Shown here piece after piece: positions 1-64,000 of a stretch of DNA of 64,000 nt; within the stretch, counting starts at the first letter, position 1, and each line of letters opens with the position of its first letter. A model generated the notes under the pieces. The model searched no databases, had not been told where the DNA came from, and saw nothing but the letters and a program-made list of their open reading frames with translations. A program made the translations under genes and the position numbers. This stretch comes from Lophium mytilinum (taxonomy: Eukaryota > Ascomycota > Dothideomycetes > Mytilinidiales > Mytilinidiaceae): NCBI GenBank assembly GCA_010093605.1, contig MU004182.1, forward strand, positions 511,028 through 575,027, in the 5' to 3' direction.

Positions 1-160
1 CCTCTGACATGGCGCGCCTTCGATATATAGCATCACCACACCCATACCAGGCCGGGCGCTGTAAAAATACTACGACCTCGTGGGTCCTAGCGTCAAATAC
101 CATTTCGGTGATCCTCATCTCCAAATCTGCCATCTGGACCTTTGCGAGCCATCGGGACAT
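1..160 (-). CDS. possible 5' end of a gene running off the left edge
   Basis: Reading leftward from an ATG at 160 there is an open frame of 53 codons without a stop to the window edge. Its composition looks protein-like (MADLEMRITEM followed by FDARTHEVVVFLQRPAWYG). I do not recognise a family. It could be the first exon of a gene beyond the window or chance. An opposite-strand frame over the same bases (9-311) is no more convincing. Confidence 0.25.
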   Translation of the reverse strand, partial: MSRWLAKVQMADLEMRITEMVFDARTHEVVVFLQRPAWYGCGDAIYRRRAMSE

Positions 161-361
161 CTTCCTGAGAACTGGTTCCGTAAGTCTAATATTGGAAGAC
201 TCCACTGAAATCCTGGAAAAACGCGGTAAGCAATATCTGTCAACAAGAGCACTTACGTGCTATAAAAGCCAGTTATCCCTAGTGATTTCACAGAGCTCTT
301 CCACTACTTGATTCACCTTTCTTTATCACCTCTTGAGTCTCAAACCATATCTGTCATCAAC

Positions 362-1217
362 ATGGCTCGTGGCCTCCAGCAGCTCTTCTTCTTCCTTTGG
401 CTCTTCACGTGGGTATCTGCAATAGAAGTAGATGGAAACAAGCCTTGTTAGACTCCCCTTACTTCTTGATCCCAACTAGAACATCAGCTCACCACTTCAA
501 GTCGACGACCCCGAAGGTTGGGAGCTAGCCCAATGGTGTCTTGAAAACAACCAACGTGACAGCAATCCGGAGTGTGCAGGCGCCTACAAGATGATGGAAG
601 AGATGGCGTTTGCAGTGGTCCACCGCACGATGGTCCACCGCTGGAGCTCGATGGTCCACCGCTCGAATGCTGCGCTGTTGCAGGAGTCCCCGTTGCACGA
701 GCTAAAGACCTCGGATTCCACGCCCTTGGACAACAGTCAGGAGCCGACCGGCCTACACTGGCTGGACAAGCTCGATGAACAGGACTGCGCTCCAGAGCTC
801 GGCGACTCTTTTTACACAGACGAGAAACTCATGGAGATTCTGGGACAGTGTGTAGTCTCTCTTCATTTGTCCGTACGCTCAACGCCCGCTAAGCATGAAA
901 ATAGAACCAAAAGCTCCGGCATTGACGATGCAATGAAAGGCGAGGCGGATGCTGGGCTTCGAATATTACGGGGCTTTGGTGCCCTGTGGAGCAAGGACGA
1001 GGCGCCGAACGTCACGGATGAGGCTATCGAAGGCATCGCTCAGGCATTGAAGGACCTCCGTCGCCACTCGGACTATATTTCCAAGTCGCTCAGGAAGTTC
1101 AGATGTGTGATTCAGTCTACGTACGCGAGCCTGAACGCGAGGCTCGCGTACATTGTAGAAGAACAGACACGGCACTTAGAGGCAATCAAGAAGGAAGAGT
1201 TGTTTGAAGAGTTGTGA
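362..1217 (+). CDS. small secreted protein of unknown function
   Basis: Two exons, 362-446 and 502-1217, give 266 residues; the 55-bp intron starts GTTAGA and ends TTCAAG, and only this acceptor restores the long downstream frame. The protein begins with a clear signal peptide (MARGLQQLFFFLWLFTWVSA), so it should enter the secretory pathway. A Cys/Trp-containing segment follows (WELAQWC, then PEC), and the C-terminal third is charged and helical, ending in EEQTRHLEAIKKEELFEEL, so a coiled coil is likely. There is no later membrane segment. The stretch near 618-662 repeats a short TGGTCCACCGC block three times, giving a degenerate HRTMVHRWSSMVHR peptide. The general layout recalls Kar5-type fungal proteins, but no diagnostic motif is seen, so function is left open. 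Confidence 0.6.
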
Positions 1218-1357
1218 CTGCTTCCTATTGCATGACTAGGAGTCGAGGGGATCCTATACATAATGGAAGCTTCGCACTACCACATGCCAAGGCTAATTTA
1301 GAAGGGGTTAGAATGCGTCTAGACTAAACAAATGGAAGTTTTCATTCATTTTTCATA

Positions 1358-3477
1358 TTAGTATGCCCTCCAAGACTCGAGACGCTCTTTTACTCTTTCA
1401 AACAGTGACAACAATAGTGCACCGTCCTTGAAACCAGAACGTCTTACTCACCTCCCTCTTCGCACGCTCCCACTCTTCTTCGTTGCACACAAGAGATAGG
1501 CCAGTAGAGAGGAGGACCTCCACCCTTACATTTGGCGTTTCAGGCGCGTCATGCTTGCTGTTTGAGGGCGGCACGTTTTGATAGCGTTCTTCGGGTCCAC
1601 CATCTCGAGGGGGTGTTACCGGAGGTGGACGAAAATTATTGAGGCCTTGGTCGACCCGCGCACCACCCATCTCGGAGTCCGCGCCCGCGTCTACATCCAC
1701 ATCCAGACCAGCAGCGGCTCTGGCTAAGCCTCTAAGAAGGGCGGGATCCGGGTCAGGTGTCGCCGGGTTGATCCTATGGCTAGCATCTTCGGTCCGCCCG
1801 TCTTTGACACTGTTGTGGGCACTCTGGCTGGGCCGTTCGGTAAGGTGAATTCCCTTAGTGATGCTTAACTCGTTGAGAGCTTGCTCGATCACGTGGTGTA
1901 GATCCGCATACCGCAATCCCCAGATGTCGGTAGTCGGGGAAGCTAAGTCCAGACCTAATCTTAGCGGTTTAGAGTCCGAGGACGAGAAATGAATGCTGAT
2001 CATGCGAAGACCTTCTGAGGTGTCTGAAAAAGTCGTGTCTACTAATGGCGGAACGAGCTGCATGAGCTGCGGATGTGGATGGTGTAAGCTCATATTGTCA
2101 TGAGAGGAAGGTGATGCGAGAGATGGGTCGAGTTGTGTTGGGTGCTGTGCCTGCAATTAGATCGCGTATGACTTTCTGTGGAGGTTCAAAGACGACGTAG
2201 AACAATATCAAACGAAAAATTGAAAGGAGGCACTTGGGTATACATACGTGCTCATAGCTCACACCTTCAAACCCTTCCGTCTCAGCGCTCTGTACGTCTC
2301 CATCTACACTACTGACTCCTTCTTTCTTCTTCCCGCCCTTCCTTGTCTCAATGGCGTAGACCCTTTGCCTCTCATTAGTGACCATCCTTCTTAGCAATGG
2401 CGTGACAAGGCCGACAATCGTATTGCCATCTCTAGGCCATATCCACTTCGTTTCCGCTCCCGCATTCTCCCCGAGCTCCCCATCAACATTCTCACCTTCG
2501 CCTATAGCCTTCACCACCCCTCTTCCAACATCCCTCCCTTCGGCACCAACTCCAAAGAACTGTTCACCAGCCCCTTGGACTAGGAAGTCATTGACACAGC
2601 GGAATAACCGTAGTTTTACCATATCTGTGTCGCCTTTGCCTCGGTTCCCAACGCACGCCTGGCGTGCCGGATGCGCAGGGTCCAGCATATACGACTTCGC
2701 CTGTGCTTGAAGTTGCAAAAAGCTCTCTGGCCCAAGTTGTAGAGAGTCAAACAGCTTAGACATAGGGGGGCGGGTGTATTTCTTAGGTGGATTTGTAGGT
2801 GGGCGGCGGAAGAGGGCGGTCCGTGGGTGAAGCATGGTAGCATCTGCTTCATTCGAAGTCGCGCGGGTTTCAAAGAGGACGGACGGTTGAGGACCATCTT
2901 CATGTTCAGGGTCGCGTGTGGGAGTCTGAGACGGAAATGGTGGAAAGTTGGCGTTGGCATTAGCTTTTGTACTCGCTGTGACGGATGACGAATCTCTCGC
3001 TTTCATGGCATCCAATTGCTCGACAGGCTGCCGCAGCTGCTGGCCCATGGTCTCCAAAGCTGGATCCCGGACCAGACTCACACTGGCTGGGCCTTTCCTC
3101 GCGCGCTTCGACGTTGCTCTCACTAACATCCTTTCGTGCCCTGTCGACCCAACTCTCCGCTCAACCTCTCCTTCTCTTGGCGGAGTAGAACTCTCAGCTC
3201 TCTTCCTCTTCCCTTTCCCTTGTGGGACTTGTGTCCGAAGATTCTCGATTCCCTCTTTCCGCCTTAACTCTGGCAACGGTGCTCCGTTTCGTAGCCCAGC
3301 TGCCTCGTTAGCAGCCTCCAACAACTCAGCTAGCTGGTTGTTCTCTTGATCAAAATTGCCTTGTGTATCTTCATGACTCTCCGGGGCATTTTCGACGGTG
3401 TACTCTTCGCTGTACACGAAAGGGTGTGAATGTTGCTGTGAAGCGTGCAACTGGTAGTAGGGGGCGTTGGCAGCCAT
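1358..3477 (-). CDS. conserved fungal protein of unknown function, probably nuclear
   Basis: The start is the ATG at 3477. Exon 1 is 3477-2248, a GTATGT...TTGCAG intron spans 2247-2151, and exon 2 begins at 2150. A second, 55-bp intron (1447-1393, GTAAGA...AAAGAG) gives a tidy C-terminus ending KERLESWRAY at a TAA at 1358-1360, 655 residues in all. If it is not spliced the frame ends at 1398. The N-terminal half is low-complexity and basic with nuclear-localisation-like clusters (GKGKRKRAE, SKRARKG). A more ordered central part starts at SKLFDSLQLGPESFLQLQAQAKSYMLD and includes a conserved-looking GNRGKGDTDMVKLRLFRCVNDFL stretch. A second ordered part near the end contains IWGLRYADLHHVIEQALNEL. 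I recognise no enzymatic motif; a chromatin- or transcription-related role is only a guess from composition. Confidence 0.7.
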
Positions 3478-4782
3478 GTTCAAGTCCGGTACGTTTGAAG
3501 CTAGGGATCGTAGTATGCGAATAGGTAATTCTCAGGGAGTGAATTGCACTCTGAGCACCTCTCAACGTCCCGCCCGATTGTGTGTACGTGTAGGTCCCGA
3601 GTGAATGCCGCAGCTCCCAGGCCACCGCACCCTCCAACCACAGTGTCTTCACCTCTCCAGCTCTTTTGTCATCCACGGTAAAATTCGCGCCCTCGTGAAG
3701 GTAATCGCATGAGTATCAATCCGCAAGCAGAGCGGGCACAGCTCTTTAAATCTACACGCATTCCAATCAGCAGCGGCAGGCGTCAGGCGCCGACGCGGGC
3801 AGCGAACAGACATGGCGCACCTGAGCAGCAGTCGCGGGGATGATTGATTGCTTGCTCAATTGCTGTTACTGGCGCAGCAATCGAGCTGTCCTGTCGAACG
3901 ATGATGAGTGGGCTGGGGTCGCGTTTGCAAACAGAGCAAACGTTGGTGTTTGGGGTGCATAACGGAGGTATGCGGGTTATGTAAGATGTGGACTAGGGTC
4001 CATTATTCTATTCTGGGGTCGCCTGGCAAACTTATCTCATTTTTGGTTGAGTAGAATACATGTGTTTTGCTTCCGCAGTACTGTCGTATGAGTCTATGAT
4101 TTATATGGTAGATGAGGTTCATCTTGATAGACTTCTCGGGTTTCGCTTTATGAAGAACGGAATCCTGGCCCTTCGCTTCTCAATAGCTTCGAATCCTTCT
4201 GGAGTATTGAAATCTTTCAATTTCATCTAGCTTGACGACTCCGATCCTCCTCTTTGTTTATGAGTCCTATTTCCAGTCTGTTTGACAAAAAAGCAAGTCC
4301 TTAGACAAATGGCCAAGATCCCCTGGACTTCAGAGCATGGCAAATTAAGACGAGGACTTCAACTATCTTATATACGAACTTTCTCGCTATCGCTTCCACT
4401 ATTGAAACGCCCGATATGATATCAATCCGTCGTTCTTCAAAAGGTACCATCAGATACATGGGAAGCAGTGGCCTAGACACAGCACTCAACACCTTCTGAA
4501 TCATATTCAAAACAAAATTCGCTTGCTTCATTTTCCGCCTAACTCGCCAATGCCTACTAAAGATACATTTCGCACACACGAACGCCTCAAAGAACCCAAC
4601 TAATGCAAAAGTGACCTCTCAATAAGGCCCCTAACCCATACAACGGAGAGCCAAAGCCTCAATACCCAATGCAGGCGCGCCCCAACCATTAGACTCCATA
4701 TAAACATCTCCACGCGCCACCCATCAAATCGCACGCTCACTGGCTGATGTTTCGAGAAACCCAAAAACACAGGCGTTCAACC
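3478..4782. other. intergenic, no gene seen
   Basis: About 1.3 kb between two leftward genes. The right part is the 3' flank of the DUF3431 gene and the left part is the promoter of the conserved protein. Short open frames here lack ATG starts or protein-like composition. No tRNA, repeat or terminator was recognised. Confidence 0.5.
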
Positions 4783-6063
4783 TCAGTACCCATCCCCCTC
4801 CTTCCACTCCCTCCCAATCTCCCTCGCCCGCGCCTCAGGATCATTCATCCCCCTTTCAAACGCCTCCTTCCTGACCCTATCCACCACCGGCCTCAGCTCC
4901 TCAATCGCCTTCTTCAGCTTCGCATCCTTCCCCGGCTCCGGCCTCTCCAACTGCTCCGCCTCCTTCGTCCTCCCCTCGGCCTCCGCCTCCTCAATATTCC
5001 TCCCCTTCTCCTCCCAATCCCTCAACTCCCCCTCAATATTCCGCATCTGCTGCCGCGTATCAATCCACTCATTATACTTCTCCTCCCCGCCAAAACACAC
5101 CCCATACCCATCACAAAAGCACATATGCGGCTTCGGGCAGAAGATATTACTCCCCGTAAACACAAACTGCCACACGTACTCCCAAATCCGGCCGGAGATG
5201 AAGTCGCCCAGCGGCGTGCGCAGCAGCCAATCGCGGTACCAGACATAGCTCGCCTGAGGCCGCGCGCGAATGCGCTCGCTAGACAGCGCGAACTGCGCGC
5301 AGCAGGGTTGCGCGAGCACGGATGGCACCTCGTCGAGCGGGAACAGCTCGGACCAAGATTTCGCAAGCTGCGACTGCTCTTGCCGGAACGCGTCTTCTTC
5401 GACTTCGCCCGGGTGCATCCAGTCCGGGCAGCCCGGGTCCCAGCCGCAGCGCATGTTGTGGTAGCCGTCGCGCCAGACGCGGGCGCGGTTGAGGCGGGAC
5501 AGCATCACCACGGCGTCGCTGTCGAGGATGTCGTCGTTGTGCCAGGTGTAGCGGTGCGAGTGCATGAAGATGGAGACGTCCGGGAGCTCGTCGTAGTGGT
5601 CGATGATGTAGGTGAGGTAGATCATGACTTCGTGGCCTTTGTTTTTGGGAGGGTGCAGCGGGGCGAAGGGGTCGTCGGCGACGTAGACGGCCGTGTGGAG
5701 ATCCGGGAGGTTCTCTTTTATCCAGTTGATGTCCTCGTCGATTGTTTTGGCGACCACGAAGGTTGTCGTGTAGTTGTGGTTCCCGGGTCTTGGGCTCCCG
5801 CCTTTGAATTCCGGCTTCGGGTTCCAGTTTACGTAGTCCTTGTCCTCTGGGTTCACGGGCGTGTGTTTGGCGGTCCCGTTGCTTTTCGGAGGCAGTTCAT
5901 TATTTATGGGTACCCGCGTCTCGTCCCCTGTGACTTCTCCTAGGCCGATCTTTTGTGGTAACCCGCGTAGTGTCTCGCGCACCGTAAGGCTTTGGTAGAG
6001 GAGGAAAAGCACTGCTACTGATACGAGGGCTAATATTGGTATGAAACGTCGATGTACCGCCAT
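4783..6063 (-). CDS. DUF3431 family type II membrane protein
   Basis: A single exon encodes 426 residues from the ATG at 6063 to the stop at 4783-4785. A short cytosolic N-terminus is followed by one membrane segment (residues about 8-24, FIPILALVSVAVLFLLYQ), so this should be a signal-anchored Golgi/ER or plasma-membrane protein with a lumenal body. The body carries the features of the fungal DUF3431 family: TFVVAKTIDEDINWI near residue 100, VYVADD, a MIYLTYIIDHYDELPD segment, FMHSHRYTWHNDD, and a later PCCAQFALSSERI. These motifs resemble glycosyltransferase-type folds, but no activity is established. The last 100 residues are a highly charged helical tail rich in Glu, Lys and Arg (about 340-420), probably coiled coil. 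The high GC at third positions creates a long Arg/Leu/Pro-rich opposite-strand frame that is not a gene. Confidence 0.86.
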   Translation of the reverse strand: MAVHRRFIPILALVSVAVLFLLYQSLTVRETLRGLPQKIGLGEVTGDETRVPINNELPPKSNGTAKHTPVNPEDKDYVNWNPKPEFKGGSPRPGNHNYTTTFVVAKTIDEDINWIKENLPDLHTAVYVADDPFAPLHPPKNKGHEVMIYLTYIIDHYDELPDVSIFMHSHRYTWHNDDILDSDAVVMLSRLNRARVWRDGYHNMRCGWDPGCPDWMHPGEVEEDAFRQEQSQLAKSWSELFPLDEVPSVLAQPCCAQFALSSERIRARPQASYVWYRDWLLRTPLGDFISGRIWEYVWQFVFTGSNIFCPKPHMCFCDGYGVCFGGEEKYNEWIDTRQQMRNIEGELRDWEEKGRNIEEAEAEGRTKEAEQLERPEPGKDAKLKKAIEELRPVVDRVRKEAFERGMNDPEARAREIGREWKEGDGY

Positions 6064-8555
6064 GATTGAAGGATGTTTGTAGTGAATGCGACGTTGTCGG
6101 AGGATTCAAAGGTGTTGGAGGCAGGGAGTGGGCGGAGTAAAGCCGTCTACGTTCACCAGAACGAGGCGAGTAGAGGCGCGGCGCGCATGTGGATTGATGG
6201 GTACGAAAAGATAGATCTTCCTGTCGCCATCGCATATGTAAGTAACAGTGTCCTGAGTATGGTTCGCCCCGTTGTAGAGGGACCGCAATGCGGTAGGCGT
6301 GGAGAACTACTTACAACAAGAATCCAACATTCAGCACAACGAAAGGCTCGCTCAGGTAAAACTCGTAACGCGTGCAAGTAAGCGACCGCGAAGAAAGAGG
6401 GTATCTTAGAACAAGAACGCGAAAGGAGGCTGTCACAAAACGAATTGCGCGACCACGACAAGAGTTGAAAGGGACACTGTTCAGCCAGGTCGAGGGCCGC
6501 TAGCGCCGTAGCCCCTACTTTTTGCCCCCGAGGTAGCTCCTAGGCCTCCCTCAGCCCTAATATGTGCGGGCCAATCCGGTGCATAGAATAGCTTCAAGCC
6601 TTTCCTCCATGGCTTCTGACCGCTGCTGAATCTACAGGTTATCGAATGTTCAATAGCTGAACCACGGTACGTCAGACCCTTCAAGGACCCGTAGGGCAAG
6701 TATGCACATGTCACGGTAATTAAGCACTTTGGTACGCTAAACTAGACACCCGCCATGCTGTCACATTTCGATTTAGAAGGCTTCTTATTTGTAGCTATAG
6801 TCTATTTTTATCAGACCATTGCAAACGTTGCTTCCACATTGCTAGACGATGTATACATAATATATCTTTTTGCGCGAGGAGAAGTCTGGGAAGACTATCA
6901 TAAAATACCTCCTAGATCCTTCGCAACTTACAAAGGGTGGTTCTTGGATACGCAGCCATGACATGTGAGACTGTCCGTCATGCTTCCATGCCCGTCGTGA
7001 AACAAGCATTTCTCCCTGCCGTATTTAGTAATCGGAGGAATGTTAGCTAGTCAATGACAATCATGCGAGCATATCAAGCGTTCCACGCATAACTACGTGA
7101 GCCCATCGGGCTCTAGATCGTTTCGAACTTGCACCGCGTTTCGAGAATTCGTTCGAGGTCTCGGCCTGCGATACCACCACCTGAGTTTGTCTTGCTGGAC
7201 ATACGTGTCGCATTCCACTACGGCGGCAATTCGTGGCAGCGATTGACGCATCTATCCGCATAATTCCTGCGGGTGTACGGGATCTAGGCATCAAATTCGG
7301 GAACTTGCCTAGAACGCGGGAGCGTGCGCGTGACTCCCGAGTTTCAGCTACGCGAAGCCGCGGGAGGAATCGAACTGAGAGAAGTATGTTTTGACGCACC
7401 GAGATGACCTAGACAGGCGTCAACACCATGCTAGCAGCGGGGAAGGGAATTGTTGGTTATCTCCTGAATCAATCGCGTTTGAGCTCAGCAAATTCGGCGA
7501 TCCTGCAAGGGAGGAAATAGAGTATGAGGTCGCTCATCTACGTCCAAGATAAGAAAAAGGGTTCTTAAAGTCCATGGAATACCGAGGGCTATTCAAACCG
7601 TCATTAAGCGAATAAAGACTACAGAAGGCACGACACGGGTAAAATCAAGTAGACTCACCACAGGCGACAGTTTGAGGCGGTAAGTCGACGTGTGCCCGAC
7701 GCAGCCTGGCGCGACATCGGGCACCAGGATTACGCACAGCAGAACTTTGCGCAAGGCGAACGAGCTTTCAAAGGCGAAATTGTGGTAGGTCGTCACGGGG
7801 ATCAGGTTCGCGTGTCGACAGAGTCCTTACCATAGGATCATCTTTACTGGGGCGGTGCAGGCGAGTCTTCCTGATTTGCTGTTTTGAGGGAAGCTGTAGT
7901 TTACGCCGGGCGACCTGAACTTGCCGCAAGTCATTATGTTGCGCATTGTGCAGAGTTGCTGTAATTGGTCTGGCTAGGTATCTTAAACCTGCTGATCTAG
8001 ACTGAAGTCCGAAGAGCGCCAGGGGGTACATAGGCAGTGTGAAAGTGTTGAGGTGATGAGGGAGCTGATTCTTGTTTACAGTGAGGGCGCAGTTGACAAG
8101 TGCTGTCCATGGGGTCCTTCCAGGAAAGTATGCAGCCTCCCACTGCCGATGCTCGATCATCTGCTGATAGGCGTGAATGGCACCTAGGTTGCCGGCGGCC
8201 AAGCTCACTAGAGAGATGAAGGAACGGACGAAGGCGGGGGAAACGCTTAGTAGTACAATTTGGTGCCGATGCCGTGTCGAAAGCACCTCAACCCATTCTC
8301 GCCGTGCCGAAAACCCAGACCGATAGCTGTAACTTTTGTTGATGTGCCGAGAAGTTGTGCTGAAAAGAGCCGAAAAAACCGAGAGCCGCAACCAAGAGAG
8401 AAGGAAGTAGGTGATACATGAAAAGGGAAATCCTGCCGTCGAAGGCACGTTGTCGAAGACCGTCGCTGAATATCCGGGCTTCCAAGTCTGCAAACCTTAA
8501 GGACCTCCATAACTTCTCAGACTCTTTTGGAATCTGGGTAGATTAGCGGGGTGCT
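6064..8555. other. 2.5-kb gene-poor stretch
   Basis: No frame in this stretch combines an ATG start, fungal-type coding composition and plausible splice sites. The longest leftward frame (7768-8493) starts at TTG and has the scattered Cys/Ser/Arg composition of non-coding DNA. A T-loop-like AGTTCGATTCC on the minus strand near 7365-7380 lacks pairing arms. The segment may hold a non-coding transcript, 3' ends and promoters, but nothing more can be supported. Confidence 0.4.
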
Positions 8556-9670
8556 TCAATTGCGAGCCTGTCGGAAATCGTCACCACGGTCGTCGTAGGA
8601 CCTGCCCCCGCCGCCGTAGGCATCGCGACCTTCCTTGTGAGGAGGATCACCGTAAGGTGCTCCGCCAGCGCCTCCAGGAGGGGGGCCTCCAGCGCGATCG
8701 TAGTATCCTCCTCCTCCGCCGCCGCCACCACCTCCACCACGGCGCTCGTCACCGCGGCCACCGTACCGGTCGTCGCGAGAGGAGGCATAGCGGTCTACGC
8801 CACGAGAGCCATAGTCATCGCGATCACGACGCCCCCCGCCGCCATACCCACGGTCGTCGCGGTCTCCGTAGCGAGAGCCTCGATAGCCCCCGCCATAGTC
8901 GTCACGTCGGCCATATCCACCGCGTCGGTCGCTGTCATAACGATCGTTGAATCGACCGCCTCCTCCGCCTCCACGGCCTCCCCTGAAGTCCTCTTCTGGT
9001 CTGTTAGCTTACATGAGAGAATTGGGCGGAGCGAACTCACCGCGTTTAGGCGGACCGAAGTACTTGCCCGGAGTCGGCGTTCGTGGGCGGGCGCGACGGG
9101 CCTTCTCGATGCTGAGAGTCCTGCCCTGGTGAACCTCGCCTTGAAGACCCTCCTTGGCGGCATCCGCTTGGTCGGAAGTCACCATCTTGACGAAGCCGAA
9201 GCCGCGAGATTCCCTAGTGTGAGGATCACGCATGATGTTGCACTTCTCGACGTCGCCGAACTTCTCGAACAGGGTCGTCACATCAGCCTCGGTGAGACTT
9301 GGATGGATGCCGGTGACGAAGAGGTTCGAGCCAGGATTCCGGGAGTTGTCGTCCTCGCCCTGCTGACGAGGCTCCGGAGGGGGGCCGCTATGCAATCTTA
9401 GCAATTGATGCGCTGTTTGAGAGGCGCCTGTTGAACTTACCGACTGTCCATACGGTCGCGATCGTTCGGAGAGGCACTACGAGCCCGCCCGCCGTCATCA
9501 TCGCGACGGTCGGCGCGTGGTGAGCGGCTCCTGTCACGGTCGTAGCCACGAGGCTCGTCTGCGAGTTGGTGTTGGTGAGGCTGGCTAGAAAACGCGGAAA
9601 ACGATGTCGCATGAGTGAGAGGTTGCATACCGTCGTAGCGTGGCTCAGTCTCGTACTCCATGGTGGACAT
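8556..9670 (-). CDS. Tra2-like SR RNA-binding protein
   Basis: Three exons (9670-9441, 9387-9041, 8995-8556; introns of 53 and 45 bp) encode 338 residues. The N-terminus (to about 75) is an RS-type region with DRDRSRSPR and RSASP. A single RRM follows (about 95-175) with RNP2 LFVTGI and RNP1 SRGFGFVKM, preceded by acidic and Pro-rich linker sequence. The linker ending PRTPTPGKYFGPPKR is characteristic of Transformer-2-type factors. The C-terminal third is a Gly/Arg/Asp/Tyr-rich RGG-like tail (RRGGYGRRDDYGGG and a run of ten Gly). The family binds purine-rich exonic enhancers and promotes splicing in the nucleus; the RS repeats would be SR-kinase targets. An in-frame 72-bp GT...AG segment inside exon 1 (from the GTATGC after codon 13) could be spliced or retained without changing frame. 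Confidence 0.87.
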
Positions 9671-10370
9671 AGTTGGGGTGATGTTTGCCGTGAAGTTTGT
9701 TTTGACCAGCAAAGTCTAAGCGCGACAGCTAGGGTGTGAGCGACAGCTGGTAGTGCAGTCGCTGATAAAGGTGCTGCTCGTGATCAACGGCAATAAGGAG
9801 TGACAGAGATTGTTCGGTGTATGCGGAGAGAGAAGTGAGGTGGTGGAGGATGGAAGGGCGACGAGGTTGAGTTGAGAAGCAACCTTGGAAGACGCCAGAA
9901 GTGGAATAGGCGAGAGCGAGCTGAGGCCGCCAGCCCTGCATTAAACGCTCGGCGGCTGCTTTCCACTTCCCCGAGTGCGCTAGACAACCGCTCCTAGCTT
10001 CGATCAAGGCTGATGCTGAGCTCGCTGTAAGAATCTCGAAGATGACCTTAATACATTACGTTATTTCACTTGGGCAGCGGCAACTTCTAGCTTTTTTGAA
10101 ATAAAGTGAGGCGTCCAAAACATTGGCGCTAGCTAAATGCAGCCAACATCATCACAATACTAGATATCAGAATGAACCGGATACGATTGATATCGGCTTG
10201 CGTCTGGAGATGCCCCCATTAGTCTTTGATACTTCACATACAAGCCGTGTTGCACCAAGCAAAACAACAAGACAGCCACAGCCCAGGACCTATCCATAAC
10301 ACCACCAGAACCCTTGGTTCCATGAAACGCCAGCCAGCAGACAGCCGCCATGCGCCTCCCACCCGCAAAA
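9671..10370. other. intergenic between tra2-like promoter and nto1 3' end
   Basis: About 700 bp holding the promoter and leader of the Tra2-like gene and the 3' flank of nto1. No ORF, RNA gene or repeat is supportable. Confidence 0.45.
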
Positions 10371-13300
10371 TTACCTATATCCCCTCCACCTGTTGTTCTT
10401 CTTCTTCTTTGCCGACTTTTGAACCGCCTCGGGCACGGTCTCGTCGACTGGTATCTGCTCGTCCGGATCTGCGAGCTCGTCCAGCTCCGCATCGCCAAGC
10501 TCGCTCAATTCCACGCTCATGTCACGGAGAACGTCACGGCCTGTCCAACGCTCCTCGTAGATCGTCATTCCATTAGGGTCGAATGCCTCCATATACCAAG
10601 GAACGCCGCCATGGGAGCGCTGTGCAAGCAACTCCCTCTCGGAACGTGGAGGCGTCAACGGTTCAGGATTCAGGGTCGACGGGTTGGTGCTGCCAGAATG
10701 CGAGAGCGCTGGGGCATCCCCACCGGAACTATTGCCAGCGACGTGCTCCAGCTGCGCGTCTGTGTTTGCCACGTTGAGGGCCTCCCCCTCAACCTGCAGA
10801 CGGATGGCCTCGTCGTCCGCGTCTTCGTCTGCCATGGCGTCAACATCATCAGCGTCTGCGTCAGGAGTGTGAGCGTGGCCGTTGATGCAGTTGACCATGA
10901 CGGTATCTTCATCCGCGTTCGTGCTCTCATTACCCCGGACCTCCACTTCGTTGATGCGATTTGCTACATGATACGCCGCTGCCTCGACATTAGACGCAGC
11001 AAGCACTTGTTGGCGGTGAAGGGATTGATCCAGGAGGACTTCGAGATTGGGCAGGTCTTTCTCGAATGGTTTGCCTACTAAATGGGATTCTTTCATGGCT
11101 GCGTCGTCCAATGGTCCTTGAATGGCTTTGATGATTCGCTTAGCGAGCTTCTTCAGCTCTTTCTGTTCCGGAGTGAGAGAATTGTGCGAAACTCCATTGA
11201 GTTGATCGTGCGCATTCTTGGGGTCTGTGATTGCGGCAAATCCAATCACGGAGCTAAGGACGGCCAGTATATCGTCTGTGAAGTTTGATGCCGACGTGTA
11301 GAACCGCTCTTCCAGTTTAGTTTGGATAGAATGGAACCCTTCATAGAAGACGTTCTTAGGGTCAAGACTGTTTCATTGTCAGTTGAGCTCCTCAGCTTGG
11401 GGAAAGGTTTACTGACGCTTGTGCCTTCTCAAGAATTGGCCAGAGAAGTACAGGTATGGGCAAGTAGATGATGTCCACAAATGCCTTTAGCAACTGTGCG
11501 TCGGCCAATTTCATGGCCTCTCGTTCCTTGACTTTATTGCAGAGAACGCGGATCTGTTCTGTGTCATCTTCTAGGCTCTCTGCAAACTCGATGCGTCGCT
11601 GCAACCTTGGTCGACCAGCAGCGCCCATACCAGCAAAATTACGACGGGTAATCTCCATAGACGAAAACGCTTCCATCTGGAGTTGCAGTCGCTTCAGCAG
11701 GGCAGCGCCGCGTCGAGCCTCCCGCTTGAGAGTCCAGTACTTGCAAGCCTCGGCAACGTACTCCTTTCGTCTCCGAATGCTGAATCTGATGAGTGAGTTC
11801 TCGACGTTATGATATACTGCCTGAGGTACGACGGGAGCGCCAGATGGAAGTCGCCATGACTTCGTCGACTGGCCTCGCTTCCGCTTATTCCCTACTGCGC
11901 CATCGTCCGCGAAGTCGTCACCGCCTTCGACTGAAGGAACTGGCTGCGATGTGCCAATCTGTAGCGCGATCATCTGGCTATCGCCCCAGCGCGCATGCCT
12001 CATCGTGTGGCGATAGAACGCTTTTGCGTCGGCCGTCGCCCGCTCCACGTCGTTCTCTCTGCGCCACTCTGGAGGGCAGTGTTTGTCGCAAAATGCCTTG
12101 AGAACGCTGGCATCTGTGGTACCGGAAGAACCCGAGGATTTCATCTTCAAAAACAGTCTGGCCCTCCTAGCGCAAGTAACATGGAAAGCTTCGTAGCATG
12201 ATTTATTTCCGCATTGGACGCAAGCGCCCATCTTTTGCTTGCATATATAGCAAGACTAACATCATAATTAGTTAAGATCAAATCATGTTTGGATTTGGAG
12301 GCGCTTACCAGCTTCCATCTACTCCTAGGAACTTTTTCAACATCCTGAACGGGCTCCATAAAGGTTGTGTTGCCTAGTGATACTTCCGGAATCCAGATTG
12401 CGCAGAGTAGATGTGACCATTTCATAGACGTTGTTTGCTTGAATGCGCCTTCAATGTTAGGACAGAATATGCAACCCTTGGGGGTGGTTAGCTCAACAAC
12501 TGTATAATAAACGGACAAAACACTTACAGGGTGCTCGGAAACAGGTGTCCCACGGCCCACCAACTGACATCTCCGGCAAAGCCACTGACCCTCTGGGATG
12601 AAAGGCACTCCGTAGCATTCTTGGTGAACTGCAAGATCACATCCATCACAAAATACAATGGCATTCGTATTCTCGCAGTCTCCATCATCACATATGGCGC
12701 ATTTTGTATCCTGTTCCTCTCCCTGACCGGCGGGTTCTCCGTTGACCGCAGCTGCGGAGCTTGAGCGTGGACGGTGGGTTTGGGGAGGCTTCGGATTGGG
12801 TTTGGGGATTCCTATGGAGCCAGTTAGCTGGTGTGCTTTAGTGCGTTTCTAAAGTCAACATACGTTTTTCTAGCGCATGCCATTCCTTTTCAATTTGGGT
12901 GATCGTAATCTCGAAGATGGCAGGTTTGATTGGCTCTACAGCCTCTTCTTTCCTCTGCACATTGTATCCGTCCAACCAGCGATCATCCTGTTCGTCCATG
13001 TCGTACTCAACTCGACTGACTGGTAGGTAGCCTGCTGAAGCATCACCATCACTCTTTACGGCCAGATCTAGATCTTCCTCGATCGATCCCTCTGCTACTC
13101 GAATGCAGTGTTTTTCAGACCGGAAGAAGATGTCGCTCTCTTGGTACCCGGCTGATGCCATAGCACGGTCTACGTAGTTCACTTGTACGGATTGGTCTTG
13201 TTCGTACAATGCGAAAGGGTCTACTTGCCGATATGACGGCTTCTGCAGATTTAGCCTCTCCTTTGGGTCGCGAGTCGGTGCTGGCGTGATTCTCGGTACG

Positions 13301-14091
13301 GGGGGAGACCCGAGTCCATAAAGCATGGCGTCTGTTCGCCGCGGCGGCCTTCCGACTCTCCGCTTTGCGGGGGTGACTAAACTCCCGTTAAAGCTTGCAA
13401 CGTTGATATTGACGTTGACAGTGACAGTATCGCCGTCTAAAGTTGGGAAAGAAGGGGATTCTGGAGCCATGGAAAGTATGTCTTGATGCGCGCGTACTGC
13501 TTCATCGAGCAGTGCTGACGCACCATTCTCTACGGCATATTGGCCCAATCCATTGGTTGGTGTCGAAGTTTTTGTTTCTGGGGGACTTATGCCATCCACG
13601 TCATCGGCACTAAAAATCATAAAGTCGGACTCGGGGTCCAGATCTGGATGGAATTCATCCCAAGTGCGTTCTTCTCGGGGCTTGAACCCCTCGCCTTGTG
13701 CAACAGCGGCAGCAGATGCTGTGGCTGACGTCGATCGTGGTCCTTGGCCCGCTGGTGGTCTTGGGGCTCTGTCCCGACGAGGGCGCACGTTTGTAGGTGT
13801 TGCGCTCGGCGAAGTAGCTGTCGGCATGACGATGCCTCTCTCGCGGTTCCGCTGACCTACAGCGCCACGCGGCCCGGTATAGAGAAACCCGCCGGGGCCA
13901 GTCCCGCCCACAGGCGTCTCGTGTCCAGTTGTCTCGTCGACGTACCGCCCTCCGCCTCCAGGTCCTCCGGGGATGTACTTGAGCTTCTTGCCGGAGGCAG
14001 AGTCTGGGGCGTGGGACCGCCGACTGGTCGGGCGGGTGGAGCTGCGGATGCGCTTTCGTGGAGAGGCTTCGATGGGGGACATGGGTGCCAT
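10371..14091 (-). CDS. nto1: Nto1-type PHD-finger subunit of the NuA3 histone acetyltransferase
   Basis: Five exons (14091-12864, 12811-12528, 12476-12309, 12255-11417, 11367-10371; introns 49-53 bp) give 1,171 residues with correct phase at every junction. An N-terminal low-complexity basic region (AT-hook-like KRRVGRPPRR) leads to an Epl1/BRPF-type segment (VSRVEYDMDEQDDRWL, then EKRIPKPNPKPP). A PHD finger begins near residue 447 (CAICDDGDCENTNAIVFCDGCD, WLCRRC). An extended PHD follows (CIFCPNIEGAFKQT, WSHLLCAIWIPE, CYICKQKMGACVQC, FHVTCARR). Further on come helical and acidic segments and a basic tail. In yeast Nto1 is the chromatin-reading subunit of NuA3, which acetylates histone H3 at sites marked by H3K4/K36 methylation. 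The PHD cysteines and histidine are all present. No bromodomain is obvious. The opposite-strand frames here are shadows. Confidence 0.92.
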
Positions 14092-14752
14092 GGGGTCTGG
14101 CGCGCAAAGGTGTTCAAAATCGGGACTTAGCGAGGGGGAGCGGGTTATACGCGGTTTCGAAGTGGTGGCCTATATTCTTCGTGTGCTTTCCTGATCTTTC
14201 TAACGGCGATGACCAGGCTGCCGGCGAGTAGGAAGAGTTTGACGTATGTGAGCCAGTCTTCGTGGACGTGATTCGTGAATTGGTAACCAGTGTTAGGCAG
14301 GAAGAGTCTCGAGGTCCAGGGCTGGAGCTACCGCATGCGCAAGCGCGTGGGAGATGTTGAGTCGCAGGGGCGCATTAGTGAGGGCGCAGAGACAGCAGGT
14401 GATGCGCCAGGCCGGTCTCGTGGATGGTGAATTGGGCGACGTGACAACGCGATCCGGTGCAGTGAGGTTGGACGTTGCCGCTTCCTGACTAATCTCGCCC
14501 GAAGTTCCCCTGCGTTAAAACCGCGGGCCGCCGTCGTCACTGCGTCTTCACCACCACCATGGGAACTGTGCTATAGACATTTCATTCACTTTATTCATAT
14601 ATATTCCATTACGTGTAGACCGACGTAAGATGTAGCTGGAAGACGCAGATTTAGTCATTCACTATCACACCTTCCTTCCGATCTACGAATAGAGATTACG
14701 CCTCAGGCTTACATTTCGCCATTTTGGCTTCACGGCCCAAGTTCTTCAAGAC
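14092..14752. promoter_or_regulatory. divergent promoter region, nto1 / cystinosin-like
   Basis: The two genes point away from each other across 661 bp, so both promoters must lie here. No clear TATA box was located next to either start. No gene is seen. Confidence 0.4.
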
Positions 14753-15765
14753 ATGACCGACGCTGAACTCATTTACCTTGCGAAAGCAGTGTCAAGAGTC
14801 CTCGGCTGGGTATACTTTCTATGCTGGTAAAGCCGAAACTGTAGACCTCGGACAACTTTTCGAGCAACTAATCCCCAACAGGTCTCTCTCATTCTACCCT
14901 CAGCCTCTTCTGAATTGGAAACGGAAGTCTACGCAAGGACTAGCCATCGATTTTCCCACGAGCAACGTCCTCGGTTTCTTTGCCTACACCGTGTCCACTG
15001 CGGCCTTCCTCTATTCGCCCACCATACGGTCGCAATATGCGCAGAGACATCCTGCGGCGCCTGAGCCGACAGTCAGATTCAACGACTTCCTCTTCGCTCT
15101 CCACGGCTGCTTACTGTGCATCGTGACCTACAGCCAGTTCTGGCCGCGCATCTGGGGATTCAAGGTCGGCGCAAGGCAGAAGGCCAGTCGGCCGATACTA
15201 GGAATATTCTGGGGCAGCATACTCGGCGTTTTGATTACTATCTTAGTCGTAGCGATCAAAGGAAAAGATAATGGAAATGATTCCAGTGGGTGGGCGTGGA
15301 TAGAAGTGGTATGTTTGCCAGCGTCGCGAGTGGACCCCGAAAACAATGGCTGACAGCACATAGATCTACGCTATTAGCTATGTCAAGCTTGTGGTGACCG
15401 TTGTAAAGTATATGCCACAGGTAGGTCAATGCCGCGAGGATCTGCACGTCAGTATTGATTTGGCTTAGGTGTATGTAAACTACAAACGCAAGTCCACGGT
15501 TGGCTGGAGCATCGGCCAAATTCTCCTGGACTTTTCCGGCGGAATATTCTCCATGGCGCAGCTCATGATCGACTCGTCGCTCCAGGCGGATTGGAGCGGG
15601 CTGACAGGCAACCCGGTGAAGCTGGGCCTGAGCAACGTGAGCATCTTTTTCGACATCATCTTCATCACGCAGCACTACATACTGTATCGTGCGCCGAAGA
15701 CGGCCATCGAGGACGACGAAGAATGGCAGGAGCAGCAAGGCCTCTTGGCTCAGTCTCATAGTTGA
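14753..15765 (+). CDS. cystinosin-like PQ-loop lysosomal/vacuolar transporter
   Basis: Four exons (14753-14826, 14882-15308, 15364-15420, 15469-15765) encode 284 residues. The first PQ loop is formed across intron 1: [24 protein letters not shown]. The second is formed across intron 3: [24 protein letters not shown]. Both Pro-Gln pairs and the following N-x-K-R-K-S signature, diagnostic of the cystinosin branch, are present. Seven hydrophobic segments can be traced, in keeping with the family topology. Cystinosins are proton-coupled cystine exporters of lysosome or vacuole membranes. The C-terminus ([18 protein letters not shown]) may carry a weak acidic/Leu sorting motif. It faces nto1 divergently. 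Confidence 0.9.
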
Positions 15766-17190
15766 AGCATAGAAGGGCCGGCGTCTCGCAACGGCTACCA
15801 GTATCTAAACACATTACCACATAGTATCACACTGCCTTGAGTCAGCACACCCTCGAGGAGCATGTGAGACATGGGGCCTTGCATGGCGGCAGAGGTGATA
15901 ATCCACGACTGATGCATCATATAACGGCAAGACGGATGCGCCAATTTTGAGGGCTCATATGCATCCCCAAAGTAGGCACCCGACAGACGTGTCACAATCA
16001 GGCAATCTCGCCCTCGACACTGGTAGACGGGACGGCAGCCCACGTTGTCGTAATAGCGAGCGGCCTATAGCGCAGTGCAACCTTGCGAATAGCAGAATGT
16101 AACGTGCCTAAGGTGCCACTAGCACCCCGCCCAGACATTAAATCGAGGACGTCCCCAGCCCTCAACGATAGTGCAGCTTGATCGACGTGGAGACCCACAG
16201 CCGATGCCGTAAATATTTCAAATGCTTAGCCCAGAACCGGCAGAGTTTCCCGACACAGCATCAGCCGGTCCAAACGTCAAGACGGCACGGGTGGGAAGTT
16301 CGTGATGTGCAGTTGTCGTGGTGATCTCCGCAAGCGTCGCAATTGGCATGCGGTGATCCCCCCTGGACCAGCCTTCTGATCAGCCCCAGGATGACACGGA
16401 CTGGCGGACCCACGTTTCTGTTGACGACGCGGCGGGGGCTGGGGGCTGGGAAGGGGGAACTGCTCTCACTCTCAGCCGCCATATCCTGAGACGGAATCTC
16501 TAGCTTCCATCCATCCACCAGAGTTCACTCGTCGACGCAGGAGCAACGACAGACACTTGGCTCCCATCATCCCATATCCCCCAACCGTTTGGCCCCTTTT
16601 CGGCCTGCAACGGCGCCGTTCTGAGCCGCGGAAGCGGACCAGATATTGGCTGGGAGCGGCCTGCGAGCACCGACGACGTGGTAGTGCCGTCCTTCCTTTC
16701 TCCCGACCACTCACCACGCACACATCACCGCCGAGAAGTCGGATCTACCCGCCAGCGGAGCCTTCTCCACTTGACAGCATCGTCCATTGGGTCGGGCCAC
16801 CTATTCGGTCAGGCAGAGCAGATCTGGCGCATCCACGGAGCCCTTGAGATCGTGAGCCGTGAGCCCAAATCCGCGGGCACCCACCCACACGAATTCGCCG
16901 ACCCTGATCTTCTCTTGGCTGCCAATCGCAACGCCACGGCCAACGCAGAGGCGCGTCCGTCCCAGGGTTCCGCCAAGTGAGGGAGCAGTTGGCAGTTGGC
17001 GCTATGTCGGTACGTCTCAGCTCCCCTTCGTTATACCTTGCTCGATCCCAGGTCTGCGTTTTCGTCCCTTAATCCCGGCCCAACCATGTCTGCCCTGCAT
17101 CGCAAGAGTTTCTTTTAGAGGCGCTCAACTCACAGCTTTTTCTCTGCCCCGCAGCTTCCTAGAGCGTCATCTCCACACTCCATCATCACG
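15766..17190. other. intergenic and probable long leader of the RGS-LOV gene
   Basis: 1.4 kb without a supportable gene. The 300 bp before the RGS-LOV start are pyrimidine-rich with small upstream ATGs and candidate splice sites (for example GTACGTCT near 17010 and CCCGCAG at about 17154), consistent with a long, possibly intron-containing 5' leader. Several short frames between 16260 and 17000 have non-coding composition. Confidence 0.4.
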
Positions 17191-19705
17191 ATGGCCGGCA
17201 TGCTCGGCGATCACGAAGATCGAGGGCCCGTGAGCCCTGGCACTATTGCTTCTGGGACCGCAGACCAGATTGAGCACGCTATTGACGACGGCGCTGCCGG
17301 CGAACCACTCGTTCAGGACCCTCAAGAACTTTTCCAAGGGCCAAATGTGTCCGCACCTCGTACGCCGGTCAATAAACCGGTCCCTAAGCCTTCACCCCTT
17401 GGTAGCCACCCTGTCATATCATCAGATGAAGAGACGGCCCCAGCGCCTCCAGATTTTACGATGCGTGGTATTCATATACCAACCCGCACCAGGTGCATAT
17501 TCCTCACCCTCCCTTCATTCTAATCTACTAATACATCAATCCGACTACAGCAGCAAAACAAAGATAAAGCAGCGCCGCGTGCGATCTTCCAGTCGAGAGC
17601 CCAGAATGTCCAACTCCGTCCCCACTACCCCAGAGTCACGTGAGCGAAGCTCAACGGAATCCATCATGTCTTATGCAACCTCAGCTTCTTCGATAATGCT
17701 ACCGCCACTTCAGACGAGAGGCCCGCCGGACGACGTTGACCGACTCACGCCTCTATACGAGGATGACCCCCAATCATTCGACCTACTGGAGGAGCCAAGT
17801 GACGACGGTGCAAAAGCTTTCTCAATGGAAACAAGGTCCGAGCAGATGTTCTCGCGAGCACATCTACAGGCTATCTTCAAAGACACTTCTCTGCTACTCA
17901 ATTTCACAAACTTCCTCAGCACCAGCCGGCCTGCTTCTCTCCCAATTCTCATCTACTATTTGGATGCTCTCAAAGCAACGCGCGCAATCAATTACGCCAA
18001 TGCTATAGCGGAAGCTCTCGAACCACTGGACGGTCTAGATTTCACCAAACATCCAGCTAGGCCAACCGTCAACTCGGTACTAGAAGAAAAAGCCAAGGCA
18101 GCCTTTGATGTCCTAGTCCGCGAGGATCTCCCTTGTTTCATAGCCCACACCTGGATTCAGACAGTCAGTGTGAGCATCCGGAAGCGAATCACAGGAAACT
18201 TGCCTCCAGCGTTACGAGAGGCATCAGAAGGACTGGCGGAGGTTTTCTGCCTCTCAGATCCGTCAAGACCAGATAATCCTATAGTGTTCGCGTCAGAAGG
18301 TAATCTCTTCTTGCTACCTGTACGGCCGAACGTCAGCTAAACCGACGCGGCAGAATTTCATCGAACTACGCAATATGGAGTCAGTTACGCAATTGGCCGA
18401 AATTGTCGATTCCTTCAAGGTCCGAAGACGAACCGCTCTAGCGCTACGCGCATACGTAAAGCGATTGAAGCTGGAAAGGAAGTCAACGAAGTGTTCCTCA
18501 ACTAGTAGGTTGCTGTACCAGATCCCACTAGGCTTTGCTAACCTCCGCAGCCGTCGGGATGGCTCCCCATTCATGAATCTTCTGATGTGTGCCCCGCTCT
18601 TTGATAGTCGCGGGAAACTTCGCTACTTCATCGGGGCGCAAGTTGACGTGAGCGGTCTTGTCAAAGACTGCACTGATCTGGAAGCGCTACAGCGCATAGT
18701 CGACAAAGAAAATAACAGTGCAGACTCAGACATGCCCGAAGTAGCAAAAGACGAGTTCCAAGAACTCAGCGAAATGTTCAATGTCGCCGAACTAGACACG
18801 GTGCGAAAGCACGGTGGAAGGATGCACCGAGAACACGTCGACGACGACGACCAGAGCTCAATCGCCCATCGCCCGCGGCTCCTGCTCCGAGACTCGGGCG
18901 GGATGGAGTCCACACCAGTGAGAATGCCGTCTTCGAAATCAGACGGACGATTATCTGGAGTGTATAAAAACGTATGTCATCCTCTCACGTTCATATTAAA
19001 GCTAGAATTTACTAACCTCACAACTCACAGTACCTACTCATCCGCCCCGCCCCTTCGCTTCGCATTCTCTTCACTTCTCCATCTCTCCGCGTCCCAGGCA
19101 TTTTGCAATCACCCTTCCTCTCTCGCATCGGCGGCTCTCCGCGCGTCCGCGAATCTCTCGCTGTTGCACTCGCAGACGGTTCCCGCGGCGTCACTGCCAA
19201 GATCCGATGGCTGACGACTCCCACCACCAACTCATCCGAGACCTCCGACGAAGGCCGCAGCAGATGGATTCACTGCACGCCACTCCTCGGCGCCGGCGGT
19301 CGCGTGGGCGTATGGATGGTCGTGCTCGTCGACGACGAGAGCGAAAACGGGCGCGTGCGGAAATTCCGCGAGGCGCCGCCTGTAGCGAAAGAGATCAGGA
19401 GGCTGGGCGGTAGGAACGATTTCGAGAGCACCATGCCCAACGTTGATGGCTACAGCGATGAGTTGTTCGGCGAAGTCGCGAGTGTGGAAAGGGATGCACG
19501 GAGGAATGGGAGGGTCATCCCGGCTTCGCCTATCACGCCGACGAGGAACGGGTTTGCAGCGCAGATGCCGTTTGATGGGGTTATGCGGCCGGGGAGCTCG
19601 AGGAGTGTGCAGCGCGCGGTGAGTCCCGGGTATGGGTCTGGGTGGGAGATGCGGACGAATATGGGAAGTGCCGAGGGTAGTATTGCGTCGTTTGCATTGA
19701 CTTGA
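17191..19705 (+). CDS. RGS-LOV blue-light photoreceptor
   Basis: Five exons (17191-17492, 17551-18299, 18354-18504, 18551-18971, 19031-19705; introns 46-59 bp) give 765 residues. After a disordered N-terminus, residues about 195-315 form an RGS-like helical domain (MFSRAHLQAIFKDTSLLLNF ... KAAFDVLVREDLPCFIAHTW). A LOV-type PAS domain follows at about 342-450. It has NPIVFASEEF, the flavin-binding signature GRNCRFLQGP with the adduct-forming cysteine at residue 368, and later PFMNLLMCAPLFDSRGKLRYFIGAQVDVS. The C-terminal 240 residues are conserved-looking at first, then basic and Ser/Arg-rich. This order matches fungal RGS-LOV proteins such as Botrytis BcLOV4. There the LOV domain binds flavin and blue light drives recruitment to the plasma membrane, so a light-gated regulator of heterotrimeric G protein signalling is likely. 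The LOV core is assembled across introns 2 and 3, so the signature is visible only after splicing. Confidence 0.9.
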
Positions 19706-20042
19706 GAGAGGAGGGAAATATAAGAAACGCGTTAGGCAACATATTGGATGACGCGGATTGGGATGGTACGATTGGGAGGAGGCACTCTGCTGGCGGCTAT
19801 ATACCCACGGCTGGGAGGGCGTACATTTGGTTTTTTGAGCATCTGAAACATCATCTATTGCTTGTTTGGGTCTATATAAATCTAGAGAGCTATTTGAATA
19901 TCATACCTTTGTACACATATTCACTCGCTTCAGAGCTCTCAACTAGCATCTCCGCCCCCACCCTGCTGCCTAGCTCCTCTACCCCTCACCTACCTCGAAG
20001 TCCCACACCTAACAAACTGTATTATTTCCCAACGAGCGGTAA

Positions 20043-20117
20043 TCCGGTGTGGTTTAGTTGGTTATAATTCGAGGTACCTTTCATCCCCGAGACCCTGGTT
20101 CGATCCCAGGCGCCGGA
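20043..20117 (+). tRNA. tRNA-like gene, unit 1 (anticodon unassigned)
   Basis: 75 bp with a paired 7-bp acceptor stem (TCCGGTG / CGCCGGA with one G-U), an A-box (TGGTTTAGTTGG) and a perfect T-arm and B-box (CCTGG TTCGATC CCAGG). The middle (29-46 of the unit) does not form a normal 5-bp/7-nt anticodon arm: CGAGG could pair with CCCCG with one mismatch and a 10-nt loop. A TTC in the loop (CTTTCAT) would read as Glu if real. A T5 run about 40 bp downstream could end Pol III transcription. It may be a divergent tRNA, a pseudogene or a tRNA-derived transcript. Confidence 0.5.
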
Positions 20118-20305
20118 CGCTTGACGTATACCTTTGCTGTTTGGTGTCCCCGTTTCTTTTTGAACGGTACCTAGAACTAGAAGGGTAAGCCCCACAGAGT
20201 TCTCTTCGTGACGTGTCCTAGGCCGCTTGGACGGAAAGTATTGGCTGGACGCTACGTAGGCAGCCTTGTACGCTTTTATTTTGCGGGTGGTGAATACCTT
20301 TCCAA

Positions 20306-20380
20306 TCCGGTGTGGTTTAGTTGGTTATAATTCTAGGCTTTTTGCTACCTCGAGACCCTGGTTCGATCCCAGGCGCCGGA
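20306..20380 (+). tRNA. tRNA-like gene, unit 2 (anticodon unassigned)
   Basis: 75 bp. The first 28 and last 29 bases are identical to unit 1, so acceptor stem, A-box, T-arm and B-box are intact. The middle is unrelated to unit 1 (TAGGCTTTTTGCTACCT) and again gives only an imperfect stem (CTAGG / CCTCG, 10-nt loop). Its 3' flank (TACCTTTGCTGTT) matches that of unit 1, so the units arose by tandem duplication that included flanking DNA. Confidence 0.5.
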
Positions 20381-20614
20381 CGCATTGCGTGTACCTTTGC
20401 TGTTCCGTGTCGTCTACAGCCCCTATTTCTTTTGACCTACATAGGTAATAGGTAGAGGATAGGGTGGGGCAATTCCACCTGACTTGGCTGTGGGGTGGGC
20501 CGCCCCACACTGTTCCCCATTCGTGTCACGTTCAGCCCCAAACAAGATACCCCCAAAGCTAAGCCTACATAGCCATGTACGTTTTTAATTTTCAGGGATA
20601 GCGAATTCTTTTCA

Positions 20615-20765
20615 TCCGGTGTGGTTTAGTTGGTTATAATTCGGTAGGTGGACTTTCCTGCCTCCGCGAGAGTTTGATGAGTACGAAAAGTGCGAAAAGA
20701 AGCTGATGATGTGGGCGGTAGGGTGCCTTCCTGCTCGAGACCCTGGTTCGATCCCAGGCGCCGGA
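20615..20765 (+). tRNA. tRNA-like gene, unit 3, with a 76-bp longer centre
   Basis: Same 5' 28 bases and same 3' 29 bases as units 1 and 2, separated by about 94 bp instead of 18. The start of the centre can fold as GGTAGG / CCTGCC around an ACTTTC-containing loop. The rest is unmatched, ending CTTCCTGCT before the conserved CGAGACC. It could be a tRNA with a large intron, but an ordinary intron at position 37/38 would leave the anticodon stem shared between units, which it is not. Confidence 0.4.
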
Positions 20766-21280
20766 CTTTGCGGGCGATGATTTTTGTGTTTTTGCGAGTC
20801 GGGGACAGGTTCGATCGTTTTTGGAAACGGCGATGGTGATGATGATCTTTTGGGCGAGCGGGTGGAATTGAGGTGGTTGGTTTAGTTGGGCGTGATGGGG
20901 TTAATGAGATAAGGAATTTAATCAGAGAATTTGGCGTGAACGCTGATAATGGTGGGAGCCTTTCACTTTCAGAGATGGTCTTCGTTTGCTTCTAGCGGCT
21001 GGACAATGTCGTATGAGCACGACGTCTGTTTCGTTGTAGGATGGATGGTGAGGCGTGATGGTTGATGAAGCTTGAGAGCGACTGTCGGGTTCAGATTGAT
21101 GATATCGAGCGAGTCTACATCATGAAGGATGAAACATCATCTGAGTTAGTGAACAAGATTGAGGAAAGAAGAGTCGGAACTAGTTGAGTGCAAGAGTTTT
21201 ACTCAATTGCCATGTGACATAGCCGAAAGGGGCTAGGCATTTTCTATGCTATCGTCCCTCCATCTGTCTCCTTTCTTCAT

Positions 21281-22203
21281 CTACGACGGAGGCGGCACCC
21301 CAATCGTCATCCCACCATCTACCGACAGGATCTGCCCCGTCATCCACTGCGACCCGGGCAAGCACAGAAACACAGCTGCCTCGGCGATGTCCTCCGCCGT
21401 CCCCAATCGTGGCCATGGCGTGGCCTTCTTCATCGTCTCGTGGATCGCGTTATTTTCGAAATTCTGCCTCGCCATTCCAGTCGCAACTACACCTGGCGAC
21501 ACGCAATTGACATTAATATAGTCCTTAGCATGATCAAGAGCGCCAGCACGCGTCATGTGATTGATTGACGCTTTGGTTGCGGAATATGCGACTTCCCCAG
21601 GGAATCCAAAGTTCCCAGCACAAGACGAGATGTTCACAATTCGACCTCTGCTACCCCATTTTAGGTCTACGTCTTGCTTCAGAAACTGCTGAATAGCTTG
21701 ACGGCACATTCGAGCGGTTCCCAGGGTGTTCACTGCGGTCATTTTAGACCACAGGTCATCGTCTTCTTCAGCGAAGGTACGGAAGGGCGCCCAGTAGCCG
21801 GCGCAGTTGATGACGATGTCGAGTCGTCCGAAGGTCTGAATATCGTGAGTAGTTGCTTTTCGCGAAATGCTAAGATTTTCTTACCGAAATCGTCTTCTCA
21901 AACCCGTCTTTAACTTGCTCTGCGTTTGAAATGTCTACCTGGCAGAAAATCGCAGCGCCGCCATTTTTCACGATGAGATCTGCTGTTGGCACATCTTTGT
22001 CTGCCTCGTAACCGTTGGGATTTGCACCTTGCTTCAGGTCACAACAGACAATCTTAGCTCCGTGTTTTGCCAGTCCAAGGGAAATGGCGCGCCCCATTCC
22101 TGCAAATGGGTTAGTATTGCTTTTATTGGCTTGGTGGGGAAGCTGGACCAGATGAGCCCCCCGTCACCAAGGCTACCTTATTTTCCAACGCTTTTGGGTC
22201 CAT
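21281..22203 (-). CDS. short-chain dehydrogenase/reductase
   Basis: Three exons (22203-22149, 22099-21885, 21835-21281) encode 274 residues of a classical SDR. The nucleotide-binding motif TGGSSGMG is formed across intron 1. VINCAG (NAG-type motif) is formed downstream of intron 2. The catalytic Ser lies in IVNISSCAG and the Tyr-Lys pair in YSATK. The C-terminus WMTGQILSVDGGMTIGV is typical. The preference for NAD or NADP is unclear. The first intron uses a weak donor, GTCCAG, but no better one restores the frame. It is transcribed divergently from the MFS transporter with 323 bp between starts, so the two are likely co-regulated. Substrate unknown; sugar, polyol or hydroxy-acid oxidation would fit the neighbour. 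Confidence 0.87.
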
Positions 22204-22526
22204 GACGAATTGTATGTTCAATATTCGACGAGTAGTGCATTTGGGCTTGATGCGCTTTCATCGCTGTTATGGAAGATCTAGTTGCAGGCATCTGCATGCT
22301 ACCCGGTCCCCGCATCTCGGACAAATTTCAATCGGCCAATTTATCTCCCTGAATGCCCCTGGGGTACCATTTGGACTTCATTACGCCGCTTGTGATTTCA
22401 AATACAATGTGGAGACCCCACAAAATGGACATTTACGCCTTCCTTGTATACCCACGACCTCGAACCGTTCACTCGGAACCGTTAAGCATTTGATCATCCA
22501 AAACTGAGCTTATTCTGTACCGAGCT
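22204..22526. promoter_or_regulatory. divergent promoter, SDR / MFS transporter
   Basis: A 323-bp interval between two diverging starts with no ORF of its own. It must hold both promoters and is the natural place to look for a shared activator site. Confidence 0.45.
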
Positions 22527-24303
22527 ATGGCGGACCATCAGGCTATACCAGGAGTTTCTCTCACGAGTACCATCACTCCACACACAACATATGTCAACAT
22601 CGTCGTAAGTAGCGGGCTGATTTATATTCACAGGCGCCGCTAATGCATTTAACAAGACCATCCTCGTGGCGGGCATGGGCAGCTTTCTGTTCGGGTACGC
22701 CAACAACTCTATTGCCGGAACCCTCGCCCAGACGTCATTTATCGAGAAGTTTCTCACGGGGAGCAATGCGACATCGATCATTGGGGGAATCCTTGGAGGG
22801 TACGTGCTTTATATGCTCATCTATGAGTATTCTTTCAAACCCAAAGGTCTCTAATAGTTGTATAGATTCCAAGGAGGAGGATTGATCGGCGCTATAATCC
22901 AAGCCCCTATCTCACAACGCTTCGGACGGCGTGCTGCAACTGGCACCGCCGCTGCTCTTGTCACCTTCTCGGCAGCTTTACAAGCGGGAAGCGTCAACAT
23001 CGCTATGTTTCTGGCTGCCCGTGTCATCTGCGGGATTGGAGCCGGCATCGTCATCACCAACTGCCCGGTTTATATGAGCGAGATCGCGCCACCGCACATA
23101 CGGGGAATGCTTGTTGGCAACCACGCAATCTCGATCGTATACGCCTACATTTTCTCCTCGGTGGTTGCTCTTGGTTTCTACTATGTGGAAGCACCATATG
23201 CATGGCGCTTGCAATACGTCATGCTCGCCTTCTTTGGACTCATGCTGGGCGCCTCCTTGTTCTTCCTACCGGAGTCACCCAGATGGCTCTGCGAAAAAGA
23301 GAGGCATGATGAAGCGTGGATTGTTCTCAGACGTCTTCATCAGTCTAAACAGGACCCGGAGGCACAGCTTGCGAGGGCCGAGATGGCTCAAATGAAGGCT
23401 CAAATTGAATCAGAGAGGTCTTTGCCGACCGGCTACATCCATATCTTCCGCACTCCTCATCTGAGGCACAGAGCCTTCTGCTGCATTTTGGTGTGGGTTA
23501 TGGGCCAGTCTACCGGTATTCTAGTCATCGCAAACCTTACTCCGGTTCTGTTTGGCCAGTTGGGATTTGGTACGGTGTTGCAACTTGGTCTCTCCATCGT
23601 ATGGACTACGGTCGCGCTGATAGGCTGCTTCATCAATGCTGCGCTCATGGATCGCTTTGGTAGAGTAAAACTACTTGGTAAGTCATTCCCAAAGCTGTTA
23701 GCAAATTTAGCCACATTGATCTAACGCGACGACAGTGACTGGCGGTTTTCTGTGCAGCTCCACGTTGATAGTCGAAGCGGTCCTCCAGAAGTATTACCTT
23801 GGATCAACAAACAAAACGGGGATCAATGCTGCTGTAGCCATGTACTTCCTGTGGATTCTATTCTACGGCTCAACGATCGATTGCGCAGCCTACGTCTACA
23901 TATCCGAAATCTGGCCAACCCACCTTAGAAGCAGCGGAACCACTATTGGGCTGGTCTCGTTCTTTGCTTGCTCAATTGCGTATACCAGTCCGGCTTCCGA
24001 AGGTTTTGCGACTATCGGATGGAAATATTACTGGGTGATGATTTGCGTATGCCTCGTCTCCGCTACGGCTATCTTTTTCGTTCTCCCAGAGGTATGCCAC
24101 TTGCACTCTCATTACTCTTGCAAAATTACTGACTTTCTATTCGATAGACCGCAAAGCTCACTCTCGAAGAAATCGGAGAAAGATTCGGCGATACGGTGGT
24201 TGTTCACTTTGGCGAGCAATTCGAAACCAAGACCAACGACGAGACCCCAGTGGCAAATGGAACGGAAAAGTCGGCGCCAGAATTGCAGGAAACGGTTGTG
24301 TAA
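22527..24303 (+). CDS. MFS sugar transporter
   Basis: Five exons (22527-22604, 22657-22799, 22866-23677, 23736-24091, 24148-24303) give 514 residues, about the usual fungal sugar-transporter length. Family motifs are in order: LFGYANNSIAG in TM1, GGFQGGGLIGA, the RFGRR loop between TM2 and TM3, RVICGIGAGIVITNCPVYMSEIAP in TM4, and PESPRWLCEKER after TM6. Next come MDRFGR in the second half, YISEIWPTHLRSSG in TM10 and VLPETAKLTLEEI after TM12. This pattern belongs to the sugar porter family (lactose/glucose/quinate types). It acts as a plasma-membrane proton symporter or facilitator; the substrate cannot be read from the sequence. The acceptor of intron 1 (AACAAG) was chosen because the nearer CACAG breaks the frame. 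It sits between two SDR genes. Confidence 0.9.
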
Positions 24304-24665
24304 TTCCACGGTGCGATTTTTACGAGGGTTGTAGTAGAAAGATACACCGGAAGTCTATATCACTCCGCTGCGGGGATTAGACCGCCTTGGCAGACCGCAC
24401 CGCAATGATATGCAGCAAGGATCCACTCCTCCCCACGGGGTGGATCCCCCGCTATTTTGATTCAACAGTCCGACGCATTTGCATTTACCTAGAGCCCGGT
24501 GTGAATTTCTCCAATGTCCCGTTTCTGAGCCGTGCCGTTATCCGGGTGTTCAGTAGCGCTGGATTTAGGGCGAGAGTAATCTATTACGCCATCGACCTTC
24601 AAAGAAAGTTGCTTCAAAACATCTCGAAGCTTGCAATTTGGGCACATAAGATCTTGCAGTAAAGA
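24304..24665. other. intergenic
   Basis: 362 bp between the transporter stop and the next SDR start, with no gene or structure recognised; it must hold the SDR promoter. Confidence 0.45.
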
Positions 24666-25733
24666 TGTTTGAAGGGAAATATTATACCGTGACAGGGGCG
24701 GCGTCGGTGAGCTTACCTAATATCCAATCAACCAAGACCCCATTAGTTCATTTTCGTCAAACTTACCTGCATAACAGGGAATTGGTAAAGCCACAGCCCT
24801 TCGTCTAGTTGAGAAGGGTGCCGCTGGTGTAGCCCTCAGCGATGTCAATCTCGCTGGCCTTCAAGAGACAGTGGAGGAGTGTAAGTGTTCAATGCTCTGT
24901 GCTACGTATTAACTCCAACACTGCCATCTAACCCAAATCAGGCAAGAAAGCGGGATCCGCAAACGTGATTGCAACCAAAGTCGACGTCCGCGACCCCGAG
25001 CAAGTAGGCGCCTGGATCGCCGATGTCTTCGCCCAATTCAAGCAACTCGATGGCGCCGCCAACGTGGCTGGTGTAGCGGGCGGGACTGGGGATACGATTA
25101 TCGAAACAATCGCACGTCTAACCCTCCTCACTGCATCCTCCATTCCAAACCTAACAATCTAAAAGGTCCAGAAAGACTGGGACTTCACCCTCGGCGTGAA
25201 CCTCAACGGCGTCATGAACTGCATGCGCGCACAGCTCCCCAAGATCAGCCGGCCCGGCGGTGCTGTCGTCAACGTAGCTAGTACGTCTGGCCGCCGGGGG
25301 CTTGCGCATAACGCGGCGTATGCTAGTAGCAAGTTTGCGGTTATTGGGTTGACGGAGAGTGCGGCGGGGGAGTATGCGAAGCATGGGGTTAGAATTAATG
25401 CGTTGTTGCCGTAAGTTGGGTTGATCCTTCTAGTTTTCTATGCAGAAGAGAAGTAAAGATGCTGACGCAATATAGAGGTCCAATTGACACCAGGATCTTT
25501 CGAGATGGTGAGGCGTTGGGCTTGTTCGATTCGGTGTCGATTTCTGCAGATACCCTGATGGGAAGGATGGGGAGGGCTGAGGAGGTGGCGAAGGTGCTGT
25601 GCTTTTTGCTCAGTGACGATGCGTCGTATGTTACTGGAGGTGAGTGGTTCTCTATTGCATTTGTGGGGGTAGTTGGCTAATATGAGTGTTTGTAGCGCAT
25701 TGGAATGTAGATGGTGGCTATCTAGCCTGTTGA
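24666..25733 (+). CDS. short-chain dehydrogenase/reductase
   Basis: Six small exons (24666-24707, 24778-24880, 24942-25115, 25176-25410, 25476-25639, 25696-25733) encode 251 residues, the normal length for a classical SDR. The cofactor motif TGAASGIG is created by splicing exon 1 to exon 2. NVAGVAGG, NVASTSG (catalytic Ser) and YASSK (catalytic Tyr and Lys) follow. The end is VTGGAHWNVDGGYLAC. The exon 3/4 junction needs the acceptor CAGAAAG, giving TIAHWDFTLGVNLNG; nearer AGs are out of phase. It lies downstream of the MFS transporter on the same strand and may act on the same substrate. It is not a close copy of the SDR at 21281-22203. Confidence 0.86.
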
Positions 25734-26333
25734 AGTCGCAATTGTCATGATGGGTCTTGGCTGTATACACCTATATGAATTAAGAGATTCTTACATGATA
25801 GTCATACAAGAATCTCATTCTAGTAGTACGAATTCTGAATGCTGGTGCGCTCAGAGGTCGTTGAGCACATCAAGCTGGTTCTCTCACACTTTATCCTATG
25901 CTGACTGGATCATCGCTCCTTTTCCATGCTCAACGAGAGGCTCTCGGCCAGGCCGCTACTAGTTGCCGTGGCTGGCTGCATGACTGGATTTTCCCCTGGG
26001 CTAGCACTTTAGCGACCCTAATCGAGCAAATTCGATAGCCGATTTGGTGTGGCGGACTCGCGCGATAAAATCAACAACACGGCGTTTTTTCATCCATCAC
26101 GCCCTCCAACACCCTCCCGCGTTCTAGACCAGTTTCGTTGTCTTATTATGTAGTGAGTCAGGGAAAGCCGCGCGAGAGGCTTTCGAGTATCGCGGGATGG
26201 CGGCAACATACATGAGCTTTAATCGCCGCTTCTTCCTAGGAATTCTGCTCACGTCGCGTCTCCCAATTCTTGCAGATATTTTCTATGCGTCCATTCGTTT
26301 CTCCTTGTTCAAAGCGTTGTCATTCATTCCAAT
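25734..26333. other. intergenic and possible signal-peptide exon of the LysM gene
   Basis: The last 120 bp include an ATG at 26212 followed by a signal-like peptide (MSFNRRFFLGILLT). A GT at 26253 and the AG at 26349-26350 would join it in phase to CPVSNAVV of the LysM gene. The donor is weak (GTCGCG), so this is only a candidate. The rest holds nothing recognisable. Confidence 0.35.
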
Positions 26334-27757
26334 ATGTCCGAATCCCCGAGGTGCCCGGTATCCAATGCCGTCGTCGCTGCTTTGGGCGCGGCTGCCACGC
26401 CCTACTGCTCGTCATTCTTGAGCATTTCTACGCAGACGTACACCGATGTCGTGGAGTCGTATTTGTTAGCGCATTCAGTCCTCTTATGCACGAATCTTTA
26501 AGAGACTAATCAGTTTGCAGCACTGTAAGCTCGACGGAGACGGCATTCGTCGATTCCACCGTGACTGTCACGGCCGATCCTACGACTGCGACAAGCTTCG
26601 AGACGACGACGGCGATGACTTGCACAGCGGCGGCGGTAACTAGCATCGTTCCTCGCGGTGCCCCTGCCCTGAAGACTATCATTATCACGGCGACCACGAC
26701 GATCTGTCCTTGCACCGCCAAGACGTCCTCAGAGGCGCCATGCTCCGAGTCTGCGTATCACGGTCCCTCAGGTTATTCTGATTCGATATTCGCTTATACC
26801 GCAATTGACACCTCGTCTTCCGAGATGTCTACATCGACACCATGCTCCGACTCTGTGTATCACAGTATTTCCACGTCAGCCGCTAGCTACGGCACCTCTG
26901 TTCCAAGCTACATGAGTGTTTTGTCCTCATCTACTTACGACTATGCTCACAACAGCTCATCCACTGTCTATGGAACGACTGCGTATAGCTCTGGAGTAAC
27001 TTCGTATACCCCCGAGCCGTCGTCCAGCCCAAGCTCTGAAAGCTCAGTCACTTCTGGATCTTTTTCCTTCAGTCCCGAGACTTCGACCTCGACTGGGTCC
27101 TCAACTTCCAGCTCTGAAAGTCCTATAACATCCGATACCTCCACTACTTTGCCAACACCCACTCCGACTGGGAGTGAGCTTCTCACTACAATCGGCGATC
27201 GCGATTTAACCAGTGCCTGCAACTGCTTACACATAGAAACGCCCGTGTTAACGGTCGAATCCACTACCTATTCAACCACTACGATAGACACGACGGAATG
27301 GGTGAGCATGTTCAATGCGTTGGAGACGATTCGACGTTCTAATCAAGCTCCAGATCACTCCCACTATCACGGAGACGCCTACTATTACCGCAACTTCCAC
27401 TATTACATCGACGAGTACCATCGAATGCTCTCCGTCATCAACACCTGAACCATCCGTCGTAACCGTGACCCTACCGTCGCCTATCCAAGGTGACTTCGCC
27501 ACGAATTGCGACAGCTTCGCGACGCCTGACTCGGGAGCTTACTGCTCGGTAAGCCTATTTCGCTATTATAGACGTGCTGAATATTATACTGACTAGATGC
27601 GTAGCTGTTTGCGACAGAACAAGGTATTACTCTCGCTGAGCTTGAAACCTGGAATTTAGTGCTTCAAGGTGATGGCTGCGCCACGTCGTTCTGGTATGGA
27701 TATTATTATTGTGTTGGGGTATCATCGACGCCGGTTACCTATATTTCCGATAATTGA
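26334..27757 (+). CDS. Ser/Thr-rich secreted protein with a C-terminal LysM domain
   Basis: Exons 26334-26458, 26521-27301, 27348-27548 and 27605-27757 give 419 residues. The N-terminus has the CPVSNAVVAALGAAATPYCSSFL pattern common in fungal secreted proteins. About 270 residues of Ser/Thr/Pro/Tyr-rich low-complexity sequence follow, likely heavily O-glycosylated. A TITETPTITATSTITSTSTI run comes next, and then a LysM-type domain: NCDSFATPDSGAYC, TEQGITLAELETWN and SFWYGYYYCVGV. LysM domains bind chitin or peptidoglycan oligomers; in plant-associated fungi they often mask chitin. The signal peptide is missing from this start, so an upstream exon (perhaps 26212-26252) is probably needed. The LysM domain appears only after both 3' introns are removed. 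Confidence 0.75.
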
Positions 27758-28394
27758 GCTCGTACTGGATTGGGGCAATTGGTTTGTGGGCCGATTGGGG
27801 AGATGAGGGAAGGTCAGTGGAATCTATCTGGACTTCAATTACACACGGTCTTTCGTGATGTGAATGTGCATACTCTCGATTGGCTCTGCGGGTCTGAGAT
27901 TTTACGCCCCCACGCCGCGTGGGGACCGGCCGGTTTTCTGTCCCAGCAGCCTTCAAATAATCACTCGACCCGTTTTCTCCTACATTTCCGCTTCGTACTC
28001 TTTCTCTTCCTCGGCACGATAGACTGAACTGCGAGTTTGTAAGGTTTTTGAGCTCGGCATCCTTGATCGACATTCGTTGAGGATATGAGCCATTGACCAT
28101 CAGAGAATAAAGTACAGTATCGGCAACGGTTCATCATCATGAAGTTCGTTGATATCTAGGGGAAGGTATGCTGTCCTCCGAAGACGGAAAGAAGTACGCC
28201 TGTTACCTGATTATCCGCTGTATAAAAGAGTGAGATCAAATCAACGGGGGTATTAAGTTCGCTCCGATGGTAGATTTTCCTCCATAGACAGAAAAGGGCG
28301 ACCCTCAAAGAAACAAAACAAAATCTAAGCTTGATTATTGTCTAGTCAATCCTACCAATCTCTTTAGTTTCGACTTCTACGTCTCCTCAGCAAC
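27758..28394. other. intergenic
   Basis: 637 bp between two converging genes, containing their 3' ends. No ORF, RNA gene or repeat is supported. Confidence 0.45.
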
Positions 28395-29345
28395 TCAACC
28401 CCTCACCCTCCCAAAATTGATCTCATGCGACCCAACCTGCTTCACCGCAGGCGTCTTATCAATATGCCCAATAAAGTTCTGCGAAGTATGCAACTCCACC
28501 TTCCCAACCACACTCCCACCCTCCTTCAACTCGCCCCCAATAATCTCCTTATAAACCTCCGACGCTTGATACTTCTCAAACTCCGCCTTACTCCGCGTCC
28601 TAGAACCGTCAGCACATCCATCACCTCTCCACCCCCTCCCCAAGACATTAGAAAATAACCAAATCCCACTCACCTGACCCACAACGTCGCCAACCTCAAA
28701 TCATTACACTCCCTCAACACCGCCGCACTCTGCACCCCCCCTGCTACTTCCTCCCTCGCCTTCCCCGCCAGCGCCAACAACCACCCAATCAGCGCCTCCC
28801 TCCTCCCCCTCTCCTTCGCCCAGAAATGGTGCACCGCGACATAGCTATCCTGCGCGTCCTTCTCCGCATCATCCTCCCTCGTCAGCCACCCGCCCGCGAA
28901 GTCATAGTGCTTCAAATCGTAGTCCTCGCCTAACAACCCCTCGCGCTCCACAATCCCCATCTCGCGCTTAAAGACATCGGAGGAGGGGTGCCCCGTGAAG
29001 AAGCCGATGGCGTGGGTGTAGCCTTCGAGCCCCCACAGCGTGTCGGGGGCAGCGCCGGAGTCGTCGCGGCCCCAGTAGTACGAGTTGCCTTGGGGCTCGG
29101 TGGCGGAGACGGCGCAGAGGGGGGTGAGGACGTCGGTCCACTGCGGGTGGGGGTTAATGTGGACTTTATTTTCCGGATGGGGGGGAAGGGGAGGGGCGCG
29201 TTGAAGGGGGGTGTTGAGGTGAATCACGTGATGTATTATTGGGGTTTGAGGTGGGTGAGGGCTGGGGGAGACGTACGCGTTTGAAAGAGTTTGGAGAGCC
29301 GATCACGCGCGCGACGACGTAGAAGGGGGGGCAGGTGGTGTCCAT
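28395..29345 (-). CDS. ABM-like (dimeric alpha-beta barrel) protein
   Basis: Three exons (29345-29277, 29140-28674, 28599-28395) encode 246 residues. The start (MDTTCPPFYVVARVIGSP) and the WTDVLTPLCAVSATEPQGNSYYWGRD segment resemble the antibiotic biosynthesis monooxygenase-like fold, a small dimeric ferredoxin-like barrel. DTLWGLEGYTHAIGFFTGHPSSDVFK follows and is typical of a fungal branch of that superfamily. A second, similar half may begin around YQASEVYKEIIGGEL. Members act as cofactor-free oxygenases or isomerases, often in polyketide pathways, but many are uncharacterised. Its neighbours are a SnoaL-like protein and a Baeyer-Villiger monooxygenase, which supports a role in small-molecule oxidation. 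Family assignment is by motif memory only. Confidence 0.68.
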
Positions 29346-29675
29346 TGTGGTGTGTGGGGATTAATTTGAAGTTGGAGGATTAAGTGGTGAGTATAGTATC
29401 TGCAGAATGCGATATGCGATATGCAGGAAATAAGTCTTATACTCCCCTTGTAGAAGATAATACACACGATATGCAGGGACTCACGGCACCAGCCGTGAAA
29501 TACAACTATAAATGCGAGTATTGCAGCTTAGGAAGAAATTCGGGGTAATTCGGCCACCCGGGTTGATTACGGGGTATTTTGGCACGTTTCGTTTAGTCTC
29601 AGGTCTAATAGCGGGCCGTTACTTCCAAACGACTCTAACATTCTAGCTTCGTAGGGCTGATATCGAGCTATCCAA
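29346..29675. other. intergenic
   Basis: 330 bp between two leftward genes, covering the ABM-like promoter and the SnoaL-like 3' end. No further feature is seen. Confidence 0.45.
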
Positions 29676-30364
29676 CTACGTCAACTTCGTCGCCTTCAAC
29701 GGGTCCAAGCTCGCAGTAAAATCCGCCTGCTTCGTCTTCATATCCGTGGGGAAGCTCAAATGCTCATGCACCCACTTCCACTCGCCCTTCTCGTTCTTGT
29801 GAGCAATGCCCGTCCGCCGGAATGCCGTATCAAACGGCACCCCGCCTGCGCTGCCCCATGTGTGCTGGATCATGGAGCTGTACGCCCAATCAGGCGCCAC
29901 GGCGGTGATCTCGATGTCCTTGAACTCCATCTCGCCGTCGTTCCAGTACGGGAAGATGGAGTTGAAGTGCTCCTCGAAGCTGCCGCGGACTGTGTTGCCA
30001 AACATGTCGTAGCTGAGCATGTCGTCGAAGTCGTAGAACCGGCGCGCGCCTACCATGCCGTTGTGGTAATCGGCGCGGGATTCGAGGTTCCAGTAGTGCA
30101 GCCAGCCGCGGTAGAGCTGGTCGAGGACTTCTTGCTCTGCTTCTACGAGGGCGGGGTTGTGGTACTAAGTTGGAGTTGTTAGATTTGAAAAAGGAAGAGG
30201 TCATGGACGTAGTTTGGGATACTCACTTTGCTTGGCTTCATGTGAAGGAACTCATACTGCTTGGCGACAGCGCTGTACTCGGCCTACTACTGAATTAGTC
30301 GCTAGACAGCTTCCGCTTCTTAAGAGAGCCTTACATCATTCTTGACAAACCCGTTCTTGTCCAT
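29676..30364 (-). CDS. SnoaL/NTF2-like protein
   Basis: Three exons (30364-30335, 30283-30227, 30164-29676) encode 191 residues. The pattern is that of a cone-shaped NTF2-like fold: an N-terminal helix (ALVEAEQEVLDQLYRGWLHYWN), then RFYDFDDMLSYDMFGN, FEEHFNSIFPYWNDGEMEFKDIEI, IQHTWGSAGG, TAFRRTGIAHKNEKGEWKWVHEHLSFP. SnoaL-like proteins catalyse dehydrations, cyclisations or hydrolyses on polyketide-type substrates, or simply bind ligands. A His-Asp pair of scytalone-dehydratase type cannot be assigned with confidence. It is transcribed divergently from the Baeyer-Villiger monooxygenase. Confidence 0.75.
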
Positions 30365-32751
<2,387 letters not shown>

Positions 32752-34162
32752 TTTGTTGAGTGTGTAAGGCTGTTATTGGGGCCAACATTGCTGTCTAGTC
32801 AGTCATCTAGCAAGTACGAGAAAGTTCAATGCAGAAATCATTCGATTGATCGAACAACGCGGCCAAGGATGAGAGATGAAAGTGAGGATGCGAGGAAGGG
32901 CAAGGTGGAGGTCTTCGTCGCCCTTGCGCTAAGATTGAGTCGTCTAACCTAGAGGGATCTAGCGTGAGCTTGAGTACTCAAGCCGACGTTGCCTCCTTCT
33001 CATCCATCAGCTTTCATCTCCTTGACTTCATATTAGCATCCCTAACATCAGTCTATACTTTGGTTGGGTTTACGAAACACACCTCGACGTCTTCTGAGCT
33101 TCCCAGAAGCGATCGCTGTGAAGGACCGGCCCAACAGCCTGCTGAACTTTAACATGCCCTCACCAGGATCCAATTAACGAAGCAAGACCACGAGCCTCGA
33201 GTAACATTCCCTGATCTAGGGGAACCCGCATATTCGAAGCTACAGTAAGGTGCCGGGTACATTCAGACATAGGGAAACCGCATGATCATGATTCAGCAAA
33301 CGAGCGTCGTGAGCACTCGAGCCATTCACCCCCATTCACATCGTATGATGCACCGATCTTGGTGCAACATAACACATCAGATAGTCTGGCGGGGTGGCAT
33401 ATGATCCTCGGACGCCTGCTCGTCATTTGTGGAGATTCTGCACCCCTCCGCCCGCATGGCCAGTCAACAAACACGAGTGCATGGCTGGTAACCCCTTCAA
33501 TAGAACTCGACGCGGCTACCCATGCGCACTTGTGGGATTTGACATACGATGTAACCAGTATGGACCTGTTTCTTCGGACCTAATGCAACCAGTCTGGGGA
33601 TCAGAAGGCACATGCTCCATCTTCTAGATATTCCCCGTGACATCGATAGTTGGCTGCGTTACCTTCGCTCCCAATATGTTCCTCTCTCCGGAACCTTTCA
33701 ATCAGTTGAATACAGCCGCAACGCGTAGAGTGTATACCACCTCCGCACGTAGGACAGGCATTGCCAGCCAACGGATACGGTTCACCACCGCCTCCACTCT
33801 TCGCGTCCCCCGCCTTGCTGCCTTCAGGTCAAGACATGCTGCAGAGCTTCACCCGAAAGAACATTGTTGGATAATTACTCGCGGATCGCGGCACACAGCC
33901 GTCTCTCAACCGCTTTCTGTAGCACGGTGACCCAGCCTAGCCACTGCCGCCCTCGCATCGCCTCTGAGCGGGTCGTCATATCGATATTAGACAGATCGCG
34001 ACGAGTTGCTCTTTCTCCAAGTATGCTAAGATATAAATACTTTGGCGCGTGGCCGTGAGAATTGCTCTACCATCTTCAGTGCTCAATCAGGATTTCCTGT
34101 CCAAGTAGCAAGACCTTTCCAAAGACCAAACCTCCTTGTATCTTCTTACTCGAACTCCGAAG
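32752..34162. other. 1.4-kb gene-free stretch with the But2-gene promoter
   Basis: Open frames between 32960 and 34058 are short and have non-coding composition. A TATA-like TATAAATA at 34032-34039 lies 124 bp before the next start and probably belongs to that gene. Confidence 0.45.
34032..34039 (+). promoter_or_regulatory. TATA-like box of the But2-domain gene
   Basis: TATAAATA, 124 bp upstream of the ATG at 34163, with pyrimidine-rich sequence between the two as expected for a fungal leader. Confidence 0.4.
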
Positions 34163-34983
34163 ATGCGTTTCTTCTCCCTCCTGCCATTTGCTATACTATG
34201 GGCCCAACCGTCTATAGCTGATCTCGTCAGCCGAGAGTTCCCTCATCTTATTATCCCACTCAAGCAGGACTACCCCACGACGCCCTTCGGCACCCAGTAC
34301 TCCGGCGAAATCACGGTCGTAAACGGAGCCCACCAGGTACGTCTCATTCATCTTGCCTTAGATCTTTCACCGCCTGTATTTGCGGGCTATTAGTTAGTCC
34401 AAGTTACCTGAGATACACTATACCGCACTCATCTCCCTCCCTTGATACTTTACCACCACTTTCCCTATCACCCTCCTTACATGAGCATCCCTCACCTTCT
34501 CTACTCAGGTCTGGACGGAAATCTCTTTCGATGTCCCCTCCAATTCGGCCCGCTCCTGTCATCTCGCTGTCACCATTGCCACTGGAAGCCAGGGTGCACC
34601 TTGGACTCTTACCGGCAATAACCCATCATTCAACATCTTCGAAATCTCGACCGCCATGGACCAATTCCGTGATGCTTGGAACCAGAATACCCGCCCGGCG
34701 GTTCATGGATGGGTTGCGACCTTTGACGTGCACTATGATGGCACCGTGACTATGACGGGCGGCGATGTAGTTTGCAACAAAGGCGGCTTGGCGCAGTACC
34801 TTATTGAGCCCAACGGCGGTCAAAACGTAGGATTCACATGGTTCGGTAAGCTCCCACTCGTTCGCGTCATCAGAGGGAATTTTGCTCTTCATGTGCAACT
34901 ATCGGCTGTTCTTCAATGGCTGACGAATGCATGCAGAGGAGGCGGACCCAGTACACGGTATCACGTATGAGATGTACGACTAA
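34163..34983 (+). CDS. But2-domain secreted protein
   Basis: Three exons (34163-34336, 34509-34845, 34937-34983; introns 172 and 91 bp, long for this window) encode 185 residues. A signal peptide (MRFFSLLPFAILWAQPSIA) precedes FPHLIIPLKQDYPTTPFGTQYSGEI, the usual start of the fungal But2 C-terminal domain. TEISFDVPSNSARSCHLAV and APWTLTGNNPSFNIFEI follow. The protein ends FTWFEEADPVHGITYEMYD, a family-typical tail that appears only after splicing of the last exon. The domain is named after a fission-yeast ubiquitin-like-binding protein, but secreted members are common and of unknown role, often surface proteins or candidate effectors. Confidence 0.8.
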
Positions 34984-35511
34984 CAGTCGAGATTGAAAAG
35001 TGAGGGCTGATCTGAATTCACCGACAGTGTGAAAGGGAGTAATAAGGAAAGGAATGCGGGATTGGACGAGGAGGAGTTGATTTGGACGAAATTGGGAATG
35101 AGGAGCAACGCAAAGATTTCCCATCGTCACAGTCGAGTAGATCTAATGACTTTAATTGATACGTGCTGTATAGCACTGTCCTCTTGCCAATCGAGACCTA
35201 CCATGAAAGACTTCGCAGCGTGAGCACGAGATTAGAGAAGAGGGGTGGTGTAGCAGTCGTACGATGACAAGACAGGTGACACCTTTAGAATATGCTGTGA
35301 TGTAATATGTAACCCTGTTGTAAGTCATGGATGTAAAATTTGCTAGTCGACGGGATTTGTCCAATATTCAGATGCTAGATGGATCATTGGGATTGGATGC
35401 CTGGATGTCCCATCTGAACTTCCTCGGCTGGCATTGCATCATCTTGCCTACCACTAACGGATCTCTACAACTCATACAACACCACGCCATGACTCTTCCC
35501 GCTTGCCAGCC
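34984..35511. other. intergenic
   Basis: 528 bp between two rightward genes, with nothing recognised beyond the expected 3' end and promoter. Confidence 0.45.
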
Positions 35512-36713
35512 ATGTCCAAGACGTTGCAGGCCACCGTCCTGAACCGCATCCTTCGTAGACCGACATTCATCGACGCAACTCGTTCGCGCTCGCAGCTCCG
35601 AAAGCTCCACCTTGCCCCTCCTTATCTCCTCGACGATTACATCCCCCGCTACCATCTGATTTCTGCAGCTGATGCTGCGCGGAAAAGATCGCAGGCGTAC
35701 GCACATCTGCGCGAGTGCAATCTCTGTCCGAGACTATGCGGCGTGAATCGGTACGAGAAAACGGGGACCTGTCTCATCGGCGCTGAGACGGTCAAGGTGA
35801 ACACCATTGCGCCGCACTTTGGAGAGGGTATGTCAATCACAATAGCGATCAGATCTCTCGATTGCAGATGCTAACGGATGCGCGGTGTACAGAGCCCTGT
35901 CTCCAAGGCCACAACGGTAGCGGTAGCGTGTTCTTCAGCGGTTGCAACCTCCGCTGCGTCTTCTGCCAGAACTACGACATCGCCCATCAGCGCAATGGCT
36001 TCGACCTCACCCCCGAAGAGCTCGCACAATGGTACATGAAGCTGCAGGATGTAGGACATGTGCATAATATCAACCTGGTGACGCCAGAGCACGTCGTCCC
36101 GCAGGTCGCGTTATCGATCCTCCACGCGCGAGAGCTCGGCTTGCAACTACCAATCGTTTACAATACTTCCAGCTTTGATAGCTTAGAGAGCTTAGAGCTG
36201 TTGGATGGGCTCGTCGATATATACCTGCCGGACTTCAAGGTCTGGAAGCCGGAGACGGGACGACGGTTGCTGAAGGCTGATAATTACGCGGATACGGCAA
36301 TGGAGAGCATCAAGGCTATGTATAAACAGGTGGGCGATTTGCGTTTCACCGCTGATGGGATTGCCAAGAAAGGCGTGCTTATACGGCATCTGGTTATGCC
36401 TGGGAAAGAGGATGAGGGAAGAGATATTGTGAGGTGGCTCGCGGAGAATGTGTCCAAGGACGTCATGATCCATATCATGGAGCAGTATTTCCCGCGGGCA
36501 CATGTGGGTAAATCAAAGCGAGGTGGCAAGGTATCGCGGGTAATCGAGCCAGGAGGCGTTCAAGCGTCTGCTGAAGCCGAGGAAAAGGTCCGCTACGAAG
36601 ATATCAATCGGCCAGTAAGTCTAGACGAAGTTGCAGGCGTGAGGAAGGCGGCCGAAGATGCAGGCCTATGGAGATTTATAGAGGCGGCGAAGCACGGTGG
36701 GTTCAATATATGA
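35512..36713 (+). CDS. PflX-like radical SAM iron-sulfur protein
   Basis: Two exons (35512-35827, 35893-36713) give 378 residues. The radical SAM motif CxxxCxxC is present as CNLRCVFC (Cys123, Cys127, Cys130). It is preceded by a second cysteine cluster (CNLCPRLCGVNR, then TGTC; Cys69, 72, 76, 87) that could hold another metal site. The downstream motifs NLVTPEHVVPQV, YNTSSFDSLESL, DIYLPDFKVW and LVMPG match the prokaryotic PflX-like group (COG1313), related to pyruvate formate-lyase activating enzymes. These proteins cleave S-adenosylmethionine to make a radical, but the PflX target is unknown. The Arg-rich N-terminus (NRILRRPTFIDATRSRSQLRKL) could be a mitochondrial presequence. No pyruvate formate-lyase is in the window. 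The family is mainly prokaryotic, so ancient transfer is possible. Confidence 0.86.
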
Positions 36714-37003
36714 TGATGTAGTTTCATACCACCTGCCATCTTAGTCTATTCCAACTCCTCTTACCTTAGCAAGCTTCATCAAGGACACGCCTGTCGTATT
36801 TTCTAATCTTCAAATCATCTCACAGGCAATCGCTATGGGGGATTTGCATCTCTCCGCTCGCTCTTTCTAGGACTAGCTGCTCCGACCATGTGTGTCTACT
36901 TCAGTATCGATCAAGCCGCTGGGTCTACTGTTTGCGACTTGCAAGACCCAAAACGCTACCCATTATTCCACCAATTCTCTCTCCAGGGACTCCGAATTGG
37001 AAT

Positions 37004-37690
37004 ATGCCTGCTCCACGTCTGCAGTCTTCAGACGTGTTTGAAATACTGATTCGAGAGAAAGAACTCCTTCGAGAGAACGAACTCCTAAGTCGAGAGAACG
37101 AACTTTTACAATGCCTAAACAAAGTCCTCCGCGCCGGATTCAACGAAGCGGTACGACAACGCGATGAGTTCTGCAACCTCCTCTTCGCCACTCAGGCCGA
37201 GCTTCAGAATCTTAGGAATTCTCAGCCTACGAGACGAGTATCAGCATCACAGCCAAAACAACCCGAGGAAAATAACCAGAAACGAAAGCGTGCGCAATCG
37301 CTTCCATCGGCATCGTCAAAACAGTTGCATGAGATGAAGGAGCTGCAAAGTCGTGTGTTGCCACTCCCATTAGCACCCCAACCACAACAATCGAATCGAA
37401 GCCAGGAGCCACAGAAGTGGGTGCCTGATCTCCCACCTTTATCGCCACCGAGATTATCATTTTTCAAGGGCTTCCAAAACCCGGTGTCCTCCATAATCAA
37501 ACTTGAGCCCCACCACTCCGCTGGACAAAGAGAGGAAGTCCGCAATCACTCGCATATGCCGCCTACTTCAATTCCGTACAAAAGGCCGGAGAGCTCAGTC
37601 ACAACACCTACATCGAAGAAAGCAGAACGTGGGCCTCCTTCGCGATCTTGGACTCCGTCACTCCCGAGCATAAAACAAGAAGAGGAATGA
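37004..37690 (+). CDS. coiled-coil protein of unknown function
   Basis: One exon encodes 228 residues from the ATG at 37004; an in-frame ATG at 36890 would add 38 residues, and I prefer the shorter form by composition. Residues about 10-65 form a Leu/Glu-rich heptad region with an internal repeat (IREKELLRENELLSRENELL). The rest is Ser/Pro/Gln-rich with basic clusters (KRKRAQ, YKRPES) and ends SIKQEEE. A leucine-zipper-like dimer in the nucleus is possible, though no basic DNA-binding region sits next to the heptads. I recognise no family. Confidence 0.55.
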   Translation: MPAPRLQSSDVFEILIREKELLRENELLSRENELLQCLNKVLRAGFNEAVRQRDEFCNLLFATQAELQNLRNSQPTRRVSASQPKQPEENNQKRKRAQSLPSASSKQLHEMKELQSRVLPLPLAPQPQQSNRSQEPQKWVPDLPPLSPPRLSFFKGFQNPVSSIIKLEPHHSAGQREEVRNHSHMPPTSIPYKRPESSVTTPTSKKAERGPPSRSWTPSLPSIKQEEE

Positions 37691-38256
37691 CGCCGCCGGG
37701 GTCGAACTCAAGGCTGGGTTTGGCAGAGATGATACACTCGCTGGAAGTCACTATGATTGTCAAATGGAGCAAGTCGATGTTGAGGCACTGTGGCCATTTC
37801 GAACCTGCACTATTACTATCGCCCTGCACGGCCCCCGAATCGCGCAGAGTGTCCCCGCTTTGATCTGGTCGTCTTTTGATAAGGACCCATGGATTTAAGG
37901 AGAGAATTGTTACTCTACAACGCCCCTGTAATCCTTGTCTCCTCTTGTTACTTTGGATAGTATTCTGTTGTTTGCTTTGGATTCATGGTGTGCATGGATT
38001 GATGTTCGAATAGAGTGCGCTTCTTGCTGTTTTATCGCGTCTTGGCATTCCTTTCTTTGTCTTGTTGTTGAGAAAAAAAAGGGTTGGCTTCCTTTATGCC
38101 CCAGATTCTGTATGCGGTGGCCGATGAGCCGCCACCTCGAAATTCGAACAAAGAATTAAAGCGAGGCTGTGACCTCTGGGTCAAAGTCAGTTGAGTTCAC
38201 AGAGCTCCGACCGACGATGAGTAGAGCTCGCCATCGGACAGGCCTGCTCCGTGAAG
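37691..38256. other. intergenic
   Basis: 566 bp including the 3' flank of the coiled-coil gene and the promoter of the large protein. An A8 run near 38074 is the only notable tract. Confidence 0.4.
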
Positions 38257-41200
38257 ATGGACGACAAATCCCCGACACGCAAACGCATCGCTCGAAGGAA
38301 TGGCCAGCTGAATGCGGGCGGAAGTGGAACCGGGACTAGCAATGATGAGAAAAGCAAAAATATGGACGGCCAGAGCGACAGCGGCGACGACACATTTGAG
38401 AGAGCCGTGAAGACGCCGCTCGATCCCAAACCACCCCGCACCGCCGGAAGAAATCACGTTGTTTCGGAGAGGACGAGGGCGAGCAGGATTGAAGCTCAGA
38501 GACCGCAGTCGCAGCCTTTGAGGACAGTTTCGGTACGTTCAAGCCCGTCGTAATCGACGTACCTGAAGTCTGACATATAAATCGCGAACAGCCAGTTTCT
38601 ACAAGACCCTTTGGCTCAGCTGCTGGGACTTCCAGACCTTTCTACCCCTCCGGTTATACTACTCCCATTCCTGTACCACACAACGAGTTCCACGTACCCA
38701 GTTACATGAAACCCACGGAAGCTCATAAGAGGAAGGCCAAGCCACGAGTACCAAAACCATCGACACTTCCTCCTATAATCACCTCGAATAATGTCGAAGG
38801 ACACCCTTCTCAAAGAACACGCGAAGATACGCAGAATCCAGTAACACAGCTCCAGAAAACTCTCGCGCAAGGTGGTAAAGACCCCAAAAATGTTCCACCT
38901 GTGCGCCCAAACACTTCGCCAGGCAAACTCAATATAACCAATGGTAAAGAGGTAGTCAAGGATGAAGAACAGACGGAGCCTCAAACGTCCCTATGGGGGC
39001 ACACTAGAAACTCAGACTCATTCCCGGTGTGGAGCAACGGCCATTCGCCACGATCATCGTACCATGCGCCTGAAGACTTTGTAAAACCCTTGCGACCAGC
39101 TTTGTGGGCGCATCCGGAAGCCTCAGCATCCAAGCAACCAATACACCAGGATGGAAAACTCGAGTCTCCCAGGGTTTATGTATATCCAAGCAGTCAATCA
39201 GATGTACAACAGCGGCCTTCCTCGGTTGGTATCGATAAACATGACCCTCCACCACCTTCTTTTGAAAGACCGGGTCCGCTTAATGTCAACGGTTTCGAGC
39301 AACAGGGTCGGATTTCTACCCTAACACCACCAAGACCAACCAAAGAAAATGGCATCGGACCGTTGCCGGGTTCGAATACTTCTACGAATATCGAGGAATC
39401 GGAGGAGCTTCAGAGCGAAGAGGAGGACGATGAGTTGATGAACAGGGTGAAAAGGATCAAAGCACGGCACCAAGAGATGCAACGGATATTTGATCAACTT
39501 GGTAATCACCCTCCAGTTGAAGATCATAGAGAAATACCCAGCATAGAGGAGAATAGTGTAGGCGAGGCATCCCCGAGCATTCAAGCTGAAAGTCCCAGAA
39601 AGACACCTAGTCTAGAGAGAAATAGTGTAAGCCAAGCAACGCCGAGCAGCAGCAGTAGTAGTTCTTTCGTTACGAATCCAGAAGACTCCCCTAATGTACC
39701 GCGGTCGATGAAAGAGAAAGAGATTCAAGATGAAATATATGTGGACCAGGGGGCGACATACTCAGTGACAAAAACATTTGCGGCATCTCCTGGTCGCAGC
39801 CACAGCGAAGAAGATGATCCTGGTACTCATCCAGCTCGTCAATCAAGACCTCAATCGACCGACACTGTTCTTTACATGCCACCTTCGCCCCAACAGCCGC
39901 AGCCATTTACTACGAATAACGAGTCCACCGATCATTACGTAGCCCCAATCGATTTATTAGCACCGGCGTTGACTGGACAAAGCCGACATCGTCGTGGAGG
40001 CAGGCCTCCGCAGCATATCAATAGGCGTGCACTACGACCATTAACGATCTCTATTCCAAGGGCACCATCTGAGCCATCATCCCCGCCTATATGGGACATA
40101 ATAGACCCATCCCCACTTTTATCACCATCTTCATCTAGCCCTTCAAGTCCGCGCAGCTCCGATAGGCGTTATCCATCATTTGGGTCCGGGCTCTGGTGGC
40201 TCGAACCTCCAATTGCCATCTCACCAACCATATACGCCCTTCGCGGCCTTCACCGCCACCGTCACCCTTCCCTTCCATCGACTCCAACAACATCAAGTTC
40301 CACGTTTCCAAGTCTATCGGAGGGACCGTCGCCAGAAGCATCGCCCTCGCCGCCAAAGTCAACTTCCGAGTTAGAATCGTCCCTAGATTCGTCTGCCATA
40401 CCCCCTCCACTTCATATCCATTCTCATCATGAGCCATCCAGAGTGGGTCTGACTGGCGCGTGCACACATTGCTCTCAGCATTGCCCCCGTCCCGAGGATC
40501 CTCCCGAATATCTTGTGCCCAATGCGCACACGCATATGAAGATCTTCATCCTCAACCTTGCGTTCATTCGAGCTTTGGCTATCATGGAAAGCGATCCGAT
40601 CAAAGTGCTTAGTCTGATGATATACAAAGCGCTGCCTATCGCACAAGGCATTGAGGATCCCATAGCCGAGGCGAGATGCTGGTATTGGATTGGAAAGGCG
40701 GAAGCTACTAGGGGTGAATGGGGCGAGAGCTTGAGAGCATTGAAGAAGGCAATGGAGTTGGGGCTTGCAGGAAAAGAGCGATACACGGAGGGCCGAGAGA
40801 TTCAGAACCTGCTGGATATAGTGACGAGATGGTACAAGGCGGCAAACGCGGCAGCCGATGGTGAAGAGGAGGCCGATGATCCATTGCTTGGGTTTTCAGG
40901 CGCGGCTAAGACTGAAATACTTCGGAGTGAAGGGGTGCCGGGTTTATTGCCTCCGGTCGGAGCAATCGGATATCTTCGAACGAACATCGAGAACTCTAGA
41001 GCGAAGAAGGAAGATATCAAACGAAAAACACATGAGATGGACGAAACGCGGCGGAATGAGGTCAAGGATTACTTAATGGGCCTGGAGGATTCGCATGTCA
41101 ATGGGTCTTACTCGCCTACGCCATCCCAGTCCTCTGCGTCAGGATCCTCCACCGTGGCACCAATATCATCTCCAGAACTTGTACAAGTATCCCCAGACCA

Positions 41201-43187
41201 GCCAACATATGGAGGAGCGGTTGCTATAATAGATTGGAATAAGTCGAGGCAGTCCAGCATTGGGTCGGACGCTACGACGATCGCGAACGGGCAGGCCTCA
41301 GGGCAGTCCAGTAACGAATCAGCTGTAACAGGTACGACTTTGGTGAATTCAGGGAGCTCCGTTGGGGAATCTAAGAAAGCAAACAACAACGTCCAAAACT
41401 CTTTGCCGAGCTTGATGAAAGCCAGCATCGAACCGGAAATCTCACGAGCTCGTCCTAGATATACGAGAGTAAGGAAATGGCGTTCTTCATCTTCGTCTGG
41501 TAGTAGCGAGGGGAGAGAGCGGCGTAAGCTCGAGCACGAGCACGGTCGTAAGGAACCGCCCTCAATCGAATGGGAGCACGCATCACTCCATCCCGGAAGT
41601 GGGAAATCAGGCCTTGTAAGTGTACCGAATGGGCAGCACGAACCAAATTGGGAGACGGTCACCGAGGCTCAGAAAGAGGACACTATTAGCGAAGAGGGCG
41701 AAGGAAGTGACACAGGAAGTATCAACTCCTCTAAGACGGTCACAGCATCCGAAAAGACATCGCCTACGACGGCGCGAATCAATAAGCTTTTCATGGGCAG
41801 TGATACAGAAAGTATTGCAGGGTCCGGGGCATCTCCCTCAGATGAGACCTCCCAGCAAGTAGAACCCACAACCGGCTTAGTACCATCATTTTCAGAGCCT
41901 GGCCGAATTGCAAGTTGGCAGAAAGGTGTTTATCGCAAGCCTAAACCACTTGACATCTCGATATCTCAGTCAACGGAGTCACCCTTGGCTGATTATCCTA
42001 TTGTGGGTCGAACCCAAACTCCGAATACCCTATTTCCTCCATTCGATCATAGTTATTCCCCTCCCAGAACTGCGAATGGAACACCCCACACCCCTCAAGC
42101 ACTCACGCCATCCCAGACAATGCCACCAGGGTGGACTGGCTCTGTGCCTCAAGGACAGGCGATCTTGTTAGGGCAAGTTGGTAGTCAACTTCTAGTGGCC
42201 TCTCGTGTCCATCCACAAAATGGCTGGCTTTCCAGACCGCCTCGTCGCCCACTCCGGCCTAACTCATCGTCGCAGCCACCAAATTCAGCGCCCCTACCAG
42301 AGTCCGATTCTCACTCAACTATGCTGCAAGGACAGGAGGATTTGACTCGGCGTCAAACATTGCCTTCTAGTCTCGAGTCTCAAGACGTTACACCTTCGGA
42401 AGTTCCGACTTCGCCTTCTAGCGTCTCGACCACCTTCAACATCAGCGACCTTGATGACCTCTCGCCACCGCTCCGGAGAACGTCTTATCAGCTTCAGCGC
42501 GAGGGGGAAGAGCGGCAGCAACTGAGAGAGTTACTATCATCTCCCCCCGCATCGGATATCTCAACGAACGCCTCCGGATCAGAAGCCGGCTCCCTTTCTG
42601 ATACCGACGAATCAGACCAGAATATCCAAGAACTTATATATCCAGGAGCCGGCGCTGGAAGGGCGAGAAGAACAAGCCTCGCACCTATCGTGACAACACC
42701 ACGACCCAAAGGCCGCCACGCCATCGTCAGCCTCGAGTCTTCACCTAACAGCCCGATCATGGGCATCGTCGACCTCGAACCCGAGCTGCATTGGGAACCG
42801 CCAGATGAAACGCGGGCGAGTCCTCTAGCCCACTTGAACAGGTCAGGCGACCGCGACCGGGACCGCAATCGCAACCGCAGTAGACCTGGGCCCGAGCCCA
42901 TTCGCCTTACCTACAGACAGTTGGACCGGATAGCCACGATCTACTATGAGCAAAATGAACGAATGGTGATGGAGGATTTGAATCATCTAGTGAGATCCGG
43001 TCGTGATTTGGCTAAGTACCAATATGACGAGAACAAGGTGAGAGACCGGGGGTATCTGACCGATTGGGATTGGAATGAACTACAGTTGGCTGGGCCTGAG
43101 GAACTTTACCTGATGGTCAAGGCGTATGGTGATATTCGGCATGGGCTTGAGACTCGATTGCGCCAATTGGAGGACGCGTCTCCTTGA
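38257..43187 (+). CDS. large low-complexity protein with one ordered helical core
   Basis: Two exons (38257-38532, 38592-43187) encode 1,623 residues. Most of the chain is disordered Ser/Pro/Thr/Glu-rich sequence with a basic start (RKRIARRNG) and several poly-Ser tracts. An internal repeat appears near 39535-39650 (IPSIEENSVGEASPS / TPSLERNSVSQATPS). One ordered block lies near residue 720-860: a Cys/His cluster (CTHCSQHCPRP) then helices resembling TPR or MIT folds (LNLAFIRALAIMESDPIKVLSLMIYKAL, EARCWYWIGKAEATRGEWGESLRALKKAMELG). A second ordered block is near the C-terminus (LTYRQLDRIATIYYEQNERMV ... LTDWDWNELQLAGPEELYLMVKAYGDIRHGLE). Its size and disorder suggest a scaffold, perhaps of the cytoskeleton or a signalling hub. 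I do not recognise a named family. Confidence 0.75.
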
Positions 43188-43747
43188 GGGAGTCTATTTG
43201 GATGCACGGGCTAGGTGTTGTAAAGTAGGTTCTCATTCGGTCTTTTGCAATACTAGGGCGTCAGTTGGTACAAGTTTCCTTGCCAACATCAAGCATGTCC
43301 AGACCAGATGTCACGAATATCAACAGACCGTAACTTCATCGTCGTTGGTCTATTGACTCGCAGAGGCACGTCGTGCAACATTTGGTGTGTGTAGGGAAAT
43401 GAAGTTTATATGATTCTATCTTCACGACCTCACTTCAGCTCTTCTTTATCTCTTACATCAACGTAATTATCTTTTCAACCTCACTTGAGCCCTCTCCTTC
43501 TCTCTTACATCAACATCACGATCTTCCTCCTCTGCTCAACTACCACCTCATCGACTCATACTGAGTTGATACATCAACGTATGAAGCACGTTGCTAGGCG
43601 GATCGGATTCTACAAACCATTGAAATCTCTAGGTGAGTAGATTGCCGTACTTTCATGCGCTATGCGCCGATGAGAATATCTTTTAACCATATCAAATAGC
43701 TTGTTGCTTCTGAGAGTCGACCCCAACTGCACGAAGCGAGCGACACG
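43188..43747. other. intergenic
   Basis: 560 bp with pyrimidine-rich, partly repeated sequence (CTTTATCTCTTACATCAACGTAATTATC then CTTCTCTCTTACATCAACATCACGATC near 43443 and 43499). This is a short imperfect direct repeat in the leader of the MYND gene. Confidence 0.4.
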
Positions 43748-45019
43748 ATGGCGGACCCTCCGGAGCTAGGCGCAACGAGCCCCAGACAATCCAATACGAC
43801 TGCCGGGAACGAAACGACCGACACGCTGCCCAACCTCATCCCAGTAACAGTCTGCGCGACCTGCGAGCAGGTGGCTTCATTGGCATGTTGTGCTTGTCGA
43901 GGAGCCGGATACTGCTCAGCGGAATGCCAAAAGGAGGATTGGGCTGTCCATAAATTGCTCTGCCTCGGGTTTTCTGGGCACAGACGACACCCAGCTTGCC
44001 TTAGCGTCCGCGCCATCAGATTCCAGGCGGAAGATGAGTTACCGCAGTGGTATTGGCTCCCATACCAGGAAATAGTAAATACTCGATATGATGGACTGGA
44101 TCAGATTGTTACGTTGTTCCCTTACTCCACAGCCTCTTTGCGGTACTCACTTAAACGGAGTGCCGTTCTCTATGAAGATCGCCCGCACGAGATCATCATA
44201 CACTTTAGAAATCAGTCAAATTCAAACGACAGCATCAAAGCGGCTACCGATGGACTTGCATCATACGACTGGTATGGTTCAGCCGTCGCTTACGGAAAGA
44301 TCCCTCGAATTGGTGATCAGCCAACAGTTCTCTTCGACCTCGACATGTCGGATTATACTCGCATCGTCAAATGGCTAACTTCCTTCAATCCCGAAGTCAA
44401 TGCGTACGATCCATCTTGGCGAGGGGGCGAGATGAACGTGAAAGGTGTTGTGGTTAAGAATGCATGGAACCCAGCCTCTGGTCTTGCAGTGACCGAGGGG
44501 CCTTTGGCGATATACAATTCTGCTGCTATTCCGCCTGACCATGCAATGTTCCGCACGGATCGGTTTCAATACTCGCCCATCTCTACTCTGCTTGGAATCA
44601 ATCTTGCGGTATCCAGATACCCACTGATCAGATCTCACACAAAGACTAGAAAGAAGTCCAAAGACGCCGGGTGCTCGACTATGTACCTACTTCTGCAGTG
44701 CAATCCAGATAACGCTGAAGAATGGGGCTTCCCACCCGCCGTATGGAGCGACAACATCGGAGATCTCTACCTAGTGCGCAGCGATCGCAAAGCACTCCTC
44801 TGGCAGCACGTCGACGCCCTCATCAGCTTCTGCCAATTCACGATTGCACCTCTATTTGAGAGATCTCGACAAAAGGCATCAGTAGGCGGCATATGCAAGG
44901 AAAATGTGCTGGCAGAGCTTACCCCGGAGTTGTTCAAGACATTCTTTGAGCGATATCGTGCTGAGAAAGCCGAGGAGGATCCGGCTTGGGGAGAGATTGC
45001 TTCACCATATGATGTGTGA
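43748..45019 (+). CDS. MYND-type zinc-finger protein
   Basis: A single exon of 423 residues. The MYND finger is at residues 36-72: CATC, then CCAC, YCSAEC, and HKLLC, with all Cys and His ligands in place. MYND fingers bind proline-rich peptides or scaffold other domains. The remaining 350 residues look like one folded domain with QIVTLFPYSTASLRYSLKRSA, an ISTLLGINLAVSRYPLIRS segment and an ending FFERYRAEKAEEDPAWGEIASPYDV. No SET domain is seen, so this is not a Smyd-type methyltransferase. It is followed 880 bp downstream by a diverged paralogue with the same architecture, so the two arose by tandem duplication. Confidence 0.85.
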   Translation: MADPPELGATSPRQSNTTAGNETTDTLPNLIPVTVCATCEQVASLACCACRGAGYCSAECQKEDWAVHKLLCLGFSGHRRHPACLSVRAIRFQAEDELPQWYWLPYQEIVNTRYDGLDQIVTLFPYSTASLRYSLKRSAVLYEDRPHEIIIHFRNQSNSNDSIKAATDGLASYDWYGSAVAYGKIPRIGDQPTVLFDLDMSDYTRIVKWLTSFNPEVNAYDPSWRGGEMNVKGVVVKNAWNPASGLAVTEGPLAIYNSAAIPPDHAMFRTDRFQYSPISTLLGINLAVSRYPLIRSHTKTRKKSKDAGCSTMYLLLQCNPDNAEEWGFPPAVWSDNIGDLYLVRSDRKALLWQHVDALISFCQFTIAPLFERSRQKASVGGICKENVLAELTPELFKTFFERYRAEKAEEDPAWGEIASPYDV

Positions 45020-45897
45020 GGCTGGGTCATCAAGACGGGAGATATGCTGCATGCGAGATCATTTCGAGGGTGGGTTTCGAGTTGGTTTGACAGTTCTGAA
45101 TCACTTCTTTTTTTGAGCGACAAGGGCCCAGCATTGAGCTGTAGTAACTTGCGACAACTTGCATACTTATCTGGCGTTGCATGGAGTGGCACCAAAAGCT
45201 TTCAAAATTTTAGACGGGTCTTTTCTCAGGCCATTTCAGGGTAGCACATTTTCATCTTACAGTTTTCTTGCTACCTGGCTGCACCTCTATCAACACACTT
45301 GGGTGATGCCAGCAGGTTTTAGGTGGTAGTCTTCAAACAAGTGATTATGTTGTAACCCGGCTAACCTGTTAGGTACACACCTATTCTGGGTCTGCGTACA
45401 CTGGCCTAGCACCGCTTTAGGTGCCCTGGTATGTTATGAAGAGCTGGAAAACGACAGGTCTGACATCTCTCTCAGCTACTTGGGCTACCTCAGACGGCGT
45501 CATGATAGACCACGCAACCGAGGAAGCTTGCTCTGGGATCGTACTGCCCGGACCTTGCCCAGACCTTACCCGCTCTTCTCTTCCTACGACTTCACGTGAT
45601 CACTGCCAAGGCGTCCGTTTCTTGACGCCTTTCCAAACTCAGTTCCATCTCAACTTCTTATGATGTCATCCATCGTGGCATCACTCCACGTGGTAAGCGA
45701 AATCTCGCACATCACAACACGTCGCGCGGTCCTTTCCTTTCCTTTCGCCTCCAACCTCTCTATCCGCGCCACATCGGCCCACTAGCAACGAAGCGTCACC
45801 CCCTGCTGGTCAACAGTTGGTTACTCGCGAGGCCAATTCACCGGTACGTGTCCTCTTGGATTTGAAGCATGCCTCAGTCTTGCTAACTTCAACAGAG
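45020..45897. other. intergenic with probable leader intron of the second MYND gene
   Basis: A GTACGT donor at 45844 and a TGCTAAC-TTCAACAG acceptor ending at 45895 frame a likely 5' leader intron of 52 bp just before the ATG at 45898. The rest of the 880 bp has no gene. Confidence 0.45.
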
Positions 45898-47250
45898 ATG
45901 TCGCTGTCGATGCGTGGGCTTGAGGACAGCCAGTTCGAGGTCGAAGACGAACATCCTTCCGATATGAGTACAGACGGCGACGCAGACTACACCATGGAGG
46001 AAAATGAAGATGTGGATTCAGACAAAGGACCGGGAGAAGATGGCGACTTTGGCTCTATCGAAACGCCCCCGCTCATTCCAAGTGTCCATTGCGTGATGTG
46101 CAACAACGCCGCGTCGCTAGACTATTCGACCTACCACTCAATCAAGTACTGCTTCGAATCTTGCAAGAAGGGCGATTTGCCGGTCCACGAACTCCTTTGC
46201 CAAAAGTTCGCAGATTAGAAGCCTCCAGAACACAGGAGGTCCGTTCGAGCGATCCACTTCCCGTTTGCCGATTACTCGCCCAAGATAGTCGGGCTGCCAT
46301 ACAAGAAGGAGGTGGTCAAGGACAACTACCAATGGATGCTGTTTGAAGATGTTCGTGGAACCCGCCTTGAGTACGAAAAGGCCTTCGTCATCAGCGAGAG
46401 CCAGGTTCTCGGAAGAAAGCTAACACGCGTGATCAAGGTCGTTTGTGGGGATACCTCGATTCCGATGGTTGACAACCCGCGCGCCTTCCTTGCGTTGGCA
46501 TGTTCGTACAGCCTAAGCATCCATCGATCTACGAAAAAACTCGGGAGTTTCTCTTGGCGTGGTCCTGTTATGGCATATGCACAAGATGGTGAAGACGGGA
46601 CGGGCAGTTTGCTTGATATCACAATGGAAGATTATCGTCACGTTATCGACTTCTTTACGACCCACGGCCAGGACTCTGGCATGCAGGTGCTCTCTCTAGC
46701 GAAGCCGCCAGGTCGTCTCGAATGTGTCGCAATGGAAGTTGACGCGCTCCGAACCGCCGGCCGCTATTTCGGGCCTGTCGGTACAGAATACACTCAATTG
46801 AGTGTCCCGGCCCACCACGAGCTATTCCACCAGACCATCTATTCTCCGCTTTCAGCCTTTCTTGGTCTTCCGCTGCAGGTTGCACGCTACCCATTCTTCG
46901 GACTGTTCAACGAAGATGATGTCTTCTCCCCTATCCGTGATCTTATGCTCTTTCGCGACGATCAAGCTGCCAAAGATCCCCGAGATAGCCTGTCGGCCGT
47001 TGTCGTTCGAGAGGACCGGAAGCCACTTGCGCCACTGCATCTGGAAGCACTCATGGAGTTCATCGAGTCTAAGATCCTTCCAATGATGCCCGAGTTCAGG
47101 AGGGACAACCCTGGGGTAAAGATGTCGATGGAGCACCTGCGAGGCAAGGTTACGCCGGATGATTTCAAGAACTTCTTCCATAACCTCCGAGCTGAAAAGG
47201 CCCAAAAGGATGCTAGTCTGCTGGAGATTCCCTCCCCGTTCGAGGTCTAA
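45898..47250 (+). pseudogene. second MYND protein, interrupted by one in-frame stop
   Basis: From the ATG at 45898 a frame runs through an acidic N-terminus (SDMSTDGDADYTMEENEDVDSD) and a MYND-like finger (CVMC, YCFESCKKG, HELLC). It then meets TAG at 46216-46218 directly after CQKFAD. The same frame continues open for 1,032 bases to the stop at 47248-47250. It keeps clear similarity to the upstream paralogue (RRSVRAIHFPF, YSPLSAFLGLPLQVARYPF, FFHNLRAEKAQKDASLLEIPSPFEV). One C-to-T change in CAG would explain the stop. No splice pair removes it without losing finger ligands. The finger has also lost one Cys pair (DYSTYHS where the paralogue has CCAC). It may be a recent pseudogene, a readthrough gene or two separate proteins. 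Confidence 0.7.
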
Positions 47251-47429
47251 GTGTTGGAACATCAGAGGCTCACTTGGTTGCAGCTCTTTGATAGCTACCT
47301 AATAGGCTAGCATTTGGAACAAATTCCTCTTAATCATACACTTGTGCTTTGGCCTAAATGTGAATGGGAAGCCTTCTAACTTGCAACCGCTTTCAATGTG
47401 ATACCGCCACTTCTTACAGCACTGGGCCA

Positions 47430-48745
47430 TACGTCTGGGCACACAGATCTATCACTGCTGCTTAGTTCCAATGTTGCATACCTAATACCACTGTAGGGGG
47501 TAGTCTAGCTGCCGGCCAGCTAATTAACCAAGAGCTAGTCTAATCTGCACCGCTTGAAATTTAACATCGTCCTTGGATCTCCAAAATCCTAAGTACCAGA
47601 GTTTATGACTACTTGGCTCTAATATTGCTCATCTGCTGATACCGTAGGCGATAGCCTAGCTAATTAATAGCTTATTAGTCAAGAGGTAGTCTATTTTGCC
47701 GCGCTTAAATTATAGCATTGCCTTGGACCTCTTTATATCTAGGCACACGAAACTTTCACCGCATAGCTTTGATATTGCTCACTTAACAACACCGTAGGGG
47801 GTAGCCTGGCTACCAACTAGCTGCATAGTCAAGAGGTAGTCTAATCTGCACCGCTTAAAACTCAATATCGCCCTTAGATTTCCATAAGTCTGGCACACGA
47901 AAATTAAGCCGCTCAGCGTTTAATATTGCTTACTTAACGATACCGTAGGGGGTAGCCTGGCTACCGACTAGCTAATCAGTCAAGAGATAGTGTAATTCGA
48001 ACCCTCTAAAAGTTGACATCTGCCAAAATTATTTTGAGCACGTGAGGGCACCTCTTACAGCGCCACCACCCCTCCAAAACAACACCTCCGTTCTAATTTT
48101 CTCGATGTCCATCGCCTATCTGGGCCACCTCAGACGCTGGCAAGCACCTCTATGCATTTTAGCTTAGCACTCGTCCCAATATGCACTGTCTAGAACTGGA
48201 CATCGCCCTTGGATATCCATTAGTCTAGGCACATAAATCTGTCAATAGTTAGTCTTAGTATTGCTCACTTGATACCACTGTAGGGGGTGGTCTAGCGGCC
48301 GACCAGCCAATCAGTGAAGAGTCAGTCTAATTTGCACTGTTTCCTTAGATCTATATAAGCCTGCGCACATAAATCTACCACTGCATGGCTCTCATGTTGC
48401 TCACTTAACACCACTGTGGGGAGTGGTCTAGCTGCTGACTAGTAATTAGTCAAGAGTGAGTCTAATATGCAATGTCTCTTTAGATTTTTGTATGTATGGG
48501 CACACGAATCTGTTAATGCTTGGCTTTATTGTTGCTCACTCAACACCACTGTGGGGGTAAGTCTAGCTGCTGGCCAGCTAGCTGGTCAAGAGTCAGTCTG
48601 ATCTGCACTGTTTTCTTGGATATCTAAGGCTGGGCACACGAATCTATCACTGCTTGGTTCTCATGTTGCTCACTCAACACCACTGTAAGGGGTAGCCTGA
48701 CCGCTAAGTAGCTTATTAGTCAAAAGTCCGCCCAATTTGAAGTCA
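47430..48745. repeat. diverged tandem array, 134-154 bp period
   Basis: An anchor of the form ACC(A)C(T)GTAGGGGGTAG recurs at 47487, 47641, 47791, 47942, 48274, 48410, 48544 and 48679. The spacing is 150-154 bp in the first four and 134-136 bp in the last four. Each unit also has a TTGCTCACTTAACA-like box just before the anchor, an AGTCAAGAGnnAGTCTAAT box after it, and a GGCACACGAATCT-like box. A unique insert at about 48040-48200 separates the two subfamilies. The array lies between two tail-to-tail genes and contains no ORF. Confidence 0.8.
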
Positions 48746-48749
48746 TAAA

Positions 48750-50045
48750 TCACTCCTCTTCCTTCTGTCCCACACCACCCAGCACACCTCCAAGCAGTCC
48801 CCCAACGCCCTTATACACGCCACCAGCCGTACTCCCCACACCCCCAATCAAATCCCCCTTCCCCAGCTTCCCCACCCCCTCCCCAACTCCTCCAGTGAGC
48901 CCACTCACGCCATCACCAAGCCCCTTCCCAACACCCCCGACCACTCCGCCCAACGGCCCCCCCACCGTCTCCCCAACCCCCCCCCCCCCCCCCCCCCCCC
49001 CCGTATTCCCCACCCCCCCCCCCCCCCCGTATTCCCGACGCCCGAGCCCAGCCCCGCCGCCGTACCCCTCGCATCCCCCTTCCCAATCGCATTCGTCGTC
49101 TTCGACACCGTCCCCTGCAGTCCCTTCGTCGTGCCGCCGATCGTATAGTCCAGCCCGTCCGTCACATTCGACGCCGTCTTCCCCACGCCGTCGGTGACGT
49201 GCTTGACGGGCTTGCCGACGCCGGCGGGCATTCTATCGAGGCCGTAGCCAGCGGTGCCGGTGACGCCGCCGACGACGCCGGACACGCCTGAGGTTGCGGT
49301 CGAGGTGGTGCTGTTGAGGCCGGAGGAGAGGGTGGAGACGCCCTTGTTGGTGGTGCCGGTGACGACGTTGGAGGTTTTACTGAGGGCGGATTGGGGCTTT
49401 GCGGAGGCTTTTTTAGCGGCGGGGGAGGAGGTGGTGGGGGTGGTGGGTGTGAGTTTCTTGGGGGCGGGTTTTTTGAGGGGTTTCGGGGTTGTCGAGGCGG
49501 GTTCGGATGCTGGAGTGGTGCCTTTGGGGGTGGGAATAAGTGGCGTAGCGCCGGGGGTACTGGCGATCTTGCTGGTTGGGGCGGGTTTCTTGTTGGCAGC
49601 TGGAGAGGAGGTGGAAGGGGTTTCTTTCTTCAATGGGGTTGAGGTAGTCTCTGAAGGAGTAGCTTTTGCGGGTGTTGTGGTCTTTGGTTTCGCAATAGGG
49701 AGTGGCTTTTTGGTCCCAATAGGGGTCCTAGTAGCAGCAGATTTCGCCGCTGGCGTTGTGCTAGAAGCTGAGTCTCCAAGTTTTGTGGGAGCAGCCTTTG
49801 CTGGCGTAGTCTTCGCAGGTGTTGTCGTCTTCGCTTTCGCAACAGGGAGAGGTTTCTTGGTTCCAATAGGTGTGCGTGTCTTCGCAGGAGTGGCTGCTGG
49901 AGTCTTTTTTGCACCATCTGCTATCTTAGAAACACCATCTATAGTATCATGTTAGTTGAGCGCTGTATCATTTACCAATAGTGCAATGGCGGTACGAACC
50001 CTGAAGAGCGGCATTCTGCTTCTTGAGGTCGTCAACTGCTGACAT
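48750..50045 (-). CDS. Lys/Pro/Thr-rich then Gly/Val-rich repetitive protein, frame broken at poly-G
   Basis: Exon 1 is 50045-50000 (MSAVDDLKKQNAALQ) and, after a 61-bp intron, exon 2 runs from 49938. The first half repeats a TPIGTKKPLP(V/I)AK(A/P)KTTTPAK module twice and is Lys/Pro/Thr-rich. The second half has amphipathic Gly/Val/Thr repeats (GVSGVVGGVTGTAGYGLD, HVTDGVGKTASNVTDGLD) and ends GGLLGGVLGGVGQKEEE. The two parts are in different frames, because homopolymers of 26 and 16 C on the plus strand (48977-49002, 49013-49028) lie between them. The exon total is 411 codons plus two bases, so a tract length differing by one or two bases would give a single protein of about 411 residues. The tail resembles water-stress or LEA-like repeats, but no family is certain. 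Confidence 0.65.
48977..49028. repeat. G:C homopolymer pair inside a coding region
   Basis: 26 C, then GTATTCCCCA, then 16 C followed by GTATTCCC: the tract with its flank is duplicated. Such tracts slip readily in replication and in sequencing, and this pair sits where the reading frame of the gene breaks. Confidence 0.9.
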
Positions 50046-50231
50046 GATTGAAAATTTACGTCGAGAATATGGATATAGTTGATATGGTTTTAGATTTGAT
50101 ATATTTTGAAGCTCAACTTGTGGTTAATATTGACTGTATCAGAGAGGAAATCGGGATGAAAATATAAGTCTCATGAGAGTGCTCGCTACGTCATGATGCA
50201 GGGAGGGGGCCTCGACCTGGTCAGAACTTGG

Positions 50232-50716
50232 ATTTGTCGGGTGCAAAATAGCAGTCAATCCTTGGCACATTTCTCTGCCACACCACACAATCTCTAAAGA
50301 ACACTAACTATACAATATACTAATAGAATTAATCTTAAAAGCTAAAGATCTTTATATCTAGGCTGCTAGAGTATGTTTTCTAGGTTTTAGGCATTATTAA
50401 TTACTTTTAAGTGTATAGTTCTAGGTCTAGTAAGCACGTAAGAAGAGGTATACCTAGCCGCCCGCAAAAGTACCGCCGGAAGTACTGCCGCAAACATCCC
50501 GCCCGCGAAAAGGTCTAAACTTTACTATTAGATAAATTGTCCGCCCTCTTATATAATAAGCCTAGAATTTAGGCTTAGAGTAAAGAGTATATAAACTAGC
50601 TCCTATAGAAGTTTAACGGTAATAGCCCTATCTTTACATAACTTGAACTTTTAGAAATCGTGTGGTGTGGCAGAGAAATGTGCCAAGGATTGACTGCTAT
50701 TTTGCACCCGACAAAT
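50232..50716. mobile_element. 485-bp element with perfect 57-bp terminal inverted repeats (MITE-like)
   Basis: Bases 50232-50288 and 50660-50716 are exact reverse complements of each other over 57 bp, and the similarity continues inward for about 15 more bases with mismatches. The 371-bp interior is AT-rich with scattered TAG/CTA and codes for nothing, as in decayed or RIP-mutated DNA. Size, long TIRs and lack of an ORF fit a non-autonomous DNA element or foldback. No clear target-site duplication is visible directly outside. It sits in the interval between two divergent genes (48750-50045 and jip5), so the right arm may have supplied promoter sequence. Confidence 0.75.
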
Positions 50717-50941
50717 GTTTCGCTTCGAGAGCAACGCGTTCGTAATGCACTACAAGGGCCATGCCTGGGCACGTCGTATGTAGATCAGGGTTGGATCTTG
50801 GAAGCTTGCAAGATCTCATCGTCCGGGGTCTCGTTAGTCACGTGGCGCCAAGAGATCAGTGAAGTTCCAAAGCGCGATCTCCCGCATTAGCTTTTCACTA
50901 AAAAGCTACCACCCCACAAAACACCACTCCATGCATCGCCA

Positions 50942-52311
50942 ATGTTCGACACTGTGTGCACCCTCCCGCTGACCTCGGACCTCTTCGCCCAGGCCATTCA
51001 CCCGTCTGAGCCAATTGTCTCGGTTGGCCTTGCTGGTGGCCATGTTCAGACCTATCGCCTCCCCCCAGTAGCCTTTGACGGCAGCTCTGGGGGCGATGTG
51101 ACCGCGCCGGAGAACGGATTTGGGACCATAGACACAATCTGGAGGACCCGACGGCACAAAGGAAGCTGTAGGACCCTCGCCTTTAGCGTTGATGGATCCC
51201 AATTGTATTCTGCTGGTACCGATGGCCTCGTAAAAGCCGCCGACTCAATGACCGGACAGGTCGTCTCGAAGATTGCTATACCGCATGACGCGTAAGTTTC
51301 TACTATTCATACCCCCCCCCAAGGCTTCCTACAGCTGTAGTGGGGCTTGTCGGACTGCATTGGGCTCTCCAGCTAACTTGGATTAGAACTACAAACAAGT
51401 CGGATGCGCCCGCCCTACTCCACGGTCTATCGCCCCAAACGTTACTCCTCGCGACCGATTCCTCAGCCCTACATATATATGACATCCGTGCACCACACTC
51501 GCAACTTGCTTCGAGACCTAGTCAGACCCATCATCCGCACGACGATTATATTGCCTCTTTGACCCCTCTTCCACCATCCGCCGCTAGCACCAGCGGGTTC
51601 AGCAAACAATGGGTGACCACAGGCGGAACTACACTCGCTGTAACTGATCTTCGGCGGGGTGTCTTAGTCCGCAGCGAAGATCAGGAGGAGGAAATGCTGA
51701 GCTCGGTTTTCGTGGGAGGCATGACTGCGAGGGGAACTAGCAAAGGAGAAAAGATACTTGTCGGAGGAGGCAGCGGCGTGCTGACTCTCTGGGAGCGCGG
51801 TCAATGGGATGATCAAGACGAACGAATCATTGTCGATCGGAACCCCAAAGGTGGAGAAAGCCTAGATGTATTGACAGCGGTTCCTGAAGGCATTGGAGCA
51901 TGGGGCAAGATCGTAGCAGTGGGCCAGGGCGATGGTCTCGTGCGATTTGTGCGCATCGGGCAGAACAAAGTGATCGCCCAGCTCAGGCATGATGGGGAGT
52001 ATGAGGATCAGGACCACCCTGGAGAACCTGTCGTCGGCCTGGGCTTCGATGTGGGTGGGCGCATGATCAGCGGTGGCGGCACGAAGCTCAAGGTCTGGCA
52101 TGAGAAGGTTGCAAACGAAGACGAGGCCGAAGAAGCAGAGGGAAATGGAGTCAGCAAGAGAGAGTTGAGCGACGATAGTGACGAAGAAGATGAGGAGGAC
52201 GAGGACAGCAGCGACGACGAGCGGAAGCGACGCAAGCGAAAGAAGCAGAATAAAGGGAAGGACAGAATCGGAAATCACGGTATCATGGCAACTTTCAGTG
52301 GGTTGGATTAG
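50942..52311 (+). CDS. jip5: Jip5-type WD40 protein, ribosome biogenesis (WDR55 homologue)
   Basis: Two exons (50942-51291, 51387-52311; 95-bp intron) encode 424 residues. WD40-type blades can be traced: [92 protein letters not shown], and [25 protein letters not shown]. The C-terminus is a long acidic then basic tail ([33 protein letters not shown]), typical of nucleolar proteins of this family. In yeast Jip5 is needed for 60S ribosomal subunit biogenesis. The intron contains a C9 tract. The gene starts 225 bp to the right of the TIR element. Confidence 0.9.
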
Positions 52312-52747
52312 TTCAACCCGCATATCTCGGGACGTGACGCTGGTGAGTAGGATACCCGTGCATTGCAGTCCAGTCCTCGCTTCTGAGGTTTCTCATGCAA
52401 TGTTCACTTTTCGGTCTAGTATACCTTAGTCTTTGGGTCTGATCAGCTCATACCTTCTCTTCTCAATTCGGATCATATTATGGTCTGTTGTAAGTTTTCA
52501 AAAATATATCAGATGGAGAACTCTTCTCATCTAAAACAATCGAGTGAAGCGTCTCACTTCTTACAACATGGGGAATTGATGAGTTCCGCGCCTCGGCACA
52601 GTATTTGTCACATGATTTTGGCTCATTGCATTACTTCTACATCTATACTCGAGGGTGCTGTCGTTTTCTAAAGCCTAATTAGGCCTATTCCGAGCCGCTT
52701 TGCAGCTGTTACAGAGAAGAAAGTTGAGATGGACATAGACCGCTACC
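52312..52747. other. intergenic between converging genes
   Basis: 436 bp holding the 3' ends of jip5 and the ankyrin gene; nothing else recognised. Confidence 0.45.
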
Positions 52748-54547
52748 TCATAGATCAAGCCGAGCGGCCCGATCCTCCAGTCCATCGAAATCGGTCATCC
52801 AAGGCCGCGAGGTCCGTGAAGAAAGAACTCGATTATGGCGGCCCTGCGCATTGATATCCGAACAATTGTCATCCCAAAAGGTCCGGAATTGAGTTCCCAT
52901 CTTCCCTCCATGACCAGGAAGCCTTCCAAGAGCGTCTTTCACGTTCAAGAAGAGATCCAAAGTTTCATTGGACAAGCCCCAGCCGCATATGAACAGCATG
53001 TGTTTCTCATCGGAGCGGTACACCATATTTTTTCGGCTGTAAACGACTTCGGCATGGAACTGATCGTACACCGCTTTTGCGGGGATGAGTGACGGGATTC
53101 CGAATCTGAGTCCCATGTCGGTGAGGAAGTTCAAATGGAGATAGAGCATATGTTTGTATTTGTTAGGTTCTACGCTTATGGTTGGCACGTGCCTCGGGAC
53201 AAACAACGGCACCTCGAAACCTCCTTCGGTCTGAAGCGCGCGTTCCACGATGGTCTTTCCGCTGCTGTCTCGCCTTGTCACATCCGCTTTGGCCTCAATC
53301 AGGAGCCCTGCCCAGCCGAGCTTGCTGCTGGAATAGCTGGGCTTGCTGGAATCGCTTGACATGACGAGATGGAGTGGCGTTTGACCTCGAGAGTTGCGGA
53401 CGTTGAGGTTCCTGCAGTAGGGGAGAAGATCCCGAAAGACCTTCGTAGGGCATCCCGGCTTCTCAATGAGCTTGTGTAGTGAGTGGTCGCCGTCGGGATG
53501 CAAGATGTCCGGATTCGCACCCGCACGTAGAAGAGATTCCGTGATAGTGAAGCGCAATTCGAAGGGAGACTGGAAGAATGCGCAGTTGAGAGGATTCCAA
53601 GTATCGTCGGGCCCTCCGATGTCAGGGTTGACGCCCATTCGGAGTAGAGCGTGTACGATGGGCCACTGCGCGGTATTGGTGGCGTAGTGGAGCAGATTGC
53701 CGGTTTCTGGCGTCGCCCATTTCAGGTCCGCTCCGTGTTCGACTAGAATGTGGAGGATCCACGGAAGCTCCGCCTTGAACGTCTGAGGGGTTGGACGCAC
53801 GGGGGTGAGGCTCCGATCGACGTGGTGTTCCCTCGACAAGCTCATTGGGTCCGCTCCAAGCTGCAGTAACAGTCTCATCTATGGTACGTTAGTTAGAGTA
53901 CGTGTGTAGGGTTCTTGTCTCGAACTTACAACTTTCTCTTCGCCCTTTCCGAAGGCCGCTTCATCACCGGTATAGGCTAGCAAGCGGGTTTCATATTGCT
54001 GAACGTGGGCCATTTGGCCCGCTTCGTGGCTCGCATACGTAGGAGTGGCCCGAAACTGCAGCAGCCACTTCTGGAGGAGCTCGGTCATCTGGCTGGGGAA
54101 AGTGTTCCTATCATGGCCTTGCTTCACCGCATATTGGAGCATCGTGAGCAGGATCTCCGTCCGAAGGCCAAGGTTATCCCCAGGAAACCTGGCACCCCAC
54201 TCCCACCTCGCCCAATGCTGCGGAACCGAATCCAACGCGGGCCAAAACCCGCTCGGGGAGATTCCACTAGCATCGTGGTTGACAAGGTACTCAACCATGG
54301 AGTGGATGTTGTGTTTGATGGCCCATTCCATTGCGGGTAGCGTCCGAATATATCTGGGGAATGTGGGTCCGATATCTGCGGCGCTATTTAGGTCCTCCGG
54401 CTTGTCTGCAATGGCGCGCTTGTGAAGTTCCTTGCCTAGGTATGCACGAAGACGGGGATGGGCTTCGATGGTGTGTTTGAGGTCTTTGTTGGTGAGGTCT
54501 TTGGCGACTTCGAGCATGACCTCCATGGGAAGCTCGAGTAGGCCCAT
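52748..54547 (-). CDS. F-box-like/ankyrin-repeat protein (copy A)
   Basis: Two exons (54547-53930, 53878-52748; 51-bp intron) give 582 residues. The N-terminus (LLELPMEVMLEVAKDLTNKDLKHTIEAHPRLRAYL) resembles a short F-box-like helix pair. From about residue 205 degenerate ankyrin repeats follow: MRLLLQLGADP, WILHILVEHGADLKWATPETGNLLHYAT, WPIVHALLRMGVNPDIGG, SLLRAGANPDILHPDGDHSLHKLI, NVRNSRGQTPLHLVM, GLLIEAKADVTRRDSSGKTIVERAL. The last 150 residues form a separate conserved region shared with the copy at 56291-58065. F-box/ankyrin proteins may be substrate adaptors of SCF ubiquitin ligases. They also form large, fast-changing families in filamentous fungi, which the neighbouring paralogue illustrates. 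Confidence 0.82.
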
Positions 54548-55327
54548 CGTGCTGCTTGCGTCGGTTTTAGGACTAGGGATACACGTTTTGAACTAGGGAG
54601 TTGAGTGGGGAGAGTTTGTAGTTAGGACTTGAAGTGGTGGTGGGGTGCTTCGGAGGGACGTGTTTGGAAGATGGATTGTTTGAATGGAGAGGCTGCTCTA
54701 GTACATGGAGCTAAACCGGTGAATACAAGGCGAGAAAAGTTGTGGGTGAGATTATGCAAAATATGCATAATGCCTCTTTCACTCTTCCTACGATCATTAA
54801 TTATCCCCTAGGGCACAAAATAACTTACGTCATTCGAGACTTCCACCATATCGGCAAAAGCGGACAACGCACATGGAATAAGCTAGGGCGCGATGGTGTG
54901 AAAGCCTATGATATCATCGTAGAAAAGTGGCTTGTCCCACCTAGTGTATTTGTTTAGATTGATTTTGTGTACTTCCAAATCATCAAATGCCTGGGTGGGT
55001 GAGTTTGCTGTAGGCCTTTTCAGGACCGCTTCTCTGCAGGTTGTTTGAATTCACAACTCTAAGTTTGCCGTGGCCTTTTCAGGACCGCTTCGAAGGGTTG
55101 TGTGTTCGAACTTGGAGGCATTTCTTTTTTTCACTGTTTTCTTTTCCTTTCTTTTTTGCACTTATCTAATGTCCACTACACCTGTCTACACTCCTCTTTT
55201 CTCTACTTTGAACTACGTTACTTCTCACCTCCATATCACAGGCTTCCTGAAGATGGCGACGAAATTCTTCTCCGCCGTGCCTGTCGACGTGGACGCTGTC
55301 TTACACGCTTTGAAAGCAGGACGGTTT
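54548..55327. other. intergenic between the ankyrin copies
   Basis: A short direct repeat is present: TTCAGGACCGCTTC preceded by GTTTGC-TGT/CGTGG occurs near 55018 and 55078. No gene is supported; small frames at 54742-54957 and 55070-55369 have weak composition and no family resemblance. Confidence 0.4.
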
Positions 55328-55740
55328 AACCGTGTAAGAGAATCTTTAATAGACATGGATGGGACGTAAAGGAATGTGCGGTGTGTAGCCAACGTAGTCC
55401 CGTTTATTAGAAGAAGTCACGGATCTAACCGCGTGAGAGAATCTTTTCTAGACGTGGAGGGCACGCAAAGGGTACGCGGGTGTATAGCTAACGTAGTCCC
55501 TTTTATCATTAGAAGAACTCACGGCTCTAAGCGCGTAAAATACTATAGTAACGGTAAATATTACGCAAGGGGATACGCTACACGCACCTTTTGTAGTCCC
55601 TTTAGTAAGAAGATTTCTCGGATCTAACCGTATACAAAGTGTTGCACGAGACGTTAAATGCACGTAAAGGGGTACGCTACGTACACCCTGCGTAGTCTAT
55701 TTTATCGGCAACAGTCTCGAATTTAACCGTGCAAGAGAAT
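55328..55740. repeat. 100-bp tandem array, four units plus a partial one
   Basis: Units begin with AACCGnGTnAnAGAATCTTT-like sequence at 55328, 55427, 55529, 55626 and 55725 (spacing 97-102 bp). Each holds GACGT...ACGCAAAGGGnTACGC, a CCAACGTAGTCCCTTTTAT-like box and GAAGAnnTCACGGATCT before the next unit. The period is not a multiple of three and stops interrupt every frame, so it is not a protein repeat. Confidence 0.75.
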
Positions 55741-55889
55741 TTTTAGTTGATTGAGCAGCACGAATCTGAAGTGTCTACTTCTCGAGATATAGATCGTGAT
55801 TCCGGGTTGGCTAGGCTACTCCTCACAGTGATGGTAAGCGGGTAAAAGTGGTGTTAGGTCAGCGAGATCTTGGTGTGTAGGGAATTACG

Positions 55890-56012
55890 ATAGTTGAGCA
55901 CGCTGGGCACAAAAGGTTGGCACACTAAGTAGATGTGCTGTCTCGTGTGGTTCCGAGTGTGTACATCTGTCTGCCGCTGCTGAAAGTGCTTCAATATGTT
56001 TCCACATGGCCC
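55890..56012 (-). repeat. inverted duplication, left arm
   Basis: Read on the minus strand this runs from GGGCCATGTGGAAACATATTG to TTGTGCCCAGCGTGCTCAAC. It matches 58123-58245 on the plus strand at most positions, including CAGCGGCAGACAGATG and CACACGAGACA. The two arms enclose the second ankyrin gene. Confidence 0.7.
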
Positions 56013-56290
56013 GAAGGCAAAAGTTTCCATCTCGTTGACTTTTCTCAAAATTCATTGAGGCACCACAAGCAGCGGCAGACACGTGTACACTTCCCTAGAT
56101 TAGTGAGTTTGACGTATTGGTAGGTGCCCTATCACATGCCTGCTTTAGTGTGCGGCACGTGACCATATATTCCTTGGCAGTGGGTTATGATAGGGAGCGA
56201 CCTATCGCAACAACATCAACAAACACCTCTCACCCCTCACCTCTCACCTCTGGACTTTTTTCCTTCCAGCACCGTGCTGCTCTGTTCAAG

Positions 56291-58065
56291 ATGTCGCTCA
56301 TCAGCATGCCGGCAGAGCTCCACCCGGAGATCGCCAGCTACTGCACCAACAGGAGCCTCAAGAAGCTCATCGAAGCTCATCCTTTGCTTCATGAGCGCCT
56401 GCAGTTCGAGCTCCACCAACGTGCGATTTCTCCCAAGCCAGTAGAAATTAAGAACCTCGTAGACAGGGACCCACAAGATACCGAAGATGAGCACAAGTCG
56501 GAGCCAGCGATTTGGTGGGCCATTCGTCATTGCCGCAGTGAGTTGGTCGACTATCTTCTTCGGCATGATGTTGGAGGTCCTGATGAGAGTGGAGACTGGC
56601 CGTTATTGCGGTGGCTTACGGCATGTGGTACCTCGTGTGGTACCTCAAGGTGGAACAGCTCCTTTCGTATCGATCAGTACGACAAGTTCGACCCATTCCA
56701 GTATTCCGACGGCTTCTGGATCAGCACCCTAAACACGGCGGTTCAGTATGCAGCACAACTCGGTCCAGTGCGAAAGAGTAGTATCAATTCCGACCAACTG
56801 ACGAATACTCTCGGGATATTCTTACGTAAGGTTCCTCGAGTGAATTGGAATCTCTCCAAGGTGTGTGAGCTAGCACATAACAAGCTGTGTGGCTGCGCGT
56901 GGAAAGTCAGTAACTTGGAAATGGCAACAGTAAGTTCCTACAGTTACCCTAACCATAATTATGATGAGAGGAAGTTAATGCAAAACTCGTAGTTCAAGCT
57001 ACTTCTCGCTCTAGGAGCGAACCCATACGGACGACTATCTACGACTCAGACTCGCCAAAAACTCAGAGAGCCTTTCGCTTTCCAAGTGAGAGATGCCGAG
57101 TTCCTGAAGCTTCTGGTGGAAGCAGGCGGCGACATCTTCTACAAGAAACTTCGTCATCAAAGCACTGTGAAGGTTGCACTCCACCGTGCGTTAAAGACTC
57201 AATACTCGCCCCAAGTACTTGATCTCATCCTGGGCTTCGGTGCAGATCCGAACGAAGGAATCCGTCACGGGGGCCGCCTCTCAAAATCGCCATCAAAGGA
57301 AAGAGTGTATCGCGAGCACAAATACTACTTGATCATGGCGCGAAACCGATTAACGTCATCCACGACGCTCTTCAGCTCCTCCCTACTGCTCCCGCCATCC
57401 ACGTCTTCAAGTGTATCGCATCTCTGGAGCCGAACATCGATGTGCTCAGTGATAGAACGACCCCATTCTTCTACGACAAACAGCCAGCACTATTCCGGGC
57501 GTTTAGAAATTTCGACCTACAATACGCTAGGATATTGGTTGAATCGGGCGCTGAAATGACAAGAGAAACAATCACAGACAAAGCAGTGGTCACAGACAAA
57601 GCAGTGGTTTACTGTAGCCAGGAGGAACATAGGGATCGATTCTGCGATTACCACAACTTTGTCACAGATTTTGGCCTCAAGTTGCGGAAGATGGACATCA
57701 TTCCACTTGAGAGCATCAGCAGGGCCTTGGATAAGACCTGGTTCAACCACATACCTACTGACCAGGAATCACTTACCAATCTCAAGACCTATTGGAAGAT
57801 TATGTTAAACGTTCTGGATGCGATGGAGAGGTTCCCAGCTAGCGGGCCCGACATGCCGGCTTTCTGCGCGAGGTGGAAACAGGCACGTCCACATGTTGAG
57901 GCCGCGCTTGGCGATGAAGAGTGGATGCATTGGTCGCCGGAGGAGTGGGATTTTACGCGAGAACATCGGTGGTGGATGAAGGATGCCAAAGCAAAAGAGG
58001 CTCACAAGTATCATGCTACTTGGCCATGGTTTACGGGTGGCGACCCCCCGCCCCCCCTCTATTAG
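56291..58065 (+). pseudogene. F-box-like/ankyrin-repeat protein (copy B), with a one-base frameshift
   Basis: Exon 1 is 56291-56929 and, after a 63-bp intron, exon 2 starts at 56993. The N-terminus (MPAELHPEIASYCTNRSLKKLIEAHPLLHERL) and WAIRHCRSELVDYLLRHDV parallel copy A. The frame is coding through VLDLILGFGADPNEGIRHGG. It then shifts at a G5 tract (57269-57273) to the frame that continues PLKIAIKGKSVSRAQILLDHGAKPINV and on to the stop at 58063-58065. Both sides are clearly ankyrin sequence, so one inserted base (or two lost) would restore the protein. A duplicated ITDKAVVTDKAVV peptide occurs near 57565-57610. It may be a young pseudogene or a sequencing error at the homopolymer. It is flanked by inverted repeats. 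Confidence 0.75.
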
Positions 58066-58509
58066 AGAGGCTAGGGTGGAGGAGGATAAGGAGTTTGAGG
58101 GAGGAACAGAGCTCTCAGCTTTGGGCTATGTGGAAACAAATTGAAGCAGTTCAAACAGCGGCAGACAGATGCAGACACTCGGGACCACACGAGACAACAT
58201 TTGGTTGACGTGCCACCTCTTTGTGCCCAGCATGCTCACCTACCGTCTGGTTGTATTGGTCTACCACTGCCTGAGATGGCTTATGGGTGGTCAGCTGGTC
58301 AAAAAAGTCTGGCCAAATATGTGGACACTCCCTCAAGGCGCCATAAGCAGCGATGAAAGAGTGTACCCACGTTGGTGACCATGCTGCGCCAGAGAAAGAA
58401 GCAGAACAATAGAGAAGAAATTTCACGTGCTTAGACAATACCAAGATGTATATTATATATTACATATCCGAGGCTTTTCAAATACGGGGAAGCTCTCTAC
58501 TTGTAAGCT
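58066..58509. other. intergenic between ankyrin copy B and the sedolisin
   Basis: 444 bp between converging genes, mostly occupied by the right inverted-duplication arm and related pieces; no gene. Confidence 0.45.
58123..58245 (+). repeat. inverted duplication, right arm
   Basis: Partner of 55890-56012. It begins GGGCTATGTGGAAACAAATTG and ends TTGTGCCCAGCATGCTCACC, about 60 bp after the ankyrin stop. Related pieces (CATAAGCAGCG...GTGTACCC near 58340) echo ACAAGCAGCGGCAGACACGTGTACAC near 56066, so the flanking repeat family is more extended than one pair. Confidence 0.7.
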
Positions 58510-60496
58510 CTAGTACCCACCGCTAGCAATCTGCACCAATTTCTTGAAGTTCTACAATAATCAGTCAGTACGTATAATTCACTATTGAATCGCGCAAGAG
58601 AACATACCGGTGTTCCGAATCCAGTGACGGGATCCCATCCAGGGACAGCCGGGAAGCCATCGGTATCGCAGCCGTGCGAAGAACCCTTGGTGATATCGGT
58701 GAAGCCCTTGTATCCCTTGGAGTAAATCCACGGGTTCAAGAACCCAAGAGACGGCTTTCCGGACGCGATCAGGGCGTCATTGACTAGGGAAATGATACCA
58801 CCGGTCAACGGGCAAGAGGCGCTGGTGCCGCTGATAACGCCTTCGGTGCCATTCCAGACATATGCGAAGTAGAGACCTTGGGCCGAGATGTCAGGATAGG
58901 CGCGGCCAGCTACGGAAATGTCAGTGTCGGTTTCATACTTGAAGGCGGTGGAACTTACACTTGTTGTACAACCCATCGTACTTGCCATCAAGAGCCTTCA
59001 CATAGGCGGGGACATCCTTGTCCTGATACTTAGGTCGGGAGAAGTAGTTGCTGAAACCAGCTCCGCTAGCATAGAAGCTATGCTTGGGGTTCACACTGGG
59101 TGCCCGATAGGCCACCTCTTCAGGTTGGAAGTTCATCGTGGCTCCGACGGCTGTAACGAAGGGGCATCCAGCAGGGAAAGCTGGCAAGAACTGCGTGGTG
59201 TTCTTGCCATCATTGGTCAGACAAGTACCTGGCTCTCCAACACCGCCGTCACCGCTCGAGAAGAGCAGGGAGGTACCTCGTGCACCAATACGAGCGAAGT
59301 CCTTGCAGACACGCTCAGCATATGACTTGGGGATGGTTTGCTCATCATCACCATATGAGGTGGTGATGGTTTGTGGAATGCTCTTCTGGCTAAGGATGTA
59401 TTGGACCCAAACTAGGTATGGCTCGTTTGTGTCGGTCGGGGTATTAGTGTCTGGGATGAATGGAGGGCTGCCGCCAGTGCTCCAGGTCTCGATCGGAGTG
59501 GGCCAGCTAATTCCAGCAATGGCTTGAACGTCAAGATTGGCTTCGCGGGAGATGCCGGACTCGGCTTGAGTGGCGTTTAGAGGACCATCCTGGAGGGGTC
59601 CATCAGCGAGAGAGACTCCCTTGAAAGTATAGGCCGAAGAGACTGCCTCCGGCCGGTACTTCTGCAGGAACTTGGCAGTATCTGGCCGAATCGGGATTTC
59701 ACCAAGGTAGTTGGTGAACCCGACCTTGTTCTTCCCGGCAGCCTTGGGCTTGTAGCCTTTGGTGCCATAGAGTTCCATGAAACACTGCGGGGTCACAGAG
59801 CTGACATTGCACACGCTGGAAATGGCAGGGTCGGTGGGTGGCGTGTATCCGGCCGGGATGTAGGGAGCGGAGTCGATATAAGTCGCCTTCTGAGCACCCA
59901 TTCGGAAGAAAGAGTTAGTTGGCTGGATAACATCGATGTGTTCGTGGAGATGGGCAGGTAGAGACCACTTGGACGTGCGAACCAAACGGTCGCCATCTCG
60001 CTCATGCTCGAAGGTGGAGTACTCGGTGTCCAGGAGGCGTTCCACCGTCTCGACTGGGAGAGAGACTGAGATCCAGTCCTTCGAGGGGCTGTAGGTCAAA
60101 GACTCAATGCCGTTATCACGGAGCCACTCATTTACCAAGTTCAAGGTTTCCTCAGACGGCTTCACAAGGGCATTGACCTCGTCATGGCTCAAGTGCTTGC
60201 CATAGCGATCATGGCTCGGGTCGGAGACTGTGGTGATCAGTCGCACAATTTTTACAAAGCCCAGAGGTAGCACACTTACCCTCGTACAGGTGACGTTCTA
60301 GCTCGTCGAATTGGCCTTGCTTGATACCAATATGAAGGTCAATCGTATGCGCGCTGGGCGCTCGGCTCACCCGTTTCCACTGCCTGGGCACATTGTGTGT
60401 TTCTTTCACCACATATGGCGACCGAGAGCGAACGGGAGAGCAAAAGACGGCTTGGGCAGCAATTGCTACGGAAAGAACGGAGGTAAGGAGAACCAT
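58510..60496 (-). CDS. secreted sedolisin (tripeptidyl-peptidase-type serine protease, S53)
   Basis: Four exons (60496-60280, 60227-58959, 58909-58608, 58551-58510; introns 49-56 bp) give 609 residues. The order is a signal peptide (MVLLTSVLSVAIAAQAVFCSP), an S53 pro-domain (about 25-190, with SDPSHDRYGKHLSHDEV and VSLPVETVERLLDTEY), then the catalytic domain. The sedolisin catalytic residues are visible: Glu301 and Asp305 in SREANLDVQ, the oxyanion Asp399 in SSGDGGVG, and nucleophile Ser525 in SGTSASCP. Calcium-site residues lie in GCDTDGFPAVPGWDPVTGFGTP near the end. Sedolisins are acid-active; fungal members are secreted tripeptidyl peptidases that trim peptides during extracellular protein digestion. 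A TATA-like box lies 82 bp upstream. Confidence 0.93.
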
Positions 60497-61975
60497 GATG
60501 TAGCAATTGGCAATTGGTGGGCCTCCGCTGACGATGCTGGCGAGGATGAACCACCACCAGGGCGGCGATATCGTCCATATTTATAAAAGCTACGGATTGA
60601 AAGCTTTCCAGTCCCGCTGTTTCGCGGGAAATTTGGAAGCTCAATGGCTGTAGTACCTGCAGCGGGGTATGCTGCGGTGCAGGCCTGGTATGGAAGGTGT
60701 GTACGACTTTTGGCGCGGAGGTTCCCTGATGACGGCGTGTAATCGGGCAGGTAAGGTTATCTGGACGTAGATCCTGCCCCTCGCGGCATGGTCTGTTTGC
60801 GTGGGGACCATGGAAGCCATGGTGATTTGAGCTTCTCGAAGTTCGGCGTGTTCGGATAGGTAGGTCGATCTGATGAAGGCGAGAGCAGTGGTTCGCTGAC
60901 GCCGGCGCGACTCCTGAGATTACCTCGGAGAACCTAGTTCTCGCGCCACAGCAACGGGATATCGCGCCTCCCGAGCTGCAGATGCTTGTATGAGCCAAGT
61001 TGGATGCTAACGCTGGCCAAGCTTGTCGTATCGGAGGCAATCCAGGCGAAGTGCGTTGTGGCGTCTCCATGGCCAGGGAATACGGAGGACCGAGTAAATT
61101 GCCGGAACGAAGCGTGATACGAACTCACGTGAAGAGCATCACGTATACAGTCCCGAATAGGCAGGCCAGAAACTTGAGCTTCAGGCTGAATGTTTATTGG
61201 GTCCACGGTGTCTCAGTAATCAAACCCACTTCGTGAGGTTCATAAACGCCACTCGGCAGTCTCATTGTGTCATGACCCTATGGTTGATGTTGCGCTGGGA
61301 CATCCCGAATTCCAAGTACATATTACACGATGCTGCTGCTTCTACGAGACAATGGGTTCTAGTTCAAGGTTCAAAGTTTCTCCATAGTCTACGCCGCGGA
61401 GCGAAAATGATGGAGAAACGTCTGACCACCGATCATCCATGCTAATAATCGTCATCAGAAGATCAGAGTCGGAGGGATAGGTGAGCATAAATAGCAATGC
61501 GCGAAAAGCCGAGGATGGCTCAAAGCGCTTTCCGAGTATGATAAAAGCAGACGTTGGGCAATGACTTGAGCACGGAAGCCGCGAACGGTATTGCATGCCA
61601 AGTATAAGAAGGTGAAGAGTGCAAAGCTTCAAGACTAGAGGTTCCCTAGCATCGCGAGCGGCGCTATCGTTCTAGGCCGGCTGGCGATACGCATGAACGA
61701 CCCCTCTTGTCCCTGTAGATGAACGGTTAAAGATCACATGCGCTATCAAAGCTTCCTTCCTACAAGCTTCCAGAGTCAATGTTGAACGCACTGTGGCTTC
61801 AGCGGTGATGAAGCTTAGCTAACTTGCTAGAGAATGTGAGTATACGAAGGGTGGGGGTGATCCGATGGAAGCGTGCTTCCGGCAAACAACTAATAGAGGT
61901 CCCCAATCGCACTATCACGATTCGCTACCTGCTATAATCCTTCTTGCTTCACTTCACCCGGCATATTCGAGCAAT
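60497..61975. other. 1.5-kb gene-free stretch
   Basis: Holds the sedolisin promoter at the left and the deaminase promoter at the right. Frames here (for example 60339-61070 on the minus strand, which overlaps the sedolisin start) have non-coding composition. No RNA gene or repeat was seen. Confidence 0.45.
60578..60585 (-). promoter_or_regulatory. TATA-like box of the sedolisin gene
   Basis: TATAAATA on the minus strand, 82 bp upstream of the ATG at 60496, fitting a strongly regulated secreted-protease promoter. Confidence 0.5.
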
Positions 61976-62575
61976 ATGGCACCATCTAAGCACCCTCTCT
62001 TCCCGGACCGTCCTTCCGAGCCTACAACAGACCAGATCAGCGCTGTAAGATTGATACCCTTACCTAACGCATCTTCAACTCCCCACTCATCACAGTATAA
62101 AACCCAGGCCCTCTCTGCGTGTCTTGCAACTCAAGAGCGCGGACAAGCGCAGGGGAAACGCCCATTCGGAGCGGTTCTCCTTGGTCCTGACCACACCACC
62201 GTACTCCTCACCCACTTCTCCATCTCCCACGTCGAGCATGCCGAGGCCTCCATCGCCCGCTTGTCCACGCTGCACTTCTCCCAAGAATACCTATGGCAGT
62301 GTACGCTAGTATCGACGTGGGAGCCCTGTGCGATGTGTGCGGGCACGATGTATTGGGCAAACATTGGCCGGCTGGTGTACGCGGCGAGCGAGGAGACGCT
62401 GGCAAAGCTGACCGGGGAAGGAAACGAGGAGAATATGACGCTGACACTGCCGTGTCGGGAGCTATTCGCGCGAGGGCAGAAGGGTATCAAGGTCGTAGGG
62501 CCTGTCGGGGGGTGGGAGGAGAAGGTTGCGACGCAGAGCGACAAGTATTGGGGGCCGCTCAGGGAGAAGAAGTAA
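61976..62575 (+). CDS. CDA-fold nucleoside/nucleobase deaminase
   Basis: A single exon of 199 residues from the ATG at 61976; an in-frame ATG at 61865 would add 37 residues of weak composition. The zinc-dependent deaminase motifs are both present: HAE at residues 88-90 (catalytic Glu90) and PCAMC at 117-121. The context RPFGAVLLGPD and GTMYWANIGRLVYAAS is typical of the guanine/cytosine deaminase and TadA-like branch. Enzymes of this fold remove an amino group from a purine or pyrimidine base with zinc and water. The C-terminal LPCRELFARGQKGIKVVGPV recalls bacterial-type guanine deaminases, but tRNA adenosine deaminase cannot be excluded. The fungal substrate is uncertain. Confidence 0.83.
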   Translation: MAPSKHPLFPDRPSEPTTDQISAVRLIPLPNASSTPHSSQYKTQALSACLATQERGQAQGKRPFGAVLLGPDHTTVLLTHFSISHVEHAEASIARLSTLHFSQEYLWQCTLVSTWEPCAMCAGTMYWANIGRLVYAASEETLAKLTGEGNEENMTLTLPCRELFARGQKGIKVVGPVGGWEEKVATQSDKYWGPLREKK

Positions 62576-62859
62576 GGGCTTCATATGTGGAAAGGGGGAT
62601 ATAGCTCGAAAGACGACCATGTGTTAAAGCAGCCATGTCGTTATGAGCAATTGGGCGATGCAGACATGCTAAATAAGGCTGATGAACAGGTTGAACTACG
62701 AGCTTCGTAATATTCCCTGACTCTTGAGCTCTCCAGGTTCTCTCCCCAAGCTTCTTATCGATAACATCCCACCGTGCATTAGACGGATTTCAGAGACGAA
62801 TCGCACGGCCGTAGGAGGAAATTCGCCACGTAAATCGGTGTAATGAGGCTTAAGCTACT

Positions 62860-64000
62860 GCAGGCCCCTAGTTAGCTTAGTATTCATAAATTTTTATAAA
62901 ATGCCCACTAGTAGGGGGCCCTCTAGTTAGCAGTATACCTAGCATAAGGCCTACATGCCCGGAGACCTTAGATAAGGTCTCTAATTAAGGTAGCTTATGC
63001 AGGCTATATATAGTAAGGCGCTACTAAAATAAGGCTACTAGCCTATTCTATTTTATTATAGCTTTAATAATCTATAGATTTTTCTAAGAATTCTTAACTT
63101 TCTTATATTATAATTACCTATACTATAATTAAGGCCTAAGGCTATATATAAGGCTATAAAGAAGGCCTAAGGCTATATAAAAGATTAAATATATAATAAG
63201 ATTTATATTTTTAATACTATTTTTAATAAAAATGGCCGGCTAATAATATAGAGAGAGAAGAGGAAGTAAAAGGTATAGAAATATTATAGAAAGCCCTTAA
63301 CTAAATATTTAAGAGGAGGAAGATCTATATACTATTTTATTAGTAGTAGAATTACTCTATTATAATTTATTATTAGCTTCTACCTTAAATTCTTATAATC
63401 TTTATATAAACCTTAATTTTTATTATATTATAATATTCTCTTATTAGCCTAATATTTCCTCTCTTTTTAATACTATATCTAGAGTTCTATAGCTATATAG
63501 AGTTCTATAGCTATATATAGTTCTATAGCTACATGCAGTTCTATAATATATACTACTACTTTTCTATCTAATTATTTCTTACTTTAAGCCTTTAGTAATA
63601 TTTCTATAGCCTCCGCAGGCTTCTCTATAGGCCCTAGGGCCTTACCGCGCGCTCTATAAGATTAACGCAAATAAATAGCTAGAGCTTATTAAGCTAGATA
63701 ATAATATAGATAATATTCTATAGACTTAAGAGTACCCTAAAATAGAGAATAAAAATACCTTAATAGTTCTTCTACCCTTCTATAATATTATTTCTCTAGA
63801 GATATATAAGTAATTAAGGCTAGCTAAATAGCTCTACTTTATTAAGCTACTAAACTAGTACTACTACTAGGTCTATAAGTATTAGCTTAAGGCGTATATA
63901 GAGAAAATAGTAGTAATAATAAATAAGCTTATAGGCTATATAGAGCGCGGCTATAACTTCTATAATAGATATAATTAGTTAAAGAATAAAATTAATAAGA
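62860..64000. mobile_element. AT-rich decayed repeat block at the right edge
   Basis: Base composition changes sharply at about 62860 from ordinary fungal DNA to TA-rich sequence with constant TAG, CTA and TATA and no open frame. Scattered GC-rich remnants (GGCCCTAGGGCCTTACCGCGCGCTC near 63630) suggest a once GC-normal element. This is what repeat-induced C-to-T mutation of a transposon looks like. The source could be a retrotransposon body, but no protein can be read. It runs off the window. Confidence 0.65.
63483..63548. repeat. 18-bp tandem repeat, four units
   Basis: AGTTCTATAGCTATAT-type units begin at 63483, 63501, 63519 and 63537, exactly 18 bp apart, inside the AT-rich block. Confidence 0.75.

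Follow-up and report, generated by a model that had tools for sequence, protein, structure and literature searches.

A candidate family of Pol III-type, tRNA-shaped genes in Lophium mytilinum in which diverse arms, mostly hairpins, appear to replace the anticodon arm

Introduction

The genome of the ascomycete Lophium mytilinum carries a tandem array of three units that resemble tRNA genes at both ends and do not resemble one another in the middle. This locus raises the question of why the outer halves of a tRNA should stay identical among neighboring copies when the part between them, where the anticodon arm is expected, is different in each. The array lies in the window, by which we mean the whole 64,000-nucleotide stretch of DNA analyzed here (assembly GCA_010093605.1, contig MU004182.1, positions 511,028 to 575,027, or C2:511028-575027 in our numbering), and the window was set against the 43.2-Mb genome of this one species in 24 contigs. 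A preliminary description offered three options for the units, namely tRNA-derived Pol III transcripts, decayed tRNAs, or tRNAs with unusual introns. As far as the sequence allows us to judge, an option of the first kind fits best.

Results

Three tandem units in the window

Direct reading and a repeat search place the three tRNA-shaped units on the plus strand at 20043-20118 (unit 1, 76 nt), 20306-20381 (unit 2, 76 nt), and 20615-20766 (unit 3, 152 nt), each ending with C73. The identical outer halves claimed earlier stand with small corrections: the common 5' part is 28 nt, as stated, but the common 3' part is 31 nt instead of 29, including the terminal discriminator base C; the differing centers are 17, 17, and 93 nt instead of 18, 18, and about 94 bp; and unit 3 ends at 20766 and not at 20765. 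With the variable arm defined as tRNA positions 27-43, the arms are 20, 20, and 96 nt long. Folding gives a weak stem of ~4 bp in the arm of unit 1 (20070-20089), a weak stem of ~3 bp in that of unit 2 (20333-20352), and ~30 bp in the fold of the unit 3 arm (20642-20737), with a z of -2.6. Candidate Pol III terminators, all T-runs on the plus strand, are located 38 nt past the body of unit 1 (20157-20161), 48 nt past that of unit 2 (20430-20433), and 14 nt past that of unit 3 (20781-20785).

The arm of unit 3 contains a direct repeat of ~20 nt (20642-20661 and 20716-20734), the score of which was reached by 2 of 500 shuffles. The repeat is probably an internal duplication, and the arm may have grown via the duplication of a short hairpin. 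The flanks are related as well. A block past unit 1 (20121-20147) is shared with unit 2 (20385-20410) by repeat search and alignment, and the 5' flank of unit 2 (20189-20302) aligns with that of unit 3 (20502-20613), which points to local duplication. In the 43.2-Mb genome, the 5'-part pattern occurs without mismatch at only these three places and its reversed control at none; hence, the window units are not a product of chance. At two to three mismatches, nine more places appear genome-wide.

On one side of the cluster, plus-strand ORFs without a Pfam match end near 19.7 kb, and on the other side a short-chain dehydrogenase occupies 21.3-21.9 kb on the minus strand. Further along the window, an ORF at 35787-36713 appears, from its motif, to resemble bacterial radical-SAM activating enzymes. 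Just past unit 3, an exact B-box 9-mer (20808-20816) and an exact A-box 12-mer (20878-20889) are the only matches of this kind that the window has outside the three units; they are perhaps the remains of another unit, with longer stretches not significant. A fourth, decayed unit at this place was rejected; the boxes are in the wrong order, and a longer alignment is no better than that of shuffled sequence.

A dispersed family in the genome

The genome search with both conserved halves, which had been suggested as a check, uncovered a dispersed family of at least 35 members on 12 contigs. The patterns and their relaxed forms derive from the body sequence of the window units themselves, so the census is a lower bound. 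The reversed control pattern gave no matches in the stricter searches and 22 and 18 in the relaxed searches, against 57 and 60 hits, and relaxed hits were kept only if both halves were present, by pattern or by reading of the DNA. By manual count, 22 of the 35 members lie in eight tandem or near groups. A good body, defined by at least 6/7 acceptor pairs and at least 4/5 T-stem pairs, is found in 30 members, and counts over 30 leave out 2c, 4b, 4c, 15d, and 2e, which have a poor acceptor or T stem. Counts over 29 also leave out 8b, with its 12 nt arm; counts over 25 cover arms of at least 24 nt, five of the 30 being shorter; and the alignment of 26 leaves out 5a, 8e, 3b, and 6a, whose trimmed length is other than 66 nt. 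Arm length ranges from 12 to 155 nt over the 35 members and from 12 to 105 nt in the 30.

The 5' and 3' body patterns had no match in collections of virus and prokaryote contigs, a result with little bearing on other fungi. In the open-access literature, judged by titles and abstract openings and without preprints, we found no description of a family of such layout. A tRNA-shaped, Pol III-type gene family with a replaced anticodon arm thus appears not to have been described previously, although it would be related to known tRNA-derived Pol III RNAs. Beside these counts, three tandem members at C15:727875-728294 (L076) lie in an AT-rich neighborhood; by eye, one is intact and two look damaged by C-to-T-like changes, perhaps the mark of repeat-induced mutation.

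The center is not a decoding arm

In units 1 and 2, four of the five closing positions can pair in the usual register, but this leaves 10-nt loops, and the combination of a stem, U33, and R37 is present in none of the three window units. That none forms a standard anticodon arm had been noted correctly. The Rfam tRNA model accepts unit 1 (39.3 bits) and unit 2 (40.4 bits) and does not accept unit 3; ARAGORN reads unit 1 as Lys-CTT and unit 2 as Gln-TTG and makes no call for unit 3. The three are therefore not a set of ordinary tRNAs with one and the same anticodon.

The wider family gives the same picture. Our decoding test demanded a closing stem of at least four pairs, U33, and a purine at position 37, with the intron, if any, after position 37. 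Under lenient parsing, 2 of 29 family members passed, compared with all 23 parsed ordinary tRNA genes of the same genome; stricter parsing left one of the 29. U33 occurs in only 3-5 of the 29, depending on which of two parsings is used, and the arm-closing bases differ among members and do not form a common set. The ordinary control consists of 21 of the 30 cut tRNA loci and two of the three tRNA-Glu genes. It leaves out the near-copies L008, L014, L017, and L023; L084; the loci L011, L027, L030, L031, and L032, taken as tRNAs with a long variable arm; and thirteen further Rfam tRNA matches. Introns of 9-45 nt at 37/38 are present in 20 of these 23 genes. In the family, the removal of a single inner stretch restores a canonical arm in one of the 29 members, where 0.22 would be expected from shuffled centers.

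Among the 28 members at the 17 other loci, ARAGORN called six whole, assigning five different isotypes and leaving one member undetermined; of a seventh it called a part, as Leu. The Rfam model had no match at its cut-off in these loci. Because the isotypes differ, the family does not show one anticodon per body. On these sequence criteria, the family centers do not decode.

The body is kept as an RNA fold

In the alignment of 26 members, 89.2% of the cells in 21 pairs of the acceptor, D, T, and arm-closing stems are paired. Fourteen of the 21 pairs have changed on both sides, all five arm-closing pairs among them, and none of 500 shuffles reaches any of the five measures used. Covariation is 0.417 against 0.144 in shuffles, which do not model relatedness; slid versions of the alignment, which keep relatedness, give at most 0.114. 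A smaller alignment of 16 members shows changes on both sides in 5 of 16 acceptor, D, and T pairs, equaled by 2 of 500 shuffles; there, the number of further pair types is not above that of shuffles (163/500), and the other four of the five measures are.

The tertiary core accompanies the acceptor, D, and T stems, as in a tRNA. U8 is present in 30/30 members; A14, G15, A21, and C48 in 29/30 each; C73 in 27/30; and the exact T-loop TTCGATC in 24/30. A run of at least four T residues follows within 60 nt of the body in 29/30 (median 13 nt), whereas random points of the same loci have such a run with a frequency of 0.234. Position -1 is A in 29/30 family members versus 14/30 ordinary tRNA genes by manual count. 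These core bases, T-runs, and the A at -1 look typical of working Pol III genes. The statement that the Pol III promoter parts have been kept holds, but a promoter-only account is too narrow: neither the acceptor stem nor the discriminator is part of the A or B box, and the stems change in pairs, so it is the RNA fold that is selected. From this pattern of substitution, we conclude that selection keeps the family body as an RNA fold.

When compared with eight ordinary bodies of the genome, the family is nearest to two tRNA-Glu, Glu-UUC and Glu-CUC (mean identity 0.67-0.68), and the six other isotypes reach 0.52-0.58. A separate Glu-like body at C6:2205556-2205653 (L080) has an arm that is canonical by eye, the anticodon UAC, and an intron; its T stem is poorly paired, its Rfam score is 34.1 bits, and it is possibly a tRNA with a switched anticodon.

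Most arms are hairpins

The closing stem has on average 3.6 of 5 pairs within a member and 2.18 when the halves are swapped between loci, a difference reached by none of 20000 permutations. The folding z averages -2.59 for all 30 arms and -2.86 for the 25 that reach 24 nt; 19 of these 25 fall below -2, whereas random segments of the same loci have a mean z of -0.21 and 3 of 72 below -2. The folding is not an effect of how members were selected, because they were found by body similarity only. The sense fold is more stable than the antisense fold in 19 arms and less so in 5 (p=0.0005), so selection acts on the RNA.

The largest arms have 43, 33, 30, 23, and 20 bp, and nine of the 30 have at least 17 bp, one of them (8e) branched. 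The 43-bp arm, at C2:1945928-1946088 (in L067), is a near-continuous rod with a z of -10.8 and, going by its predicted fold, the best candidate Dicer substrate of the family. At the other extreme, six arms (u1, u2, 4a, 8b, 8c, and 6a), including two of the three window units, have only 0-4 bp. For the most part, the arm is a hairpin whose sequence and length are arbitrary and differ between copies. The earlier remark that the decoding part has changed is right as far as it goes; across the wider family, the part has not merely changed, since its replacement is usually a structured hairpin. For the two of 35 arms that were searched, 2d and u3, no second genomic copy was found, and a 22-nt piece of the 2d arm has no other genomic site at up to three mismatches.

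Arms and flanks may evolve differently

The arms of unlinked loci cannot be aligned (mean z 0.15, largest 3.3). The tandem cluster on C8 (321.7-322.3 kb) has four units, 8a-8d. In each of the six pairwise comparisons, the arms are at chance level (z -1.1 to 0.8), whereas the 5' flanks resemble each other (z 3.2-9.9). The 3' flanks are alike in the three pairs 8a/8b, 8a/8c, and 8b/8c, that of the last unit, 8d, being unlike the others. The closest flanks are 74-90% identical, for example, in 53 of 59 bases past 8a and 8b. This comparison suggests that the C8 arms have been exchanged or diverge faster than their surroundings.

The cluster on C17 is the reverse, with a greater similarity among arms (z 2.4-4.8) than among flanks (z up to 2.8), which contradicts any general rule that arms always outpace flanks. 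Above-chance similarity of arms (z 2.5-3.5) is also seen in the pairs u1/u2, u2/u3, 2a/2b, and 15c/15e. Arm turnover may proceed by diversifying selection, by the one-step creation of hairpins through template switching, or by conversion of bodies and flanks round old arms. Template switching is known as an idea for the creation of hairpins in a single step, and our literature search for such creation in fungal tRNA found nothing.

Discussion

The anatomy described here is very probably that of a non-decoding tRNA scaffold with a selected hairpin. Dispersed, partly tandem Pol III-type genes would encode tRNA-shaped RNAs that are related to tRNA-Glu and do not decode. In place of the anticodon arm, each would have a substitute, as a rule a hairpin, whose sequence and, mostly, length vary from copy to copy. 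The tRNA body would serve as the carrier of the hairpin cargo: it would contain the internal promoters, have its ends processed by RNase P and RNase Z, and make the RNA stable. Members with long arms, at the least, would be small-RNA precursors. We lean slightly towards this combination of scaffold and cargo. A small-RNA role of the family is a tentative proposal, about which we are more doubtful than confident. Its boldest form, in which one kept body in ~30 Pol III genes displays fast-diversifying hairpins and so provides a shifting assortment of small-RNA precursors or guides, is an unlikely one at present; the hairpins would diversify through selection, or through template-switch and duplication events that each yield a new hairpin in one step, and the targets of such guides may be, e.g., transposons, viruses, or other organisms. 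On the protein side, the genome has two Dicer_dimer matches and three near-full-length Piwi domains, on C12, C2, and C15. Many further Piwi pieces, some with in-frame stops, occur on C1 at 829-839 kb, 942 kb, 2.12 Mb, 2.19 Mb, and the contig start, and are perhaps an expanded, partly broken Argonaute group.

The cargo may instead be incidental, which is the leading competing account. If only the body functions, the tRNA elbow and acceptor would be selected, e.g., for binding TFIIIC or a tRNA-handling protein, and the arm would be a free end, needing only enough folding to escape decay. Both this function and this role of the arm seem to us rather unlikely, while deserving serious weight. The six arms with almost no stem are too short for Dicer, and, together with the lack of a second genomic site for the tested arms, they count against a pure small-RNA role and keep the body-only account at that level; the failure of arms to align between loci and the single arm piece searched with mismatches agree with it. 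It does not readily explain why many arms form folds, of up to 43 bp, that far surpass those of random segments from the same loci, nor why the C8 arms are at chance between flanks of such high identity, which is too fast for the drift of filler unless flank conversion is common.

Three further explanations fare much worse than the scaffold with a hairpin. SINE-like retroposons with a tRNA head would account for the dispersed copies, and fungal tRNA-related SINEs exist, as PMC5063351 reports; direct repeats of at least 8 nt flank 3 of the 30 members, a mild excess over the 0.6 expected (2.1% of cross pairs). The copies, however, differ inside the element, and their unlinked 3' flanks share no tRNA-unrelated tail (mean z 0.52, largest 3.1, in 62 sampled pairs); we consider this origin very unlikely and rejected it for the absence of the common tail. 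That splicing of unusual introns restores an anticodon arm is more improbable still. Ordinary tRNA genes of this genome are rich in 37/38 introns and Rfam accepts units 1 and 2 as tRNA, but the decoding test, the rarity of U33, the single restored arm in 29, and the lack of common arm-closing bases all argue against splicing; introns at 37/38 and a single excision elsewhere were rejected, with the ordinary tRNAs as the positive control. Decay of tRNA-Glu pseudogenes is the least credible of all. The nearness to Glu bodies and the five poor members would suit it, but not the paired changes in the acceptor, D, T, and arm stems, the conserved core bases, the T-runs past 29/30 bodies, or the strand-biased folding of the arms, and covariation contradicts it for the good members. 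Neither the decayed tRNAs nor the unusual introns of the preliminary description therefore find support.

ARAGORN and the Rfam model miss most of these genes or assign them arbitrary anticodons; hence, comparable families may have gone unnoticed in the genomes of other fungi. The C8 tandem cluster, with similar flanks round unrelated arms, offers a direct system for studying the origin of hairpins. If the body alone is the product, a tRNA shape would be kept for reasons other than decoding.

Several known systems share parts of this design. AfuSINE2 is likewise tRNA-derived and multicopy and has Pol III boxes; according to the SINE account in PMC5063351, MgSINE folds into a cloverleaf and AfuSINE2 does not, and the latter has a tRNA-unrelated extension, whereas the present family has a covarying cloverleaf body and no common tail. 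The Neurospora milR-4 and murine gammaherpesvirus 68 RNAs are outlined in PMC3547838 as tRNA-pre-miRNA transcripts and combine Pol III transcription, a tRNA part, a hairpin cargo, and RNase Z, features that would also apply to the family. In the arrangement given there (PMC3547838), RNase Z frees a milRNA that is positioned between and after two tRNAs; in the family, the hairpin is the anticodon arm itself (positions 27-43), with a T-run past the body at a median distance of 13 nt. Because the milR-4 milRNA lies outside the tRNAs, this type is, on the account in PMC3547838, a precedent for the pathway and not for the layout. For loci that overlap tRNAs, a re-analysis of hairpin-derived small RNAs in fungi recommends care because of degradation products (PMC9757828).

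Eukaryotic tRNA-Glu genes resemble the family in body sequence and fold, in the acceptor, D arm, and T arm, in the A and B boxes, and in the T-runs. The three ordinary Glu genes of the genome (L083, L084, and L085) have A73, whereas the family has C73, lacks an anticodon arm with U33 and R37, and has a hypervariable arm in its place. A similar layout is known from the laboratory: in tRNA scaffolds and tRNA/pre-miRNA chimeras, the cargo RNA is built into a tRNA body at its anticodon arm. If the hairpins of the family are cargo, nature uses the same trick; the laboratory scaffolds are man-made, whereas the family is a natural multigene set with a similar layout.
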